NCBI RefSeq assembly: GCF_022347685.1
Contig: NZ_JAKRGF010000001.1
Span: 62,001-126,000 of the forward strand
DNA: 64,000 nucleotides
From: Thalassobius sp. Cn5-15
Lineage (GTDB): Bacteria > Pseudomonadota > Alphaproteobacteria > Rhodobacterales > Rhodobacteraceae
Direction: 5' to 3'
The position numbers and the translations under genes were made by a program. Shown in pieces: positions 1-64,000 of this stretch. Each line of letters opens with the position of its first letter. The first letter of the stretch is position 1. The notes beneath the pieces were generated by a model. The model saw only the letters and a list, made by a program, of their open reading frames with translations, made no database searches and was not told the origin of the DNA.

Positions 1-148
1 GCAGAAGGATACGATCGGCTTTGCGGATCGTGTCAGGATCAGAGGTGACGACAACATCGCCCGCATTCGTTTCAGACGCCATGCGCTGAAAGGCCTTTTC
101 GGCGGAATGCAGGTTGCCGCTTTCGTAATCTACAATCGCTGTCAGCAT
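1..148 (-). CDS. hisH: Imidazole glycerol phosphate synthase subunit HisH (N-terminal part)
   Basis: The glutaminase subunit that feeds ammonia to HisF in histidine synthesis. Only the first 49 codons lie in the window; the gene runs off the left edge. The translation begins MLTAIVDYESGNLHSAEKAF, which matches the start of class I glutamine amidotransferases of the HisH type (IVDYxxGN-LxS). The catalytic Cys-His-Glu triad would be outside the window. It lies 181 bases downstream of hisB on the same strand, the usual hisB-hisH order in Rhodobacterales. This gene was read directly from the reverse complement. Confidence 0.88.
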   Translation of the reverse strand, partial: MLTAIVDYESGNLHSAEKAFQRMASETNAGDVVVTSDPDTIRKADRILL

Positions 149-297
149 GGGGTAGGCCTTCTTTCGGGGAGCCAGAGGTCTGGCGAACTTAGATAGGTGG
201 GGCAGGGGAAGGGGGCGCTGCCCCTTTTGGCTCATCAAAGATGCCCAAAGTATCCCCGGCACATTTTCAGACCAGTGAATATACGCACGGCACGAGG

Positions 298-321
298 CCT
301 TTCAATGATCCTCAAATACTC
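298..321 (-). repeat. Intergenic repeat copy 1 (GAGTATTT-N3-GATCATTGAAAGG)
   Basis: On the minus strand this reads GAGTATTT, then GAG, then GATCATTGAAAGG. It matches the copy at 5385-5408 at 21 of 24 positions with identical spacing. It sits just after the hisB stop codon and reads toward hisH, the direction of transcription. Function unknown. Confidence 0.6.
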
Positions 322-329
322 AAAACAGA

Positions 330-917
330 TCAAAGCGCGCCTTTGGTTGATGGGATCGCATCGGCCTTGCGCGGGTCGGTCTCTACAGCTGTGCGCAGGG
401 CGCGGGCGACGGATTTGAAGGCGGCTTCGGCCACATGGTGGGCATTAAAGCCGTGGATCTGATCAACGTGCAGGGTGATGCCGCCATGAGTACTGAGCGC
501 CTGAAAGAACTCGCGCACCAGTTCGGTGTCGAACGTGCCGATTTTCTGCGCTGCAAACGCGACGTTCCAGATCAAGTAGGGGCGTGCAGAGAGATCGAGC
601 GCGCAGCGGACCTGAGCGTCGTCCATTGCCAGATGGCAATCTGCGTAGCGGTTAATGCCCTTTTTGTCGCCCAGTGCGGCGGTCAGTGCCTGACCGATGG
701 CAATGCCGGTGTCCTCAACAGTGTGGTGGTCATCGATGTGGTAATCACCCTTGGCGCGCACAGTCATGTCGATCAGAGAGTGACGCGACAGCTGGTCCAG
801 CATATGGTCAAAGAAACCCACGCCAGTCTGGTTGTCGTACTGGCCAGTGCCGTCGAGGTTGATCTTGACCGTGATTTCGGTTTCTGCCGTCTGGCGGGTG
901 ATGGTTGCGGTCCGCAT
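330..917 (-). CDS. hisB: Imidazoleglycerol-phosphate dehydratase
   Basis: Dehydrates imidazole glycerol phosphate to imidazole acetol phosphate in histidine synthesis. The protein is 195 residues, the normal length for the monofunctional bacterial enzyme. Family signatures are clear: the N-terminal TxETxIxVxxNLDGTG-type start, [16 protein letters not shown], and two metal-binding HHxxE motifs ([12 protein letters not shown] near residue 64 and [10 protein letters not shown] near residue 160). It precedes hisH on the same strand. The ATG at 917 gives the canonical N-terminus ([13 protein letters not shown]). Confidence 0.96.
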
Positions 918-1031
918 CTGGGCCTCCGTTAGCTATCGCGCTGCTTATAAGTCGCGGCGCGGCGCAATGAAAGCCTGCTGCGACGGTGGGCGCCAACTTG
1001 GGGGCAACCGTTGCGCCTGAGACGCGTGCGC

Positions 1032-3842
1032 TCAACCGATTTTGTGTTTGGTGCCGCCGCCGTTCAGACGGTTAAGGGATTTTGCCATCAGGTCGGGCAG
1101 CTGTTCGATGCGACGGCTGACCTCCACCGTGTCTTTGCCTTTGGCTGCCAGTTCGATGTTGACCAGCATTTCTTGCAGTGGGATCGCACCAAAGACGGCC
1201 GCGCTGGAGGCAAACTTGTGACAACGCTCCGCCACCTCTGGCAGCGGCTGTTCATGCTCGACCAGCCATTCCAGCAGGTCCTGCAGCTCTTCGCGCATCT
1301 GGGTCAGCAGCATATCATAGGCTTCACCAACGCTTTCACGCAGGGCTTTGTTCACTTCCATGTCGACCAGTTGACGCATCCGGTTCAGCCGCAACAGCGT
1401 AGGGCAGGTGTCATTGTTCGCCGCCGCCGCATGGTCGCGGATGATCCGCTGCAGATCGGGACGGAGCAGTGGTTTGGGCAGCACATCCTGCATGCCAAGC
1501 CCCAGAAATTCGGTCACGTTTTCCGGCATTACGTGGGCGGTCAGCGCAACGATTGGGCTTTTGGCCGAGGGGCCCTGACCCGCGCGGATTGCACGTGTCG
1601 CTTCGCGCCCATCTAGGACCGGCATGGAGATGTCCATCAGGATGAGGTCAAACTCTTCCTCGCTGGCCTTTTCGACGCCGGATTGGCCATTGTGCGCCTC
1701 TTCGACCAGATGGCCTTCACGGATCAGCATGGCGCGGACCACATCGCGGTTGATCTGGTTGTCCTCGACCACCAGAACTTTCAGCATATCGGTGGTGTTC
1801 TGATCCACCGCATCCTCAACCTGTGGCGCGGGGGGCGTCTCGGCTTCGGGCGCGTCACACTGCAGCATGGGCAGACGAAGGGTGAAGGTGGTGCCTTCGC
1901 CAAGGGTGCTTTCAACGCTGATACTGCCGCCTAGCGCTTCGCTGATGCGGCGCACGATGCCGAGGCCCAGACCGGTGCCCTCGGTTTTGCGCGCGAAACT
2001 GTCGTCTTGGGTAAAGAAATCCTCGAACACGCGATCCAAAGCGGTTTCCGCAATGCCGATACCGTCGTCCTTGATGTGAATGACCACATCGTCCTGACCC
2101 GCCTTGCAGCGCACATCCACCACGATAGAGCCGTGTTCAGTGAATTTGGCCGCGTTCGACAACAAATTCAGCAGCATCTGCTGCACCCGGCCGGGATCGG
2201 TCTGCACCCAGCCCAGATCAGGGCCGGAATGGATCAGGGTCAGCGAATTGCCGTTGTCCTCCGCAGGTGGGCGCATGCTTTCGACCGCGCTGTCGATGAT
2301 TTCGCGCAGGCGGGTCGGGCGGTATTGCACCAACGGTTTGCCGTCTTCGCAGCGGGCGATGTCTAGCACATCATTCACATGACCCAGGAGAATATCACTG
2401 GAGCTTTCCATATGTGTCAGATAGCCCTGCTGTTCCTCGGTCAGCTGGGTTTCGCGAAGGAGCGACATGTTGCCAAGGATGCCGTTCATCGGTGTGCGGA
2501 TCTCATGGCTCATTACTGCCAGAAAGCGCGATTTTGCCTTCTCGCCAGCGCGGGCCTGATCGCGGGCCTCTATCAGGTCACGTTCGGCGCGCACGCGGTA
2601 AGAGATGTCGCGCACAAAGGCGATGTACATCAGGTGGCCATGCGTCTCGCTCTTTTGCAGGGCCATTTCAATCGGGAAGTGGCTGCCGTCGGCGCGCATC
2701 GCTTCCATCCGCACGCGGCCTTTGCCAACCATATGAAAGCCACCGCCATGGCTGACACGGTGCATGCCGCGATTGTGTGCGTCACGATGTTCTGGCGGCA
2801 CCAAGAGGGTGGCAACATTTTGGCCCACGGCCTCTTGGTGGGAGAAGCCGAAGGTTTCGGTTGCGGCAGCGTTGAATTCTTCGATGACGCCGTCGGCGTC
2901 GCAGACGATCACCGCGTCAAGGGAACTGGCCATCACCGCATGCGTGCGTTCCCCTGCCGCGATCAGGGAAATGCGGCGCGCTTCAGATTGGCGGCGCAAT
3001 TGATTGAAATAAAATGCTAAAAGAACCAGAGAGGTGGTCAAGATGAAGCCGATAACTCCCATGACCGTCAGTGTGGTCGATAGCGCCAGCTGGTCGTGAT
3101 CCAGAAGAACGTCCAGATTGGTTTGACCTGCCGCTGCCATCGAACGCACATGCGGCGCCATTGCGACAGCGTGGTTTTCCATCTCGGGCAGGGCGGCGCG
3201 CAGGACGTTGTCGGGACTGCGCACGGCGGCGGCGCTGGCCCCAAGGTGGTTTGCCACCGCGTTGATTGCATCCTCAAATCCGGGGGCGGCGCGCAGGGGC
3301 TCATAGATCACGCCGTAGCGCAGATCGTCGATACGGTTTTGCAGAATGTCAAATTCGCGCCGCATGGTGACATAGTTGCTCCCAGATCCAAACGCGGCCT
3401 GCCGCACGGCGTATTGGTAGGACAGGAACTCCACCTCGGCCTCGTTCAGGGACCATTCTATGTCCTCGATGGTGGACTGGCGCAGCTGGCGGACGTCTTT
3501 GATTACCTTCAGCGTCAGCGCGGTCATCAAAATCAGCCCGATCAGCGACAAAAGCCCCAGCAAACGGGGATTGCCGATCACTCGCTGGGCGCTGGTGGGG
3601 CGTACGGCGTAAAGCTCTTCGTCGCTGAAATGTTTTGGCTTGGGGTTCGGTGGACCAAAGGCACGCGCCAGGCGGGCCAGCCAAGCAGGGCGGGGGACGG
3701 GTTTGGTGATATGCGGATCGATAGACACGGGCGCGACTTTCGCTGCAGTAGAACACAAACAAGTACAGATGGCTCCATTCGCAAAACCCGTGCCAAACGC
3801 CTGTGCTGCCCTCAGGCGGCCTGACGTCGAAACTGGAGTCAA
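1032..3842 (-). CDS. Hybrid sensor histidine kinase with PAS, receiver and Hpt domains
   Basis: A membrane-bound phosphorelay sensor of 936 residues if the 3842 start is used. Order: cytoplasmic head, membrane segment about 93-113, periplasmic region of about 145 residues, membrane segment about 258-279, PAS about 300-418, HisKA with SHEIRTPMNG (His446), HATPase with N box at Asn563 and GTGLGLGIV at 622-630, receiver with Asp737 and Lys790, and a C-terminal Hpt-like domain with CHKFASSAAVFG (His875). This is the TorS/BarA-type layout. No response regulator gene lies nearby, so the partner is unknown. The start is uncertain: the first 38 residues look unlike a signalling protein, and a GTG at 3728 would also keep every domain. 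Signal unknown. Confidence 0.85.
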   Translation of the reverse strand: MTPVSTSGRLRAAQAFGTGFANGAICTCLCSTAAKVAPVSIDPHITKPVPRPAWLARLARAFGPPNPKPKHFSDEELYAVRPTSAQRVIGNPRLLGLLSLIGLILMTALTLKVIKDVRQLRQSTIEDIEWSLNEAEVEFLSYQYAVRQAAFGSGSNYVTMRREFDILQNRIDDLRYGVIYEPLRAAPGFEDAINAVANHLGASAAAVRSPDNVLRAALPEMENHAVAMAPHVRSMAAAGQTNLDVLLDHDQLALSTTLTVMGVIGFILTTSLVLLAFYFNQLRRQSEARRISLIAAGERTHAVMASSLDAVIVCDADGVIEEFNAAATETFGFSHQEAVGQNVATLLVPPEHRDAHNRGMHRVSHGGGFHMVGKGRVRMEAMRADGSHFPIEMALQKSETHGHLMYIAFVRDISYRVRAERDLIEARDQARAGEKAKSRFLAVMSHEIRTPMNGILGNMSLLRETQLTEEQQGYLTHMESSSDILLGHVNDVLDIARCEDGKPLVQYRPTRLREIIDSAVESMRPPAEDNGNSLTLIHSGPDLGWVQTDPGRVQQMLLNLLSNAAKFTEHGSIVVDVRCKAGQDDVVIHIKDDGIGIAETALDRVFEDFFTQDDSFARKTEGTGLGLGIVRRISEALGGSISVESTLGEGTTFTLRLPMLQCDAPEAETPPAPQVEDAVDQNTTDMLKVLVVEDNQINRDVVRAMLIREGHLVEEAHNGQSGVEKASEEEFDLILMDISMPVLDGREATRAIRAGQGPSAKSPIVALTAHVMPENVTEFLGLGMQDVLPKPLLRPDLQRIIRDHAAAANNDTCPTLLRLNRMRQLVDMEVNKALRESVGEAYDMLLTQMREELQDLLEWLVEHEQPLPEVAERCHKFASSAAVFGAIPLQEMLVNIELAAKGKDTVEVSRRIEQLPDLMAKSLNRLNGGGTKHKIG

Positions 3843-4273
3843 ACTGGACCCTGCGGCGATCCATGGTGCAGGTGCTCTCGGTGCCTTTGCAGACTACGGG
3901 GGGCTGTACCTGAATGCCGCAGGGTCAAGGATAGCCTGTTTTGCCCTTAATTTCTGCGCTGCAAAAGGCGGTCAGGGGGCGCATTTGGATGGATGTGACC
4001 TTACCAAGGCAGAAATTTGGGGGCGGTGGACCTCTTTGGTCTGGGTGCCCCCCAAAAAGAGAGCGGTGGTCAATGCTGCTGTGCAGCGGACGCAGAGGCT
4101 TGCCAAATTGCGACTCATCCTCCTAGGCTGACTGTACCGCAGGTTGTTGGTGACACGATCGGTTCCGCGTGTTCGGGGCTGGATTTTTTGGCACTGGTTC
4201 TTTCTTGGCGGTGACCTAGCTCAATACTCAGCCAGATGCAGCCTCTTGCTGCAGAAACGAAGGACATCACGAC
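3843..4273. other. Intergenic region, no gene recognised
   Basis: About 430 bases between the kinase (minus) and coxG (plus), whose 5' ends face each other. The open frames here overlap one another and show no recognisable protein or convincing ribosome binding site. It presumably holds both promoters, but I cannot point to clear -35/-10 elements. Confidence 0.5.
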
Positions 4274-4795
4274 ATGCAGCTTTCTGACACCCGCGAGATC
4301 AAGGCTGATCGCGAAACAGTTTGGACGGGGCTCTTGTCGGCGGAGGTGCTGGGCGCCTGTGTGCCCGGTTGCAAAGAGATGACCGGCAGCGCCGCTGATG
4401 GGTTTGAGGCCACAGTGGTGCAGAAGGTTGGGCCCGTGAAGGCAACCTTTAAGGGCGGCGTAACGCTGTCCGATATTGTCGAAGGTCAATCGCTCACTCT
4501 GACAGGTGAGGGCAAGGGAGGCGCCGCAGGCTTTGCCAAGGGTGCGGCAAAGGTTATGCTGGAGGATGGGCCAGACGGTGGAACCCGCCTGATCTATGAG
4601 GTCGAAGCCAAGGTGGGCGGTAAGCTGGCCCAACTGGGCAGTCGTATCATTGATGGATTTGCCAAAAAGATGGCGGATCAGTTTTTCCAGACCTTTCAGG
4701 AGGCGGTTGAAGAGCCTGAAGAAGGTGAGGATGCGGCGGAGGAGGTCGCAGAAGACACCCATAAGAAAGGGTGGTTCAAGAAAATGCTGGGCTAA
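4274..4795 (+). CDS. coxG: CoxG-like SRPBCC-family protein
   Basis: A 173-residue protein of the carbon monoxide dehydrogenase subunit G family (START/SRPBCC fold). This family accompanies molybdenum hydroxylases and is thought to help with membrane attachment or maturation rather than catalysis. The family core is present: [28 protein letters not shown], then GPVKATFKG and a helix with [17 protein letters not shown]. The C-terminal 30 residues are acidic and end in a basic tip ([10 protein letters not shown]). It is the first gene of a four-gene run, 60 bases before coxS. Confidence 0.88.
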
Positions 4796-4855
4796 AGCAG
4801 CCCGGTCATAACGCAAGTACCGAAATGCACATTGCAATGCTTTAGGGAGGGCACA

Positions 4856-5341
4856 ATGACGAAACTGACGATGACCGTGAACGGTCGATCCGTGTCAGGA
4901 GAGGTTGAGGGCCGCACGCTCTTGTCCACGTTCCTGCGCGAAAATCTGGGGCTGACCGGCACCCATGTGGGGTGTGACACCAGCCAATGCGGCGCCTGCA
5001 CGGTGCATGTGAACGGGCTGGCAGTGAAATCCTGCACCATGTTCGCACAAGAAGCCGCAGGCGCAGATGTCGCCACCATCGAAGGACAGGCCGCAGCAGA
5101 CGGCACGCTGAACCGCATCCAACAGGCGTTTCAGGATTACCACGGTCTGCAATGCGGGTTCTGCACGCCCGGCATGGTGATGGCGGCAGCGGCGTTGTTG
5201 AAAGACACCCCCAAACCCACCGAGGCCGAGGTGCGCCACCATCTGGAAGGCAACATCTGCCGCTGCACCGGTTATCACAACATCGTCCGCGCCATTATGG
5301 CGGCCTCAGGCCAGGACGTGGCGCCGGTGGCGGCGGAATAA
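4856..5341 (+). CDS. coxS: Molybdenum hydroxylase small [2Fe-2S] subunit, CoxS-like
   Basis: The iron-sulfur subunit that passes electrons from the molybdenum centre to FAD. The 161 residues contain both expected clusters: the plant-type N-terminal site with Cys40, Cys45, Cys48 and Cys60 ([10 protein letters not shown]), and the C-terminal four-helix site with Cys100, Cys103, Cys135 and Cys137 (QCGFC, CRCTGY). An AGGGAGG ribosome binding site 6 bases before the ATG at 4856 decides this start over an in-frame ATG 24 bases upstream. The order G-S-L-M marks a form II cluster. Confidence 0.94.
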
Positions 5342-5384
5342 CCCTAAAACCAAGATCCGCTGCGCCATGTGGCGCGGTTTCATT

Positions 5385-5408
5385 GAGTATTTTCAGATCA
5401 TTGAAAGG
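5385..5408 (+). repeat. Intergenic repeat copy 2 (GAGTATTT-N3-GATCATTGAAAGG)
   Basis: Reads GAGTATTT, TCA, GATCATTGAAAGG on the plus strand, between coxS and coxL. It matches the 298-321 copy at 21 of 24 positions and reads with transcription. It lies in the only large gap (108 bases) inside the coxSLM run. Confidence 0.6.
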
Positions 5409-5449
5409 GAAGGGCAGGAGGAGGCCCGACCGTTTCTAGGGAGGATAAT

Positions 5450-7825
5450 ATGCCAAAGGATCAAGGCATTGGCGCGAGCAGCAAGCGGCGCGAAGACGTC
5501 AGGTTTCTGACCGGAACCGGCAACTACACAGATGACATTAATCTGATGAACCAAACCTATGCGCATTTCCTGCGCTCTGATGTGGCGCATGGTGTGATCA
5601 ACGGGATCGACACTGCGGCGGCAGAGGCGATGGAAGGTGTGGTTCGGGTCTTCACTGCGAAGGATTTCGAAGGCGTCGGCGGCATTCCCTGCGGCTGGCA
5701 GGTGACAGACCGTCATGGGGAGCCCATGCAAGAGCCGAAGCATCCGGTTCTGGCCGAGGGCAAGGTGCGTCATGTGGGCGATCCGATCGCGGTGGTTATC
5801 GCTGAGTCGCCGGAACTGGCCCGCGACGCTGCAGAGGCGATCGATGTTGACATCACCGAACTGCCCGCAGTGATCGATATGAAGGCAGCCGTGGCCGATG
5901 GTGCCACGAAGGTGCATGACGATCTGACCTCAAACCTTTGCTATGACTGGGGTTTTGTGGAGGAAAATCGCGAGGCGGTGGATCAGGCGATCCAAAATGC
6001 CGCCCATGTCACCACGCTGGAACTGGTGAACAACCGTCTGGTTGCCAACCCGATGGAGCCGCGTGTGGCGGTTGGCGATTACAACCGCGCCAATGATGAG
6101 CACACGCTTTACACCACCTCGCAAAACCCGCATGTGATCCGCCTGTTGATGGGGGCCTTTGTGCTGGGTATTCCTGAACACAAACTGCGCGTTGTGGCGC
6201 CTGATGTGGGCGGGGGCTTTGGGACCAAGATCTTCCACTACGCGGAAGAGGCCTTTGTTACCTTCGCAGCCAAGGCGATCAATCGTCCGGTCAAATGGAC
6301 TGCCTCACGGTCGGAGGCGTTTATTTCCGATGCCCATGGCCGGGATCACGTGACCAAGATCGAACTGGCGCTGGATGCAGAGCATAAATTTGTCGCTCTG
6401 CGCACCGACACCTATGCCAATATGGGCGCGTATTTGTCGACTTTCGCACCTTCGGTCCCCACGTGGTTGCACGGCACCTTGATGGCGGGGAACTATATCA
6501 CGCCTTTGGTTTATGTGAACGTGAAGGCGGTCTTTACCAACACCGTGCCAGTGGATGCCTATCGCGGTGCCGGTCGGCCTGAGGCGACGTTCCAATTGGA
6601 ACGCGTTGTGGATAAGGCTGCGCGCGAATTGGGCATGGATCCGGCAGAGCTGCGGCGGCTGAACTTTATTAAACCCGAACAGTTCCCCTATGACACACCC
6701 GTTGCCGTCACCTATGACACCGGCAACTACCACGCGACGCTGGACAAGGCGCTGGCGCTGACTGATTACGCCAGTTTTGACGCCCGCGCGGCAGAGAGTA
6801 AGGCGCGCGGCAAGCTACGCGGCTTCGGCATTGCGCACTATATCGAAGCGTGCGGCATTGCGCCTTCTAACCTTGTTGGGCAGTTGGGTGCGCGTGCGGG
6901 TCTTTATGAATCGGCCACGGTACGGGTCAATGCCACCGGGTCCATCGCGGTGATGACCGGCAGCCACAGTCATGGGCAGGGGCATGAAACGACCTTTGCT
7001 CAGGTGGTGGCGGATATGATCGGCATTGACGAAGCCCAGGTTGATATCGTCCACGGCGATACTGCGCGAACCCCGATGGGCATGGGCACCTACGGCTCCC
7101 GCTCTATCGCGGTGGGCGGATCGGCGATGGTGCGTGCGGCTGAAAAGGTCATCAACAAGGCCAAGAAAATCGCCGCTCACCTGATGGAAGCCGCAGATGC
7201 GGATATTGAGCTGAAGGATGGACAGTTTTCGGTCGCGGGCACGGATAAATCCGTGGCCTGGGGCGACGTCTGTCTGGCCGCATACGTGCCGCACAACTAC
7301 CCGCTGGAAGAGATCGAGCCGGGGCTTGAGGAAACCGCGTTCTATGATCCGGCAAACTTCACCTATCCCTCCGGTGCTTACTTCTGCGAGGTAGAGGTGG
7401 ACCCCGGCACTGGCAAGGTAGAGATCGTGGGGTTCACCGCTGCAGATGATTTCGGCAATGTTATCAACCCAATGATCGTCGAAGGTCAGGTACATGGTGG
7501 TGTCGCTCAAGGTATCGGTCAGGCGATGCTGGAAAGCTGCGTCTATGACGACAACGGCCAGCTGCTCAGCGGGTCCTATATGGATTACGCCATGCCACGG
7601 GCCAGTGACCTGCCAATGTTTGAGGTGGATCATTCCTGTCAGACACCCTGTACGCACAACCCTCTTGGGGTGAAAGGCTGTGGTGAAGCAGGTGCAATCG
7701 GTTCGCCCCCCGCATTGGTCAACGCAGTGATCGATGCCCTGCACCGTGGTGGCTACCCTGTAGACCATATCGATATGCCGCTGTCGCCATCGCGTGTGTG
7801 GAACGCGATGCAGTCGGTCAAGTGA
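5450..7825 (+). CDS. coxL: Form II CoxL-like molybdenum hydroxylase large subunit
   Basis: The molybdopterin-cytosine-dinucleotide subunit of a xanthine dehydrogenase/CO dehydrogenase family enzyme, 791 residues. The active-site loop at residues 370-376 is AYRGAGR. That is the form II signature; form I enzymes, proven to oxidise CO, carry AYXCSFR with the copper-ligand cysteine. Other cofactor motifs are present: [10 protein letters not shown] at 251-260, SHGQGHETT, and [14 protein letters not shown] with the catalytic Glu746. Form II enzymes have disputed or absent CO oxidation activity and probably hydroxylate other substrates. The start follows GGGAGG and gives a normal N-terminus ([16 protein letters not shown]). 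Confidence 0.93.
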
Positions 7826-7840
7826 GAGAGGACAGTCAGA

Positions 7841-8626
7841 ATGTATAACTTTGACTTTGAACAGCCTGCGAACATCGAAGAGGCGGTTGCCGCCCTGAAG
7901 GATGAAGACGCACTGGCATTGTCCGGTGGCCAAACTCTCATCCCGTCGATGAAACAACGCCTGAATGCGCCAACGAAACTGGTCAGCCTGACCGCGATTG
8001 ATGCGCTGAAGGGTGTGTGCCCTGACGGCGGTCAAATCGCCATTGGTGCCGCAACAACCCACGCCACAGTCGCGGCAGAGGCGACGGATTATCCTGCGCT
8101 GGCCGCTCTGGCTGGTGGCATTGGCGATCCGGCGGTGCGCAACCGCGGTACCATTGGGGGATCACTGGCCAACAATGATCCGGCCGCGTGCTATCCGGCG
8201 GCGGTGTTGGCGTCAGGGGCAACCGTCGTAACCAACGCGCGCGAAATCGCGGCGGATGCATTTTTTGACGGCATGTTCACCACTGCGCTGCAGGAGGGGG
8301 AGATCATCACCGATGTCCGCTTTCCCATTCCCGAAAAGGCCAGCTATCAGAAGTTCGAACAACCCGCTTCGCGCTTCGCATTGACCGGTGTCTTTGTTGC
8401 CAAATATCGCGATGGCGTGCGTGTCGCAGTCACTGGCGCATCCGAGGATGGCGTGATGCGCTGGGCAGAGGCAGAGGCGGCGCTTGGGACGACCTTCTCC
8501 GCAGCGGCGCTGGATGATCTGTCTGTCAGTGCTGATGGGTTGATCCACGACCTGCATGGCACACCAGCGTATCGGGCCAATTTGATCAAGGTTTTGGCCC
8601 AGCGAGCGGTCGAGGCAGCCCTGTAA
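7841..8626 (+). CDS. coxM: Molybdenum hydroxylase FAD-binding subunit, CoxM-like
   Basis: The medium subunit (261 residues) that binds FAD and hands electrons to the acceptor. It shows the family's FAD motifs: SGGQTLIPSMKQRL near residues 27-40, IAIGAATTHATV, and IGDPAVRNRGTIGGSLANND near residues 93-112. It starts 15 bases after coxL, with GAGAGGAC as ribosome binding site, so the two are co-transcribed. No maturation genes (coxD, E, F) follow, as usual for form II clusters. Confidence 0.93.
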   Translation: MYNFDFEQPANIEEAVAALKDEDALALSGGQTLIPSMKQRLNAPTKLVSLTAIDALKGVCPDGGQIAIGAATTHATVAAEATDYPALAALAGGIGDPAVRNRGTIGGSLANNDPAACYPAAVLASGATVVTNAREIAADAFFDGMFTTALQEGEIITDVRFPIPEKASYQKFEQPASRFALTGVFVAKYRDGVRVAVTGASEDGVMRWAEAEAALGTTFSAAALDDLSVSADGLIHDLHGTPAYRANLIKVLAQRAVEAAL

Positions 8627-8693
8627 ACACAACGCTGTAAATATGGCGATTTGATGAATCGGCCACACAGACGTAAAATTATTATCACAGGTT

Positions 8694-8723
8694 AACCCCC
8701 GGCTCTTGTCGCTGGGGGTTTTC
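8694..8723 (+). terminator. Rho-independent terminator after coxM
   Basis: AACCCCC (8694-8700) pairs with GGGGGTT (8714-8720), followed by TTTC. It closes the cox operon. Confidence 0.75.
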
Positions 8724-8769
8724 ATCTCCTAATCAGCGCGATCGTACACGCTATTTGGAGCACCAAACA

Positions 8770-9159
8770 ATGATCATCGAAATCTGGCAGAGTTTCCGCC
8801 GCACCCCTCTGTGGGTTCAGATCTGGGTTGGCCTGATCCTGATACCTATGAACCTTCTGCCGCTGGCCTTTCTGGATCAACCGAACGCCGGCCTGATCGC
8901 AGCCCTGTCCATCGGTGGAATGCTGCCCAACATGCTGATTATGGCGCTGGATCGCGGTATCTCCAAGGCGATGTCTATCTCGCACCTGCTCTTCTGGATC
9001 CCACTTGTTGTGATCGTGTCCAAAGAGCTGGCCATGGGAGAGCTCACCCCAGTTTATACTGCATTTTTGGGCATTCTGCTGATGGTGGACCTGGTGTCGC
9101 TGGGGCTGGACATCCCTGAGAGTATTAAGTGGCTGCGTGGTGAGCGCGCGATCGCCTGA
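8770..9159 (+). CDS. Small integral membrane protein of unknown function
   Basis: A 129-residue protein with about four predicted membrane helices (about 15-35, 41-61, 66-88 and 93-112) and little outside them. I do not recognise the family. The start at 8770 is chosen because GGAG lies 9 bases before this ATG; an in-frame TTG at 8755 overlaps that site. It follows the cox terminator, so it is probably a separate unit. Confidence 0.7.
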   Translation: MIIEIWQSFRRTPLWVQIWVGLILIPMNLLPLAFLDQPNAGLIAALSIGGMLPNMLIMALDRGISKAMSISHLLFWIPLVVIVSKELAMGELTPVYTAFLGILLMVDLVSLGLDIPESIKWLRGERAIA

Positions 9160-9166
9160 GGGCAGG

Positions 9167-9769
9167 TCAATCCACAGGTTTGCGGGCGATCAGGTCAATC
9201 AGCGCTGACATGCCGGAATGACCGCGCCCTTCCTGTACCTCACGCTCATAGTCGTTGAGTGTTACAATGTCCCAGCCTGCGAAGGCGGCGCGCAGCATTT
9301 CAGGCGTGTAGAGGTTTTCGACAAACGGCGGCCCGCCGGTGCCGTGTTCTAGCTGTTTCGGTGTGTAGCCGTGCAACATGACGATGCCACCGGGTTTGGT
9401 CGCCTCTTTCATGCGCTCGAGCTGCAGCGCGCGCTCCTCGGGGCCGACAAACTGGATAAAGATGCCCGCAACGATGTCAAACTGCGCCTCTGGCCAAGGG
9501 TCGCGCAAGATATCGCATTGTTGAAAGGTGACATCGACGGCACGCTCATCCGCCAGCATCTCTGCCCGAGCGATGGCAGTGGGGGCAAACTCCAGCGCCG
9601 TCACCTCAAGGCCGCGTTCCGCCATAAAGACCGAATTACGCCCCTCACCATCGGCGACAGCCAGTGCGGTCTGACCTGCGACCAGATGATCTAAATGATC
9701 GCGCAGAAACTGCGCCGGCGCGGTGCCGAATAGGTAATCGTTTGTGCCTGAGTAGCGTTGTTCCCACAT
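9167..9769 (-). CDS. Class I SAM-dependent methyltransferase
   Basis: A soluble methyltransferase-fold protein of about 200 residues. The SAM site is visible as the glycine-rich motif I (ALAVADGEGRNSVFMAE) and the acidic end of the next strand (VTALEFAPTAIARAE), followed by a motif II-like DIVAGIFIQF. The start WEQRYSGTNDYLFGTAPAQF is typical of small TehB-like bacterial methyltransferases whose substrate is mostly unknown. The ATG at 9769 is preferred: AAAGG lies 9 bases upstream. A start at 9826 would add 19 uncharacteristic residues. It converges with the membrane protein gene. Confidence 0.83.
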   Translation of the reverse strand: MWEQRYSGTNDYLFGTAPAQFLRDHLDHLVAGQTALAVADGEGRNSVFMAERGLEVTALEFAPTAIARAEMLADERAVDVTFQQCDILRDPWPEAQFDIVAGIFIQFVGPEERALQLERMKEATKPGGIVMLHGYTPKQLEHGTGGPPFVENLYTPEMLRAAFAGWDIVTLNDYEREVQEGRGHSGMSALIDLIARKPVD

Positions 9770-9837
9770 GTGCCTCATCCTTTCGGTGCGTGGTCCTGAT
9801 AAATGCGGTCGTGCGCAGGCAATCAAGGGGCCGCAAT

Positions 9838-9874
9838 AAAAAACGCCCCCGCAACTGTGGCAGGGGCGTTTTTA
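9838..9874 (-). terminator. Rho-independent terminator of infC
   Basis: AAACGCCCC (9841-9849) pairs with GGGGCGTTT (9863-9871). On the minus strand a run of six T residues follows the stem, 24 bases beyond the infC stop codon. Confidence 0.85.
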
Positions 9875-9897
9875 AATGCGTCTGATCCGGATCAGGC

Positions 9898-10443
9898 TTA
9901 CTTGTTCAGCGGGCCGATCATCATGATCATTTGGCGGCCTTCCATCTTGGGCATGTTTTCAACCTTGCCCAATTCTTTGATGTCTTCGGCAACTCGCAGT
10001 AGCAACTCACGGCCCAAGTTCTGGTGCGCCATTTCACGGCCACGGAAACGCAGGGTGACCTTCACCTTGTCGCCTTTTTCCAGGAACTTGATCACGTTAC
10101 GCATCTTGACCTCATAGTCGTGCGTATCGGTGTTGGGGCGGAATTTCACCTCCTTCACCTCGATGATCTTCTGCTTTTTACGGGCCTCGGATTCCCGTTT
10201 CTGCTGTTCGTACTTGAACTTACCATAGTCCATGATTTTGCAGACGGGAGGCTTCGCGTTCGGCGAGATTTCCACCAGGTCTAGGCCTGCCTCTTCGGCC
10301 ATTGCCATGGCTTTGGCGGGCGAGACAACGCCGACATTTTCACCTTCTGCTCCAATCAGGCGCACTTCGGTGGCGCGGATGCGCTCGTTGGTGCGTGGGC
10401 CGGTGTCGCGTGTCGGGGGCGCGTTATGAGGTCTGCGGGCTAT
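9898..10443 (-). CDS. infC: Translation initiation factor IF-3, apparent AUA start codon
   Basis: IF-3 binds the 30S subunit and checks the start codon and initiator tRNA. The 181-residue reading contains the full N-terminal domain ([20 protein letters not shown]), linker and C-terminal domain ([30 protein letters not shown]). No ATG or GTG lies near the family's usual N-terminus; the first GTG (10365) would delete 26 conserved residues. On the minus strand GAAGGA is followed, 8 bases later, by ATA GCC CGC AGA at 10443, giving [16 protein letters not shown]. Other infC genes use rare starts (AUU in E. coli), so that IF-3 represses its own translation; an AUA start here would fit. Confidence 0.9.
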
Positions 10444-10526
10444 GGGTTCAATCCTTCAATCGTTGGCAAATTTGCGGGAGCAAACTTATCCCCGTCGCGA
10501 CCAGTCTTCAAGCGGCAATAATGAAA

Positions 10527-10558
10527 CTAGGGGGCAAATCTGTGTCTTTTCCCCCTAG
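10527..10558. other. Perfect 8-bp inverted repeat upstream of infC
   Basis: CTAGGGGG (10527-10534) and CCCCCTAG (10551-10558) flank a 16-base loop, in the gap between the divergent infC and repeat-protein genes. No T run follows on either strand, so it is more likely an operator or a leader hairpin of the infC mRNA than a terminator. Confidence 0.5.
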
Positions 10559-10637
10559 AATGTCCCCGGGCGATGCGCTTTTTACAGGGCAATTCACAGG
10601 GCGGGTCATGCCGCTGCATTATATAAGGATTGATGTG

Positions 10638-11357
10638 ATGAAATTTGTGATTGGTGTGGTGGTTGCTGCGGTTGCAGTTGTTGCGGGGTATTTGGCGCTG
10701 ACCAGCCCGAACGACGAACAGGTGGCCGAAGTGCCTTCAGCAGAAGAGATTGCCGTTGAGGTGCAGGAAATTGCTGAAGAGGCGCCGCAGACCGCAGTGG
10801 ACGAGGCTGTAGAAGCGGTACAAACCGCCGCAGAAGACGCCGTAGAAGGTGCCGCAGAGGCCGTTCAAGAGGTGGCAGAGACCGCCGTAGAAGGCGCACA
10901 GGAAGCTGCAGAGGCAGTGGCGGAAACTGTGACCGAAACCGTGACAGAGACCGTGGGTGAGGTTGCAGGCGACGTTGCCAGCGCCGCTGGTGAAGCCGCG
11001 ACCGATGCCGTCAGTGATAGCCTGGCCGCTGTGAAGGGTGTGGTTGAAGGCGCGGGTGAGGTTGCCAGCGATGTGGCTGGTGATGCTGTTGAAGCGGTAA
11101 CTGAAAATGCTGTTGTTGATGCGGCTAAGGATATGACCGGTGCGGTGACAGAAAAAGCGGTTGCTGTTGGGTCCAGTGCGGCAGAATTGTTTACTGTCGA
11201 AGGTTTTGATTTCGATAAAGCATCCGATTTCATCGCTGACTCGGAACTGAATGCGCTGGCACAGGTTGCCCTGACCAAAGGTCTGGAAACGGCCCGCGAC
11301 AACCCGGAAATGCTGTCGGTTGCGCTTGAAAAAGCACGCATGCAGCTGGGCCTGTAA
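10638..11357 (+). CDS. Membrane-anchored Ala/Glu/Val-rich repeat protein
   Basis: A 239-residue protein with one N-terminal hydrophobic segment (about residues 3-23), probably an uncleaved anchor or signal. About 170 residues of near-repetitive helix follow, built on patterns such as AVEAV, EAAEAV, TVTETV and DVASAAGEAA. The periodicity resembles the 11-residue amphipathic repeats of LEA proteins and apolipoproteins. The C-terminal 60 residues (ELFTVEGFDFDKASDFIADS onward) are non-repetitive and may fold. AAGGA lies 8 bases before the ATG at 10638; a longer open frame back to 10302 overlaps infC. Function unknown; a periplasm-facing coiled or lipid-associating role is a guess. Confidence 0.72.
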   Translation: MKFVIGVVVAAVAVVAGYLALTSPNDEQVAEVPSAEEIAVEVQEIAEEAPQTAVDEAVEAVQTAAEDAVEGAAEAVQEVAETAVEGAQEAAEAVAETVTETVTETVGEVAGDVASAAGEAATDAVSDSLAAVKGVVEGAGEVASDVAGDAVEAVTENAVVDAAKDMTGAVTEKAVAVGSSAAELFTVEGFDFDKASDFIADSELNALAQVALTKGLETARDNPEMLSVALEKARMQLGL

Positions 11358-11391
11358 TACCGCAACCATTCTGTTCGGTATCAAATCGCTG

Positions 11392-11417
11392 CCGCGTCCC
11401 ATTGGGGCGCGGTTTTT
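11392..11417 (+). terminator. Rho-independent terminator after the repeat protein
   Basis: CCGCGTCCC (11392-11400) pairs with GGGGCGCGG (11404-11412) with one G-T pair, followed by TTTTT. Confidence 0.8.
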
Positions 11418-11462
11418 GTTTCACAATCCATCTGCGCACTGGATCAGCTGGCATCCCGCCAA

Positions 11463-11496
11463 AGAAAAACCGCACCCGAAAGGATGCGGTTTTCGA
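11463..11496 (-). terminator. Terminator of the sulfur operon (may be bidirectional)
   Basis: AAAACCGCA (11466-11474) pairs with TGCGGTTTT (11485-11493). Read leftward it ends in TTTTTCTTT, 28 bases beyond the fpr stop codon. Confidence 0.8.
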
Positions 11497-11520
11497 TGTT
11501 GCAGCGATCCCGACAGGTGA

Positions 11521-12381
11521 TCAGTCGAGGAAGGCTTTCTCAACCACGAAATGCGCAGGCTTGGAGTTGGCGCCTTCTTCCAGACCGTAGGTGTTTTCAA
11601 ACAGGTCTTTCAGTTCCAGGTTAAACGCCAGATTGCCACAGATCATCGCGCGGTCGCTTTCAGGGTTCAGCGGCGGTACACCCAGATCGGCAAACGCTTC
11701 ACCAGAACGCATCAGGTCGGTGATCCGGCCCATCTTGGCGCTCTCTTCGCGGGTTGTGGTGGGGTAGTATTTGATCTTCTTCCAGAAGCCTTCACCAATC
11801 ACCTCGTTCAGCAGTTCGTCGTCCTTCAGGCCTTCGATCAGTTCACGACCATAGGTCAGCTCACCCGCTTCGCGGCAGGTGTGGGTGATGATCACCTCAT
11901 CATAGTCCTCATAGGTCTGCGGTTCGCGCAGCAGCGAAGCGAAGGGCGCAAAGCCGGTGCCGGTGGCAAAGAACCAAATGCGTTTGCCGGGGAGCAGTGC
12001 GTCATGCACCAGCGTGCCGACTGGTTTCGGGCGCAGGATGATTTCGTCGCCCACTTTGATGTGCTGCAGCTTAGAGGTCAGCGGGCCGTCCTGTACCTTG
12101 ATCGAGTAGAACTCCATCTCTTCATCCCACGACGGAGAGGCGATGGAATAGGCACGCAGCAGCGGCTTTTGTTTGCCAGTCTTGGGATTCACATCGCCCA
12201 TCAGACCGATCATCACAAACTCACCAGATCGGAAGCGCAGTGACGCCGGGCGTGTGCAGCGGAAAGAGAACAGGCGGTCGGTCCAATGCTTGACCTCGGT
12301 TACAGTCTGGGCATCGGGGAGGGCGGGCGCCTTGGGCGCTTTTACGTCAGCAGCTTCGGTCACGGTTGATGTCTCTGTCAT
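11521..12381 (-). CDS. fpr: Ferredoxin--NADP(+) reductase
   Basis: An FAD enzyme exchanging electrons between NADPH and ferredoxin or flavodoxin; here it probably supplies electrons to sulfite reductase. The 286 residues show the FAD motif RAYSIAS near 77-83, the pyrophosphate-binding GTGFAPFASLLREP near 141-154, and the C-terminal ENTYGLEEGA...FVVEKAFLD typical of bacterial FNRs. The first 25 residues are a variable extension. It is the last gene of the sulfur cluster, but 148 bases separate it from the DUF934 gene, so it may have its own control. An inverted repeat lies directly upstream of its ATG. Confidence 0.92.
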   Translation of the reverse strand: MTETSTVTEAADVKAPKAPALPDAQTVTEVKHWTDRLFSFRCTRPASLRFRSGEFVMIGLMGDVNPKTGKQKPLLRAYSIASPSWDEEMEFYSIKVQDGPLTSKLQHIKVGDEIILRPKPVGTLVHDALLPGKRIWFFATGTGFAPFASLLREPQTYEDYDEVIITHTCREAGELTYGRELIEGLKDDELLNEVIGEGFWKKIKYYPTTTREESAKMGRITDLMRSGEAFADLGVPPLNPESDRAMICGNLAFNLELKDLFENTYGLEEGANSKPAHFVVEKAFLD

Positions 12382-12384
12382 ATG

Positions 12385-12407
12385 CGGTTTAGCCGATATT
12401 TAAACCG
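12385..12407 (-). promoter_or_regulatory. Inverted repeat abutting the fpr start codon
   Basis: CGGTTTA (12385-12391) and TAAACCG (12401-12407) with a 9-base spacer, ending 4 bases before the fpr ATG. It could be a regulator-binding site or a hairpin that affects ribosome entry; there is no strong ribosome binding site next to this ATG. Confidence 0.45.
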
Positions 12408-12462
12408 GCATCCTTTATCTATCTTTGATCCATGTCAGATGAAAGGCAGGATCAGATGGGGT

Positions 12463-12525
12463 CAGGCAACCGTCGCGGGCAGGGGCAGCATGCAGGTGAC
12501 ATGCGGCCAGCTGGCGGGTTGCCTG
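12463..12525. other. Structured intergenic element between DUF934 gene and fpr
   Basis: CAGGCAACC (12463-12471) and GGTTGCCTG (12517-12525) form a 9-bp outer stem around a 45-base interior that holds a second GCATG/CATGC pairing. The element starts 5 bases past the DUF934 stop codon, and no T run follows it leftward. Possible readthrough attenuator, processing site or small structured RNA. Confidence 0.45.
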
Positions 12526-12529
12526 CTAT

Positions 12530-12937
12530 TTAACCTGTGCGCAGGCGATTTTGGTAGTCGTTTGCCCGCCAGTCAGCGCGGAAGTTCCATTCGCCTTCGG
12601 GCTGACGCGCGGCCAGTTCGTCGCTGATTTCCACCTCGTCAAAGCCGCTGCGGCGGGCCATGGCGTATTGGTCGGAAATCACGTGACCTTTGGCACGCAG
12701 ACGACCGGTGTAGCCCAGCAGGCGCAGGTGACGGGCGATGGTGAAACCGCGGCCATCAGCAAAGCTGGGGAAATCCACACGGACCAGCTGGATCGAATTC
12801 AGACGGTCCTGCAGCAGGGTGGGATCATCATCTGACGCCAGATCCACTGCAATTGCGTTTTCAGACTCTTCCAGTGCTGCAATCGGACCAACCCAGTCAT
12901 CGTTGGCAAAGCCTTTATCGCTTACGATCACGCTCAT
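12530..12937 (-). CDS. DUF934 family protein of the sulfite reduction operon
   Basis: A 135-residue protein of the DUF934 family, which is found beside cysI and cysH in many alpha- and betaproteobacteria; its biochemical role is not settled. Typical family text is visible: LVRVDFPSFADGRGFTIARHLR and a C-terminal W-rich stretch (EGEWNFRADWRA). TTGGAG lies before the ATG at 12937. Its ATGA overlaps the cysH stop codon by 4 bases, so translation is coupled. The longer frame to 12988 lies inside cysH and is not used. Confidence 0.87.
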   Translation of the reverse strand: MSVIVSDKGFANDDWVGPIAALEESENAIAVDLASDDDPTLLQDRLNSIQLVRVDFPSFADGRGFTIARHLRLLGYTGRLRAKGHVISDQYAMARRSGFDEVEISDELAARQPEGEWNFRADWRANDYQNRLRTG

Positions 12938-13677
12938 TGTTGCGCTCCAATTCTTACCATTTTGCCGTCCACCATGTGGATTCCGCATTCTTCTTTTTCA
13001 CTGCCGCGCCAGCGGCCTGCACGTTCATCTTCGCCCGGTTTCACCTTCGAGGTACAGGGCCGGCAGCCGATCGACGGGTAACCTTGGGCGATCAGCGGGT
13101 GCTTGGGCAGGCGGTTGTTGATCAGGTAGTCCTGAACGTCCTGCTTTTCCCAATGCGCCAGCGGGTTCACCTTGATACGCTTATCCTCTTCGTTCTCAAA
13201 GAACTCAAGGGCGGCGCGGCTGCCTGCCTGAAACCGTTTACGTCCTGTGATCCACGCGTCAAACCCGCCAAGAGCCTTTTCCAAAGGCCGGGTTTTACGC
13301 AGATCGCAGCACGCGTCAGTGTCGCGTAGGTGCAATGCGCCAAAAGGGTCCTGTTCGGCCACCTCCCCGGCGTCGGCGTGGATCACGCGCACATCGGTGA
13401 GGCCCAGTTTTTCTGCCACATCACGCTGATAGTCCAGCGTTTCAGGGAACAGCATCTGGGTGTCAATGAACAGCACCGGCGTGGTGGGGTCCACCATCGC
13501 CACAAGGTGCAGCAACACGACGCTTTCAGCGCCAAAAGACGAAACCATAGCGATGCGACCCACCTGCGGGTCTGTCATCGCCCGTTTTAACACCGCGCTG
13601 GCCGCATGGTGCTGATAGCGCTGGTTCAGGTGTTCAACCCGTTCCGAAACGCGTTGCAGGGGGGCCTCAAGCGGCAT
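12934..13677 (-). CDS. cysH: Assimilatory phosphoadenylyl/adenylyl-sulfate reductase
   Basis: Reduces activated sulfate to sulfite. The 247 residues include the nucleotide-binding SSFGAES near 46-52 and the catalytic motif KEECGIH (Cys231). Cysteine pairs Cys123-Cys124 and Cys205/Cys208 are the [4Fe-4S] ligands that mark the APS-reducing bacterial type rather than the E. coli PAPS-only type. The ATG at 13677 lies inside the end of cysI (11-base overlap) and gives the natural N-terminus MPLEAPLQRVSERV. The upstream extension to 13803 would be read through cysI in another frame and is rejected. Confidence 0.93.
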   Translation of the reverse strand: MPLEAPLQRVSERVEHLNQRYQHHAASAVLKRAMTDPQVGRIAMVSSFGAESVVLLHLVAMVDPTTPVLFIDTQMLFPETLDYQRDVAEKLGLTDVRVIHADAGEVAEQDPFGALHLRDTDACCDLRKTRPLEKALGGFDAWITGRKRFQAGSRAALEFFENEEDKRIKVNPLAHWEKQDVQDYLINNRLPKHPLIAQGYPSIGCRPCTSKVKPGEDERAGRWRGSEKEECGIHMVDGKMVRIGAQQ

Positions 13678-15334
13678 TTTTCTTCGCGGCCTCCGGATAG
13701 AGCGCGGCTTTAAACGGATCCGGACCCAGACGACGGTAGGCGTCGAGGAAGGTTTCGTTTTCATCTTCGCGCTGCGCGAGATAGGTGGTGATGATGGTCT
13801 CAATCGCCGTCACAACCTGATCATAGGCGAAACCGGGGCCGACACGCTGACCGATCACCGCATCCTCAGTGCCGTCACCACCCAGCGTGATCTGGTAGTT
13901 TTCGACGCCAGCACGGTCGAGGCCAAGGATACCGATGTGTCCCACGTGGTGATGACCACAGGCGTTGATGCAGCCCGAGATTTTGATCTTCAGCGGGCCG
14001 ATCTCATGCTCCAGCTTCAGCTCCTCGAAGCGTTCTGCAATCTCTTGCGCAACGGGGATCGAGCGGGCGGTTGCCAGCGCGCAGTAATCCATGCCGGGGC
14101 AGGCGATGATATCGCTGATCAGACCGATGTTGGCGGTGGCCAGACCGGCCTCTTTCAGTGCGGCGTGTACGCGGGGCAGGTCTGCCTTGTGTACATGCGG
14201 CAGGATCACGTTCTGCTCGTGGCTGATACGCAGTTCGCCGTGACCGTATTTCTCGGCCAGATCGGCCATGACGCGCATCTGATCGCTGGTCGCGTCGCCG
14301 GGCGTTTGGCCATGCGCCTTGATCGAGATCGATGCGATGGCATAGCCGTCCGCTTTGTGTGCTGACAGGTTGGTGTCAGCCCAGGCGCGGAATACCGGAT
14401 CGTTGGCGTAGGCCTGATCATAGGGTGCGACGTCTTTGCTGACAAACTCGGGCGCAGCAAAATGCGCCTCAATTGATTTCAGCATCTCTTGATCAACCCC
14501 CGCAAACAGCGGACGGATCGCGGCAAACCTTTCCTCAACACGGGCGCGCACCTCATCCAGACCGTTTTCATTCACGGTGATCTTGATGCGGGCCTTGTAC
14601 TTGTTATCACGGCGTCCCAATGTGTTGTAGACCGACACAATCGCCTCGAGGTAGGGCAGCAGGTCCGCCTGCGGCAGGAACTCATTGATGACCTTGCCCA
14701 CAACCGGCGTGCGGCCCAGACCGCCACCCACGATCACCTCATAGCCTGCAACACCGTCGCGCTCCACCATGCGCAGACCGATGTCATGGGCACGGGTCAC
14801 AGCGCGGTCGTTTGGGGAACCGGTGATGGCGATTTTGAACTTACGCGGCAGGAACTGGAATTCCGGGTGATCGGTGGACCACTGACGGATCAGTTCAGCC
14901 ACAGGACGCGGATCGGCGATTTCATCAGCAGCGGCACCGGCGAAATGGTCGGCGGTCACGTTGCGGATGGTGTTGCCCGAGGTTTGGATCGCGTGCAGGT
15001 TCACTTCTGCCAGACTGTCGAGGATATCCGGCACGTCCGGCAGTTTCGGCCAATTGTACTGGATATTCTGGCGGGTGGTGAAGTGGCCATAGCCCTTGTC
15101 CCACTTGTCCGCAACCAGTGCCAGCTGACGCATCTGGTCGCTGGACAGGGTGCCATAAGGGATCGCCACGCGCAGCATATAGGCGTGCAGCTGCAGATAA
15201 AGGCCGTTCATCAGGCGCAACGGTTTGAACTCATCCTCAGTGAGGGCGCCGGAGATGCGGCGTTCCACCTGTGCGCGAAACTGGGCGTTGCGCTGTGCCA
15301 GAAAGGCATCGTCGAAGTCGTTATAGCGATACAT
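13667..15334 (-). CDS. cysI: Nitrite/sulfite reductase hemoprotein
   Basis: A siroheme/[4Fe-4S] enzyme for six-electron reduction of sulfite to sulfide, 555 residues. Two ferredoxin-like repeats are visible (half-domain motifs around HFTTRQNIQYNW and ELRISHEQNVILP). The cluster ligands are ACPGMDYC (C-x5-C) and SGCINACGHH (C-x3-C). NirA-type nitrite reductases share this fold, but the neighbouring cysH and DUF934 point to sulfite. The ATG shares one base with the DUF2849 stop codon (TAATG). No siroheme synthase gene (cysG) lies upstream, where it often does in relatives. Confidence 0.92.
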   Translation of the reverse strand: MYRYNDFDDAFLAQRNAQFRAQVERRISGALTEDEFKPLRLMNGLYLQLHAYMLRVAIPYGTLSSDQMRQLALVADKWDKGYGHFTTRQNIQYNWPKLPDVPDILDSLAEVNLHAIQTSGNTIRNVTADHFAGAAADEIADPRPVAELIRQWSTDHPEFQFLPRKFKIAITGSPNDRAVTRAHDIGLRMVERDGVAGYEVIVGGGLGRTPVVGKVINEFLPQADLLPYLEAIVSVYNTLGRRDNKYKARIKITVNENGLDEVRARVEERFAAIRPLFAGVDQEMLKSIEAHFAAPEFVSKDVAPYDQAYANDPVFRAWADTNLSAHKADGYAIASISIKAHGQTPGDATSDQMRVMADLAEKYGHGELRISHEQNVILPHVHKADLPRVHAALKEAGLATANIGLISDIIACPGMDYCALATARSIPVAQEIAERFEELKLEHEIGPLKIKISGCINACGHHHVGHIGILGLDRAGVENYQITLGGDGTEDAVIGQRVGPGFAYDQVVTAIETIITTYLAQREDENETFLDAYRRLGPDPFKAALYPEAAKKNAA

Positions 15335-15636
15335 TAGTGCACCTCTGCCTGTTTGCCGTGAAAGTAGTTGGACGGGCCAGTACGGCGGAAGTCCTCACGG
15401 AAGTGGGTGGGTTCGGGGCCTTGTTCGCCCGGCTTTACGTCTGCCAGATAGGCACCGACGATGACGTCTTGTTGACGCGATGCTTCGATCAGACGGACCT
15501 CGGCATGGGCCTGGTCTTCCAGTACCTCAGCCTCACACATTTCGCGCGACCAGCTGTCCTGGGCGGTGAAATATACGACATCGCCTTCCAAAAGGGCGTT
15601 CGCGGTGATGACTTTGGGTGTGAAGGGACGGGGCAT
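15334..15636 (-). CDS. DUF2849 protein, first gene of the sulfite reduction operon
   Basis: A 100-residue DUF2849 family protein of unknown activity, almost always next to cysI in Alphaproteobacteria. The recognisable core is ITANALLEGDVVYFTAQDSW, then a C-terminal GPEPTHFREDFRRTGPSNYF. Its strict linkage to sulfite reductase suggests a small partner or assembly factor (inference). AAGGAG lies 8 bases before the ATG. It heads the operon, divergent from the Lrp-type regulator across a 141-base gap that should hold both promoters. Confidence 0.85.
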   Translation of the reverse strand: MPRPFTPKVITANALLEGDVVYFTAQDSWSREMCEAEVLEDQAHAEVRLIEASRQQDVIVGAYLADVKPGEQGPEPTHFREDFRRTGPSNYFHGKQAEVH

Positions 15637-15777
15637 CTGCCTTCTCCTTAAGTTGACTTGGTCTGTATATAGAAAAAAATCCCCTCATTACGCTATTGGC
15701 CGGAACAAATAAGGACTTTATCCAGAGCGTCAGATCAAATACGAATACGCTGTTCTAAAAAATCAGGTGGGACCGAA

Positions 15778-16239
15778 ATGACAGTTCGCTTGGATCAGAC
15801 CGATCGCAAAATCCTGGCAGAGTTGCAGAGTGATGCAGGTCAATCGCTGGATGAAATCGCCCGTAAGGTGGGGTCTTCCAAGACGCCGGTGTGGAATCGC
15901 ATTCGCAAGATGCGCGAAGCGGGCGTTCTGGGTCAGCAGACTGTGGTTCTGGATGCGGAAAAACTGGGTTTTGATGCCTGTTTCTTTGTGCTGATCCGTA
16001 CCTCAGAACATGAGGCAGAATGGCAGCAGAAATTCCTGACCGCGCTGCAAAACCGCCCCGAGGTGCAGGAAGCGCACCGTCTGGCCGGTGACATCGACTA
16101 TATCCTGAAGGTGCGGGTGCAGAACGCGCGGGCCTATGACGAATTTTATCAGGCGCTGATTTCCGAAGTGAAGGTGCATAACGTCACCGCGCTGTTGTCG
16201 ATGGAAGAGATTAAATCAACGACGGAGTTGCCGCTGTGA
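15778..16239 (+). CDS. Lrp/AsnC family transcriptional regulator
   Basis: A 153-residue feast/famine-type DNA-binding protein. The N-terminal winged HTH runs over residues 5-60 (LDQTDRKILAELQSDAGQSL, then IARKVGSSKTPVWNRIRKM), followed by the RAM ligand-binding domain (EHEAEWQQKFLTALQN ... EVQEAHRLAGDIDYILKV). It is divergent from the sulfur operon, so control of that operon, perhaps in response to a sulfur amino acid, is plausible but not shown. Its stop codon overlaps the next gene. Confidence 0.9.
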   Translation: MTVRLDQTDRKILAELQSDAGQSLDEIARKVGSSKTPVWNRIRKMREAGVLGQQTVVLDAEKLGFDACFFVLIRTSEHEAEWQQKFLTALQNRPEVQEAHRLAGDIDYILKVRVQNARAYDEFYQALISEVKVHNVTALLSMEEIKSTTELPL

Positions 16240-16517
16240 GTGATGCGAAACCAGTCGTGACGATTGAGTACTGCACCGGCTGCAACTGGCTACTGCGCGC
16301 TGGCTGGATGGCGCAGGAGTTGTTGCAAAGCTTTGGTGAGGATCTGGGCGGCGTGACCTTGGTGCCGGGCTATGGTGGCACCTATGAGGTGCGGGTGGAT
16401 GGGCATCTGCTTTGGGAACGCAAACGCGACGGCGGGTTTCCAGAGGCCAAGGAGCTGAAAAAGCGCCTGCGCGATCAGATCGACCCCGAACGGGATATGG
16501 GGCATCTGGATCGGTAA
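16236..16517 (+). CDS. SelT/SelW/SelH-family (Rdx) redox protein
   Basis: A 93-residue thioredoxin-fold protein. The redox motif is IEYCTGCNWLLRA (Cys13, Cys16) close to the N-terminus; the selenocysteine of animal SelW is a cysteine here. The rest (LVPGYGGTYEVRVDGHLLWERKRDGGFPE) is typical of the family. The GTG start overlaps the regulator's stop codon (GTGA), so the two are translated together. Cellular partner unknown; a thiol-redox role linked to sulfur metabolism would suit the location. Confidence 0.87.
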   Translation: MSDAKPVVTIEYCTGCNWLLRAGWMAQELLQSFGEDLGGVTLVPGYGGTYEVRVDGHLLWERKRDGGFPEAKELKKRLRDQIDPERDMGHLDR

Positions 16518-16555
16518 CCTGTCGCCTGAGACACCGCGCTTACTATTAAGCGCCC

Positions 16556-16602
16556 GCCCAACAGGCACTGTTGGGCCGCGCCGAACCGCCCCCACGGGGC
16601 GG
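16556..16602. terminator. Two adjacent GC-rich hairpins between convergent genes
   Basis: GCCCAACAG (16556-16564) pairs with CTGTTGGGC (16568-16576), and CCGCCCC (16586-16592) pairs with GGGGCGG (16596-16602). They lie between the convergent SelW-like and P450 genes and lack clear T runs. Likely transcription or decay barriers. Confidence 0.5.
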
Positions 16603-16683
16603 CGCGATTGCGCCTCCCCTCGGTTCGGGGCTAAGGTTCAAACCGTGGAATGTCTCAGGGTAGGAGGCAGTTCGTCTTTGGTT

Positions 16684-17865
16684 TCAATACGTCACCCGCA
16701 ACCCGCTCAGCCCGTGAAAATGGTAGACATCCCCGTACTGTGGCGCACCGTCCAGTTTCAGACCAGGCAGCCGTTCAAACAGGATCGGCAGCGCGATCTT
16801 CAACTCCAGCCGTGCCAGTGGCGCGCCGACGCAGAAATGCACACCACTGCCGAAGGCCACATTGGTGGCGACGGGACGGGCAGGATTGAACACCTCTGGA
16901 TCATCCCACTTACCCGGATCACGGTTTGCCGCCCCTAACAGAAGCGCCACCTGATCGCCGCGCTTAAACGTATGGCCTGCCACCTCTACCTCTTCATAGG
17001 CGTAGCGAGTGAACATATGTAACGGCGGATCGAAACGCAGCGATTCCTCGATGGTGCCGTCAATCGCCGCGTTCGATAGGACATCCAGCGGGGTTTTCTG
17101 TTCCAGCAGTGTCTTCACCGCGATGCCCAGCGAATGCACCGTCGCCTCATGGCCTGCATTCAACAGTAGAATACAGGTGGTGATCAGCTCATCCGTGCTC
17201 AGCTTCTCGCCACCTTCTTCGGCCTCAATCAGGCTGGTGATCAGATCATCACCCGGCTCACTGCGACGTTGGTCGATGTAGCGGATCATAAAGTTCCGAA
17301 ACGCGGTCGAGGCGCGCATCGCCGCATCTTCAATCGCACGCGTGCGACGGGCCTGATACATCGCCACCATCGCATTGGACCACGCCAACAGATCATCCGC
17401 CATGGTCTCCGGCACGCCCAAGAGACGGCAGATCACCACGACCGGGACGCGGGTGCAATAAGCTTCCAGCAGGTCACATCCCTCCACAGGGAGGTCGTCA
17501 ATCAATTGATGGCACAGCGCCTCAATCTCTGGCCCCATCGCTGCAATCCGGCGCGAGGTGAACGCGCGCAGCACCAGCGAACGCAGGCGTTTGTGGCGCG
17601 GTCCGTCCAGCTCCAGCATCGAATGCGCCTCAATATCATAGAAAGGACGCAGACGATCGGGGATTTCGGAGGCAAATTCTGGCGGGCATTCGCGACCGAA
17701 CCGGCGATCCTTGAACAGCATCATCACCACCGCATAGGACGTTGCGCAGATCAGGTTATAATCCTCCCAGAAGACCAGCGGCCCTGCATCACGGGCGCGG
17801 TCATAAAAAGGGTAGGGGTTTTGCACAAAGTCGGGATCGGTTGGCGATTGGCTGATGTGTTTCAT
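16684..17865 (-). CDS. Cytochrome P450
   Basis: A soluble bacterial class I P450 of 393 residues, needing a ferredoxin and reductase that are not encoded here. The heme-thiolate loop is FGSGVHFCVGAPLARLE with Cys345. The oxygen-activating I helix reads LLNAGHEATVHSLG, the ExxR pair is ESLR, and the K-helix/meander text is normal. The length and LDGPRHKRLRSLVLRAFTSR motif place it near CYP107/CYP109-like bacterial hydroxylases; the substrate cannot be predicted. It is divergent from dctB with a 60-base gap, so the promoters are packed together. Confidence 0.92.
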   Translation of the reverse strand: MKHISQSPTDPDFVQNPYPFYDRARDAGPLVFWEDYNLICATSYAVVMMLFKDRRFGRECPPEFASEIPDRLRPFYDIEAHSMLELDGPRHKRLRSLVLRAFTSRRIAAMGPEIEALCHQLIDDLPVEGCDLLEAYCTRVPVVVICRLLGVPETMADDLLAWSNAMVAMYQARRTRAIEDAAMRASTAFRNFMIRYIDQRRSEPGDDLITSLIEAEEGGEKLSTDELITTCILLLNAGHEATVHSLGIAVKTLLEQKTPLDVLSNAAIDGTIEESLRFDPPLHMFTRYAYEEVEVAGHTFKRGDQVALLLGAANRDPGKWDDPEVFNPARPVATNVAFGSGVHFCVGAPLARLELKIALPILFERLPGLKLDGAPQYGDVYHFHGLSGLRVTY

Positions 17866-17925
17866 GACGTGTTGCTAGTCCAAGCCCTCTGGCCTTTGCA
17901 AGCCTGTGCGGGCTAAGTTCGCCGC

Positions 17926-19725
17926 ATGAAACTGATTTCCAATCCTTTCGCCCTGCGCCGGTGGCTGATCATTGTGTTGTTCCTGCTGGCTGTCGTGGCC
18001 ATTTCGGGTGGGGTTTGGCGCTATGGCTATGTGCAGGCGTTGGGGCAATTGGCGCAGCGCGGGCGTGTCGATCTGGCGCTGGCGACGGACCGGTTGACGG
18101 GGCAGTTGCAGCAATACCAACAGCTGGCCGTCCTGACCGCCGATCATCCGGTGGTGCGCGATGTGCTGGCTGGCGCGGGGCCTGAACGGGCAGAACAGCT
18201 GTTGTTGAAAGCGGCCGATAAAACCGCCGCGCTGGATCTGGTGGTGGTGGATCCGAACGGCTTTGTGATCGTTTCTGCCAACAATTTAACTGCACGTAAT
18301 TTGTCGGATCGCGCCCACTGGCGCCGAGCGCTTCAGGGGGCGATGGGCGAAGAACACGGTGTCATCAACGCCACCGGCCAGCGTACTTATTCGTTTGCTG
18401 CGCCTGTTTTCAGTGCGGATAATGCGGACAAGGGCAAGGTGCAGGGCGCTCTTATCGTGGTCGCTAACATTGATCGGATCGAGGAAGAATGGCGGGGGGC
18501 GCGGCCTTCTATCTTTTTCACCAATACGGGTACAGACACAGGCGCAGGTACAGGCGGCGAGGTTTTTATCACCAACCGCTCTGAACTTCTTTACTGGCGG
18601 CGGCAGGCGGATGGGCAATTGATCCCCAACACTGGCGTCAGCACCTCTTTCGGGGCGCGCAACGTCGGCGGGTATGAATTGTGGTTGACCGATTGGTCGG
18701 CCTATGTGCCCGCGCGTGGCCTGCATCTGGAACAGGATCTGCCTGCGATTGCTATGCGGGCGGAGGCCTTGATTGATGTGGATCCTGCCCGCCGTCTGGC
18801 AGGGTTGCAGGCGGCGGTGGTGGCGGCGGTTTTTCTGACCTTCGGGGCGCTGACGTTGATTGCCACCACACGGCGCGATGCGCTGGCGCAGGCCAACGCT
18901 GTCTTGGAAGATCGCGTTGCTGCCCGCACCAAAGAATTGTCGCAAGCCAATGACAGCCTGCGCGGTGAAGTGTCCGAACGGATCGCGGCAGAAGGGGCGT
19001 TGAAAAAGGCGCAGGATGATCTGGTGCAGGCGGGTAAATTGTCGGCGCTGGGCCAGATGTCCGCAGGGATCAGTCATGAGCTGAACCAGCCCTTGATGGC
19101 CATCCGTCAATATGCCGAAAACGGCAGTGCCTTTATGGAACGTGGTCGGCCGGAGCGGGCGGAGGAAAACCTGTCGCGCATTGCCGACATGGCCGCGCGC
19201 ATGGCGCGGATCATCAAAAACCTGCGCGCCTTTGCCCGCAATGAGAGTGAACCTGTCGGGCAGATCGATTTGCTGCACGTGGTGAACACTGCAGTAGAGT
19301 TGACAGAGGCGCGGCTGAAGGCGGATGAGGTGACGCTCAACTGGGATGCAGGCGCTACGGACAGCCCTCTGTGGGTCCGCGCCGGTGATGTACGGCTGAC
19401 GCAGGTACTGGTGAACCTGATCAACAATGCCGCCGATGCGATGCTGGATCAGTCCGAGCGGCGGGTGGATATCGAAATCACAGCACAGCCGCGCCCAACC
19501 ATTACGGTGCGCGATATCGGTCCCGGACTGAAAGAGCCTGACAAAGTTTTTGAGCCGTTTTATTCCACCAAAACGGTCGGCAGTTCCGAAGGGATGGGGC
19601 TGGGGCTGTCGATCTCTTATGGTTTGGTGCAAAGCTTTGGCGGCAGGATCCGGGGCAGCAATGGCGCAACGGGGGCGATGTTCACGGTAGAGCTGGAGCC
19701 GTGGGGTGAAGGGAATACAGGATGA
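17926..19725 (+). CDS. dctB: DctB-like C4-dicarboxylate sensor histidine kinase
   Basis: A 599-residue membrane sensor. It has an N-terminal membrane helix (about 13-31), a periplasmic double-PAS sensing region with DctB-type text (LVVVDPNGFVIVSANNLTAR, RAHWRRALQG), a second helix about 291-307, a coiled linker, HisKA with GISHELNQPLMAIRQY (His384), and HATPase with NLINNAADAM and GMGLGLSISYGLVQSFGG. It overlaps dctD by the 4-base ATGA. The dctPQM transporter follows 2.5 kb downstream, which supports sensing of succinate, malate or fumarate. Confidence 0.88.
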   Translation: MKLISNPFALRRWLIIVLFLLAVVAISGGVWRYGYVQALGQLAQRGRVDLALATDRLTGQLQQYQQLAVLTADHPVVRDVLAGAGPERAEQLLLKAADKTAALDLVVVDPNGFVIVSANNLTARNLSDRAHWRRALQGAMGEEHGVINATGQRTYSFAAPVFSADNADKGKVQGALIVVANIDRIEEEWRGARPSIFFTNTGTDTGAGTGGEVFITNRSELLYWRRQADGQLIPNTGVSTSFGARNVGGYELWLTDWSAYVPARGLHLEQDLPAIAMRAEALIDVDPARRLAGLQAAVVAAVFLTFGALTLIATTRRDALAQANAVLEDRVAARTKELSQANDSLRGEVSERIAAEGALKKAQDDLVQAGKLSALGQMSAGISHELNQPLMAIRQYAENGSAFMERGRPERAEENLSRIADMAARMARIIKNLRAFARNESEPVGQIDLLHVVNTAVELTEARLKADEVTLNWDAGATDSPLWVRAGDVRLTQVLVNLINNAADAMLDQSERRVDIEITAQPRPTITVRDIGPGLKEPDKVFEPFYSTKTVGSSEGMGLGLSISYGLVQSFGGRIRGSNGATGAMFTVELEPWGEGNTG

Positions 19726-20972
19726 CAGAAGCCACAACCATTCGCCGCGTACTGGTGGTCGACGACGATGCTGCGGTGCGCGATGCACTGGCACAAACGC
19801 TGGAACTGGCAGATCTGGACCCGCTGCCGGTGGGGTCCTTTATCGAGGCGAAAGATCACATCGCCGCCGATTTTGCCGGTGTGGTGTTGTCGGACATCCG
19901 CATGCCGGGGCGTGACGGGTTTCACCTGTTGACGCACACCCAGACGATTGATGCGGAATTGCCGGTGATCTTGCTGACGGGCGAAGGCGATATTCCGATG
20001 GCGGTGCAGGCGATGCGGCAGGGGGCATTTGGTTTTCTGGAAAAACCCTGCGCCACCGCCGATCTGTTGGCGGCATTGGAGCGGGCGTTAAAAACCCGTG
20101 AAATGGTACTGGAAAACCGCCGGATGAAGGCGCAGTTGGAAACCGGTGATGCGGCGGCGCGGATGATCTACGGTCAATCCGATCTGTCAGAGGGCTTGCG
20201 CAACCGTGCCCGTCTGGCAGCACGGGCTGGCACGGATGTGCTGGTCAGCGGAGCGCCGGGGTCAGGTATCTATAAGGTGGCAGAGGTCATTCACCTGACC
20301 TCCGCGCAGGCCAAAGGCCCGTTTGTGAAACGTGCAGCCCCCACGCTGGACCGTGCAGCGTTGAGTGATGTGGTGGCGGCGGCGCAGGGCGGGACATTGT
20401 TCCTTGATGATTTGGGCGGTCTGGCGCTGGACGTGCAAAGCGCCCTGATCGAGGCGCTGGAGGAGGGCGATTTGCGCCTCATTGGCGGCACCACGCAGGA
20501 TCTGAGCGCCGCGGTAGAGGCGGGTCATCTATTGGCGGATCTCTATTACCGGATTGAGGTGATGAAAGTGCGGGTGCCGTCGCTGAAGGAAAGGCCCGAA
20601 GATATTCCAGTGCTGTTTAGACGTTACGTGGCACAGGCGGCGGAACAATCGGGATTACTGGCGCCTGAAGTGTCCTCAGACCTTTTGGCGGATTTGATGG
20701 CCCGCGATTGGCCCGGCAATGCCCGCGCATTGATGAGTGCTGCGATGCGTTTTGTCCTTGGGGAGGAAACCGGCACAGGCGAGGACAGTGTCGATCTGGG
20801 GCTGGCCGAACAGATGGCGCGGGTGGAACGATCGCTGTTGATCGCCGCCCTGCGTCGGGCGGAGGGACGCGCCAGCGCGGCGGCCAAGGCGTTGAAGCTA
20901 CCGCGCAAGACTTTCTATGACAAACTGGCCCGATACGGCCTGAAACCGGAACAGTTTCGCGCCGAGGGCTAA
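19722..20972 (+). CDS. dctD: DctD-like response regulator with degenerate AAA+ domain
   Basis: The 416-residue partner of DctB. The receiver domain has VVLSDIRMPGRDG with Asp58 and the conserved Lys in EKPCATADL. The central NtrC-type AAA+ domain is degenerate. The Walker A loop reads GAPGSGIYK (177-185) with Ile183 where the ATP-binding Lys should be. The sigma-54-contacting GAFTGA loop is missing, the stretch that should hold it reading KRAAPTLDRAALSDV. Walker B is LFLDDLGG rather than LDEI. The C-terminal Fis-type HTH (AAAKALKLPRKTFYDKLARY) is intact. It probably binds DNA and acts without sigma-54, as Rhodobacter NtrC is known to do (inference). Confidence 0.86.
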   Translation: MTEATTIRRVLVVDDDAAVRDALAQTLELADLDPLPVGSFIEAKDHIAADFAGVVLSDIRMPGRDGFHLLTHTQTIDAELPVILLTGEGDIPMAVQAMRQGAFGFLEKPCATADLLAALERALKTREMVLENRRMKAQLETGDAAARMIYGQSDLSEGLRNRARLAARAGTDVLVSGAPGSGIYKVAEVIHLTSAQAKGPFVKRAAPTLDRAALSDVVAAAQGGTLFLDDLGGLALDVQSALIEALEEGDLRLIGGTTQDLSAAVEAGHLLADLYYRIEVMKVRVPSLKERPEDIPVLFRRYVAQAAEQSGLLAPEVSSDLLADLMARDWPGNARALMSAAMRFVLGEETGTGEDSVDLGLAEQMARVERSLLIAALRRAEGRASAAAKALKLPRKTFYDKLARYGLKPEQFRAEG

Positions 20973-21214
20973 TCAGCCTGACAGTCAGCATACAGTCACC
21001 ATAAATTTCGATCATCCCAAGGGTGTGTCGGGCTTTGTCTCTGTCTATCGGCGGTTTTCTTCCTATCTGTGTTACAGTGCCATAATCATCTTTGTGATTT
21101 CGCTGTCATCCGTGATGTTGGCGCTCTTTCCGACTGCAACGCTTTTCACTGGCGCGCTGTGCCCGTGCCGTATGCTTGCAGGCGGAGGGGCGTAAATGTG
21201 AGAGAGGTGAGCAA

Positions 21215-22012
21215 ATGAAACAAATGATAAAAACAGCAGCGTTGTCCGGCGGTATTATCCTGGCAGCGACCTTGACGGCAGCTGTCGGCGTTCAGGCTGA
21301 ATGGGCAAAGCCCAAGGTTTTTTCTAGTGGATCCCAATTGGTGTTTTCGGATTCACAATGGGAGAATATCCGTATTTATGACAACTGCAGCATGAAGCGT
21401 AAAATCCGGATGTCCAAACGTCTGGAGAAAGCAGAGCAAGCAGATGGCCGCCGCTATCTACGCTTTACTTTGCGCGATGGGGACAAGGGCGCCTGCGGCG
21501 CAGATAATAAGCCCAATGATATGTCGCCGTTCCGTGAGCGGGTGGAGTTGAAGCAAAAGGAAATCCTTGCCCGCAATGCCCGGTATAGCGCCAGCTTTGA
21601 TGTGCGCTTTATGGACGGATTTGATGGTCATCGCGAAACCTTTTGGCAGCTGCACAGTTGGGATAGATCATGCAAATCGAAACCGCCGATGCGGTTCATG
21701 TTCCGCGACGGTTTGTTGTCGATGCAGCCACTATTGGATGGCAAATACAAAGCACCGGCGCCAACAGCCATTCATCTGGACGAGTTGAAGGGCCGTTGGC
21801 AGCGGTTCCGGGTGGAGTTTGACACCGCTGACAGGGGGATGATGCAGCTGTTTGTCAATGATACATTGGTTGCGGACACGCCCTTTGAAATGGCCGACTG
21901 CGCTGTGCCGCATATGAAGTTCGGCATCTACCGTCATGCAGCCGCAGAGGGGACAGAGAACCCGACATCGGTTGTTGATTTCTCCTATCTCAAGGTGCAG
22001 CGGTTGAAGTAA
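21215..22012 (+). CDS. Secreted polysaccharide lyase-like protein (ConA-type fold)
   Basis: A 265-residue exported protein with a Sec signal ending near VQAEWA (residues 1-28). The body looks like the concanavalin-like jelly-roll of heparin-lyase-I-like families: FRERVELKQ (106-114), a ASFDVRFMDGFDG strand, FWQLHSW (143-149), GRWQRFRVEFDTADRG and a final GIYRH strand. In related lyases the R-x-E and Q-x-H residues line the sugar groove. Four or five cysteines may form disulfides. GAGAGGTGAG precedes the ATG; the longer frame from 21176 is not used. Substrate unknown; a lectin-like role is the main alternative. Confidence 0.6.
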   Translation: MKQMIKTAALSGGIILAATLTAAVGVQAEWAKPKVFSSGSQLVFSDSQWENIRIYDNCSMKRKIRMSKRLEKAEQADGRRYLRFTLRDGDKGACGADNKPNDMSPFRERVELKQKEILARNARYSASFDVRFMDGFDGHRETFWQLHSWDRSCKSKPPMRFMFRDGLLSMQPLLDGKYKAPAPTAIHLDELKGRWQRFRVEFDTADRGMMQLFVNDTLVADTPFEMADCAVPHMKFGIYRHAAAEGTENPTSVVDFSYLKVQRLK

Positions 22013-22055
22013 TACCAACGGATCTGTGCGGATTTTCGCACAAACACGGATTAAG

Positions 22056-22084
22056 GCTGTGCGGGAAACCGCACAGCTTTTTTG
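22056..22084 (+). terminator. Rho-independent terminator after the lyase-like gene
   Basis: GCTGTGCGG (22056-22064) pairs with CCGCACAGC (22069-22077) around a GAAA tetraloop, followed by six T residues. Confidence 0.88.
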
Positions 22085-22263
22085 TTTTTGGGGTATTCGG
22101 CGGCTGCGCGGGAATAAAAAGCCGTTTTTTGACAGTACTTTGAACGAAAATATCCCGCCCCGCTCACTTTTCCTTGAGACAAGACTGTCGATTGGAAATT
22201 CTAGCCCCGTCGCACCCGGAGGGGGTGCTTACGACTTCAGATGATCTCTCGGGAGGAGATACA

Positions 22264-23271
22264 ATGAAATATTTTACCACCGCTGCGGCCGCGCTGGCCC
22301 TGTCTGTTTCTGCTTCGGCTGTGTTTGCAGCAGGCGCCTGTGATGACGGTGAAATCGTCATCAAGTTCAGCCACGTCACCAACACCGACAAGCACCCCAA
22401 AGGCATCGCGGCATCGCTGCTTGAAAAGCGTGTGAACGAGGAAATGAACGGCAAGGCCTGCCTTGAAGTGTTCCCGAACTCGACCCTTTACAACGACAAC
22501 CAGGTTCTGGAAGCCATGCTGCAGGGCGACGTGCAGCTGGCCGCGCCGTCGCTGTCGAAGTTCGAGCAGTTCACCAAACAATTCCGCATTTTCGATCTGC
22601 CGTTCATGTTTAAGAACGTCGACGCAGTTGATGAATTCCAGAACTCCGCCAACGGTCAGGCGATGAAGGAATCGATGACACGTCGTGGTCTGCTGGGTCT
22701 GGCGTTCTGGCACAACGGCATGAAGCAGATGTCGGCGAACAAGCCGCTGGAACTGCCCACCGATGCATCTGGCCTGAAATTCCGCGTTCAGAACTCCGAA
22801 GTGCTGAAAGCGCAGATGGCGGCGCTGGGCGGCAGCCCGCAGCCGATGGCCTTCTCCGAAGTATACGGCGCGCTGCAAACCGGCGTTGTGGACGGTCAGG
22901 AAAACACCTGGTCCAACATCTACGGCAAGAAGTTCTTCGAGGTGCAGGACGGCGTGACCGAAACCAACCACGGCATTCTGGACTATCTGGTTGTGACCTC
23001 GACCGATTTCTGGGACTCGCTGCCGGATGATGTGCGCGACCAGCTGGCCACCATCATCTCTGAGGTGACCGAGGTACGTAACGCAGAATCCACCGTTGTG
23101 AACGCAGCGGCGAAACAGTCGGTGATTGACGCAGGCGGCACCGTGCGTGCGCTGAGCGATGACCAGCGCGCTGTTTGGGTCGAAGCGATGAAGCCGGTTT
23201 GGGAACAGTTCAAAGGTGACGTTGGCGAAGACAACATCGCAGCAGCCCAAGCGATCAACGCCAAACACTAA
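22264..23271 (+). CDS. dctP: TRAP transporter substrate-binding protein DctP
   Basis: The periplasmic receptor of a TRAP importer, 335 residues, with a Sec signal (about residues 1-23, AVFAAGA). DctP family text is clear: IKFSHVTNTDKHPKGIAASL, a carboxylate-binding Arg in GLKFRVQNSEV, ALQTGVVDGQENTWSNIY, and HGILDYLVV. GGGAGGAG lies 6 bases before the ATG at 22264; the frame from 22174 includes leader sequence. A hairpin GCACCC/GGGTGC sits in the leader (22212-22228). I could not find a -24/-12 sigma-54 promoter, which fits the degenerate DctD upstream. Likely ligand is a C4-dicarboxylate. Confidence 0.92.
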   Translation: MKYFTTAAAALALSVSASAVFAAGACDDGEIVIKFSHVTNTDKHPKGIAASLLEKRVNEEMNGKACLEVFPNSTLYNDNQVLEAMLQGDVQLAAPSLSKFEQFTKQFRIFDLPFMFKNVDAVDEFQNSANGQAMKESMTRRGLLGLAFWHNGMKQMSANKPLELPTDASGLKFRVQNSEVLKAQMAALGGSPQPMAFSEVYGALQTGVVDGQENTWSNIYGKKFFEVQDGVTETNHGILDYLVVTSTDFWDSLPDDVRDQLATIISEVTEVRNAESTVVNAAAKQSVIDAGGTVRALSDDQRAVWVEAMKPVWEQFKGDVGEDNIAAAQAINAKH

Positions 23272-23288
23272 GCGTTAGCAACAATCTG

Positions 23289-23323
23289 AAAACCCGGTCC
23301 GCAGGTATCGGGCCGGGTTTTCT
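23289..23323 (+). terminator. Intra-operon terminator between dctP and dctQ
   Basis: AAAACCCGG (23289-23297) pairs with CCGGGTTTT (23313-23321). Partial termination here would make the binding protein more abundant than the membrane subunits. Confidence 0.75.
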
Positions 23324-23354
23324 ATATCCGAAATTCCGAAGGAAGGGGCGGGAC

Positions 23355-24035
23355 ATGTCGGGACATTACACACCCAAATCCGCATTTTCGCGGTTTGTGC
23401 ACGAGTTTGAGGAAACCTTTATCGCGATCATTCTGGGGCTGATGACCATCATCACCTTTATCAACGTGATCCTGCGCTATGGGTTTAACACCGGTTTGAT
23501 CTGGGGGCTGGAGGCAACGGCGTTTTTGTTTGCCTGGCTGGTTCTCTTTGGCATGAGCTACGCGGTGAAAGTGACCGCGCATCTTGGCGTGGATGCGGTG
23601 CTGAATGCAGTGCCGTCGCGCGTGCGCCGTATTATGGGGCTGATCACTGTGGCGATCTGCATCGCCTATGCGTTCCTGCTGCTGAAAGGCGCATGGGACT
23701 ATTGGGCACCGTTTGCGGGCTTTGATGCCACCACGGGGCGCTGGTTTCCTACCGGTTTTGCCAACAGCCGTGATCAGGCCTGGTATGAGGTCGGCGACAT
23801 CTACATGGTCGACTGGCTGCGCTTTATCGAGCCGATTTTCAACGCGGGCGAAGCTTATGAGAAGCTGCCGCGTTTCATTCCCTACGTGATGCTGCCCATT
23901 GGTGCTGCGCTGTTGTTTTTCCGTGTGCTTCAGGCCTCTTGGCGCCTGATCAGCGGTCAGCAGGACAGCCTGATCGTCAGCCACGAAGCCGAAGACGCGG
24001 TCGAAGATGTCCGCCACCACAACGCTGAGGACTGA
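23355..24035 (+). CDS. dctQ: TRAP transporter small permease DctQ
   Basis: The small membrane subunit (226 residues) with four predicted helices. The family pattern is visible: EETFIAIILGLMTIITFINVILRY, then GLEATAFLFAWLVLFGMSYAVK. An insertion of about 60 residues between helices 3 and 4 (about 117-178) is rich in aromatic residues and longer than in the smallest DctQ proteins. AAGGAAGGGG precedes the ATG. It is followed 5 bases later by dctM. Confidence 0.92.
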   Translation: MSGHYTPKSAFSRFVHEFEETFIAIILGLMTIITFINVILRYGFNTGLIWGLEATAFLFAWLVLFGMSYAVKVTAHLGVDAVLNAVPSRVRRIMGLITVAICIAYAFLLLKGAWDYWAPFAGFDATTGRWFPTGFANSRDQAWYEVGDIYMVDWLRFIEPIFNAGEAYEKLPRFIPYVMLPIGAALLFFRVLQASWRLISGQQDSLIVSHEAEDAVEDVRHHNAED

Positions 24036-24040
24036 GTCAG

Positions 24041-25417
24041 ATGGAAGTTCTTGTTCTCTTTTCTATGATCGTCGGCCTGTTGCTGATCGGTGTTCCGATC
24101 GCCATTTCGCTGGGTTTTTCGTCGATCATTTTCTTGCTGGTTCTGTCCGACACCTCACTGGCGTCAATCGCACAGACCATGTTTCAGGCGATGGCGGGGC
24201 ATTATACCCTGCTGGCGATCCCGTTCTTCATCCTTGCCTCCAGCTTTATGTCGACCGGTGGCGTGGCGAAACGGATCATCCGCTTTTCGATCGCCATTGT
24301 CGGCCACTTCCCCGGTGGTCTGGCCATTGCGGGCGTCTTTGCCTGTATGCTGTTTGCAGCGCTGTCGGGGTCGTCGCCTGCAACGGTTGTCGCGATCGGG
24401 TCGATCGTAATCGCGGGCATGCGTCAGGTTGGCTATTCCAAAGACTTCGCCGCTGGTGTGATTGCCAACGCGGGCACGCTGGGCATCCTGATCCCGCCGT
24501 CCATCGTGATGGTTGTTTACGCTTCGGCGGTTGAGGTGTCCGTTGGCCGGATGTTCCTTGCAGGTGTGATCCCCGGTCTGATGGCAGGGTCGATGTTGAT
24601 GATCACCATCTATGTGATCGCCCGTATCCGCAACCTGCCCAAAGGTGACTGGCAGGGCTGGGGTGAGGTCTTTGCCTCTGGCATGGACGCGATCTGGGGG
24701 CTGTTCCTGATCGTAATCATTCTGGGCGGCATCTACGGTGGTATCTTCACCCCGACCGAAGCGGCTGCTGTGGCCGCGGTCTATGCCTTCCTGATCTCCA
24801 GCTTTGTTTACCGCGACATGGGACCGCTCAGCCGTCCTGAGGGGCAGGCAAACCTGACGCTGTTGCAGAAACCGCTTGCGCTGATTACCGCGTTTTTCCA
24901 CCGCGACACCAAGAACACCCTGTTCGAGGCAGGCAAGCTGACAGTCACGCTGATGTTTATCATCGCCAATGCGCTGATCCTGAAGCACGTGCTGACCGAT
25001 GAACAGATCCCGCAGCAGCTGGCCAGCGCTATGCTGGACGCAGGTCTGGGGCCGGTGATGTTCCTGGTGATCGTGAACGTGATCCTGCTGATCGGCGGTC
25101 AGTTTATGGAGCCATCGGGCCTCTTGGTCATCGTGGCACCGCTGGTGTTCCCGATCGCGATTGAACTGGGCATCGACCCGATTCATCTGGGCATCATCAT
25201 GGTGGTGAACATGGAAATCGGTATGATCACCCCGCCGGTTGGTCTGAACCTCTTCGTCACCTCTGGCGTTGCTGGCATGCCGATGATGCGGGTGGTGAAG
25301 GCGGCGCTGCCGTTCCTTGCGGTGCTCTTCGTCTTCCTGATTATGGTGACCTATATCCCTGCGATCTCGACCTTCCTGCCCAACCATTTCATGGGACCGG
25401 AAATCATTACCAAATGA
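24041..25417 (+). CDS. dctM: TRAP transporter large permease DctM
   Basis: The sodium-coupled large membrane subunit, 458 residues with about 12 helices. Signature regions include LLIGVPIAISLGFSSIIFLL, AIPFFILASSFMSTGGVAKR, FAALSGSSPATVVAIGSIVI, GTLGILIPPSIVMVVYA and ITPPVGLNLFVTSG, the usual ion and substrate-pathway motifs of the family. It completes the dctPQM set controlled presumably by the upstream DctB/DctD-like pair. Confidence 0.94.
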   Translation: MEVLVLFSMIVGLLLIGVPIAISLGFSSIIFLLVLSDTSLASIAQTMFQAMAGHYTLLAIPFFILASSFMSTGGVAKRIIRFSIAIVGHFPGGLAIAGVFACMLFAALSGSSPATVVAIGSIVIAGMRQVGYSKDFAAGVIANAGTLGILIPPSIVMVVYASAVEVSVGRMFLAGVIPGLMAGSMLMITIYVIARIRNLPKGDWQGWGEVFASGMDAIWGLFLIVIILGGIYGGIFTPTEAAAVAAVYAFLISSFVYRDMGPLSRPEGQANLTLLQKPLALITAFFHRDTKNTLFEAGKLTVTLMFIIANALILKHVLTDEQIPQQLASAMLDAGLGPVMFLVIVNVILLIGGQFMEPSGLLVIVAPLVFPIAIELGIDPIHLGIIMVVNMEIGMITPPVGLNLFVTSGVAGMPMMRVVKAALPFLAVLFVFLIMVTYIPAISTFLPNHFMGPEIITK

Positions 25418-25440
25418 TCTTGGTCGATATGACAGAAACG

Positions 25441-25470
25441 AAAACGGCGCCCTGTGTGGCGCCGTTTTTA
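25441..25470. terminator. Bidirectional terminator between dctM and tpiA
   Basis: AAAACGGCGCC (25441-25451) pairs with GGCGCCGTTTT (25458-25468), with T runs on both sides, between convergent genes. Confidence 0.88.
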
Positions 25471-25483
25471 TTAAGTCGTTGGG

Positions 25484-25496
25484 GATCATTGAAAGG
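25484..25496 (+). repeat. Partial copy of the GATCATTGAAAGG repeat
   Basis: Only the 13-base right half of the repeat family is conserved; the GAGTATTT half is absent. It lies between dctM and tpiA, downstream of the terminator. Confidence 0.4.
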
Positions 25497-25521
25497 ACGG
25501 TTGTTGCCTTTCTCAGGCCGT

Positions 25522-26271
25522 TCAACTGGCCTCTAGCGCGGTGATAATGCCGCTGAAATCCTCAGCCTTCAGGCTGGCGCCACCAACCAGTGCGCCGTCG
25601 ACGTTGGAAACGGCAAAAATCTCTTCGGCGTTCGTCGGCTTCACCGAACCACCGTAAAGCAGGCGGATTTTATCGGCGAAATCGGCGCCGAAGCGGGCGG
25701 TCAGCTCAGCACGGATGAAATCATGGACTTCCGCTATTTCTGCCAGCGTGGGAATCTTGCCAGTGCCGATGGCCCAAACTGGCTCATAGGCGACAACCAG
25801 CGTGTCAGCCGCCGCGTCAGCGGGGATGGAGCCGGCGAGCTGTGCTTTGATCACGTTGAGGGTTTCGCCACCCTCGCGCTGTGCCAGCGTTTCGCCGATG
25901 CAGACCACGGCGATCAGGCCTGCGGCCTGCACGGTTGTGGTTTTGGCGGCAACCAGCGCGTCCTCTTCGCCGTGGTCCTCGCGCCGTTCAGAATGGCCAA
26001 GGATCACCGCACCGGCACCCGAGTCTCCCAGCATTTCAGCAGAAATATCACCGGTGTGGGCGCCAGAGGTTGCCGTGTGGCAATCCTGGCCGCCAATCAT
26101 CAGGGGGGTGCCGGCGGTTGCGGTTGCAGCCGCGCCAACCAGCGTGGCGGGGGGGCAGATCAGCAGATCAACGGTCGGGGCAGGGTGGCGGTTGATCAGA
26201 TCGTTCAATACCTCGATCTGGGCAGAAAGCCCGTTCATTTTCCAGTTCCCGGCAGCCAGTTTGCGACGCAT
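25522..26271 (-). CDS. tpiA: Triosephosphate isomerase
   Basis: Interconverts dihydroxyacetone phosphate and glyceraldehyde 3-phosphate. The 249-residue TIM barrel has all catalytic residues: Lys in AAGNWKMNG (residues 5-13), His in ILGHSERR, Glu in [11 protein letters not shown], and the phosphate loops LLYGGSV and [17 protein letters not shown] site 7 bases before the ATG at 26271 sets the start; the frame to 26310 adds 13 unrelated residues. In this Entner-Doudoroff organism it serves the lower glycolytic and gluconeogenic route. Confidence 0.97.
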
Positions 26272-26414
26272 AGATATTCCCCTCAACAACAGTTTCTTTT
26301 GGTTCACCACGCGTTTTTCACAGGCGCGTGAACAGTGCTGTCAGTTGCACCAACTGGCAGGTCCAAGGCAAGGGCCGAGGGCGCTAACAATGGGGTATTT
26401 CTATAGGGACTGCG

Positions 26415-26765
26415 TTACATCCCGGCAAATTTGATGGATTCGCCGCAGCCACAGGCCTCTGTTACATTGGGGTTATTGAATTTGAACCCCGCTTCCAGCA
26501 GCGAAACCTCATAGTCGATCTCGGTCCCGAAGAGGAACATCTGCGCCATCGGCGCGATCATCACGCGGGCGCCGTCCTGTTCGACGATCTCATCGTTGGG
26601 GTCGATGGTTTCGGCGTAATCCATGGTGTATTCCATGCCTGCACAACCGCCCTTTTTGACGCCGATGCGCAGCCCCTGATGGCCGTCTTTTTCCATCAGT
26701 TTGGCGATCTGTGCCGCCGCTTTCGGGGTCAGGGTGACAGCCTGTTTGCCGGGGATCGAGAACAT
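26415..26765 (-). CDS. A-type iron-sulfur cluster carrier (ErpA/SufA family)
   Basis: A 116-residue HesB/IscA-family protein that carries Fe-S clusters to apo-enzymes. The three ligand cysteines are Cys41 (GGCAGMEY), Cys105 and Cys107 (EACGCGES). Length and motif spacing are normal. It sits alone, 143 bases from tpiA, with no isc or suf genes beside it. ErpA and SufA cannot be separated from sequence alone, so I leave the symbol open. Confidence 0.92.
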   Translation of the reverse strand: MFSIPGKQAVTLTPKAAAQIAKLMEKDGHQGLRIGVKKGGCAGMEYTMDYAETIDPNDEIVEQDGARVMIAPMAQMFLFGTEIDYEVSLLEAGFKFNNPNVTEACGCGESIKFAGM

Positions 26766-26850
26766 GGATGGGGTCCTTCGGGGTGGTTCGCGCGTTTATC
26801 TGATCTTTATGTAGGTGGAATGATCTGCGATCTCAAGCATCTCGGCCAGA

Positions 26851-27570
26851 TCAGAGCTGGCTGAGCAATGCTTTCACCGCAATTGCGACCACCAGCGCCC
26901 AGCCGAAACTGAACAATGTGCCGATGATCACATATTCTGTTGCCTTGCGATCACCAGACACGGTGCCAAAGCGCAGGATGGACTTTGCTGCCACCAGAAA
27001 GCCGATGCCGCCCAGTTCTCCAAGCAGCACAAGCAGGTAAATCAGCCCCCGTTCCAACACCCCGATGCGTTGACCGGCTCCGGGCAGGCCGCTCTCTGCT
27101 GTTTGGCTCATTGCGGTATCATAGGGTTTCATCATCAGCGCGGTGGCAAAGCCGCCAGCGCGGGTGGCCAACACGGCGCCTGCGATCAGGATCATGGTAG
27201 ATGGCAGGGTATTAGGGGCGGGGAGGGGCGGTGCCTGCATCGCCCAAAAGCCAGTTTGCCACAAATCCGGTGCAATCCATGCCACGGTGGCCAGTATGAT
27301 GAGGTGTGCGCCCTGATCGGTCAGAAAGCCCGCCAGCCCGCTGAAGTCGCCATAGGTTTTGATCGCGTCGATGGCGAAATGCGTTGCTGCCAGTGCCAAA
27401 AGAGGCCATGCGGTGACGTGCCCGAGACAGAGCTGTGCGGTGATCAGCACCACCAGCCCATGCAGTATCAGCACAGGGAACTGCCGTTTTCGTGCTGCCA
27501 TCCAATTGGTCTGCAATACAAAATCCGCCAGAACATGGGCCAGCAGCAGGGCGGCGAAGGTTTCAATCAT
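26851..27570 (-). CDS. DUF3307 family membrane protein
   Basis: A 239-residue integral membrane protein with about six hydrophobic segments. The N-terminus ALLLAHVLADFVLQTNWMA and the downstream ATHFAIDAIKTY are the DUF3307 signature (H-xxxD and H-xxxD pairs along helices). Biochemical function is unknown; the family is usually encoded next to SatD, as here. The ATG at 27570 overlaps the satD stop codon by 8 bases, so the pair is translationally coupled. Confidence 0.85.
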   Translation of the reverse strand: MIETFAALLLAHVLADFVLQTNWMAARKRQFPVLILHGLVVLITAQLCLGHVTAWPLLALAATHFAIDAIKTYGDFSGLAGFLTDQGAHLIILATVAWIAPDLWQTGFWAMQAPPLPAPNTLPSTMILIAGAVLATRAGGFATALMMKPYDTAMSQTAESGLPGAGQRIGVLERGLIYLLVLLGELGGIGFLVAAKSILRFGTVSGDRKATEYVIIGTLFSFGWALVVAIAVKALLSQL

Positions 27571-28222
27571 CTGCGCGCTCCGCGTGTTCAGCCTGTTTAA
27601 CGAGGGGGAGAGTTTCAATCATCTGCAACGCCTCTGACAAGGTGGGATACCCCGCGGCCCAGAGCGCTTTGTTCACCGACTGCCGGCTGACACCCAGCGT
27701 TGCGGCAATATCAGCACGCTTGGGGGCATGGGGCGGCAGTTGCAGACACAGGCTGCGGGCCTGTGCAACTGTCCAGCTTTGGACAATGTGATCGGCCAGC
27801 ACTGTTGCGGCGCCCAATGCGCCGCCGCCCCAATGCAGAGTGCTGTCGCCTTTCATGGCCTCCAACTGGCGCCCAGAGGTGACATAGACCGGGCCGCGCG
27901 AGGTGTTGGGGTTATCATCCTGCGGCCAGTCATCTGTTCCCGCAGCAATGGCAATGCGGCTGTCATGTGATTTGCCCAGCGCGCGCAGCGCGGCGCGCAG
28001 CATCAGCGCTGCACGTAATCCCAGCGGGGCAGGGGACAGCGCCATTTGCCAGCCATCGCCACCGCGTACGGCAAAGCTGACGCGGCAGTTGGGCCAGTTT
28101 GCGATTTGTTGCGCGGTCTCTTCCAGACACGCCATCGCCGCCTGCTGTTGATCCGTACTGAGCGTGGTGGAGGCGATTAGGTCGCCGGTTAGAACGGCAA
28201 TTTCTGGTCTCTCGGTTTGCAT
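27563..28222 (-). CDS. SatD family protein with C-terminal HTH
   Basis: A 219-residue SatD-family protein. The N-terminal part starts AVLTGDLIASTTL and continues VSFAVRGGDGWQM, the family core, related to a nucleotide-cyclase-like fold. The C-terminus (about 168-190, RADIAATLGVSRQSVNKAL) is a clear helix-turn-helix, so it may bind DNA. The satD-DUF3307 pair recurs in many bacteria, with a proposed but unproven stress role. The ATG at 28222 is preferred because earlier residues fall in a region full of inverted repeats that looks like a promoter. Confidence 0.82.
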   Translation of the reverse strand: MQTERPEIAVLTGDLIASTTLSTDQQQAAMACLEETAQQIANWPNCRVSFAVRGGDGWQMALSPAPLGLRAALMLRAALRALGKSHDSRIAIAAGTDDWPQDDNPNTSRGPVYVTSGRQLEAMKGDSTLHWGGGALGAATVLADHIVQSWTVAQARSLCLQLPPHAPKRADIAATLGVSRQSVNKALWAAGYPTLSEALQMIETLPLVKQAEHAERADD

Positions 28223-28228
28223 GTGTTC

Positions 28229-28279
28229 AAAGAAGCTATATTTGACTTCTTTTGTCAATAGAACCTTATTGGGGGTTCT
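28229..28279 (-). promoter_or_regulatory. Two inverted repeats upstream of satD
   Basis: AAAGAAG (28229-28235) with CTTCTTT (28246-28252), and AGAACC (28260-28265) with GGTTCT (28274-28279), in the AT-rich 57 bases upstream of satD. A TTGACA sequence lies between them on the minus strand. Candidate operators, perhaps for the HTH of SatD itself. Confidence 0.45.
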
Positions 28280-28357
28280 TTGTGAAGGGGAGGGATGGCG
28301 TAAATGCAAAAGGCAGACGCTGTGGCCTGCCTTCTCATGCTATAATGTCGATGTGGT

Positions 28358-28720
28358 TTACATAAAGCCCAGCTCAAGGCGGGCTTCATCGCTCATCATT
28401 TCCATACCCCACGGCGGTTCCCACGTCAGGTCTACCTCAACATGCTGAATGCCATCAAGCGGTTCAATCGCGTCTACAATCCAGCCGGGCATGTCGCCCG
28501 CCACCGGACATCCCGGCGCGGTCAGTGTCATGATTACCGAAACGCGGTTATCATCGGAAATCTGGATCGTATAGATCAAACCCAGGTCGTAGATGTTCAC
28601 CGGAATTTCGGGGTCATACACGGTGCGGCAGGCCTCTACGACCTTGTCATACATCGGGTGAGAGACGCTGGAAGGCGCGATCAGCGGGGTGCCTTCAAGC
28701 GGTTCAGCATTATCGTTCAT
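28358..28720 (-). CDS. MIP18/SufT-family Fe-S assembly protein
   Basis: A 120-residue DUF59 (MIP18) protein that helps mature Fe-S proteins. The core reads VYDPEIPVNIYDLGLIYTI, then LTAPGCPVAGDMPGWI with the single functional cysteine, and ends VDLTWEPPWGMEMMSDEARLELGF. This full pattern is that of the SufT/PaaD-like group. The start at 28720 (MNDNAEPLEG) is chosen; residues encoded before it do not resemble the family. It stands away from the suf operon. Confidence 0.9.
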   Translation of the reverse strand: MNDNAEPLEGTPLIAPSSVSHPMYDKVVEACRTVYDPEIPVNIYDLGLIYTIQISDDNRVSVIMTLTAPGCPVAGDMPGWIVDAIEPLDGIQHVEVDLTWEPPWGMEMMSDEARLELGFM

Positions 28721-28803
28721 GGCGTTCGTCCATTTTAACCTGAGCGAAGATATAAGGTTTGCCGCCCCCAAGGTCCAGTGCCAAGGCGGCGGCACTATAT
28801 CGG

Positions 28804-29070
28804 TTAGTCGTTGATGTCGTGATCAAAGACTTTGGCTTTCGCACCGCGAAAGCCAAAAACGCGGCGCATGAAGAACCAGCTAATCAGCGACAACACTGCA
28901 AAAGCGACCGCCAGTTGTGGCACGCTCAGGCTGGTCCATGCCGCCAAGGGCGCGGTCAGCGCCGCGCCTGCGGCGAAGCCGACAAAGATCGAGCCGGGCA
29001 AGAACACCTCTGCCGTCGCCAACGCAAGCCCGAGTATCAGCCAGACCCACCAGATGCTGAACAGATCCAT
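28804..29070 (-). CDS. Short NfeD-like membrane protein
   Basis: An 88-residue NfeD-family protein with two to three hydrophobic helices (LFSIWWVWLILGLALATAEV; GSIFVGFAAGAALTAPL; LAVAFAVLSLISWFFMRR). It lacks the soluble OB-fold domain of longer NfeD proteins, or keeps only its first strands. The ATG at 29070 touches the stop codon of the stomatin gene. NfeD and stomatin-like proteins are standard partners in membrane microdomain organisation. Confidence 0.82.
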   Translation of the reverse strand: MDLFSIWWVWLILGLALATAEVFLPGSIFVGFAAGAALTAPLAAWTSLSVPQLAVAFAVLSLISWFFMRRVFGFRGAKAKVFDHDIND

Positions 29071-29963
29071 CACTTGCCCCCTTTCAGCAGTTTGAAGGCA
29101 TCGCCAAACGCCTCCACCGCGTGGGCGGGCAACACGATGGTTTGTTTGCCCTCACCGGCACCAAGCGCATTGAGCGCCTCCACCTGTTTCAGCGCCACCT
29201 GATACTGCGCAGCCTCCAGCCCGTTTTCGGCAATCGCTTTGGCGACCACACCGGTTGCATAGGCCTCGGCGTCGGCCTGAATGCGGCGGGCTTTGGCGCT
29301 TTGCTCGGCTGCATACAGCTCGGCATCGGCGGAGAGTTCTACAGCGCGCTTTTCCCCCTCTGCCTCGGTCACTTGGGCGCGGCGGGCGCGTTCGGCGTTC
29401 AGCTGTTGCAGCATTGCGTCGCGGGTCGCTTGATCAAGGTTCACGTCCAGAATTTCGGCGCGTGTCACTTCGATCCCCCAGTCATCCACGGCATCCTCTA
29501 CCAGCGATTGGATTTGGTTGATCAACTGGGCGCGGTTCGATTGCACCTCGTCCAGATCCATCTTGCCGATTTCGGCCCGCACGATACCGGCCACAGTGGT
29601 GGAAATGGCGCCATCGACATCGCGGATGCGGTAGACAGTCTTTTCCGGTTCCAGAATGCGGTAAAAGACCGAGGTGTCGATTTGCACCAGCACGTTGTCT
29701 TTGGTGATCGCATCTTGGCTGGCGTTCGGCAATTGTCGTTCAAGAATCGAGATTTGATGCGCCACCTTATCCAGAAACGGCACGATCAAGTTGATGCCCG
29801 GCCCAAGCACCGCGTGCAGGCGGCCGAAGCGTTCCACGACGAATTTCTGCGATTGAGGGACTATGCGTACCCCTTTGAAAATGATCGAGATAATGAATCC
29901 AGCGATCAGCAGCCAGATGATGGTCATTGGATTGTTGGCCAGAATATCAAAGAAAATGTCCAT
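29070..29963 (-). CDS. SPFH/stomatin-like membrane protease-associated protein (QmcA-like)
   Basis: A 297-residue SPFH (Band 7) protein. A single N-terminal membrane helix (about 14-30) is followed by the SPFH domain (VPQSQKFVVERFGRLHAVLGPGIN; VQIDTSVFYRI; EIGKMDLDEVQSNRAQL) and a long Ala/Glu-rich coiled coil (about 185-260). This matches stomatin/QmcA, which forms membrane oligomers and often modulates FtsH-type proteases. Paired with nfeD directly downstream. It is divergent from tgt. Confidence 0.92.
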   Translation of the reverse strand: MDIFFDILANNPMTIIWLLIAGFIISIIFKGVRIVPQSQKFVVERFGRLHAVLGPGINLIVPFLDKVAHQISILERQLPNASQDAITKDNVLVQIDTSVFYRILEPEKTVYRIRDVDGAISTTVAGIVRAEIGKMDLDEVQSNRAQLINQIQSLVEDAVDDWGIEVTRAEILDVNLDQATRDAMLQQLNAERARRAQVTEAEGEKRAVELSADAELYAAEQSAKARRIQADAEAYATGVVAKAIAENGLEAAQYQVALKQVEALNALGAGEGKQTIVLPAHAVEAFGDAFKLLKGGK

Positions 29964-30102
29964 ATTTACTGTCCCAAACTATGTTTAACAGATTTTTTGT
30001 GCCCTCTAGATAGGCATTTCGGCCTTTGCCTTCTAGTGGCAAAGGAGTAAGCAACGCCGGATGCGCCGGTATCGGCAGGATGCGCAAGAGATGAGATGTG
30101 GT

Positions 30103-31233
30103 ATGGAAAAGACGTTTTCTTTTGAAAAGCTGGGTCAGGATGGCAAGGCCCGTACCGGGGTCATTCATACAACGCGCGGGGATATTCGCACGCCCGCCTT
30201 TATGCCGGTGGGCACCGCCGCCACGGTGAAGGCCATGATGCCAGAAAGCGTTGCAGCCACTGGCGCCGATATTCTGTTGGGCAACACCTACCACCTGATG
30301 CTGCGTCCCACGGCCGAACGCATTGACCGGCTGGGTGGCCTGCACAAGTTTATGAACTGGGACAAACCGATCCTGACCGACTCGGGCGGGTTTCAGGTGA
30401 TGTCGTTGTCCGATTTGCGCAAGCTGACGGAAAAAGGCGTGACCTTTAAATCCCACATCGACGGGTCCCGTCATGAGCTGACGCCGGAACGGTCGATGGA
30501 AATCCAGCGCCTGCTGGGATCCGACATTGTGATGTGTTTTGACGAATGCCCCGCACTGCCTGCGGATCGTGATGCAATTGCCAAATCCATGCGTTTGTCG
30601 ATGCGGTGGGCCGATCGGTCGCGTGAGGCGTTTGGGGATCGTCCGGGGCATGCGTTGTTCGGCATTCAGCAGGGCGGTTTGGAACAGGATTTCCGTCAGG
30701 AAAGCGCTGAAGCACTGCGTAACATTGGTTTTGATGGTTACGCGGTGGGCGGTCTGGCTGTGGGCGAGGGGCAGGAGGCGATGTTTGGCTGCCTGGATTT
30801 CGCGCCCGACATGTTGCCAGAGGACAAGCCGCGCTACCTGATGGGGGTAGGCAAGCCTGACGATATCGTCGGCGCCGTGGCGCGTGGTATTGATATGATG
30901 GATTGCGTTCTACCCTCACGCTCTGGCCGCACGGGGCAGGCGTTTACCCGTCATGGCGTGGTCAATATCAAGAACGTCCGCCACAAGGACGACCCGCGCC
31001 CGCTGGATGAAAACTGCACCTGTCCGGCCTGTAGCAACTACTCTCGCGCCTATCTGCATCATGTCTATCGCAGTCAGGAAATGATTTCCGGCATGCTGCT
31101 GACCTGGCACAATCTGCATTACTTCCAAGAGTTGATGCAGGGCATGCGTGATGCGATTGCCGCGGGCCGTTTTGAGGCGTTCCAGAAAACCTTCCACGAA
31201 ACACGCGCAAATGGGGATATCGAACGCCTTTGA
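30103..31233 (+). CDS. tgt: tRNA-guanine transglycosylase (queuine tRNA-ribosyltransferase)
   Basis: Exchanges guanine for preQ1 at position 34 of tRNAs with GUN anticodons. The 376 residues are the normal bacterial length. Seen: [36 protein letters not shown] with the substrate-binding Asp, [10 protein letters not shown], and the zinc site [16 protein letters not shown]. The start at 30103 ([12 protein letters not shown]) fits the family; in-frame ATGs at 30061 and 30091 would add unmatched residues. The tRNA-Asp genes at 45.3 kb encode GUC anticodons, which are among its substrates. Confidence 0.95.
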
Positions 31234-31258
31234 TCGCGCGATGCATGTGAACATGTTG

Positions 31259-31292
31259 AACAGCCGTCTGTCCACGCAGGCGGCTGTTTTTT
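31259..31292 (+). terminator. Rho-independent terminator after tgt
   Basis: AACAGCCG (31259-31266) pairs with CGGCTGTT (31281-31288), followed by TTTTT. Confidence 0.87.
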
Positions 31293-31593
31293 GTGAAAGA
31301 GAAGTGGCGCGCAAAATGTCGCAGCCCCTATAAGGTGTATTTGGGAGTCAAATTCCAACCCGCTGAAAAGCATAAGGTTTTTTGCATATCTTTGGATCAT
31401 CCAACTGATGCCAAAGAACTTTTTTCCGAAATGCCGTATTTTTCCGTCTAAAAGCCGACCCCAAGCCGCCGTTTTCGAGACTGAGAATAACAGTTGTCCT
31501 GATGGCAGGTTTGGTCGCCCGCTGCCGGAAGACGCGCCACCCGATCGGGTGCACGAAGGACCCCCTACAGCGGCCGATAGAATGGAAAAACCC
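31293..31593. other. Intergenic region upstream of the PAS gene, nothing recognised
   Basis: About 300 bases, more AT-rich in the first half (around 31350-31450). An open frame continues in phase with the PAS gene up to 31408, but its translation is basic, low in family similarity and probably not coding. Presumably the promoter region. Confidence 0.45.
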
Positions 31594-32910
31594 ATGAACC
31601 GGATTCCAACCGACCCTTTCACCGTGGACCATGATGAAATTAAACCTGTTGAGCAAAAGGCCGCCAAACCCGCGACAGGTCTGCGTTCGGTGCCTGAGGT
31701 CAACGTAGAAGAACCCTTTGCCATCGAAGACTTGTTCTTCTCGCGCACAGACAAGCGCGGGGTGATTGAGGCTTATAACGAGGTCTTCGTGCGCATCGCC
31801 GGTTTCGGTGGCAGTGAACTGCAGGGTGCGCCCCACAACATCATCCGCCATTCTGACATGCCGAAGGCGGTGTTCTGGTTGCTGTGGAACGGATTGAAAA
31901 ACGGCACTCCTGTTGGCGCCTATGTGAAAAACAAGACCAAATCAGGCAAATACTACTGGGTTTTCGCTATTGCCTCGCCACTTGGTAACGGTGATTTCCT
32001 GTCGGTGCGTTTGAAACCGACGAGCCCGCTTTTGGGGGTTGTATCTGACCTTTACGGTGAAATTCTGCACGCCGAAAAGTCAGAGGCCCTCAGCCCTGAA
32101 GACAGCGCCAATCGCATGATGGGCCGCATTCAGGAACTGGGGTTCCAGACCTATGCGATGTTCCAGGCTCACGCCCTGTTCGAAGAGTTCGAAGCGCGTC
32201 GCAAGACCATGGGCACAAAACAGTTTTCCGATTTGTCCAACATCCACACGATTTCGGAAAACGCATCGCACTTGCGCCATGAGATTGCTTTGCTGTCGAC
32301 CCGTTTCGACGAGGCCGCGTTGCTGATCGCCAACATGAAGATCTTTGCTGCCAAGCTGCCCGAAGGTCGTTCCACCATCAACGAGATCGCCAAAAATTAT
32401 GATCTGATGCTGCGTGATATTCGTAATCACTTGAAAACACTAGATATCCAAGAAAGCTTCGACGGCATCTGGGAAGCGTCGCGCGATCAGAATTCTTTCT
32501 TCATGCTGTGCACCTCGCACCTGCTCGAAGAGATGTGCAAAAACTTCAAGGATGAGGGCTGTCTGGGTGGTAAAACCAGCAAAGAGGATGAGACCCATGT
32601 CCTCAACAAGTTGCGCAACACGTATAACACCAAATCCATTTCGGCCGTGGTGCACGGCATACAGTCGACAATGGTGATCCAGCGCCGCGTAGATTTCCTG
32701 CGGCGGATGATCCTTGGTCTGTCGACCATCCGTATTGCCTGTCGGGTCGAAGCAGGGACGCTGCGCGATACGGCCAAGGGCCTAGATAACATTGTGGCGC
32801 GTCTTGATGACTTCCACGATGAGATCGAAGAGCAGCTGGAAAAAATCCAAGGCGCGGTCAACGCCATTCTGAAAGGGGTGGACCGGTCTATCTTGGGCGA
32901 ATCTGAATAA
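31594..32910 (+). CDS. Aer-type PAS-domain protein without a chemoreceptor signalling domain
   Basis: A 438-residue cytoplasmic protein. Residues about 42-148 form a PAS domain of the FAD-binding Aer type: IRHSDMPKAVFWLLWNGLKN closely follows the Aer motif (RHPDMPxxxFxxMW), with the aromatic YYWVFAIASPL after it. The remaining 290 residues are helical with several heptad-like stretches, including a long C-terminal coiled coil. There is no MCP hairpin tip, no HAMP and no kinase. It is thus a redox or oxygen sensor with unknown output. The start is uncertain; ATG at 31582 is an alternative. Confidence 0.75.
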   Translation: MNRIPTDPFTVDHDEIKPVEQKAAKPATGLRSVPEVNVEEPFAIEDLFFSRTDKRGVIEAYNEVFVRIAGFGGSELQGAPHNIIRHSDMPKAVFWLLWNGLKNGTPVGAYVKNKTKSGKYYWVFAIASPLGNGDFLSVRLKPTSPLLGVVSDLYGEILHAEKSEALSPEDSANRMMGRIQELGFQTYAMFQAHALFEEFEARRKTMGTKQFSDLSNIHTISENASHLRHEIALLSTRFDEAALLIANMKIFAAKLPEGRSTINEIAKNYDLMLRDIRNHLKTLDIQESFDGIWEASRDQNSFFMLCTSHLLEEMCKNFKDEGCLGGKTSKEDETHVLNKLRNTYNTKSISAVVHGIQSTMVIQRRVDFLRRMILGLSTIRIACRVEAGTLRDTAKGLDNIVARLDDFHDEIEEQLEKIQGAVNAILKGVDRSILGESE

Positions 32911-32930
32911 TTGCGGTCCTGCACCCCCTA

Positions 32931-33097
32931 GAATTTTAGGGGAATGACCATGTTTGGCCCAAAAATTGCGCCTGTGTTTCGAACAAATCGGGGCACAGGC
33001 GATTTCGCGCCTTGCTCATCCCTGCCGCTCACGGCACATTGAATTTTCGGGAAGTGACCATGCGGTTGAAATCGGGGTTTCACCCCCCACATTGAAT
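32931..33097 (+). repeat. Imperfect direct repeats in the lon leader region
   Basis: A 22-base unit beginning GAATTTT and ending TGACCATG occurs at 32931-32952 and 33041-33062, with 19 of 22 matches. A 10-base unit CACATTGAAT occurs at 33035-33044 and 33088-33097. All lie within 240 bases upstream of lon. They may be activator sites or alternative promoters. Confidence 0.5.
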
Positions 33098-33169
33098 CGC
33101 AGGAAACGGAGAAGGCCGAGGCTGCCAAAAATGGGGCCAGCGCCTTCTTGCTAAGAACAAGGAAACCCT

Positions 33170-35572
33170 ATGCAAGAGCCACTCAACGCATCCTATCCAG
33201 TCCTGCCGCTGCGCGACATCGTGGTATTTCCCCACATGATCGTGCCGCTGTTTGTCGGCCGTGAAAAATCGGTCCGCGCGCTGGAAGAGGTGATGCAGGA
33301 CGATAAGCAGATTCTGCTGTCCAGTCAGGTTGATCCCGCAGAGGACGATCCCCAGACCGATGGCATCTATGAAAATGGCGTGCTGGCCAATGTGCTGCAG
33401 CTGCTGAAGCTGCCCGATGGCACCGTGAAGGTGCTTGTCGAAGGTCAGGCACGTGTGAAAATCACCGAATACCTTGAAAACGATGACTTCTTTGAGGCCA
33501 GCGCGGAATACCTCGAAGAGGCTCTCGGTGACGAGGCCACGATTGAGGCGCTGCTGCGCACCGTCGGCGCGGAGTTTGAGCGTTACGCCAAGGTCAAGAA
33601 AAACATCCCCGAAGAGGCGCTGGTCACCGTGTCGGAAACTTCCGATCCTGCGAAGCTTGCCGATTTGGTTGCCGGTCATCTGGGCATTGAGGTGGCGCAG
33701 AAACAGGAACTGCTGGAGACCCTGTCTGTCAGCGAACGCCTGGAGAAGGTCTACGGGTTGATGCAGGGCGAAATGTCCGTTCTGCAGGTCGAGAAGAAGA
33801 TCAAAACCCGCGTGAAATCCCAGATGGAGCGCACCCAGCGTGAATACTACCTGAATGAGCAGATGAAAGCCATTCAGAAAGAGCTGGGCGATGGTGAAGA
33901 CGGGTCCAACGAAATCAGCGAACTGGAAGAGAAAATCTCCAAGCTGAAGCTGTCCAAAGAGGCCAAAGAAAAGGTCGATGGCGAGCTGAAGAAACTGAAA
34001 TCAATGTCCCCGATGAGCGCCGAGGCGACCGTTGTGCGCAACTACCTTGACTGGATCCTGTCGATCCCGTGGGGCGTGAAATCGCGCGTCAAAAAGGATC
34101 TGGGTCGCGCACAGGACATTCTGGACAAGGATCACTATGGCCTTGAAAAGGTCAAAGAGCGGATTGTTGAATATCTGGCGGTGCAACAGCGTAGCCAGAA
34201 GCTGAAAGGTCCGATCCTGTGTCTTGTTGGGCCTCCGGGCGTTGGTAAAACCTCGCTTGGAAAATCTGTGGCCAAGGCGACGGGCCGTGAATTTATCCGC
34301 ATCTCCCTTGGTGGTGTGCGGGACGAATCCGAAATCCGTGGCCACCGTCGCACTTACATCGGCTCCATGCCGGGTAAAATTATTCAGGCGCTGAAAAAGG
34401 CGAAAACCACCAACCCGCTGATCCTGTTGGATGAGATCGACAAAATGGGTCAGGACTTCCGTGGTGATCCGGCATCTGCGATGCTGGAAGTGCTGGACCC
34501 TGAACAGAACGGTACGTTCGTGGACCACTATCTTGAGGTGGAATATGACCTGTCGAACGTCATGTTCCTGACCACCTCGAACAGTTACAACATGCCAGGG
34601 CCGCTTTTGGACCGGATGGAGATTATTCCGCTGGCAGGCTATACTGAAGACGAAAAGCTGGAGATCGCCAAACAGCATCTGGTGCCCAAGCAGATCAAAA
34701 ACCACGGTCTGAAAAAGGGCGAATTCGAGGTCGCTGACAGCGCCCTGACCGAAGTTGTGCGTCACTACACCCGCGAAGCGGGTGTGCGGAACATGGAACG
34801 CGAGGTTGGCAAGATCGCCCGTAAAGCGATCACCAAGATCGTGAAGGGGGAAGCAGAAACCATCAAGGTGGATGCAGACAACATCGATGATTTCCTCGGC
34901 GTGAAAAAATTCCGCTACGGTCTGGCCGAGAAAGAGGATCAAATCGGTGTTGTGACTGGTCTGGCCTATACCTCGGTCGGTGGTGACTTGCTGCACATCG
35001 AAGCGCTGAAATTGCCAGGCAAGGGGCGGATGAAGACCACAGGCAAGCTGGGCGACGTGATGAAGGAATCCATCGATGCGGCGTCCTCTTACGTGCGTTC
35101 GGTCGCACCTCAGATCGGGGTGAAGCCGCCGCAATTTGAAAAGTGGGACATTCACGTCCACGTTCCCGATGGTGCCACGCCCAAAGACGGCCCCTCGGCG
35201 GGCTTGGCAATGGTGACCTCCATCGTGTCCGTGCTGACAGGTATTCCGGTGCGCAAGGACATTGCGATGACCGGTGAGGTTTCTTTGCGCGGCAACGCCA
35301 TGCCGATTGGCGGGTTGAAGGAAAAACTGCTGGCCGCGCTGCGTGGCGGGATCAAAACTGTTCTCATTCCCGAAGAGAACGAAAAAGATCTGGCAGATAT
35401 TCCCGACAACGTGAAGGCAGGTCTGGACATCATCCCGGTCACCCATGTGACCGAGGTGTTGAAGCTGGCGCTGACCGACACGCCCGAGGCCATCGAATGG
35501 GACGAAGCCGCGGAAGAGGCCGCCGCAGCGGCGTTGAAAGCGTCCAGCGGGGCAGGGGCCACCGCGCATTAA
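33170..35572 (+). CDS. lon: ATP-dependent protease Lon
   Basis: Cytoplasmic AAA+ serine protease that removes misfolded and short-lived regulatory proteins. The 800 residues have the N-terminal LON substrate domain (YPVLPLRDIVVFPHMIVPLF), the coiled linker (YYLNEQMKAIQKELG), Walker A GPPGVGKTSLGKS, Walker B LILLDEIDKM, and the protease domain with PKDGPSAGLAM (Ser676) and GGLKEKLLAALR (Lys719), the catalytic dyad. AAGGAAACCCT precedes the ATG. It probably forms its own unit, followed by a strong terminator. Confidence 0.98.
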   Translation: MQEPLNASYPVLPLRDIVVFPHMIVPLFVGREKSVRALEEVMQDDKQILLSSQVDPAEDDPQTDGIYENGVLANVLQLLKLPDGTVKVLVEGQARVKITEYLENDDFFEASAEYLEEALGDEATIEALLRTVGAEFERYAKVKKNIPEEALVTVSETSDPAKLADLVAGHLGIEVAQKQELLETLSVSERLEKVYGLMQGEMSVLQVEKKIKTRVKSQMERTQREYYLNEQMKAIQKELGDGEDGSNEISELEEKISKLKLSKEAKEKVDGELKKLKSMSPMSAEATVVRNYLDWILSIPWGVKSRVKKDLGRAQDILDKDHYGLEKVKERIVEYLAVQQRSQKLKGPILCLVGPPGVGKTSLGKSVAKATGREFIRISLGGVRDESEIRGHRRTYIGSMPGKIIQALKKAKTTNPLILLDEIDKMGQDFRGDPASAMLEVLDPEQNGTFVDHYLEVEYDLSNVMFLTTSNSYNMPGPLLDRMEIIPLAGYTEDEKLEIAKQHLVPKQIKNHGLKKGEFEVADSALTEVVRHYTREAGVRNMEREVGKIARKAITKIVKGEAETIKVDADNIDDFLGVKKFRYGLAEKEDQIGVVTGLAYTSVGGDLLHIEALKLPGKGRMKTTGKLGDVMKESIDAASSYVRSVAPQIGVKPPQFEKWDIHVHVPDGATPKDGPSAGLAMVTSIVSVLTGIPVRKDIAMTGEVSLRGNAMPIGGLKEKLLAALRGGIKTVLIPEENEKDLADIPDNVKAGLDIIPVTHVTEVLKLALTDTPEAIEWDEAAEEAAAAALKASSGAGATAH

Positions 35573-35593
35573 CCATCCACAATAGATTACACG

Positions 35594-35629
35594 CAAACAC
35601 CCCCGGATCCGTCCGGGGGTGTTTGTTTA
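35594..35629 (+). terminator. Strong Rho-independent terminator after lon
   Basis: A perfect 14-bp stem, 35594-35607 with 35612-35625 (CAAACACCCCCGGA and its complement), TCCG loop, followed by TTTA. Confidence 0.92.
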
Positions 35630-35751
35630 TAGGCACATGGTTTTGGAATTATTGCCGTTTTCGACCCAAATCCGGCGGGTGCACTGGATTAATGGCGTGA
35701 TTTGTTGCTATTATCGAAACAATAACACTCATAAATGGGGCGCAGGAACAC

Positions 35752-36243
35752 ATGGCACGTAGTACGACCACCAAAACGACTACCCGCAAAACCGCCGCGA
35801 AACCCGCCAGCACACCGGCGAAAACCGCAGCCAAATCCACCACCAAATCCACCACCAAAGCAACCGCAAAGGTACCGTTGCCGCGCACCCGTAAAAAGGC
35901 GACGCCAGCAACCGCAGCGGCTGATGCGCCGGAAGCCGTCGTGGTTACGGAAACCAAACCCGTTTCCAGTCAGGAAGAGATGAAAAAGCCTGAGCTGATC
36001 GACATGATTGTCGAAAAAACGGGTGTTAAAAAGCGTGACGTCAAACCGGCCATCGAAGCGGCGCTGGATATTCTGGGCGAAGCACTGGCAGAGGGGCGCG
36101 AGTTGAACCTGCAACCCTTCGGCAAGGTGCGCATTAACCGCCTGAAAGAGCTGTCTGGCGCCCGCGTTATGAACCTGAAGGTGCGGCAGAAAATAAAGAT
36201 TGAAGAAGATGTAAAAGACCCCCTTGCGGAACCCGCCGAGTGA
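35752..36243 (+). CDS. HU-family DNA-binding protein with a histone-H1-like N-terminal tail
   Basis: A 163-residue nucleoid protein in two parts. Residues 1-75 are a disordered tail of Lys, Thr, Ala and Pro repeats (TTTKTTTRKTAAKPA, STTKSTTKATAK), then an Ala/Val linker. Residues about 78-155 are the HU fold (ELIDMIVEKTGVKKRDVKPA; LNLQPFGKVRINRLKELSGA). Ordinary HU is about 90 residues. The family's GRNP-type arm is modified (GARVMNLKVRQK). The tail should add non-specific DNA binding, as in H1-like bacterial proteins. AGGA precedes the ATG. Confidence 0.88.
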   Translation: MARSTTTKTTTRKTAAKPASTPAKTAAKSTTKSTTKATAKVPLPRTRKKATPATAAADAPEAVVVTETKPVSSQEEMKKPELIDMIVEKTGVKKRDVKPAIEAALDILGEALAEGRELNLQPFGKVRINRLKELSGARVMNLKVRQKIKIEEDVKDPLAEPAE

Positions 36244-36262
36244 GTCTAAAAGCCGCTCTACC

Positions 36263-36338
<76 letters not shown>

Positions 36339-36434
36339 TTTTTCCCTTAAATCTCTGATCTGGCGCAAATAATTTTCTGCGAATTGGGCTGCCTTTTTGT
36401 CCGGTCGCGCGTCGGGGCGGGGATGGCTGCTGGG

Positions 36435-37898
36435 TCAGTCTTGTGTGTGCCCTGATGTAGTGGCCTGTAAATTTTTCGCGTCCAAAGTGACCGTGCGATC
36501 TGCCAATCGGGCCAGCAACCCCTGATCATGGCTGACCACCAGCAGGGCTGCGCCGTGATCGGCGGCCTGTCGCAGCAGCGTGCTGACATGCTGGATTGAA
36601 GGGCTGTCCAGCGCACTGGTGGGTTCGTCGGCGACGATCAAGGCGGGTCGGGTGATGGTGGCGCGGGCAATGGCGACGCGCTGGCATTGACCAAGTGATA
36701 ATTCCGCAGGACGGGCATGGGGGTCTACCAGCTCCAGTCCAACCGACTGCATCGCTTCTGCCGCGCGGGCTTTTAGTTGCTGTTTACTCAGCCTTGGCTG
36801 GCCGCGGGCGGTGAGCGGTTCACTGATGGACCGCCAGATCGGCCAATGGGGCACCAGACTGGCAAGTGGGCCCTGAAAGACCGGTAGAATGGCGCCGGGG
36901 CGCTGCAGAATAGGATCCCGCCAGATGGTGCCGGTGCTGGGGGTCTCCAACCCCATGACCAGTCGTAGCAAGGTGGATTTTCCCGACCCTGACGGGCCTT
37001 GCAGTCCGACAATTTCGCCTGCGCCGATGCTGAGGTTTGTTGCCGGTAACGCCTGAATGCGACCACGTTTGTAGCTGACACCTGCGGCCTCCAGCCGGAT
37101 CAACGGTGAGGGGGAGGTGGCTTTGCGGCGGGGGGGCAACGGAGCGAGGGCCGCGAGCAATCGCTTGGTCGCCGGATGGCGGGGGCGGCTGCGCAGGTCT
37201 GATGGCGTGGCGACCTCAACCAGTTCGCCCTGATCCAGCACCCCGATACGATCCGCGTTTCGCAGAACCAGATCTATGTCATGGCTGATCAGTAGGATGG
37301 CCGACCCGGCGCTTTTTAGCGCCTGAATCACCGATTGGGCGCGGTCTGCATCCAATGCGCTGGTAGGTTCATCGGCAACCAGAATAGGCGGTGTGAGCGC
37401 AGTTGCGGCGCTGATTGCGGCGCGTTGCAGCATGCCACCGCTCCAGGTGTGGGGAGGGGCATGGATCCGCACGGCCGCCTCCGGCACGCCAAGGCGGTCA
37501 AGCCGCGCGACAATCTCTGCCCAACGGACGGGCAGGCCGTGGCAGCGCCAGGCTTCGGCTACATGATCTCCTACGGGGCGCAGGGGATCGCAGCTGACCC
37601 AAGGATTCTGCGCCACAAACCCGATCTTGTGACCGCGTATGCGGCGCCAATCCGCCTTGCTGGCTTGTGCCATATCGACGCCATCCAGTTGCAGGCTGCC
37701 GCCAATTCTGCTGCCTCCGCCGTGCAGTCCCAGAAGGGCACGGGCGATGGTGGATTTTCCGGTGCCAGAGCCGCCCAAAAGTGCAAAGCATTCTCCCGCG
37801 GCTACCGAAAAGCTGACGTTGCGCACCGGCATGCTGCCGTTGGGATAGCGAACCGAAAGCCCGCTGCACGACAGGGCGGGTTTTGCGAGCGATGTCAT
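36435..37898 (-). CDS. Fused double ATPase of an Opp/Nik-type ABC importer
   Basis: A 487-residue protein joining two complete ABC ATPase domains that are separate proteins (DppD/DppF, NikD/NikE) in most systems. Domain 1 has Walker A GGSGTGKST, signature WSGGMLQR and Walker B ILVADEPTSALD. Domain 2 (from about residue 255) has Walker A GPSGSGKST, a signature-region LSLGQCQR (Gly-Gln instead of Gly-Gly) and LIVADEPTSALD. It is the last gene of the riboswitch-headed cluster; its ATG overlaps the permease stop codon. It should energise the two permeases at the inner membrane. Confidence 0.92.
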   Translation of the reverse strand: MTSLAKPALSCSGLSVRYPNGSMPVRNVSFSVAAGECFALLGGSGTGKSTIARALLGLHGGGSRIGGSLQLDGVDMAQASKADWRRIRGHKIGFVAQNPWVSCDPLRPVGDHVAEAWRCHGLPVRWAEIVARLDRLGVPEAAVRIHAPPHTWSGGMLQRAAISAATALTPPILVADEPTSALDADRAQSVIQALKSAGSAILLISHDIDLVLRNADRIGVLDQGELVEVATPSDLRSRPRHPATKRLLAALAPLPPRRKATSPSPLIRLEAAGVSYKRGRIQALPATNLSIGAGEIVGLQGPSGSGKSTLLRLVMGLETPSTGTIWRDPILQRPGAILPVFQGPLASLVPHWPIWRSISEPLTARGQPRLSKQQLKARAAEAMQSVGLELVDPHARPAELSLGQCQRVAIARATITRPALIVADEPTSALDSPSIQHVSTLLRQAADHGAALLVVSHDQGLLARLADRTVTLDAKNLQATTSGHTQD

Positions 37899-38779
37899 GA
37901 CTGTTCGTCCTTTGCGCCTGCGACGTCGCGCAGGGCATTGCCGATCAGGTTGGCGCTCAACACAGACAGGAAGATCAAGCCCGCCGGCGCGATGAGCAGC
38001 CAGAGTGCCACGGTAAAGTATAGCCGTGCCTCAGATAGCATAGCCCCCCATTCCGCGTGTGGCGGCTGTACCCCCAGTCCAAGAAAAGAAAACCCAGAGA
38101 TCGCGCCGATCATCCCGCCAAGCGCCAGACTGGCAACAATGCCCAGCTGCAGGGCCACATCCGGCAGAATATGGCCGCAAATGATACGCCAGTTCGGCAC
38201 ACCGGCAAGGCGGGCGGCGATCACATGTGGCTGATGGCGCGCGTTCAGCGAAAGCGATCGCGCGAGCCGTGCATACCACGCCCAATCGGCGATGATCAGC
38301 GCCAGCAGCAGATTCAGGAAACCCGGCCCCAGAATGCCTAAAACGGCAAAGGCCAGCACCAGTCCCGGCAGGGTCATCGCGATATCGGCGGTGCGCATCA
38401 GCACGGTGTCAACAACGCCGCCCAGCAGCCCGGCGGTGGTGCCGATGAGCAGCCCGATCACAAACACCGCCGCCAGGACCAGTGTCGCCGCGCCCAGTGA
38501 TCTGTGGGCGGCGTCCAGACTGCGGCTGAACATATCGCGCCCCGTTGCATCGGTGCCAAAGGGATGGGCCAACTGTGGTGGTTTCAGCGCGTTGATGTAG
38601 TTTGGCTGGTTGGGATCCGCTGGAGTCCAGACCGCGCCGACCATCGCAAAGAGGCACAGCGCAAGGCCAAGGATCAGCCCCAGCCGCCCACTGCGGTGGT
38701 GCCACAGTTTCGCCAGCAGGCGCCGCGGCACTTGGCGGGGCAGGGGGGCGGGGCGGGTTAAGGTGAACGAGGTGGTCAT
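37895..38779 (-). CDS. ABC permease, DppC/NikC type
   Basis: A 294-residue inner-membrane subunit with about six helices. The first helix (about residues 35-50) is followed by FGTDATGRDMFSRSLDAAHRSL, diagnostic for the DppC/NikC group. The coupling EAA loop reads AARLAGVPNWRIICGHILPDVALQL. Its start and stop both overlap neighbours by 4 bases (ATGA), so the three distal genes are translationally coupled. Confidence 0.92.
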   Translation of the reverse strand: MTTSFTLTRPAPLPRQVPRRLLAKLWHHRSGRLGLILGLALCLFAMVGAVWTPADPNQPNYINALKPPQLAHPFGTDATGRDMFSRSLDAAHRSLGAATLVLAAVFVIGLLIGTTAGLLGGVVDTVLMRTADIAMTLPGLVLAFAVLGILGPGFLNLLLALIIADWAWYARLARSLSLNARHQPHVIAARLAGVPNWRIICGHILPDVALQLGIVASLALGGMIGAISGFSFLGLGVQPPHAEWGAMLSEARLYFTVALWLLIAPAGLIFLSVLSANLIGNALRDVAGAKDEQS

Positions 38780-39711
38780 TTCGATGGGTCCCTCAATCGC
38801 GGGTCCAGCAGGATGGCCGCCAGATCAACCAGTAGGGCGGCGGCCACATATGACAGGGCTGCGATCAGCACATAGGCCTGAATCACTGGATAGTTGCGGG
38901 CTGAGAGTGCTTCGAGAACGTAGGCACCAAGGCCCGGCCAGGTAAAAATCGCTTCGATCAACGGGGCGCCGCCAATCAGCGCGCCGATGCTGACGCCAAT
39001 GGCAGTCAGAAAGGGGAGGATCGCATTGGGCAGCGCATGGCGCAGCAGGATGCGCCCTTCTGATGCACCACGGGTGCGGGCCACGTCGGCATAGCCGCTG
39101 GCCATCGCCTGCAGCAGACCTGCGCGCAACAGTTGCGTCCAGCTGGCGGCACGGTCCAGCCCGATGATAAAGGCAGGGATCAGCGCCGCCTGCCATGTCA
39201 CATCTGCCAGAACCTGCCCCATCTGAAAGCCGACAATCAGAAAAGTCAGGGCCAGTAGCGCAAACACAAAGGTTGGGAAGGCCGCACCGATCTGGGTGTA
39301 GATGCGGATCAGGTGATCCGGCCAGCGATCACGAAATCCGGCGGCGATCAGTGCAAAGCTTAGCGAAAACACAATCGAAAACCCCAGCGCCAATCCCAGT
39401 AGGATCAGCGTTGCGGGCAAACGTTCCAAAATTTCCTGTGTGACAGAGGCCTGACTGGTAAAGCTGAGGCCGAAGTCGCCCTGCATTACATTGCCAAGCC
39501 AGTTGATAAACTGCACCGGCATCGGATCATAAAGGCCCAGTTCCACCCGGGTGGCCTCAATCTCGGCCGGCGTGGGCGTTTCGACGCCCCGCGCCAACAG
39601 AACGCGGTTCGCAGGATCGCCCGGTGCAAGTGGCAACAGGGCAAAGACGATGACACAGGCCGCCAGTGCGGTCAGCGCAGCCTGTCCCAGCCGTATCAAC
39701 GCGGCGAACAT
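38776..39711 (-). CDS. ABC permease, DppB/NikB type
   Basis: A 311-residue partner permease. Seen: LPLAPGDPANRVLLARG, the EAA loop DVARTRGASEGRILLRHALPNAI, and GGAPLIEAIFTWPGLGAYVLEAL near the C-terminus. The ATG at 39711 starts at a normal first helix (FAALIRLGQAALTALAACVI); the longer frame to 40080 reads through the binding-protein gene in another frame. It begins 35 bases after the binding protein. Confidence 0.92.
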   Translation of the reverse strand: MFAALIRLGQAALTALAACVIVFALLPLAPGDPANRVLLARGVETPTPAEIEATRVELGLYDPMPVQFINWLGNVMQGDFGLSFTSQASVTQEILERLPATLILLGLALGFSIVFSLSFALIAAGFRDRWPDHLIRIYTQIGAAFPTFVFALLALTFLIVGFQMGQVLADVTWQAALIPAFIIGLDRAASWTQLLRAGLLQAMASGYADVARTRGASEGRILLRHALPNAILPFLTAIGVSIGALIGGAPLIEAIFTWPGLGAYVLEALSARNYPVIQAYVLIAALSYVAAALLVDLAAILLDPRLRDPSK

Positions 39712-39746
39712 CAGTCCGCCGCGCCGTTTTATTTGATCAGAACTGA

Positions 39747-41288
39747 TCACTTGTTCGGGGCCGTGTCCCATTTGATGTGGTTCCAGGCCACAGCGGGGAC
39801 GTAGTTGGACCATGCGTCGCTGACCAGCGCACGTTCTTTCAGGATGGTCAGGTTGAAGATGTAGGGATCGTCTTCGGCCACGATCATCTGGATTTTGCGC
39901 AGCATCTCGTTGCGGGCCTCTTCGTCCACGGTGACGTCCAGTTTTTCGATCAGCGCCTGCGCCTCTGCGTTGCAGTAGCCGCCGTAGTTGCGATCCCCCC
40001 CACAGGCCACATAGCGGTTCAGGAAACCACTGACCGATCCGACGGTGGCGGTGCCGGTGGCCGACAGGGCAATGTCCCATTCCACCAGATCGTTCATCGC
40101 CGCCTCACGTACACTGTCGACGGATACCACTTCGGAAGCGATGCCAACTGCGGATAGATAGGTCTGCATCGCGCTGGACAGCGGCGCCAAATCGGGCTGC
40201 TGCGGATAGATCATGATGGTGACCGAAAGGGTTTCACCGTCCTTGGTACGGGTGTCGCCCGATCGGACCCAACCAGCATCGTCCAGCAGCGTGTTCGCGG
40301 CGGCCATATCATATTTGTAGTTCTTCAGCGCGTAGGCGAAGTTGGGGTTATAAAGGCCGGTCGCCGGTGCCTTGGCGCCATGAAAGACGGAATTGGCAAT
40401 CTCTTCATAGTTCATCGCCAGCATGGCTGCGCGGCGTACTGCTTTTTCCTCAAACGTCCCGTTGGTCACATCCATAAAGCCGACAAAACCACCGGTGGAC
40501 AGCGGTCCCAGTGCCAGATTGAGGTTCGGCGTTGCTTTGAACACTGGCGCGGCGGCGATGGGCGGGTAAAGGGCAATGTCCACCTCACCGTTCTGCACCG
40601 CGAGGATGCGGGCATTGGCGTCAGAGACAAAGCGCAGCTCAACCCCTTCCATCACCGGTTTACCCTGCCAGTAGTCCTCATAGCGTTCGGCGATCATTTT
40701 CTGATCGTCGAGGCTGATCAGTTTGAACGGACCGGTGTGAATGCCCGCGCCTTCCAGTTTCTCAAAGTCATCGCCCGCGGCCAGAACCGTTTCGACGTCG
40801 ATGATCATCAGGCGGCTTTCATGGGCCAGAATGTTGGGCAGTTCGGGGGTTGGAACGCCGGTGTTCACGGTGATCTCACGCGGGCCAGTCTTTTCAAACG
40901 TGGCCTCGGCTGGCACCACCGCCTGTGTGCCAGAGCTGTTTTCGCGGAAATAGGCGATGGAGGCCAGCACCGCGTCCACATCCATCGCTTTGCCGTTCTG
41001 GAAGGTGACGCCATCGCGGATGGTGATCACCCAGGTGGTGTCATCTTTGCGGGTCAGACTCTCGGCCAGCCAGGGCGTGATGTCGCCGTTGGGCTGGAAT
41101 TTCATCAGCAATTCACCTTGACCAAATTCCTGCATCCAGAAACCTTGCTTGACCGGATCCATGCTGCGGATCTGAAAGCTGGTGGCCATGTTGATGATCT
41201 TGTCCTCTGCCAATGCAGGGGCGGCGGTCAGGGCAGGCAGTGCGGCCATTACCAGAGCGCTGGACAGCATCAGTGATTTCAATGTCAT
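39747..41288 (-). CDS. ABC importer substrate-binding protein (SBP_bac_5 family)
   Basis: A 513-residue periplasmic receptor with a Sec signal (ALPALTAAPALAED, about residues 1-27). The family text is clear: ATSFQIRSMDPVK, WLAESLTRKDDTTWVITIRDGVTFQNGKAMD, VRRAAMLAMNYEEI, and AANTLLDDAGW. This family binds peptides, nickel, heme or metal-chelator complexes. The B12 riboswitch upstream favours cobalt or a cobalt chelate here. AAGGAG precedes its ATG, which overlaps the upstream gene's stop codon (ATGA). Confidence 0.9.
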   Translation of the reverse strand: MTLKSLMLSSALVMAALPALTAAPALAEDKIINMATSFQIRSMDPVKQGFWMQEFGQGELLMKFQPNGDITPWLAESLTRKDDTTWVITIRDGVTFQNGKAMDVDAVLASIAYFRENSSGTQAVVPAEATFEKTGPREITVNTGVPTPELPNILAHESRLMIIDVETVLAAGDDFEKLEGAGIHTGPFKLISLDDQKMIAERYEDYWQGKPVMEGVELRFVSDANARILAVQNGEVDIALYPPIAAAPVFKATPNLNLALGPLSTGGFVGFMDVTNGTFEEKAVRRAAMLAMNYEEIANSVFHGAKAPATGLYNPNFAYALKNYKYDMAAANTLLDDAGWVRSGDTRTKDGETLSVTIMIYPQQPDLAPLSSAMQTYLSAVGIASEVVSVDSVREAAMNDLVEWDIALSATGTATVGSVSGFLNRYVACGGDRNYGGYCNAEAQALIEKLDVTVDEEARNEMLRKIQMIVAEDDPYIFNLTILKERALVSDAWSNYVPAVAWNHIKWDTAPNK

Positions 41289-42148
41289 ACGAGTAACTCC
41301 TTTTGGGATTTGGGTATTTGAGGGGAAGGGGCGTGGTCTGAAACGGTGTTTTCTGTTGCGGTCTCTGCTGCGTCGCGCACGGCGCGCGCGGTGTGAAAAC
41401 GCAGGTCATCGGCGCTGCCGCCTGCAACCAGCACTTCACGGACAAAGCGGCGAGTGGCGGCCACGTCAGGCAAGCGGTACCAATGCCCTTGCGGGTATAG
41501 CGCCAGCACGGGACCTTTGTTGCAGGGGTAAATGCAGCCGGTGCGGGTGGTCAGGCAACGGTCCGAAACACCTGCCGCGACCAGTTCCTCTTTCAGCATA
41601 TGGGTGAAAGAGGCGGCGCCGTGAACCGCGCAGCGCGGGCCAGTGCAGACCAGCAGATGAAAATCGAAGTCCGGCGGCATGTTCCAGCCGGGTTTGCCCA
41701 GTCGTGGCTTAACCGTTGCGATCGGTTTTGCTGTGTCTGGCTGGGCCAGCAGGCTGGCGGCATGGGCCATCAGGGCGGCGGGATCGCGGGCAGGGTCGGG
41801 CCCCATGGCCAGATGGGTGTCTGCGTTTTCGCCCCGCGTGCGCCAATCCGCCAGGACGCCGGGGATCCATGTCAGCAGGCTTTCAGGGAAGGGATAGCCA
41901 AAGGGCTGCACCTTGATCCGGCGATGCCCTTCGGCACGCATCTCATCAAGCGCGTTGATCAGGCTGGGTCCTGTTTCTTCCAGCCGGATCAGTCGCGTCG
42001 GCTGTGAGGTTGCGGCGGCCACCGCGTCCTGCATGCGTGTCAGCGCACCCTTGCTGAGCGTATAGGCCGAAACAACAAACAGGACCGCCCCGGCGGCGGA
42101 TGTGTCTGCGGTGTCTATCTGGTGTGTTTGGGTGTCATCTGTCTGCAT
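41285..42148 (-). CDS. CbiX-like domain fused to a thioredoxin-like [2Fe-2S] ferredoxin domain
   Basis: A 287-residue cytoplasmic fusion. Residues about 20-135 resemble one CbiX/SirB chelatase half (AVLFVVSAYTLSKGAL; RRIKVQPFGYPFPESL), but the usual N-terminal HGS metal-binding motif is replaced by VSAYT, so chelatase activity is doubtful. Residues about 162-243 are a thioredoxin-like ferredoxin with Cys168, Cys173, Cys198, Cys205 and Cys209 (LVCTGPRCAVHGA; CIYPCNKGP). GGAGGGG lies just before the ATG. As first gene under a cobalamin riboswitch, it may handle imported cobalt or pass electrons to corrin chemistry (inference). DUF1636-type metal-binding proteins are an alternative assignment for the C-terminal domain. 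Confidence 0.75.
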   Translation of the reverse strand: MQTDDTQTHQIDTADTSAAGAVLFVVSAYTLSKGALTRMQDAVAAATSQPTRLIRLEETGPSLINALDEMRAEGHRRIKVQPFGYPFPESLLTWIPGVLADWRTRGENADTHLAMGPDPARDPAALMAHAASLLAQPDTAKPIATVKPRLGKPGWNMPPDFDFHLLVCTGPRCAVHGAASFTHMLKEELVAAGVSDRCLTTRTGCIYPCNKGPVLALYPQGHWYRLPDVAATRRFVREVLVAGGSADDLRFHTARAVRDAAETATENTVSDHAPSPQIPKSQKELLV

Positions 42149-42156
42149 CGTCCCCT

Positions 42157-42174
42157 CCGCACTAACGCGTGCGG
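42157..42174 (-). promoter_or_regulatory. Hairpin abutting the ribosome binding site of the CbiX-like gene
   Basis: CCGCAC (42157-42162) pairs with GTGCGG (42169-42174); on the minus strand the last stem bases run into the GGAGGGG ribosome binding site. A candidate expression platform for the riboswitch, acting on translation. Confidence 0.5.
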
Positions 42175-42341
42175 GTGTGCAGGAACGGTCATGTTACAGG
42201 CCAGCCCTAAGACTGTTTCACAAACTGGATCACAGATTGCACTATGGGTCTCACATAGGGACCTTGCCAGTATTACCATCATCATTTCCCCCCGGAACAC
42301 CCCGCCCGGATCAGTTTCAACATCAGCGCTGAAGCGCCTTT

Positions 42342-42530
42342 GATGGCAGGTCTCCTGACTTGCGGGTCAACATGGATCTGCGCCTTCCCGGATCAGTTGA
42401 TCCAGTGGCCTCTGGCAGTCCACTACCGCTTACAGTTGCGGGGGCAGTCACGGAATTGGCGCCTCTAGGCTTTTCCTCACCGTGTTCCCTATTAAGCCTC
42501 AGAGAATGCAGATCCCTAAGGCACCATCTG
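42342..42530 (-). promoter_or_regulatory. Cobalamin (B12) riboswitch
   Basis: On the minus strand the conserved cobalamin aptamer blocks appear in order: GGTGCC at the 5' end, GGGATCTGC pairing with GCAGATCC, GGGAACACGGTGAGGAAAAG then CC, TGCCCCCGCAACTGTAAGCG, GCCACTGG, CGGGAAGGCG, and the B12 box AGTCAGGAGACCTGCC at 42345-42360. This is a nearly textbook aptamer. It lies about 190 bases upstream of the CbiX-like gene and should lower expression of the whole ABC cluster when coenzyme B12 is plentiful. Confidence 0.95.
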
Positions 42531-42862
42531 GGGCTGTGTTTGCAGAAAGTAGAATTAAACCGCAAGTGTTTTTTGTCATGTGTACATTGGGCATGACAGT
42601 GGTGCGCCGCGTTTCAGCCCGGATCCGGCGGTGTGGTTGGTTGTGTGCTCAGGCAGGCGAAACCGTTCTCCCGACCGATGTTCAGTGGTGTCTTGGTCCA
42701 GGCTAAGGCATTGGAAGTATGATCAAAACGGGCGGCTGTTTTTGTGATCTATGTAGTGTAACATCCGGAAACTGGGGCAAAAACCTACGGACTCATTTTT
42801 TGTCACGAAAATGCAAAACACCTCTTGCACCTCTCATGGGCATTATATAAACTCCGCCTCAC
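42531..42862. other. Region between riboswitch and tRNA-Val, no gene recognised
   Basis: About 330 bases that should hold the leftward promoter of the riboswitch transcript and the rightward promoter of tRNA-Val. The short open frames have no convincing start and no similarity I can recognise. Confidence 0.5.
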
Positions 42863-42938
<76 letters not shown>

Positions 42939-43217
42939 TCCTTCCTCAAAATATGTTAAAAGCACCCCCACCTCTCACGGCTATCGCGGTTAGATCTTCG
43001 CGGTCTTTTGCGCTATGGCGGGCTGACGGCGGATTGCTATGAGCATGATCGTTGCGGCGCGTGGACTGAATGCGCGAATGCTGACTGATAACGCCTAGGC
43101 GCTAACTTTAATGTGATCTTTCGTTCTATGGTGTTGCATGCTACTGCAAAGTGCAGTGTGAAAAGGCGATTGAGGCCATCCGCACGCGCATCGATACTCA
43201 AAAACGCGAAAGATCCA

Positions 43218-43958
43218 ATGAATAAAATTCTGGCCGCTTTTCTGGCCCTTTCAACCGTCGCGCAGCCCCTCTATGCCAACACCAGCGCGGCGGAGATTCC
43301 GTCGGGTGACGCTCTGGTGGAACTGGTTTTGGGCAAGCATGTTTCCCCCGAAAACGGGCCCAAGGGCCAGATCGCGTCGTTCCTTGAAGGCGGCGTATTC
43401 AAGCAGCGTTCCCCCAGCGGATCAGCGCGCGAGTTCAACTGGCGCGTTGATGGTCGCCAGATCTGTCTGGGCGTGGGTGATCAGGGCGAGTGCTTTGAGG
43501 TTATCTCGGCCGGTGGGGACCACATCACGTTGAAGGCGTTGGTTGGTAACCGTAAGGAAAACATCAAGAAAATGATGTTTGTGACCGCTGACGGGGAGCC
43601 GATCGGCAAAGTGGTTGTGCCGAACACTGGCGCTGCGCTCAACTTGGTTGGGCGTGTGATCACGGTCGAAGAGGTCAACGCACCCTCCAGCATGAAAGGC
43701 AACAAAACTGTATTTGCCTTCACCTCCGCGGACGAAGTGGATATGTCCTTCGTTGATGCCAGCGGCGATCCGGTTCTGGGTGGGGGGCTGGACGATGTGT
43801 TGCCCTATACAACAAGCGGCGACACTCTGTGTCTGGTGATCGGCGAAAACCGTGAACGCTGCGTTCAGATGATGATCAAAGGAAGTGATGTGCGTCTGGT
43901 TCCGATCAAAAAGGGCGTTCTGCAAGAAGATGACGCCATGATTGGCATGATCAAGTAA
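43218..43958 (+). CDS. Secreted protein of unknown function with an internal duplication
   Basis: A 246-residue exported protein; the signal peptide spans about residues 1-20 (ILAAFLALSTVAQPLYANT). The mature part seems to be two similar beta-rich halves, each with a two-cysteine motif: QICLGVGDQGECFEV and TLCLVIGENRERCVQM, each about ten residues apart, suggesting one disulfide per half. I do not recognise a family. The ATG at 43218 starts the signal peptide; the frame from 43113 is not needed. It stands alone between tRNA-Val and pirin. Confidence 0.72.
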   Translation: MNKILAAFLALSTVAQPLYANTSAAEIPSGDALVELVLGKHVSPENGPKGQIASFLEGGVFKQRSPSGSAREFNWRVDGRQICLGVGDQGECFEVISAGGDHITLKALVGNRKENIKKMMFVTADGEPIGKVVVPNTGAALNLVGRVITVEEVNAPSSMKGNKTVFAFTSADEVDMSFVDASGDPVLGGGLDDVLPYTTSGDTLCLVIGENRERCVQMMIKGSDVRLVPIKKGVLQEDDAMIGMIK

Positions 43959-44005
43959 ATGCTGTTTTCGGTATTTAGGCCCGCATCTTTTTAGTTCGGG
44001 TGAAG

Positions 44006-44038
44006 CGCCTCGGATCGCATATGATCCGGGGCGTTTTT
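44006..44038 (+). terminator. Rho-independent terminator after the secreted protein
   Basis: CGCCTCGGATC (44006-44016) pairs with GATCCGGGGCG (44023-44033) with one G-T pair, followed by TTTTT. Confidence 0.85.
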
Positions 44039-44148
44039 ATTTGGTGATTTGGCGCCACCTCTGCATTCCTGCACACCCCCTGTCATCCGCATGGCATTTA
44101 TGAATCGATTGGATCGCTTATCTTTCCTTCATCAGGAGGTGCTACAAG

Positions 44149-45087
44149 ATGAGCTGGAATCCCTTATTCGACACAACCGTTCCCATTGGTGATCAGGTTG
44201 ATCAACTGGAGACGCTGATTGTTCCCCGCGCGCGCGACCTTGGTGGCTTTGAGGTGCGTCGCGCTCTGCCGCACGCACGGCGGCAAATGGTCGGGCCGTT
44301 CATCTTTTTTGACCAGATGGGACCGGCTGAATTTCTGACAGGGCAGGGCGTTGATGTGCGCCCACACCCTCATATTGGTCTCGGCACGGTGACCTACCTT
44401 TATCAGGGGCGACTGCACCATCGGGATTCGCTAGGCACCGATCAGTGGATTGAACCTGGTGCCGTGAACTGGATGAAGGCGGGCTATGGCATCACCCATT
44501 CCGAACGCACCGATGAGGGGATGCGCGATGTGCCCTTCAATATGTTCGGTATCCAGACATGGCTGGCCCTGCCAGAGGGGCATGAAGATGACGCGCCGCT
44601 GTTTCATCATAGTCCAAAAGCGGATCTGCCCATTCTGGAAGGTGAGGGTAAGAAAATGCGCCTGATTTTGGGCCGCGCCTACGGCGTCGAGGCGCCCGTG
44701 CCGATGCCGTTTGAGGTGTTTTATGGCGATGCTAAACTGGAAGCGGGCGCGCAGATGCCATTACCGGATGATCATGAGGATCGCGCGGTCTATGTAATTG
44801 ATGGCAGCGTTTCGCAAGGCGGGCAAAGCTACGAGGCGGGTCAAATGCTGATCTTCCGCCCTGGTGACGCGATTTCGATAAAGGCAGGGGAGGCCGGTGC
44901 ACGGATCCTGATTCTGGGCGGTGAAACCCTGTCTGGCCCGCGTCATATCTGGTGGAATTTCGTTGCCTCCAGCAAGGAAAGGATTGAGGCCGCAAAAGAA
45001 GCCTGGCGGGCAGGGGACTGGGCGCATGGGCGATTCCAGTTGCCTGCGGGCGACGACCGCGAATTTATCCCATTGCCTGCGCGCTAA
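44149..45087 (+). CDS. Pirin family bicupin protein
   Basis: A 312-residue pirin-like protein with two cupin domains. The N-terminal cupin has the metal site: RPHPHIGLGTVTYLYQGRLHHRDSLG (the two His of PHPH, a later His, and a Glu or Gln downstream), preceded by GPFIFFDQMGPA. The C-terminal half has DRAVYVIDGSV. Some pirins show quercetin dioxygenase activity; others affect transcription or pyruvate metabolism, so the role here is open. AGGAGGTG precedes the ATG. Confidence 0.9.
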   Translation: MSWNPLFDTTVPIGDQVDQLETLIVPRARDLGGFEVRRALPHARRQMVGPFIFFDQMGPAEFLTGQGVDVRPHPHIGLGTVTYLYQGRLHHRDSLGTDQWIEPGAVNWMKAGYGITHSERTDEGMRDVPFNMFGIQTWLALPEGHEDDAPLFHHSPKADLPILEGEGKKMRLILGRAYGVEAPVPMPFEVFYGDAKLEAGAQMPLPDDHEDRAVYVIDGSVSQGGQSYEAGQMLIFRPGDAISIKAGEAGARILILGGETLSGPRHIWWNFVASSKERIEAAKEAWRAGDWAHGRFQLPAGDDREFIPLPAR

Positions 45088-45269
45088 CCGCTGTCCCTGA
45101 CAGGTAAATAACTGATGGGGCGAAAGTTTTTTCCGCCCCATTTCCCAATGAAAAAAGGCGCTGCAGTGGGTGCGCGAAACTTTTGTGTTTTTTGTGTCAT
45201 GATCCGCTTGACCTCCCCCGTGGCTCAGCATAAACACCCCACACGCTCAAGACGATGAGCGAACAGTGA

Positions 45270-45346
45270 GCGGTTGTAGCTCAGTTGGTTAGAGTACCGG
45301 CCTGTCACGCCGGGGGTCGCGGGTTCGAGTCCCGTCAACCGCGCCA
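45270..45346 (+). tRNA. tRNA-Asp (anticodon GTC), copy 1
   Basis: A 77-base cloverleaf with encoded CCA. The acceptor pairs GCGGTTG with CAACCGC, discriminator G; anticodon loop CTGTCAC. It is followed after 32 bases by a second copy. Confidence 0.96.
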
Positions 45347-45378
45347 CCACTGTTCAATTCGTCGGAGTGCCAGATTGC

Positions 45379-45455
45379 GCGGTTGTAGCTCAGTTGGTTA
45401 GAGTACCGGCCTGTCACGCCGGGGGTCGCGGGTTCGAGCCCCGTCAACCGCGCCA
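45379..45455 (+). tRNA. tRNA-Asp (anticodon GTC), copy 2
   Basis: Same cloverleaf as copy 1, differing by one base at the end of the T loop (TTCGAGC instead of TTCGAGT). Tandem duplicate. Confidence 0.96.
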
Positions 45456-45474
45456 CTTCTCCTTCGGGAGAAAC

Positions 45475-45498
45475 AAAACACCCTTCGGGGTGTTTTTG
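45475..45498 (+). terminator. Terminator of the tRNA-Asp pair
   Basis: AAAACACCC (45475-45483) pairs with GGGTGTTTT (45488-45496) with a TTCG loop, then T. It lies 20 bases after the second tRNA. Confidence 0.85.
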
Positions 45499-45589
45499 TG
45501 TTCTTAGGGCTCTCTCCATGTGGTGGGACATGAACGTGGTGGGGTATTAAATGGGCCTGTTACCCCGGCCCTGTCTGCTGCCGAACTGC

Positions 45590-46363
45590 TTAGGATTTAT
45601 CGTAATGATATCCTAGGCTTGCCTCTTGCTCTAGATCCAGCTTCGACAGCATATAGGCGCGGTCCTCTGGTGACAGGACGACTGGCGTTTCGCCACGTTC
45701 TTCTAATGACACAGACAAGTTGAACCGGTTGCCAAGGCGGCGATTGACTGGTTTGAAGAACGGGCGCCGCATCGACAGATCAAGGTTGGTTTTCACCCAC
45801 TCGATGAAGGCTTCGGGGTCGTTCTGCACCGTTTCCGCACGCACCAGCAGTATGTTGCAATCGCGGTTCAGCATGCCCAGCAGCGTGGCCATTTTCACGT
45901 TGCGCAGATCAAACAGGTTCTCAAACGCGCGGCCAGTGATGGGGTGGCGGTCAAATTGTAATTCCAGCCCCTCAGTCTGGCCTGTCATCTCGCCCACCAC
46001 TTCTTCGAAATCCGCTTCGCGGTCGACGATCCCGCGCCACTGAGAGCGCAGGAAGGTACCGAAAGTGTAGGCTTGGTTCTGCGGGTCCAGATGCCATGGA
46101 CGTTTGTGCATCGACAGCGCCCAGGGTTCGGCATTGCGCACCACGGCGACCATCAGAAAATCGCGCGGGATCGCCACCATATGAGGTGCGGCATGTTTCC
46201 AGCCCAGCGATTCCGTGCGCACGATGTTGAGGTTTTTGTCGATCAACTTGCGCACCAGATTGGTTGCTGACGCGCGTTCGCCAAAGACCTGAAAATGCGT
46301 CAGTGGCACGTCATGTGCGCGTTGGAAAAACAGGCCGGTTTCCCGAAAGCTATCAGGGATCAT
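45590..46363 (-). CDS. Sulfotransferase-like protein
   Basis: A 257-residue protein. Near the N-terminus LTHFQVFGERASATNLVRKLI resembles the 5' PAPS-binding loop of sulfotransferases (RSGT-type, here RASA), followed by a strand and VVRNAEPWALSMHKRPWH, similar to the 3' phosphate-binding RxPxxxxxS region. These support a sulfotransferase-like fold, but the key loop is not canonical. The ATG at 46363 is preferred over TTG at 46384: GAGGAG lies 9 bases upstream. It is divergent from a glycosyltransferase gene, so surface polysaccharide modification is plausible. Confidence 0.62.
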   Translation of the reverse strand: MIPDSFRETGLFFQRAHDVPLTHFQVFGERASATNLVRKLIDKNLNIVRTESLGWKHAAPHMVAIPRDFLMVAVVRNAEPWALSMHKRPWHLDPQNQAYTFGTFLRSQWRGIVDREADFEEVVGEMTGQTEGLELQFDRHPITGRAFENLFDLRNVKMATLLGMLNRDCNILLVRAETVQNDPEAFIEWVKTNLDLSMRRPFFKPVNRRLGNRFNLSVSLEERGETPVVLSPEDRAYMLSKLDLEQEASLGYHYDKS

Positions 46364-46505
46364 CTGCGCAAACTCCTCAATCAAATCAGGGCTGTGCGTC
46401 GCCCTGTTGCGGTGATCATATTTTATTTCTCAAATTGCATCAAACGGGTTAGACCTTGGGGTCATAAAGGTCGCGCCTGTGCGGCAAATATATCGGGTAG
46501 AGAGT

Positions 46506-47381
46506 ATGCAATCGACAGCCGCCATCGTCACCATGGTGCGGGACGACCATTTTTTTCTGAAAGCATGGCTGCGCCACTACGGCCCAATTTTTGGCCGCGA
46601 AAACCTATACATCATCAATCACGGCCGTGGTCGCGGGGTGGAAGAGCTGGCCGAAGGCTGCAACATCATCGGTATTCCGGGTGACCCTCATAAAAACTTC
46701 GATATGAAGCGTTGGCGGCTGCTCAATAACCTCGTGATGGGCCTGCGCAGCTACTACAATCATGTGATCGTCGGCGATGTGGACGAACTGGTGGTGATTG
46801 ATCCCGAAGAGGGTAAAAATCTGCTGGAGTATCTGGAAGAGCAACCGATCCGGCGTGTGTTGACGCCGCTAGGGTTGGAGGTGATCCACCGCATTGATGA
46901 AGAACCGGACGCGATCACCGATAAAATCCTCGGTCCCCGCCGCCACGTCCGTCTGGCGCCGCATTATTCCAAACCTTGTGTGATCTCCGCCGGGACTAAA
47001 ATCGCCCGTGGGGGACATTTCACTCAGTACGGTAAACTGTTTACGCCCGACTGCCTTTACCTGATGCACCTGAAGTTCTGCGACTTCCCCGAATACTCGG
47101 CGGCGATGGATCGTCGCAATGCCGTGACGGGTGAGATCGGTGATGATGTGAAAGAGATTTCCATCGGCCGCCACTGGTTCGCCGAAGCCCGTGGCGAGGA
47201 TCGTGCAACCTTTGAGGCATTTGCAGATCTGGAAATGGTCGATGGGTTCGATATGCGCCTTTACCGGCGCAAGATGCAGCGCACGTTCGGTCCGCGTGGC
47301 GACACTGGTTTTTACAACTTCGCCCGTCCAGATTATCAGCTGCAATTCAAACTGCCAGAACGCTTTTCCGGTATTTTCTAG
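46506..47381 (+). CDS. Glycosyltransferase family 2/92-like protein
   Basis: A 291-residue cytoplasmic protein of the Glyco_tranf_2_4 type. It opens STAAIVTMVRDDHFFLKAWL, as in GT92-related enzymes, and carries the metal-binding acidic motif VIVGDVDELVVID (about residues 88-100). Later LYLMHLKFCDF and YRRKMQRTFGPRGD are typical of Roseobacter homologues. ATG at 46506 follows GAGAG. Sugar donor and acceptor unknown. Confidence 0.78.
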   Translation: MQSTAAIVTMVRDDHFFLKAWLRHYGPIFGRENLYIINHGRGRGVEELAEGCNIIGIPGDPHKNFDMKRWRLLNNLVMGLRSYYNHVIVGDVDELVVIDPEEGKNLLEYLEEQPIRRVLTPLGLEVIHRIDEEPDAITDKILGPRRHVRLAPHYSKPCVISAGTKIARGGHFTQYGKLFTPDCLYLMHLKFCDFPEYSAAMDRRNAVTGEIGDDVKEISIGRHWFAEARGEDRATFEAFADLEMVDGFDMRLYRRKMQRTFGPRGDTGFYNFARPDYQLQFKLPERFSGIF

Positions 47382-47422
47382 GCGTTCCGCGTGCTGCAGG
47401 GCGGCGACGAAGGGGCAGTTAT

Positions 47423-47443
47423 GAAGGGGGCAGCGCCCCCTTC
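47423..47443. terminator. GC hairpin between convergent genes
   Basis: GAAGGGGGC (47423-47431) pairs with GCCCCCTTC (47435-47443), AGC loop. It lies between the glycosyltransferase and dipeptidase genes, which converge. A related motif occurs at 209-226. Confidence 0.55.
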
Positions 47444-47459
47444 CTTTCGTTTCGGAGGA

Positions 47460-48848
47460 TTATTTTGCCAGTGCATCCATAATCCGGGCCCAGCTGCGGA
47501 TGCCTTTGTGAAAGCTTTTCATGTCATACTTCTCATTAGGGGAGTGGATGGCATCATCGTCGTTGGCGTAGCCCACCAGCATAGAATCAAGACCCAGCAC
47601 GCTGTTGAAGTAGCCCACCACCGGGATCGATCCGCCCATGCCGGTGAATACCGCTTCGCGTTCCCACTCATCCGACAGGGCGCCGCGGGCAGCCTCGAAC
47701 TCTGGCCGGTCGAGGTTCATCACTGAGGCAGGCGAGCCTTCCATATCGTTGTCCCAGGTGACGGTGATGTCGGTGGACAGCCGCTCCTCGACGTGCTTGC
47801 GGATTTTGTCGCGCAGCGCGTCGGGGTCCATATCGCCAACCAGTCGACAGGTGATTTTACAGTGGGCTTTCGACGGCAGAACGGTTTTTGAACCGACACC
47901 GTTATAGCCCCCCCACAGACCGTTCACTTCCAGCGTCGGGCGCGACCATTGTTGTTCCAGCGTTGAATAGGCCTTTTCGCCATGCGCCTTGCTATAGCCG
48001 ACGGAGTTCAGATATTCGGCCTCATCAAAACCGCAGTTTTCCCATTGGCGCAGCTGGTCGGCGGGCACTTCGTGCACACCTTCATAGAAGCCATCCACAG
48101 CCACTGCGCCGGTTTCATCGTCGTAGAAGCTGGCGATGATGCGGGACATTTCCCGCAAGGGGTTCAGGCCGGGGCCGCCGTAGTGGCCGGAATGCAGGTC
48201 GATGCGTGGGCCGGTCAGGGTGAACTCATCTTTTAGCATGCCGCGCAGTTGCGACGCGATCGACGGCACGCCACGCGACACCATAGAGGTGTCACAAACC
48301 AGCGCCAGATCCGCCTGTAGCTCTTCTTTGTTTGCCTCAAGGAAAGGGATCAGCGAGGGGGATCCGCTTTCTTCCTCACCTTCAAAGAAGAAGGTGATGC
48401 GGCAGGGCAGGGTGCCATGCACCGATTTCCATGCCCGACACGCCTCAACAAATGTCATCAACTGGCCCTTGTCGTCCGACGATCCGCGGCCGCGGATCAC
48501 GGTGCCATTCGGTGTCTCTTCCAGACGCGGCTCAAACGGCGGGGTGTCCCACAGGTCCAATGGGTCCACCGGCTGCACGTCATAGTGGCCATAAAACAGC
48601 ACATGTGGCGCCCCTTCGGGGGCGTCGTTGATATGACCCACCACCATCGGGTGGCCGGGGGTGGCACGTTTTTCGGCGTCAACGCCCAGCGATTTCAGGT
48701 CGGCAACCAGCCAGTCGGCAGCGCTGTCACAGTCCGCCTTATAGGCCGGATCGGTGGAGATGGAGGGGATTCGCAACAGCGCCATCAGGCGGTCGGTTGC
48801 GGTTGTGATCTCTGCGTCGATCTTCTCCAGAACGGGGGTAAGGGCCAT
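47460..48848 (-). CDS. M20 family dipeptidase
   Basis: A 462-residue cytosolic metallopeptidase of the M20/M25/M40 family. The metal site is complete: HVLFYGHYDVQPVD (His and the catalytic Asp), RGSSDDKGQLM with the bridging Asp, and FFFEGEEESGSPSL with the catalytic Glu. The dimerisation domain follows (LHSGHYGGPGLNPLREMSRI). It resembles the carnosinase-like dipeptidases common in Roseobacters. AAGGAG lies about 8 bases before the ATG. Confidence 0.93.
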   Translation of the reverse strand: MALTPVLEKIDAEITTATDRLMALLRIPSISTDPAYKADCDSAADWLVADLKSLGVDAEKRATPGHPMVVGHINDAPEGAPHVLFYGHYDVQPVDPLDLWDTPPFEPRLEETPNGTVIRGRGSSDDKGQLMTFVEACRAWKSVHGTLPCRITFFFEGEEESGSPSLIPFLEANKEELQADLALVCDTSMVSRGVPSIASQLRGMLKDEFTLTGPRIDLHSGHYGGPGLNPLREMSRIIASFYDDETGAVAVDGFYEGVHEVPADQLRQWENCGFDEAEYLNSVGYSKAHGEKAYSTLEQQWSRPTLEVNGLWGGYNGVGSKTVLPSKAHCKITCRLVGDMDPDALRDKIRKHVEERLSTDITVTWDNDMEGSPASVMNLDRPEFEAARGALSDEWEREAVFTGMGGSIPVVGYFNSVLGLDSMLVGYANDDDAIHSPNEKYDMKSFHKGIRSWARIMDALAK

Positions 48849-48945
48849 TCCAGCGTCTCCTTTTCTTGGTATTTTGTGGCTGTGTCAGTGCCGAATTCGT
48901 TTGTGGGCAAGGTAACAGCGCATTTGGGCTTGTCCACCTAGATGC

Positions 48946-48959
48946 TTGATGCAAATCAA
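48946..48959. promoter_or_regulatory. FNR/FnrL binding site upstream of hemA
   Basis: TTGATGCAAATCAA is a perfect match to the FNR consensus TTGAT-N4-ATCAA. It lies about 150 bases upstream of the hemA start codon and about 100 bases from the divergent dipeptidase gene. FnrL control of hemA is known in Rhodobacter. Confidence 0.85.
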
Positions 48960-49004
48960 AGATAAAAGGAGCGTCAATTTGTTACCTTTTATGAAGATCG
49001 CCGC

Positions 49005-49023
49005 TGCAGTATGTGCTACTGCA
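49005..49023. promoter_or_regulatory. Inverted repeat in the hemA leader
   Basis: TGCAGTA (49005-49011) and TACTGCA (49017-49023) with a 5-base spacer, between the FNR box and hemA. A possible operator for a second regulator. Confidence 0.45.
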
Positions 49024-49110
49024 CTTTTAAATATGTTCAGAAACTGGTCGTTGGTGATGAAAACCTAGGCCTGTTATACGAACCGCCGAGCCAGAATAAG
49101 GACGAGCCAA

Positions 49111-50334
49111 GTGGACTATACTGCGAAACTTGATGACGCGCTGAACAAGCTGCACGAAGAAGGTCGTTATCGGACGTTCATTGATATTGAACGTGAGAAG
49201 GGTAATTTCCCGCATGCAGTCTGGACCCGTCCTGATGGCGAAAAGCAGCCCGTCACCGTCTGGTGTGGCAATGACTATCTGGGCATGGGGCAGCATCCGG
49301 TTGTTCTAAACGCAATGCATGAGGCGATTGATGCCACCGGCGCAGGCTCTGGCGGCACCCGCAACATTTCTGGCACCACGGTTTATCACAAACGGCTGGA
49401 GGCCGAACTGGCGGATCTGCATGGCAAAGAGGCGGCACTTTTGTTCACCTCTGCCTACATCGCCAATGATGCGACCCTGTCGACACTGCCGAAACTGTTC
49501 CCGGGTCTGATCATCTATTCGGATGAGTTGAACCACGCCTCGATGATCGAAGGTGTGCGCCGTAATGGCGGGGCCAAACGCGTGTTCCGTCACAATGACG
49601 TGGCGCACCTGCGTGAATTGCTGGCAGCTGATGATCCTGCCGCGCCGAAGCTGATTGCCTTCGAATCGGTGTATTCGATGGACGGCGATTTCGGCCCGAT
49701 CGAAGACATCTGCGATCTGGCAGATGAATTCGGCGCCCTGACCTATATTGATGAGGTGCACGCCGTGGGCATGTACGGCCCCCGGGGGGGCGGTGTGACC
49801 GAACGTGATAATCTGGCGCATCGCATCGACATCATCAACGGCACACTGGCCAAGGCTTATGGCGTGATGGGCGGCTATATCGCAGCTTCGGAAAAGATGT
49901 GTGATGCGATCCGCTCCTACGCGCCGGGCTTTATCTTTACCACCTCGCTGCCGCCTGCGGTTGCTGCGGGCGCTGCGGCATCGGTTGCCTTCCTGAAGGA
50001 AGATCAGGCGTTGCGTGAACAGCACCAGACCCAAGCAAAGATCCTGAAGCTGCGTCTGAAGGGCATGGGGCTGCCGATCATTGACCACGGCAGTCACATT
50101 GTGCCGGTCATTGTCGGCAATCCGGTGCATACCAAGAAAATGAGCGACATGCTGCTGGAAGAGTTTGGCATCTATGTACAGCCGATCAACTATCCCACTG
50201 TACCGCGTGGCACAGAACGCCTGAGATTCACTCCCTCGCCGGTGCATGGCCGGAAGGAAATGGACAAGCTGGTGCGCGCAATGGACGAACTTTGGTCGCA
50301 CTGTGCGCTGAATCGTGCCGATCTGAGTGCCTAA
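49111..50334 (+). CDS. hemA: 5-aminolevulinate synthase
   Basis: Condenses glycine and succinyl-CoA to 5-aminolevulinate, the first step of tetrapyrrole synthesis in Alphaproteobacteria (Shemin pathway). The 407-residue PLP enzyme has [51 protein letters not shown] and the PLP lysine Lys248 in [13 protein letters not shown], as in Rhodobacter ALAS. The start is GTG, 8 bases after AAGGA. Oxygen control through the upstream FNR box is likely. The product supplies heme, siroheme for sulfite reductase, and cobalamin. Confidence 0.97.
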
Positions 50335-50442
50335 TTCTATATCTGGTGGTTTAATCCTTGCCATGTGCTAGGCTGAGAGAAACAAAGAGCACGGGTCGAA
50401 TCGTGACATATCTTAGGGCGAATCGCTGATAGGGCAGTGGGG

Positions 50443-51606
50443 ATGATCAGGCGGAAAGCACCAAAAACACCGGCGCAGGATGTCGAACAGCCGAAAGGCT
50501 TCGACGATTTTGAGCGCAAGCTTGGCGACATGATGCGTGGCGAACGTGCCACCATGGGTAAGTCGCTGCTTGATGTGCAACAAGAGCTGCGCATCAAGGC
50601 CTGTTATATTTCCGCTATCGAAAACTGCGATCCGTCGTCGTTTGACACGCCCGGTTTCATCGCGGGCTACGTTCGTTCTTATGCGCGTTACCTCGGCCTT
50701 GATCCCGACGAGACCTTTGCAATGTTCTGTGCCGAAAGCGGCTTCAGCACCGCCCACGGCATGTCCGCTGCCGCCTCCGGTCTGCCGCGCAGAGAAGCGT
50801 CGGCGGTGATTGCACCGGCTGCGACCGATCCCTTCCAATCCCCCAACATGCCCTTTGCCCCTGCGCCAAGCGGCTTCTTCGCCACTATTGAGCCGGGGGC
50901 CATTGGCTCGTCTCTGGTGCTGTTGGCGGTTATCTGCGGCCTTGGCTACGGCGGTTGGTCTGTTTTGAATGAAATCCAGCGGGTGCAATTCGCCCCGGTG
51001 GAGCAGAGCCCGAATGTTCTGGCTGATCTGGACCCTGCCGGCAGCGCTGCTGACACGGGCGAGGGGGCGGTTGTGGCAGGGTCCTTTACCGCGCCGGTCG
51101 AAGGATTGGATCGCCTTTACCGTCCTCAGGCGCTTGAGGTTCCGGTTCTGGCGGCCCGGGATGCGCCGATTTCGACATTGGATCCGGCCGCTGTGGGCAG
51201 TTTCCTGCCGCCTGAGCCGGATATTGACTTTGGTTCCATCGCGGCAGCGCCGGAACTGGCTGTGCCGCAGGTGGTCGAAGACGCTGCACCCGGTGTGCAG
51301 ATGGTTGCCGTGCGTCCTGCATGGGTACGGGTACGTGCCGCGGATGGCAGCGTGATCTTTGAGGGTATCATGGAACCGGGTCAAACCTGGCCCGTACCTC
51401 AGACCGAGGAAGCGCCCTCGCTGCGCGTAGGGGAAAGCGGTGCGATCTATTTCAAAGTGAACGGCCAGCACTATGGCCCTGCGGGCGCGCGGGGCACTGT
51501 TACGTCTAATCTGGCACTGTCGGTGGACCACCTGACCGCGACCTACAGCGTGGCTGATCTGGACAACAATCAGGAGCTGGCCAGCGCGGTTGCAGCGCTG
51601 CAGTAA
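50443..51606 (+). CDS. RodZ-like helix-turn-helix membrane protein
   Basis: A 387-residue single-pass protein with the RodZ layout. The cytoplasmic HTH_25 domain is at about 15-80 (DFERKLGDMMRGERATMGKS; IKACYISAIENCDPSSFDTP; GYVRSYARYLGLDPDETF). A membrane helix follows at about 153-173 (SLVLLAVICGLGYGGWSVL), then a low-complexity periplasmic linker and a C-terminal DUF4115 domain (PAWVRVRAADGSVIFEGIME). RodZ links MreB to the cell-wall elongation machinery. The ATG at 50443 has AGGG 8 bases upstream; GTG at 50437 is an alternative. Confidence 0.85.
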   Translation: MIRRKAPKTPAQDVEQPKGFDDFERKLGDMMRGERATMGKSLLDVQQELRIKACYISAIENCDPSSFDTPGFIAGYVRSYARYLGLDPDETFAMFCAESGFSTAHGMSAAASGLPRREASAVIAPAATDPFQSPNMPFAPAPSGFFATIEPGAIGSSLVLLAVICGLGYGGWSVLNEIQRVQFAPVEQSPNVLADLDPAGSAADTGEGAVVAGSFTAPVEGLDRLYRPQALEVPVLAARDAPISTLDPAAVGSFLPPEPDIDFGSIAAAPELAVPQVVEDAAPGVQMVAVRPAWVRVRAADGSVIFEGIMEPGQTWPVPQTEEAPSLRVGESGAIYFKVNGQHYGPAGARGTVTSNLALSVDHLTATYSVADLDNNQELASAVAALQ

Positions 51607-51637
51607 CAGCGCCGATTGCGACATAGCCGAATATCGA

Positions 51638-51663
51638 AAAGGCAGCCCCCGGGCTGCCTTTGT
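51638..51663. terminator. Bidirectional terminator between rodZ-like gene and dsbA
   Basis: AAAGGCAGCCC (51638-51648) pairs with GGGCTGCCTTT (51651-51661); T runs on both strands, between convergent genes. Confidence 0.85.
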
Positions 51664-51692
51664 CGTTTCAAAGGGGCTGTTGGAACGCGCCC

Positions 51693-52457
51693 TTATTGTT
51701 CTGCCCGCAGGGCGGCGATCATGTCTTGCATGCCATTCAGCGGAACGTAGCCGCGCAGCAGTTGGTCCTGGACCACAAAGGTAGGCGTGCCGGAAATCGC
51801 CAGCGCACCGGCCAGTTGGCGGTTATCAGCGATCAGCTGTGCCACGCGCGGATCCTCCATCGCGCCCAGAATGGCGTCACCGTCCAGATCGAGTTTTCCC
51901 GCCAATTTCACCAGAGACCCTTCGGTGATCTTGCCACGATACTCCATCAGCGCATCGTTTAACTGGCCATAGGCTTCGTCACCGGCCACCAACTGGCTGG
52001 CGATGGCAAAGCGCGACGCCAGCAGCGACTCTTCACCCAGAATGGGGAACTCTTTGACGATGAACCGGATGTTCTGATCACCGGCGATCAGCTCTTTCAC
52101 CTCGGCGTGGGCCTTTTTGCAGTAGCCGCAGCGATAATCGAGGAACTCGACCATCACGATGTCACCTTCGGGATTGCCCGTTTCCCAGGCACGCTCATCT
52201 TCAAACAGCATCGGCGCGACGCGGGCGATGGTGTTCTGGTCACGTTGCGCCTCAAACTCGGCCTGACGGTCCTGATATATCTCATAAGCTTCGACGATCA
52301 CCTGCGGGTTCTCCAGCAGGTAGCTGCGCACAGCCGCGCCAAAGGCCTGCTGTTCTGCCGCGTCCATTTCTGACAGGTCCAGTGCCTGCGCGGGCACAGT
52401 CATGGCGGGCAGGGCGAGGGTGGCCAGCGTCAACGCACCAGCAAGGAGTTTCTTCAT
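51693..52457 (-). CDS. DsbA-family periplasmic thiol-disulfide oxidoreductase
   Basis: A 254-residue exported thioredoxin-fold protein of the ScsC/BdbD type. The signal peptide covers about residues 1-25 (AMTVPAQA). An N-terminal helical extension (27-75) that can mediate oligomerisation precedes the thioredoxin domain. The redox site is FLDYRCGYCKKAH (Cys110, Cys113) with the cis-Pro in ISGTPTFVV. It starts 2 bases after the M48 protease stop codon, so both periplasmic proteins are made together. Confidence 0.9.
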   Translation of the reverse strand: MKKLLAGALTLATLALPAMTVPAQALDLSEMDAAEQQAFGAAVRSYLLENPQVIVEAYEIYQDRQAEFEAQRDQNTIARVAPMLFEDERAWETGNPEGDIVMVEFLDYRCGYCKKAHAEVKELIAGDQNIRFIVKEFPILGEESLLASRFAIASQLVAGDEAYGQLNDALMEYRGKITEGSLVKLAGKLDLDGDAILGAMEDPRVAQLIADNRQLAGALAISGTPTFVVQDQLLRGYVPLNGMQDMIAALRAEQ

Positions 52458-52459
52458 GA

Positions 52460-53794
52460 TTATTTCCTCTTTGAAATCTTGGCCTGTTTCTCAGCCTGAG
52501 AGAGCACATCCTGAGCCCGACGCCAAGGGGCAGAGCCGCGTGGCAGAAGGCCGCTGGCCCGTTTGGAATGAATAAGCGCGCTTTTGAAATCGCCGCGCAG
52601 GGCGTAGCGTTCCGCCGTGACCAGTGACGCATGGCCGGGTTGACCCAGTTGCGCATAGGCCGTGCCCATATCACGCAAAACGCCACTGTTGCGGAAATCC
52701 TTCTGCCGCGCACGCTCCAGCACGGTCAGTGCCGATTTGTGCTGCCCTGCCAGAAGCAGCGCGCGACCCTGACCACCAAGGATCAAGGCATCACGTGGCG
52801 CCAGTTTCGCCGCCCGCCCATAAGCGTTAACCGCGGTGCTGATCTGGCGGTTTTCCAGCAGGATCTGACCGCGCAGTTCATGCAGATACGGATCATTTGG
52901 ACGTTTGGCGATCGCCTGATTGATGTGGCTGAGCGCTTTTTGGGTTTGCGAATTGCGGTGATAGGCGATGGCCTGTCGCATCAGACGAATATCGGCACTG
53001 GTGCTGTCTTTGGCGCGGCGCAGGGTCCAGCTGGGGGCGCGTTGAAAGGCGGACAGTTTGCCCTGTGCGCGGGCAAACCAATAGTCCGCCGTGCTGCTGT
53101 CGGCGGGTTTGCCCTGCACCCCCGCGGCCAGCGCCTTCACTGCGCGCAGGCGGTCGCGGCTCAGGGGGTGTGTGCGGGCATAAGGGTCTTGGCGATGTTC
53201 GCTCAACAACTCCTGACCGCGAAACAACTCCAGCACCTCGGCAAAGGCGTGCGGGTCAACACGGGCAGAAGCGAGATAGCGAATGGCGCTGGCATCGGCA
53301 GAGCTTTCTTCGGCGCGGGTGTGGGATTTGAACAGGCGGTCGGCTGTGCTTTGGCTGCCAATGGCAATGCCACCGGCTGCCGACGGATCAGCCCCCGCCG
53401 CGGCAGCGGCCACCGCCAGCGCAACACCCAGTGCGGCCGCAGATCGCGAACTGCGTGCAGCCTGTGGGCGGCGGGCCAGATGACCGTTGGCAATATGCGC
53501 CGCCTCATGGGCGATCACCGCCTGCAGCGCGGCAGCAGATTTCAGTTTCATGATCAGGCCCGAATGCAGGAAGATATGGCGCGTATCGACCACAAAGGCG
53601 TTGAGGCTGGGATCCTGAATGACCAGCACCTTCACCGTGCCAGAGGGCAAACCCGCCGCATCCAGCACTGGTTTGGCTAGCACAGATAGTCCATTTTCAA
53701 TATCCGGATCACGCAGCAGCGTCACAGCCCGAGCCGCCATCGGCTGTAGGGCCAGAATGATCACCATTGCGACGATATGGATACATCGGGTCAT
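52460..53794 (-). CDS. M48 family metalloprotease with TPR domain (BepA-like)
   Basis: A 444-residue exported zinc protease. Signal peptide about 1-23; the zinc site is HEAAHIANGHLARR (His96, Glu97, His100) with a downstream Glu in SSADASAIRYLA. The C-terminal half (about 250-420) is TPR-like (AIAKRPNDPYLHELRGQILL; AYGRAAKLAPRDALILGGQG). This is the architecture of BepA/YfgC, which assists or degrades outer-membrane proteins such as LptD. CAGGAGGGG precedes the ATG at 53794. Confidence 0.92.
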   Translation of the reverse strand: MTRCIHIVAMVIILALQPMAARAVTLLRDPDIENGLSVLAKPVLDAAGLPSGTVKVLVIQDPSLNAFVVDTRHIFLHSGLIMKLKSAAALQAVIAHEAAHIANGHLARRPQAARSSRSAAALGVALAVAAAAAGADPSAAGGIAIGSQSTADRLFKSHTRAEESSADASAIRYLASARVDPHAFAEVLELFRGQELLSEHRQDPYARTHPLSRDRLRAVKALAAGVQGKPADSSTADYWFARAQGKLSAFQRAPSWTLRRAKDSTSADIRLMRQAIAYHRNSQTQKALSHINQAIAKRPNDPYLHELRGQILLENRQISTAVNAYGRAAKLAPRDALILGGQGRALLLAGQHKSALTVLERARQKDFRNSGVLRDMGTAYAQLGQPGHASLVTAERYALRGDFKSALIHSKRASGLLPRGSAPWRRAQDVLSQAEKQAKISKRK

Positions 53795-53855
53795 TGACGC
53801 CCCTCCTGTTTCGCGCTCAAAAGGCGCGTCGTTATGCGCAGAATGGGAGATAGTG

Positions 53856-55004
53856 ATGCGGAACTCAAGACGCTCTGAGGTTGATCCCTTCATTGTGATG
53901 GATGTGATGGAAGCCGCTCATGCTGCAGAGGCCGCAGGCCGTGATATTGTGCATATGGAAGTGGGTCAGCCCGGTACCGCCGCGCCCGCAGCCGCCCGTG
54001 CCGCGCTGACCCGCGCGATGGCGACGGACAGTCTGGGCTATACCGGCGGTCTGGGCCTGCCCGCGTTGCGCAAACGCATCGCGCAGATGTATGGCGAATG
54101 GTATAACGTCGATCTGGACTGGAACCGCGTGGTGATCACGCCGGGCTCTTCTGGCGCATTTACCCTTGCCTTTTCGGCGCTGTTTGACAGTGGCGATCGT
54201 GTTGGTATCGGCGCGCCGGGCTATCCCTCCTATCGTCAGATCCTCAAGGCGCTGGGGATGACGCCGGTGGATTTACCCAGTGCACCGGAAAACCGGCTGC
54301 AACCGGTGCCGGCGGATTTTGCGGATATGGAGCTGAACGGCCTTCTGGTCGCATCCCCCGCTAACCCCACAGGCACGATGCTGGATTACGCCGCGATGGA
54401 GCGCTTGATGCTGGGGGCATACGCACATGGGGCTTCTTTCATCTCGGATGAGATTTATCATGGTATTGAATATGAGGCGAAGGCCGTCACCGCCCTTGAG
54501 GTGAGTGATGAGTGTTATGTCATCAACTCATTTTCAAAGTATTTCTCGATGACCGGCTGGCGCTGTGGCTGGATGGTGGTGCCCCAAGATCAGGTGCGCA
54601 TTGTTGAACGTCTGGCGCAGAATCTGTTCATCTGTTCCCCGCACGCCAGCCAGATCGTTGCCCTGCATGCAATGGATTGTGAGGAGGAACTGGAGGCAAA
54701 CATGGCCGTCTATCGCCGCAATCGCCAACTGATGCTGGAGGGGTTGCCCAAGGCCGGTTTCACCAAGATCGCGCCGCCGGACGGGGCGTTCTTTATCTAT
54801 GCTGATGTTAGCGATCTGACCAACGACAGCCGTGCCTTTGCCTCTCAGATTTTGGAGAAGGCGGGCGTTGCAGTCACGCCGGGTCTGGATTTCGACCCAG
54901 TGCGCGGGGGTGGGACGCTGCGGTTTTCCTATGCGCGGGAAACTGCGCAGATCGAGGAGGGGCTGGCGCGCCTGCAACGCTTCATGGCAGAGCGGGGCGC
55001 CTGA
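53856..55004 (+). CDS. PLP-dependent class I/II aminotransferase
   Basis: A 382-residue fold-type I aminotransferase of the aspartate/alanine-like group. Seen: VGQPGTAAPAA, YTGGLGLPALRKRIA, ITPGSSGAFTLAF, ASPANPTGTML, FISDEIYHGIEY and the PLP lysine in SFSKYFSMTGWRCGW (Lys228), with the C-terminal LRFSYAR arginine. The donor amino acid is not predictable. The ATG at 53856 is in the divergent gap with the M48 gene; the longer frame from 53619 overlaps that gene. Confidence 0.93.
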   Translation: MRNSRRSEVDPFIVMDVMEAAHAAEAAGRDIVHMEVGQPGTAAPAAARAALTRAMATDSLGYTGGLGLPALRKRIAQMYGEWYNVDLDWNRVVITPGSSGAFTLAFSALFDSGDRVGIGAPGYPSYRQILKALGMTPVDLPSAPENRLQPVPADFADMELNGLLVASPANPTGTMLDYAAMERLMLGAYAHGASFISDEIYHGIEYEAKAVTALEVSDECYVINSFSKYFSMTGWRCGWMVVPQDQVRIVERLAQNLFICSPHASQIVALHAMDCEEELEANMAVYRRNRQLMLEGLPKAGFTKIAPPDGAFFIYADVSDLTNDSRAFASQILEKAGVAVTPGLDFDPVRGGGTLRFSYARETAQIEEGLARLQRFMAERGA

Positions 55005-55020
55005 GACGCCTGTTGGATTC

Positions 55021-55045
55021 GGGTATGTATCAGATCATTGAAAGG
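55021..55045 (+). repeat. Intergenic repeat copy 3
   Basis: GGGTATGTAT then CAGATCATTGAAAGG. It matches the copy at 5385 with two substitutions and one inserted base. It lies between the aminotransferase and amiC and reads with transcription. Confidence 0.55.
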
Positions 55046-55129
55046 AGCCGGTGCTGTGGTGCGCTGGCTCTTCGCTTTTCGTGGTGGCTGCTTTAGGGTT
55101 TCGACAACAACCAAACGGGGGCGAATCCG

Positions 55130-56362
55130 GTGTGCAGGCTGATCAAAATTTTGGCGATGGTGTTTTGGGGCACGCTTGGGGCGCTGACGCCTGCGGCAGC
55201 GCAGGACCTCAGCGGTCTGGCGCGGGTTGAGGTGGGGGCGTCGCAGGTGCGAGACACTTGGGGCGGGGGTGTAGAACTGCGCCTTGGCCTGACGCAAGGC
55301 GTGCCGTTTCGGGTTTACACGCTGGCCGAACCTGCCCGTCTGGTTCTGGATTTCCGTGAGGTTGACTGGCGCGGTGTGACGGAAACGGCATTGCTGAATT
55401 CTGATAGTGTGTCCGCTCTGCGGTTTGGCGGGGTGCGGCCCGGGTGGTCGCGTATGGTGGTGGATCTGGTGACGCCCTTGACCGTTGAGACGGTGGAGAT
55501 GGTGACAGAGCCAGAGACAGCCCGCGCCAATCTGGTGGTGGCACTGACCCCTGCGGAAGTGGCGGATTTTGCTGCGAAGTCCGGTGCCCCCTATGATCCG
55601 CGCTGGGATCTGCCACCGGTGACCGCGCGTGCGAAGGTCACGGGGCTGCCCGGCGATGGCCCGCTGCGAGTGATGCTGGATCCCGGTCACGGGGGGATTG
55701 ATCCCGGGGCTGAACGGCAGGGGTATGCGGAAAAGGATCTGATGCTGGCTTTTGCGCTGGAACTCAAAGAAACTCTTTTGAGATCAGGTGGTTTTGAGGT
55801 GTTCTTGACGCGCGAAGAAGACCGTTTTGTCAGTCTGGAACGCCGCGTGGCGATGGCGCATGCGGTTGGGGCACATGTGTTTCTGTCGCTGCATGCCGAT
55901 GCGCTGGCCGAGGGGCAGGCGTTGGGCGCGACCTTCTATCTGCTGTCTGATGAGGCATCAGATGCGGCCTCGGCCAAATTGGCAGAGCGGCACAATCGCT
56001 CTGACATCCTGTCAGGCGTTGATCTGACCGGACAGGATGATGTGGTGGCGGATGTGCTGTTGGATCTGGCGCGGCAGGAAACCGCGCCGCGGGCGGACCG
56101 GTTGGCGCGGTCGATGATTTCGGGGTTGCGTGGCGTTGGTGCGCCGCTTAACCGTCGTCCGCTGCGTCGGGCCGGCTTTTCGGTGCTGAAGGCGGCGGAT
56201 ATTCCGTCTGTCTTGTTAGAAATCGGCTTCATGTCCAGTGAACGGGATTTGCAAAACATTACAAACAAACAGTGGCGTATCAATGCTGCCGCCGGTGTGC
56301 GCGACGCGCTTCAGGCCTGGGCACGCGATGATGCGGCGCAATCGCGGCTGGTACGCCAGTAA
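55130..56362 (+). CDS. amiC: N-acetylmuramoyl-L-alanine amidase (AmiC type)
   Basis: A periplasmic zinc amidase that cuts peptide side chains from peptidoglycan during daughter-cell separation. The 410 residues have a signal peptide (about 1-24), an AMIN domain for septal targeting (about 28-130) and an Amidase_3 domain with VMLDPGHGGIDPGAE, EKDLMLAFALEL, FLSLHADAL and the catalytic VLLEIGFMSSERD. A GTG at 55130 is used because it supplies the basic residues of the signal peptide; an ATG at 55157 would remove them. mrcA follows. Confidence 0.9.
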   Translation: MCRLIKILAMVFWGTLGALTPAAAQDLSGLARVEVGASQVRDTWGGGVELRLGLTQGVPFRVYTLAEPARLVLDFREVDWRGVTETALLNSDSVSALRFGGVRPGWSRMVVDLVTPLTVETVEMVTEPETARANLVVALTPAEVADFAAKSGAPYDPRWDLPPVTARAKVTGLPGDGPLRVMLDPGHGGIDPGAERQGYAEKDLMLAFALELKETLLRSGGFEVFLTREEDRFVSLERRVAMAHAVGAHVFLSLHADALAEGQALGATFYLLSDEASDAASAKLAERHNRSDILSGVDLTGQDDVVADVLLDLARQETAPRADRLARSMISGLRGVGAPLNRRPLRRAGFSVLKAADIPSVLLEIGFMSSERDLQNITNKQWRINAAAGVRDALQAWARDDAAQSRLVRQ

Positions 56363-56390
56363 CCCGTCCAGCGCCGCATCGCCACTGACG

Positions 56391-56406
56391 CCCTAACGTT
56401 AGTGGG
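56391..56406. other. Palindrome between amiC and mrcA
   Basis: CCCTAACGTTAGTGGG contains the perfect 10-base palindrome CTAACGTTAG (56393-56402), about 125 bases upstream of mrcA. A possible dimeric-regulator site. Confidence 0.35.
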
Positions 56407-56526
56407 CAAAAGCTGGCTGAGGCGGCATCATTACGCCTTCTTGTTTTGACGCCCTTTGTGGGGACGATTATAGAGTGCGCCTAACACGCGATCACCAAGA
56501 CCGATCCCAAGATAAGGACGCCACCA

Positions 56527-59076
56527 GTGCTGAGGTTCATTTTTTCCTTCTTCGGGGGGATTTTTTCCCTGATCACGCTGGGCATCGCCGTGGCGGCGTT
56601 GAGCATCGGCTCGATCTTCTACATCTATGGCCGTGACCTGCCCAGCCATGAGGCATTGGCGCAATACACTCCGCCGACCATCAGCCGGATCTATTCAGGT
56701 GAAGGGCGGATGATAGACGAATTTGCCAAAGAACGCCGTCTGTTTACCCCAGCAGAAGAGATCCCCGATCTGGTGAAGTTCGCGTTTATCTCTGCCGAGG
56801 ATAAAAACTTCTACACCCATCAGGGCTACGACGCCCGTGGTATCGTGGCCGCGATGGTTGAGGCCGTGCGGTCGCGCGGGCAATCCGTGCGGGGGGCATC
56901 GACAATCACCCAGCAGGTGATGAAAAACTTCCTCCTTGGCGGTGAACGCAAGATTGAGCGCAAGATCAAAGAGATCATCCTGGCCACGCGGGTGGAGGAT
57001 ACGCTCAGCAAAGACAAAATCCTTGAACTCTACCTGAACGAAATTTTCCTTGGTCAGAACTCTTACGGAGTGACAGCGGCGGCGCAGACCTATTTCAACA
57101 AGACACTGGGTGAATTATCCCCGCATGAGGCGGCAACCCTTGCCTCGATGCCCAAAGCGCCGGGCAAGTTCCATCCGGTCCGCAACAAGGAACGGGTGCT
57201 GTCGCGCCGCAACTTCGTGCTGAAGGAAATGGCCGAAAACGGCTACATCACCCAAGCGGCCTACGAGGGAGAGCGGGAATTGCCGCTGCGTTCGGTCCAG
57301 AACGGGGATTTTGACAGCTTTAAGTCGGCTCTGCCGCCCCGCGATTATTTCACGGATGAAATTCGTCGTCAGTTGAGCAGCGATTTTGGCGAAGAACAGT
57401 TCTTCTCTGGCGGGATGAGCGTGCGGGCAACTGTGGAGCCGTCGATGCAGGTGATTGCTGCCGAGGCGTTGCGCCGTGGACTGGAAGATTATGACCGTGG
57501 CCGCGGAGTTTGGCGTGGCACTGGTGTGACCATTGCGGTCGATCAACTGGGCGATGAGGACAGCTGGCGCGCTGCACTGGCCAAGGCGTCTGTGCCCCGT
57601 GATATCACTCTGGCCGGCAAGTGGCGTCCTGCTGTGGTGTTGGCAGCCGGTGAAAAAGATATGCGCATTGGCATCGAAGGTGTGGATGAGGACGCAGATG
57701 GCCACTGGATCACCGCTAAGGACGTGACCTGGGCCAGCCCGCGTTTGTCAAACGGCAAGGTGGGGCGCAAGGCGAAGGTTGCCAGCGATCTGTTGAGCGT
57801 CGGGGATGTGGTGCTGGTGCGTGCGATGACCAAGGACAGCGATGGCAGCTTCATCCGCTGGACCTTGCGGCAAGTGCCGGAAATTCAGGGCGGGTTCATG
57901 GCGATGGACGTCAATACCGGCCGTGTAATCGCCATGCAGGGCGGTTTCAGCTACCAGCATTCGGTGTTCAATCGCGCCACGCAGGCCCGTCGTCAGCCCG
58001 GTTCCAGCTTCAAACCCTTTGTTTATGCAGCTGCGCTGGACAGTGGCTATTCGCCAGCGACGATCGTGATCGACGCCCCGATTGAGGTGAACACCCCACA
58101 GGGTCTTTGGCGGCCGAAAAACTCCTCTAACAAGTTCTATGGCCCGACGCCGCTGCGCACAGGCATCGAACAGTCGCGGAACCTGATGACGATCCGTCTG
58201 GCCCAAGAGGTCGGCATGGACGTGATCGCGGATTACGCCGAACGCTTTGGTGTTTATGACAACATGGGACAGTTTCTGGCCAACTCGCTGGGGGCTGATG
58301 AAACCACACTGTTCAAGATTGTGGCCGCCTATGCGATGTTTGCCAACGGCGGTGAACGGGTGGAACCGACGCTGGTGGACCGTATTCAGGACCGCTACGG
58401 CCGCACGATCTATCGCCACGACCAGCGCGACTGTCTGAACTGTGCGGATGCCAATTTGCCCGAGGGCAAGGCGCCGCGCATCTTCAGCAACCGCGAGCGG
58501 GTGATGGATCAGACCACGGCCTATCAGCTGACGTCGATGATGAAGGGTGTTGTCGATCGCGGCACCGCCACAAACATCCGTGTTGGCGTGCCGATCGCGG
58601 GCAAGACAGGGACCACCAACGATTCCCGCGATGTGTGGTTTGTGGGCTTTTCTTCGAACATCGTGGCAGGGTGCTACATGGGCCATGACAACCCGCGTCC
58701 ACTGGGCCGTGGCTCCTATGGCGGCACAATGTGTGGCCCGGTGTTCAACGAGTTTATGAAAGAAGCTGTGAAGAAATACGGTGGCGGCGCCTTCAAGGTG
58801 CCGGAAGGTGGTCAGTTCATCAAAATCCACCGTTTCACCGGCGAACGTCTGGCTGATGATGCCAGCGGCGAACATGTTGTGGCTGAATTCTTCCGCGAGG
58901 GCGAAGAGCCGATCTTTGGCGTGACCTTTGACGGTGGCTTTGCCATGGGGTCGAACCTGCCGTTGTTTAACGACGGCGCGGAGCAGGGGCAGGAGGTCAC
59001 CACCTCGACAGGCCGCACCACGGTAGTGGGGCCGAAGGCCAGTTTTGGCGCGGTGTCTTCCGGTGGATTGTACTAA
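56527..59076 (+). CDS. mrcA: Bifunctional penicillin-binding protein 1A
   Basis: A class A PBP that polymerises and crosslinks peptidoglycan, 849 residues. The N-terminal membrane anchor is about residues 5-30. The GT51 domain has ISAEDKNFYTHQGYD with catalytic Glu91 and RGASTITQQVMKNF. An OB-like insert follows, as is typical of PBP1A. The transpeptidase domain has PGSSFKPF (Ser493) and GKTGTTND. The start is GTG, 8 bases after AAGGA. It is probably co-expressed with amiC; with RodZ upstream this region is rich in envelope genes. Confidence 0.96.
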   Translation: MLRFIFSFFGGIFSLITLGIAVAALSIGSIFYIYGRDLPSHEALAQYTPPTISRIYSGEGRMIDEFAKERRLFTPAEEIPDLVKFAFISAEDKNFYTHQGYDARGIVAAMVEAVRSRGQSVRGASTITQQVMKNFLLGGERKIERKIKEIILATRVEDTLSKDKILELYLNEIFLGQNSYGVTAAAQTYFNKTLGELSPHEAATLASMPKAPGKFHPVRNKERVLSRRNFVLKEMAENGYITQAAYEGERELPLRSVQNGDFDSFKSALPPRDYFTDEIRRQLSSDFGEEQFFSGGMSVRATVEPSMQVIAAEALRRGLEDYDRGRGVWRGTGVTIAVDQLGDEDSWRAALAKASVPRDITLAGKWRPAVVLAAGEKDMRIGIEGVDEDADGHWITAKDVTWASPRLSNGKVGRKAKVASDLLSVGDVVLVRAMTKDSDGSFIRWTLRQVPEIQGGFMAMDVNTGRVIAMQGGFSYQHSVFNRATQARRQPGSSFKPFVYAAALDSGYSPATIVIDAPIEVNTPQGLWRPKNSSNKFYGPTPLRTGIEQSRNLMTIRLAQEVGMDVIADYAERFGVYDNMGQFLANSLGADETTLFKIVAAYAMFANGGERVEPTLVDRIQDRYGRTIYRHDQRDCLNCADANLPEGKAPRIFSNRERVMDQTTAYQLTSMMKGVVDRGTATNIRVGVPIAGKTGTTNDSRDVWFVGFSSNIVAGCYMGHDNPRPLGRGSYGGTMCGPVFNEFMKEAVKKYGGGAFKVPEGGQFIKIHRFTGERLADDASGEHVVAEFFREGEEPIFGVTFDGGFAMGSNLPLFNDGAEQGQEVTTSTGRTTVVGPKASFGAVSSGGLY

Positions 59077-59104
59077 CCGGCGGCTGATCCGGTCTTAACA
59101 TTTG

Positions 59105-59136
59105 AAACGCTCTGCGCGGATGCGCGGGGCGTTTTT
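59105..59136 (+). terminator. Rho-independent terminator after mrcA
   Basis: AACGC-T-CTGCGC pairs with GCGCGG-G-GCGTT with G-T wobbles (59106-59131), followed by TTTTT. Confidence 0.82.
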
Positions 59137-59252
59137 GATTGGGGCGGTGCGCCTTGAGTGCGGCCGTGGTTGGCGCGGGCTTCTGGGCGCTTGTATCACA
59201 GGCGCGGCCTTGGTATCACGCAGCACTGTAAAGAGATAAGCAGGATTGCACC

Positions 59253-60380
59253 ATGCGCGCCGAAATTCAGAACACTGTTTCCGAGATTGAGAAATCCCTG
59301 GCGTTGCTGCGGCAGCGGATGGACTATGAAACCGCGCAATACCGCATGGAAGAGTTCAACGCCCGCGTTGAAGATCCGACCCTGTGGGATGATCCTGAAA
59401 ACGCCCAGAAGCTGATGCGCGAGCGTCAGACATTGCTGGATGCGATCAAGACCCATGACGACATGCAGCAGGATCTGGCTGATAATATCGAGCTGATCGA
59501 GCTGGGTGAAATGGAAGAAGATGATGAGGTCATCGCAGACGCCGAAGGCGCGCTGAAATCATTGGTCGCGCGGGCCGCTGAGAAAGAGCTGGAAGCGCTC
59601 CTCAACGGGGAAGCGGACAGCAACGACACCTTCCTCGAGATCAACTCGGGCGCGGGCGGCACCGAAAGCTGCGACTGGGCCTCGATGCTGGCGCGGATGT
59701 ATGTCCGCTGGGCCGAAAAGAAGGGCTATAAGGTTGAACTGCAGTCGATGACCGCGGGTGAAGAGGCGGGCATCAAATCCGCCGCCTACAAAATCACCGG
59801 CCACAACGCTTATGGTTGGCTGAAATCAGAATCCGGTGTCCATCGTCTGGTGCGTATTTCGCCCTATGACTCGGCTGCGAAGCGCCATACCTCGTTCAGC
59901 TCCGTCTGGGTCTATCCGGTGGTGGACGACAACATCGAGATTGACGTGAACCCTTCGGATATCCGCGTGGACACCTACCGGTCGTCCGGTGCCGGTGGTC
60001 AGCACGTGAACACCACCGACTCCGCTGTGCGGATCACCCACATCCCGACCGGTATTGTTGTGACTTCATCCGAGAAATCGCAGCACCAGAACCGCGATAT
60101 CGCGATGAAGGCACTGAAGTCGCGTCTGTATCAACAAGAGTTGGACCGCCGCAACGCTGCCATCAACGAGGCGCATGAAAACAAGGGGGATGCGGGCTGG
60201 GGCAACCAGATCCGATCCTATGTTTTGCAGCCCTACCAAATGGTCAAAGACCTGCGCACCAGCCATGAAACAAGCGACACCAAAGGTGTGCTGGACGGCG
60301 ATCTGGATGGTTTCATGGCGGCCACACTGGCGATGGATGTATCGGGCAAAAGCCGCGCGGATGCGCAGGCAGAGGACTAA
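59253..60380 (+). CDS. prfB: Peptide chain release factor 2
   Basis: Terminates translation at UGA and UAA. The 375 residues include the ribosomal GGQ motif ([16 protein letters not shown], residues 248-250). The codon-recognition tripeptide, SPF in E. coli, is SPY here ([14 protein letters not shown]). The reading frame is continuous from the ATG: the programmed +1 frameshift that autoregulates prfB in many bacteria is absent. Confidence 0.97.
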
Positions 60381-60410
60381 AAGCCTTCGCGCTCACTTAG
60401 AATTTGCGAC

Positions 60411-60438
60411 AGGCGGTTCCTTCTGGGGCCGCCTTTTT
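60411..60438 (+). terminator. Rho-independent terminator after prfB
   Basis: AGGCGGTTCC (60411-60420) pairs with GGGGCCGCCT (60425-60434) including two G-T pairs, then TTTT. Confidence 0.85.
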
Positions 60439-60562
60439 GCTGTGCTGGCGGCTGCATGAGGTGTGGCGGCTAAACCATTATCGCGCTTTGGTCGTTTACT
60501 TGTGGGGATTGCCAGCTTTGTGTGTTTCGGCAATCCTTGTTGTGTGAAGGTCGGAGTAGGTG

Positions 60563-61993
60563 ATGGATATTCTGGATTGCGATGCGTTGGAACTGTCCGC
60601 GCTCCTCGACGGGCGGGAGTTGAGCGCGGTTGAGCTGATGCGGGTCACGCTGGAACGGATCACTGCGGTCAATGGTGATGTGAACGCGATTGTGGCCCTG
60701 CGTGACGGCGATCGCCTGTTGGATGAAGCGCGCGCAATGGATCAGACCGAACGGCGCGGCTGGCTGCATGGTATTCCGCTGGCGGTGAAGGATCTGGCCA
60801 ATGTCGAAGGGATCGTGACCTCCATGGGCTCGCCCTTGATGGCGGGCAAGGTGGCAGGTCAGGACAGTGTTTTTGCCGAACGGATGCGTCGGGCGGGCGC
60901 GCTGTTCATCGGCAAGACCAATACGCCAGAATTTGGTTTGGGCAGTCACACGTTTAACGAGGTCTATGGCGCGACGAAGAACCCCTATGACATGACACGG
61001 TCTGCAGGCGGTTCGTCGGGCGGCGCGGCGGCGGCATTGGCGTCGCGGATGGTCTGTGTGGCGGATGGGTCTGACATGATGGGCAGCCTGCGAAATCCGG
61101 CCGCCTGGAACAACATCTACGGCTTCCGTCCCAGTTTCGGTCGTGTCCCCGGCGATCCAGAGGGGGAGGTGTTTTTACAGCAGCTGTCCACCAACGGCCC
61201 AATGGGGCGATCGCCCGCCGATGTTGCCGCGTTGTTAGAGGTCATGACGGGTTGGGACATTCGTCAGCCGCACGGGCTGTTGCCGCAGATGTTTCTGGAT
61301 CGCATCCGCACCAACGTAAATGGCTTGCGCATCGGCTGGCTATCGGACTGGGGTGGGGCTTACCCGATGGAGGCAGGCGTTCTGGACACCTGCGAAAGCG
61401 CTTTGGGTGTCTTTGAACAGCTGGGATGCGAGGTGGTTGAAATGCCCGCGCCGTTTGAAGCGGCGAAGCTGTGGAGCGCCTGGTGTACACTACGGTCCTG
61501 GTCCATTGCGGGGATGTTGGGGCCGCTTCATGCCAATCTGGCCAGTCGTCAGAAGTTGAAAGAAGAGGCGCTATGGGAGGTGGAGCGCGGCAAGGCCCTC
61601 AGCGCGATGGCGGTGCATCGCGCTTCTGTTGTGCGCTCGGACTGGTTCCGCCGCGCGGTGGAACTGTTTGCAGAGGTGGATATTTTGATGCTGCCGTCGG
61701 CGCAGGTCTGGCCCTTTGCCGTAGGCGATCGCTATCCGACAGAAATTGCAGGGCACGCGATGGACACCTATCATCGCTGGATGGAAATTGTGGTGCCGGT
61801 CAGCCTGCTGGGCCTGCCAGCGATGTCGATCCCTGCGGGCTTTGGGCAAAATGGCCTGCCGATGGGGATGCAGCTGATCGGTCCGCCGCGTGGGGATCTG
61901 CGGGTGCTGCAAATTGCCCAAGCCTGGCATGAGGCAACGAACTGGCCCGGCAAACACCCGCCGCGCCCCGCCCATAGCCTGCGTTTGCATTAA
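60563..61993 (+). CDS. Amidase signature family hydrolase
   Basis: A 476-residue Ser-cisSer-Lys amidase. Seen: IPLAVKDLANVEG with the catalytic Lys, TNTPEFGLGSHTFNEVYGAT, and SAGGSSGGAAAALASRM with both serines. It resembles GatA-like stand-alone amidases of Roseobacters, but no gatB or gatC is adjacent, so a catabolic amidase is more likely than the tRNA amidotransferase. The ATG at 60563 has GGAG 6 bases upstream. Confidence 0.92.
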   Translation: MDILDCDALELSALLDGRELSAVELMRVTLERITAVNGDVNAIVALRDGDRLLDEARAMDQTERRGWLHGIPLAVKDLANVEGIVTSMGSPLMAGKVAGQDSVFAERMRRAGALFIGKTNTPEFGLGSHTFNEVYGATKNPYDMTRSAGGSSGGAAAALASRMVCVADGSDMMGSLRNPAAWNNIYGFRPSFGRVPGDPEGEVFLQQLSTNGPMGRSPADVAALLEVMTGWDIRQPHGLLPQMFLDRIRTNVNGLRIGWLSDWGGAYPMEAGVLDTCESALGVFEQLGCEVVEMPAPFEAAKLWSAWCTLRSWSIAGMLGPLHANLASRQKLKEEALWEVERGKALSAMAVHRASVVRSDWFRRAVELFAEVDILMLPSAQVWPFAVGDRYPTEIAGHAMDTYHRWMEIVVPVSLLGLPAMSIPAGFGQNGLPMGMQLIGPPRGDLRVLQIAQAWHEATNWPGKHPPRPAHSLRLH

Positions 61994-62126
61994 TCTGCGC
62001 CTCCGTCGCGGTTTTGGCCCCAGTTGGGGACGTGACGGAGAAAGTGGCTAGGCAACGGCATTACATCTGCTAACCTACCCTTGAGGAGAAAGACCAAGCC
62101 TATCGCAAGGTTGAGGGAGGATTTGC

Positions 62127-62972
62127 ATGACGGAGGCGGCAGAACAGTACGCAGCCGCGCACCAAGCGCACCACACAGATGACACGAATAACGGCCTGGA
62201 GCATGGCGTGCCCGAGTTCGGAGCGGTCACTTTCGCTGTGCTGTCGCAGGCACTGGCGCGCGGGTGGCGCGATTTTATGCGGGCGCCGGTGTTTGGGGTG
62301 ATCTTTGCCTCTGTCTATGTGTTGCTGGGCATTTTTATGGTCTGGCTCACACGATGGAGCGGTCACAGCTACTGGTTGGTGTTTGCCGCCGCAGGCTTTC
62401 CGTTGATCGGGCCGTTCACCGCCGTCGGGCTTTATGAGGTCAGCCGCCGGTTGGAACGAAACGAAATCCTGAGCATGAGGCGTATTTTCGGCGTCATCCT
62501 ATTGCAGAGTCAGCGCCAGCTGCCGTCCATCTGCGCGATCATCATCTTTATGTTTCTGTTCTGGTTCTTCCTGGCCCATATGATCTTTGCGGTCTTTATG
62601 GGGACGGTGACGATGACCAATGTGTCCACCTCGTTTGAGGTGTATCTGACCACCAACGGCCTTTCGATGTTGGCGGTGGGCACTGTGGTGGGCGCCGGAT
62701 TTGCGCTGTTGTTGTTCATGATCACGGTGGTGTCGCTGCCGATGCTACTGGACCGTGAGGTGGACTATGTCTCTGCGATGATCGGATCGTTCCAGCTGGT
62801 GCAGGAAAACTTCCTGCCGATGATCCTTTGGGCTGGGCTTGTTGCGGTGCTGACTTTTGTGGCAATGCTGCCAGTCTTCATGGGGCTGTTCATTGTGCTG
62901 CCGCTTCTGGGGCATGCGACATGGCACCTCTATGATATCCTGCTGCAAAGCGGTGCGGAGGAGGCGGGCTAA
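62127..62972 (+). CDS. DUF2189 family membrane protein
   Basis: A 281-residue integral membrane protein with about six helices. The DUF2189 pattern is clear: LSQALARGWRDFMRAPVFGVIF, GFPLIGPFTAVGLYEVSRRLE, VSLPMLLDREVDYVSAM and HATWHLYDILL at the C-terminus. Function unknown; often annotated as related to cytochrome c oxidase accessory proteins without proof. The upstream gap contains a CTCCGTC/GACGGAG stem (62001-62040) with an inner CCCC/GGGG stem but no T run. Confidence 0.88.
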   Translation: MTEAAEQYAAAHQAHHTDDTNNGLEHGVPEFGAVTFAVLSQALARGWRDFMRAPVFGVIFASVYVLLGIFMVWLTRWSGHSYWLVFAAAGFPLIGPFTAVGLYEVSRRLERNEILSMRRIFGVILLQSQRQLPSICAIIIFMFLFWFFLAHMIFAVFMGTVTMTNVSTSFEVYLTTNGLSMLAVGTVVGAGFALLLFMITVVSLPMLLDREVDYVSAMIGSFQLVQENFLPMILWAGLVAVLTFVAMLPVFMGLFIVLPLLGHATWHLYDILLQSGAEEAG

Positions 62973-63012
62973 AGGTTGCCCGCCAATGTGCAGCTACGGT
63001 TCATCTCAATCG

Positions 63013-63651
63013 TCACCCCAGCTTGGCGGCCTCTGCCGCCAGCGCCCTGATCCCCGCCCAGTCACCTGCGGCCACCATTGCCTTTGGCGCGACCCAACTG
63101 CCGCCCACGCAGGCGGTGTTGGTCAGCGACAGGTAGTCCATCGCATTATCCGGGCTGACGCCGCCGGTGGGGCAGAACAGGATCTGCGGCAGCGGTGCAC
63201 CGATCGCCTTCAATGCAGGTGCGCCACCGTTTGCCTCAGCCGGGAAAAACTTCTGCACGCGGTAGCCGCGTTCCAGTAGCCTCATCGCTTCGCTTGACGT
63301 GGCTGCGCCGGGCAGCAGCGGCAGGCCGATCTCTTCGCAGGCGCTCAGCAGCGCATCGGTCGCACCGGGGGAGACGGCGAATTGCGCACCCGCCTCTTTT
63401 GCCGCCTCTGCATCGGCGCGGGTCAGAACGGTGCCTGCGCCAACGATGCCGCCATCCACGCTGGCCATTTCGCGGATCACATCCAATGCGGCGGGGGTGC
63501 GCAGCGTCACCTCCAGCACCGGCAGGCCACCTGCGACCAGTGCACGGGCCAGATCAGCGGCATAGTTCGCAGTCTCGACCACCAGAACAGGGATCACAGG
63601 CGCGGTGCGGCAGAGGTGTTCGGTGAAAGTGCTGGCTGCTTCGGGTGTCAT
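63013..63651 (-). CDS. eda: KDPG/KHG aldolase
   Basis: Cleaves 2-keto-3-deoxy-6-phosphogluconate to pyruvate and glyceraldehyde 3-phosphate, the last step of the Entner-Doudoroff pathway. The 212-residue TIM barrel has VIPVLVVETANYAADLARAL, LEVTLRTPAAL, VGAGTVLTRADAEAA, and the Schiff-base lysine in RVQKFFPAEANGG, then FCPTGGVSPDN. It starts 18 bases after the edd stop codon, in the classic edd-eda operon. Confidence 0.95.
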   Translation of the reverse strand: MTPEAASTFTEHLCRTAPVIPVLVVETANYAADLARALVAGGLPVLEVTLRTPAALDVIREMASVDGGIVGAGTVLTRADAEAAKEAGAQFAVSPGATDALLSACEEIGLPLLPGAATSSEAMRLLERGYRVQKFFPAEANGGAPALKAIGAPLPQILFCPTGGVSPDNAMDYLSLTNTACVGGSWVAPKAMVAAGDWAGIRALAAEAAKLG

Positions 63652-63669
63652 AACTCTTGATCCTCTTAT

Positions 63670-64000
63670 TCAGACAACAACGCCTGCGCCGTCTTCGGCA
63701 TTACCGACCAACTGGCGGAAGGGGGCGAACAATTCGCGCCCGATGCCGTGGCCATTGTTACTGAGGTCCGGCGCGCGGGCAGGGCGATCCTCAAAACCTG
63801 CGGTCAGGTTATCAAGGGTTCCCGCCGTCGCATCCACACGGATCAGATCGCCATCCTGCACCCTGCTGAGCGGACCGGCGCCCAGGGCTTCGGGGCTGAC
63901 ATGAATGGCGGCGGGCACCTTTCCGGAGGCACCGGACATGCGCCCGTCAGTGACCAGCGCTACTTTTAGTCCGCGATCGAGGAGGACAGCGAGGGTCGGC
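63670..64000 (-). CDS. edd: Phosphogluconate dehydratase (C-terminal part)
   Basis: Converts 6-phosphogluconate to KDPG. The last 109 codons are in the window; the gene enters from the right edge. The translation [20 protein letters not shown] then [17 protein letters not shown] is the conserved C-terminal core of Edd/IlvD dehydratases. I extended the frame from 63939 to the window edge by direct translation. The [4Fe-4S] cysteines lie outside the window. Confidence 0.94.

What the first reader, a model, noticed from the sequence alone, without database searches (positions are those of the whole stretch)
36435..42530. B12-riboswitch-controlled Opp/Nik-type ABC importer led by a CbiX-like/ferredoxin fusion: candidate cobalt uptake system
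A clear cobalamin riboswitch heads five tightly packed genes. They encode a degenerate CbiX-like/[2Fe-2S] fusion, a dipeptide/nickel-type binding protein, two permeases and a fused double ATPase. Four of the junctions overlap or nearly touch. B12 riboswitches normally control cobalamin synthesis, B12 uptake or cobalt transport. Opp-fold importers carry peptides, nickel and chelated metals, so cobalt or a cobalt chelate is the best guess. The combination with a soluble chelatase-like redox protein suggests import followed by metal hand-off. I am not aware of a biochemical description of this arrangement.
Basis: partly seen in the sequence, partly recalled or inferred. Interest (0 to 1): 0.78.

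Follow-up and report, generated by a model that had tools for sequence, protein, structure and literature searches.

The report
B12-controlled importer with redox chelatase-like partner
A vitamin B12-sensing RNA switch controls a five-gene import system, probably for cobalt, whose first gene makes an unstudied protein that many other bacteria pair with a quite different importer under the same switch.

Summary
Observation confirmed. A strong cobalamin riboswitch (RF00174, 135.8 bits) precedes a CbiX-like/[2Fe-2S] fusion, a family-5 binding protein, two permeases and a double ATPase. A confident model shows the fusion is a CbiX/CfbA-type fold without the catalytic histidines plus a thioredoxin-like [2Fe-2S] ferredoxin with all four cysteines (40 of 40 sequences).

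The arrangement recurs. Of 52 alphaproteobacterial loci, 50 have the riboswitch ahead of the fusion; its partner is an Opp/Nik-type importer in 18 and an unrelated BtuFCD/CbtJKL-type importer in 34. A tree of 82 fusions needs three partner changes, two forced by well-supported branches. In 394 family genomes the window's binding protein has close orthologues (1e-110) in five, all with the fusion.

Best reading: the fusion is the constant cytosolic part of a cobalt-acquisition module that exchanges importers; it may reduce or strip the imported cobalt complex. Cobalt versus corrinoid is unsettled. A short upstream ORF overlapping the fusion start probably relays the switch. B12-riboswitch control of Nik-family importers is published; I found nothing in print on the fusion, in a partial library.

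The parts
42328..42543 (-). Cobalamin riboswitch aptamer (RF00174)
   Evidence: cmscan 135.8 bits, cut-off 31.5, E 4.8e-34; same in the whole-genome search
42291..42308 (-). Putative L13 hairpin; GCGGGG (42304-42299) is complementary to CCCCGC in aptamer loop L5 (42443-42438); a purine-rich ribosome-binding sequence follows
   Evidence: sequence complementarity; motif conserved in the window and 5 close Opp-type loci; the hairpin is NOT favoured when this window segment is folded alone (z +1.65)
42115..42285 (-). Short upstream ORF, 56 aa, out of frame with the fusion and overlapping its start by 34 nt; proposed translational relay
   Evidence: same geometry in 35 of 47 evaluable loci against 2 and 8 of 47 in the other two frames (the distance window was set after a first look)
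41285..42148 (-). Fusion, 287 aa: degenerate CbiX/CfbA-type chelatase domain (about 20-135) plus thioredoxin-like [2Fe-2S] ferredoxin domain (about 160-255)
39747..41288 (-). Binding protein, SBP_bac_5 (513 aa; N-terminus reads like a signal peptide)
   Evidence: Pfam SBP_bac_5 3.8e-63; nearest NCBIfam Opp5A_nikA 256.5 bits, under its cut-off of 600
38776..39711 (-). Permease, OppB/NikB type (ATG at 39711)
37895..38779 (-). Permease, OppC/NikC type
36435..37898 (-). Fused double ABC ATPase (NikD/NikE-like)
   Evidence: two ABC_tran stretches; NikD 263.1 and NikE 247.4 bits, both under cut-off
36263..36338 (+). tRNA-Val(tac), flank at the ATPase end
   Evidence: ARAGORN
42863..42938 (+). tRNA-Val(tac), flank at the riboswitch end; the congener G003 has this tandem pair 179 nt apart with nothing between

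Best explanation
The cluster is a B12-repressed cobalt-acquisition module. When adenosylcobalamin is scarce, the riboswitch leaves the ribosome-binding site of a short upstream ORF free; translation of that ORF is coupled to the fusion gene and so to the operon. The family-5 binding protein captures a small cobalt species, probably chelated, and the two permeases plus double ATPase import it. In the cytosol the fusion, a former sirohydrochlorin-chelatase fold that has lost its catalytic histidines and carries a [2Fe-2S] ferredoxin domain, docks and reduces or strips the imported complex and passes Co(II) towards CobW/CobN. Shown by computation: riboswitch, gene content, predicted fold, loss of histidines, conservation, importer exchange, uORF geometry. 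Inferred: ligand, direction of the switch, coupling, reduction and hand-off.
For: Riboswitch ahead of the fusion in 50 of 52 alphaproteobacterial loci. The same fusion is partnered there by Opp-type (18) or BtuFCD-type (34) importers. A tree of 82 fusions needs three partner changes, two forced by starred branches; the window's 18-row Opp clade lies in a 24-row mixed set (97/89) and a 34-row mixed set (98/94). Actinobacterial fusion-linked permeases group with S. meliloti CbtK, SH-aLRT 97. Close orthologues (1e-110) of the window's binding protein occur in 5 of 394 family genomes, the same five that have the fusion beside this Opp-type importer. In Azospirillum brasilense the fusion lies near cobN, an ExbB-like gene, a TonB-dependent receptor and nikR. 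The genome carries cobW and cobN behind another of its riboswitches, so it probably makes B12; the full pathway was not checked. No His at either aligned catalytic position, four Cys kept, in 40 of 40 sequences, window included.
Against: No direct evidence for the ligand. E. coli NikA's proposed nickel-site residues R97, R137, Y402 and H416 are absent in all 8 fusion-linked binding proteins aligned, window included, so NikA's site is not used; the alignment is weak there (21% identity to NikA). The BtuFCD-type partners could equally carry corrinoids. In 12 of 13 Chloroflexota loci no riboswitch lies at the operon start, and one alphaproteobacterial Opp-type locus (L114, Devosia) has none. The genome already has a CbiQ-type ECF cobalt system and a DUF1636-BtuFCD-type system under B12 riboswitches, so this would be a third.
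Confidence: 0.58

Rival explanations
1. Corrinoid salvage: both importer types carry corrinoids (cobinamide, incomplete or modified cobamides), and the fusion, whose chelatase fold holds a tetrapyrrole in other proteins, is a corrinoid-binding reductase or upper-ligand-removing protein fed by its ferredoxin domain.
For: 34 of 52 alphaproteobacterial partners are BtuFCD-type; the N-terminal fold matches CfbA/CbiX, also in entries with a tetrapyrrole bound (6m2e, 8i57); catalytic His lost but fold kept.
Against: No TonB-dependent receptor of the kind a corrinoid would need was recognised beside the Opp-type loci, but the scan looked for relatives of one receptor only and within about 8 kb. The organism has cobN and cobW. 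S. meliloti CbtJKL, of the same transporter type, is reported to carry Co(II) (PMC7689651, passages).
Confidence: 0.22
2. Nickel or general metal-chelate importer that has come under B12 control; the fusion is an unspecific reductase.
For: Nearest curated families are nickel/oligopeptide systems; the nearest solved chains are annotated nickel-binding proteins.
Against: The curated nickel cut-offs are missed; NikA site residues absent; B12 control conserved.
Confidence: 0.1
3. The fusion is a reductase for Co(III)- or Fe(III)-siderophore-like complexes in general, a functional counterpart of FhuF (named from recall and a search listing), with cobalt only one of its metals.
For: In two Azospirillum species the fusion lies between BtuF/BtuC-type genes and a gene annotated as TonB-dependent siderophore receptor; the four cluster cysteines are complete.
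Against: Regulation is by a B12 riboswitch also in these two loci; metallophore synthesis genes were not looked for systematically.
Confidence: 0.1

Closest known systems
CbtJKL cobalt importer of Sinorhizobium meliloti
   Same: B12 riboswitch upstream (L056 16247-16476); ABC importer reported to carry Co(II) (PMC7689651, passages). Fusion-linked actinobacterial permeases group with it.
   Different: BtuFCD-type, not Opp-type; no relative of the fusion was found in the 22 kb fetched around it. I assigned cbtJKL to L056 by place, gene types and riboswitch; the record as held carries no annotation.
NikABCDE under a B12 riboswitch (Clostridium tetani, Desulfitobacterium hafniense)
   Same: Same broad importer family, predicted B12 riboswitch, set apart there from the Ni-specific members (PMC2667541, passages).
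   Different: Other phylum; the passages I saw mention no fusion protein; the window's proteins miss the nickel cut-offs.
CbiX/CfbA/SirB class II chelatases
   Same: N-terminal fold.
   Different: Catalytic histidines absent; the genome has two CbiX proteins with them besides.
Haloarchaeal CbiX with a C-terminal ferredoxin-like domain (L062, Halobaculum)
   Same: CbiX plus a tail that matches the fusion's ferredoxin part, in a cobalamin gene cluster.
   Different: Longer, with the catalytic His retained; no importer among the 12 annotated features of the stretch.
M. tuberculosis ppe2 B12 riboswitch with uORF relay
   Same: L5-L13 pairing beside the uORF start, uORF overlapping the next gene (PMC11260477, abstract and passages).
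   Different: Different genes and phylum; there the stop/start overlap is 4 nt, in the window 34 nt.

Membership tests
Cobalamin riboswitch RF00174 | Covariance-model score over the gathering cut-off, full-length aptamer | tested here: met
   135.8 bits against 31.5, positions 1-189 of 189
Cobalamin riboswitch RF00174 | Adenosylcobalamin binding and control of expression | not testable with these tools
   needs in-line probing and reporters
NikABCDE nickel importer | Scores over curated NCBIfam (TIGR) cut-offs | tested here: not met
   NikA 128 against 393, NikB 253.7 against 447, NikC 256.9 against 358.45, NikD 263.1 against 318.7, NikE 247.4 against 332.55
NikABCDE nickel importer | Ni-site residues R97, R137, Y402, H416 of NikA (list from PMC2667541) | tested here: not met
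   none kept in the window or 7 relatives; distant alignment
Opp/Nik-type (family 5) ABC importer | SBP_bac_5, two BPD_transp_1 permeases, two ABC domains | tested here: met
CbiX sirohydrochlorin chelatase | Fold | tested here: met
   Foldseek 8i55 2.2e-4, 3lyh 3.7e-4; hhalign 4.6e-9. Pfam CbiX not reached
CbiX sirohydrochlorin chelatase | Two catalytic histidines | tested here: not met
   aligned positions A28 and S90; no His there in 40 of 40
Thioredoxin-like [2Fe-2S] ferredoxin | Fold and four cluster cysteines | tested here: met
   1f37 3.3e-7; C168, C173, C205, C209 in 40 of 40; Pfam score under its cut-off
CbtJKL-type cobalt importer | BtuFCD-type subunits | tested here: not met
   the window's importer is Opp-type
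Cobalt importer in function | Transports cobalt | not testable with these tools
   needs 57Co uptake or ICP-MS

The most novel reading that the evidence does not exclude
The fusion founds a widespread class of cytosolic cobalt-release proteins: a pseudo-chelatase wired to a ferredoxin that reductively frees cobalt from imported complexes. It is the constant core of the module and has recruited at least two unrelated ABC importer families, with translation relayed from the B12 riboswitch through a coupled uORF.
Probability: 0.38. Interest if true: 0.78.

Novelty: new variant of a known kind. Interest (0 to 1): 0.62.

Why it matters
How cells free imported cobalt and steer it to B12 synthesis is, to my knowledge, poorly understood. 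A conserved soluble protein that stays with the riboswitch while the importer beside it is exchanged gives a concrete candidate for that step and predicts that two unrelated importers carry the same cargo. It also gives a natural series for studying B12 riboswitches that act through a short coupled ORF.

Tried and rejected
Integrative element at the tRNA: rejected. The two flanking tRNA-Val copies look like att repeats, but of the 5 congeners examined (of 8), G003 has the same tandem pair 179 nt apart with no cluster between, G002 and G004 also have a close pair, and G001 and G008 have one tac copy. So the cluster was gained between an existing pair, or lost from the relatives.

A working CbiX chelatase: rejected, catalytic His absent. 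NikABCDE orthologue: rejected.

The first structure job used a single sequence and was poor (pLDDT 47.6); repeated with a 40-row alignment (87.1). A first regex for riboswitches and a first uORF script missed or misread cases and were replaced by a covariance model and a stricter script. Folding the L13 segment of the window alone does not support the hairpin. The promoter scan found none; its three terminator-like sites (0.9 expected) lie inside the fusion gene.

Literature: no paper held all terms for CbiX + ferredoxin domain + riboswitch, DUF1636 + cobalamin, or cobalt uptake + Roseobacter + riboswitch. Wider searches listed no title about such a fusion. I saw passages of five papers and no whole text. 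The library holds open-licence papers only; the 2003 and 2006 Rodionov papers on B12, nickel and cobalt (recalled, or seen as references) were not read, so prior notice of this gene cannot be excluded.
Full report
Observation. The window carries a full-length cobalamin riboswitch at 42328-42543 on the minus strand (135.8 bits), followed by five co-directional genes. Three junctions overlap by 4 nt and one has a gap of about 35 nt. The genome has five such riboswitches. The other four precede a DUF1636 gene with a BtuFCD-type importer, a DUF4198 gene with a CbiQ-containing ECF system, a Rieske oxygenase with a reductase, and cobW with cobN further on.

The first gene. Pfam does not identify its N-terminal domain, and its [2Fe-2S] match is below cut-off. 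A model built from 40 sequences (window plus 39 relatives, A6) is confident (mean pLDDT 87.1, pTM 0.76). Against solved structures the C-terminal part matches thioredoxin-like [2Fe-2S] ferredoxins (1f37, 3.3e-7) and the N-terminal part CfbA and CbiX chelatases (8i55, 2.2e-4; 3lyh, 3.7e-4; 2dj5 weaker, 3.8e-2). Profile comparison with three CbiX proteins gives probability 96%, E 4.6e-9 over 111 columns. The two CbiX catalytic histidines align with A28 and S90; none of the 40 sequences has His at either place, whereas the four cluster cysteines are in 40 of 40. The genome has two CbiX proteins elsewhere with the histidines present.

Recurrence. A scan of genome contigs with six close fusions gave 114 confirmed relatives, of which the tool kept the best 80; the other 34 were not seen. 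Of the 80, 52 (L108-L159) are alphaproteobacterial. In all 52 a recognised ABC importer adjoins the fusion: Opp-type in 18, BtuFCD-type in 34. A cobalamin riboswitch lies at the operon start in 50 of 52 (16 of 18 and 34 of 34). One miss is a contig that starts in the gene (L156); the other (L114, Devosia equisanguinis) has none by Rfam either. These loci are not independent: several species are close kin. The covariance model used for the count was built from 22 riboswitches, most of them from such loci, so it leans towards them. Rfam itself found the riboswitch in all five of L010-L014, in 12 of 14 of L042-L055 (the misses are L045, cut by its contig end, and L054, a ferredoxin-part fragment) and in L058, L059 and L060.

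Outside Alphaproteobacteria. Of the other 28 loci, 12 have a riboswitch at the operon start (11 Btu-type, 1 with no importer recognised) and 16 do not; 12 of the 13 Chloroflexota are among the 16. Rfam over 19 loci without a recognised upstream riboswitch (those 16, L114, L045, L104) matched only in L166, about 3 kb upstream of its fusion. Three further related alphaproteobacterial loci outside the 52 (L105-L107) have weak model matches (51-52 bits) about 2 kb upstream, in L107 with a receptor-like ORF between.

Partner exchange. A tree of 82 fusions needs three changes of partner type, of which two are forced by well-supported branches; three changes can also mean one gain and two losses. Left out before the tree: 7 of the 80 loci with no importer recognised on the fusion's strand, and 2 with short fragments (L154, L156); 10 plasmid or G-handle rows and the window were added. 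The window's clade of 18 Opp-type rows (100/99) lies within sets that also hold Btu-type rows (24 rows, 97/89; 34 rows, 98/94). Two further, separate Opp-type groups are rhizobial/Paracoccus plasmids (4 rows) and a Chloroflexota/Gracilibacteria pair (2 rows). A quick tree of BtuC-type permeases, with long branches and no bootstrap, puts actinobacterial fusion-linked permeases with S. meliloti CbtK (97) and E. coli BtuC outside that set; the fusion-linked Btu-type permeases are thus of more than one lineage.

Distribution. Among 394 genomes of the window's family, 14 match the fusion profile at 1e-12; two of these (G021, G353) cover essentially the ferredoxin part only. Of the other 12, five have the window-type Opp importer, six the Btu type, and one (G114) a different Opp-type set cut by its contig end. 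One of them (G245) carries a second fusion at a contig end. Close orthologues of the window's binding protein, at 1e-110, occur in 5 of 394: the five Opp-type genomes. Of 385 genomes over the class, 103 match at 1e-15 but only six over most of the fusion's length; the rest are ferredoxin-domain matches. Plasmid neighbourhoods agree: Roseinatronobacter has the same five genes; Neorhizobium, Shinella and Paracoccus aminophilus have fusion, binding protein and two permeases; Azospirillum and Rhodococcus have the fusion with BtuFCD-type genes, in Azospirillum brasilense near cobN, an ExbB-like gene, a TonB-dependent receptor and nikR.

History of the cluster. None of 8 congeners has a match to the fusion at 0.001. 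In the congener G003 the surrounding genes are in the same order and the two tRNA-Val genes lie 179 nt apart with nothing between; in the window they are 6524 nt apart. The simplest reading is gain of the cluster between a pre-existing tandem tRNA pair. The cluster's five genes include no integrase.

Leader. Between aptamer and fusion lies a sequence whose GCGGGG can pair with CCCCGC of aptamer loop L5, followed by a ribosome-binding sequence and an ATG that opens a 56-aa uORF (42285-42115) overlapping the fusion start by 34 nt. Over the window and the 50 loci with a riboswitch, 47 were evaluable (two had no loop motif, two no ATG by the rule). The uORF stop falls within -35 to +15 nt of a fixed codon near the fusion start in 35 of 47 (27 of 31 Btu-type, 8 of 16 Opp-type), against 2 and 8 of 47 for the other two frames from the same ATG. 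In Btu-type loci the stop is at one of two exact offsets in 27 of 31. The pattern was noticed and then counted on the same loci, and the distance window was set after a first look, so the count describes and does not test. The Opp-type misses mostly have a longer leader, in L113 with a small DUF1636-like ORF between and in L128 possibly one (likeness judged by eye). Folding the window's segment alone does not favour the hairpin. The same logic has been shown for ppe2 in M. tuberculosis (PMC11260477), which supports, but does not prove, a relay here.

Interpretation. Constant riboswitch, constant soluble fusion and exchangeable importer point to a shared cargo needed when B12 is short. CbtJKL makes cobalt the best guess (PMC7689651); a corrinoid remains possible. 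Loss of the chelatase histidines with retention of the fold, and a complete [2Fe-2S] domain, suggest binding and electron delivery rather than metal insertion. That step is inference.

Relation to known work. B12-riboswitch control of Nik-family importers was noted for two Firmicutes (PMC2667541, passages). I found no paper on the fusion in the searches listed under Tried and rejected; the library is partial.

Noticed in passing
L008 9463-12112 (G000:C9:762462 onward): A cobalamin riboswitch precedes a Rieske ring-hydroxylase and a ferredoxin reductase gene, with a pterin-binding methyltransferase gene about 6 kb away. It may be B12 control of a B12-independent demethylase (glycine betaine type, recalled) as counterpart of a corrinoid-dependent route.
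   Followed up: partly
L059 1-7143: Beside the Shinella fusion locus two more cobalamin riboswitches precede metE and nrdHIE, genes with B12-dependent counterparts (recalled); an aromatic ring-hydroxylating dioxygenase gene lies just upstream of the metE riboswitch. It looks like a plasmid region for life with little B12.
   Followed up: no
L006 6593-9881: Own genome: riboswitch, DUF1636 protein, BtuFCD-type importer; a second small Cys-containing protein beside an importer, as in L113 7669-7995, where a DUF1636-like ORF (by eye) lies between uORF and fusion.
   Followed up: partly
L013, L014, L058, L059: Rhizobial/Paracoccus fusion loci have binding protein and two permeases but no Opp-type ATPase directly after them; which ATPase serves them is unclear.
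   Followed up: no
L062 5047-6276: Halobaculum CbiX with a C-terminal tail like the fusion's ferredoxin part, in a cobalamin cluster: possibly a relative of the fusion's ancestor.
   Followed up: no
L056 19553-20332 and L059 11976-12674: A methyltransferase gene follows the importer genes both at S. meliloti cbtJKL and at the Shinella fusion locus.
   Followed up: no
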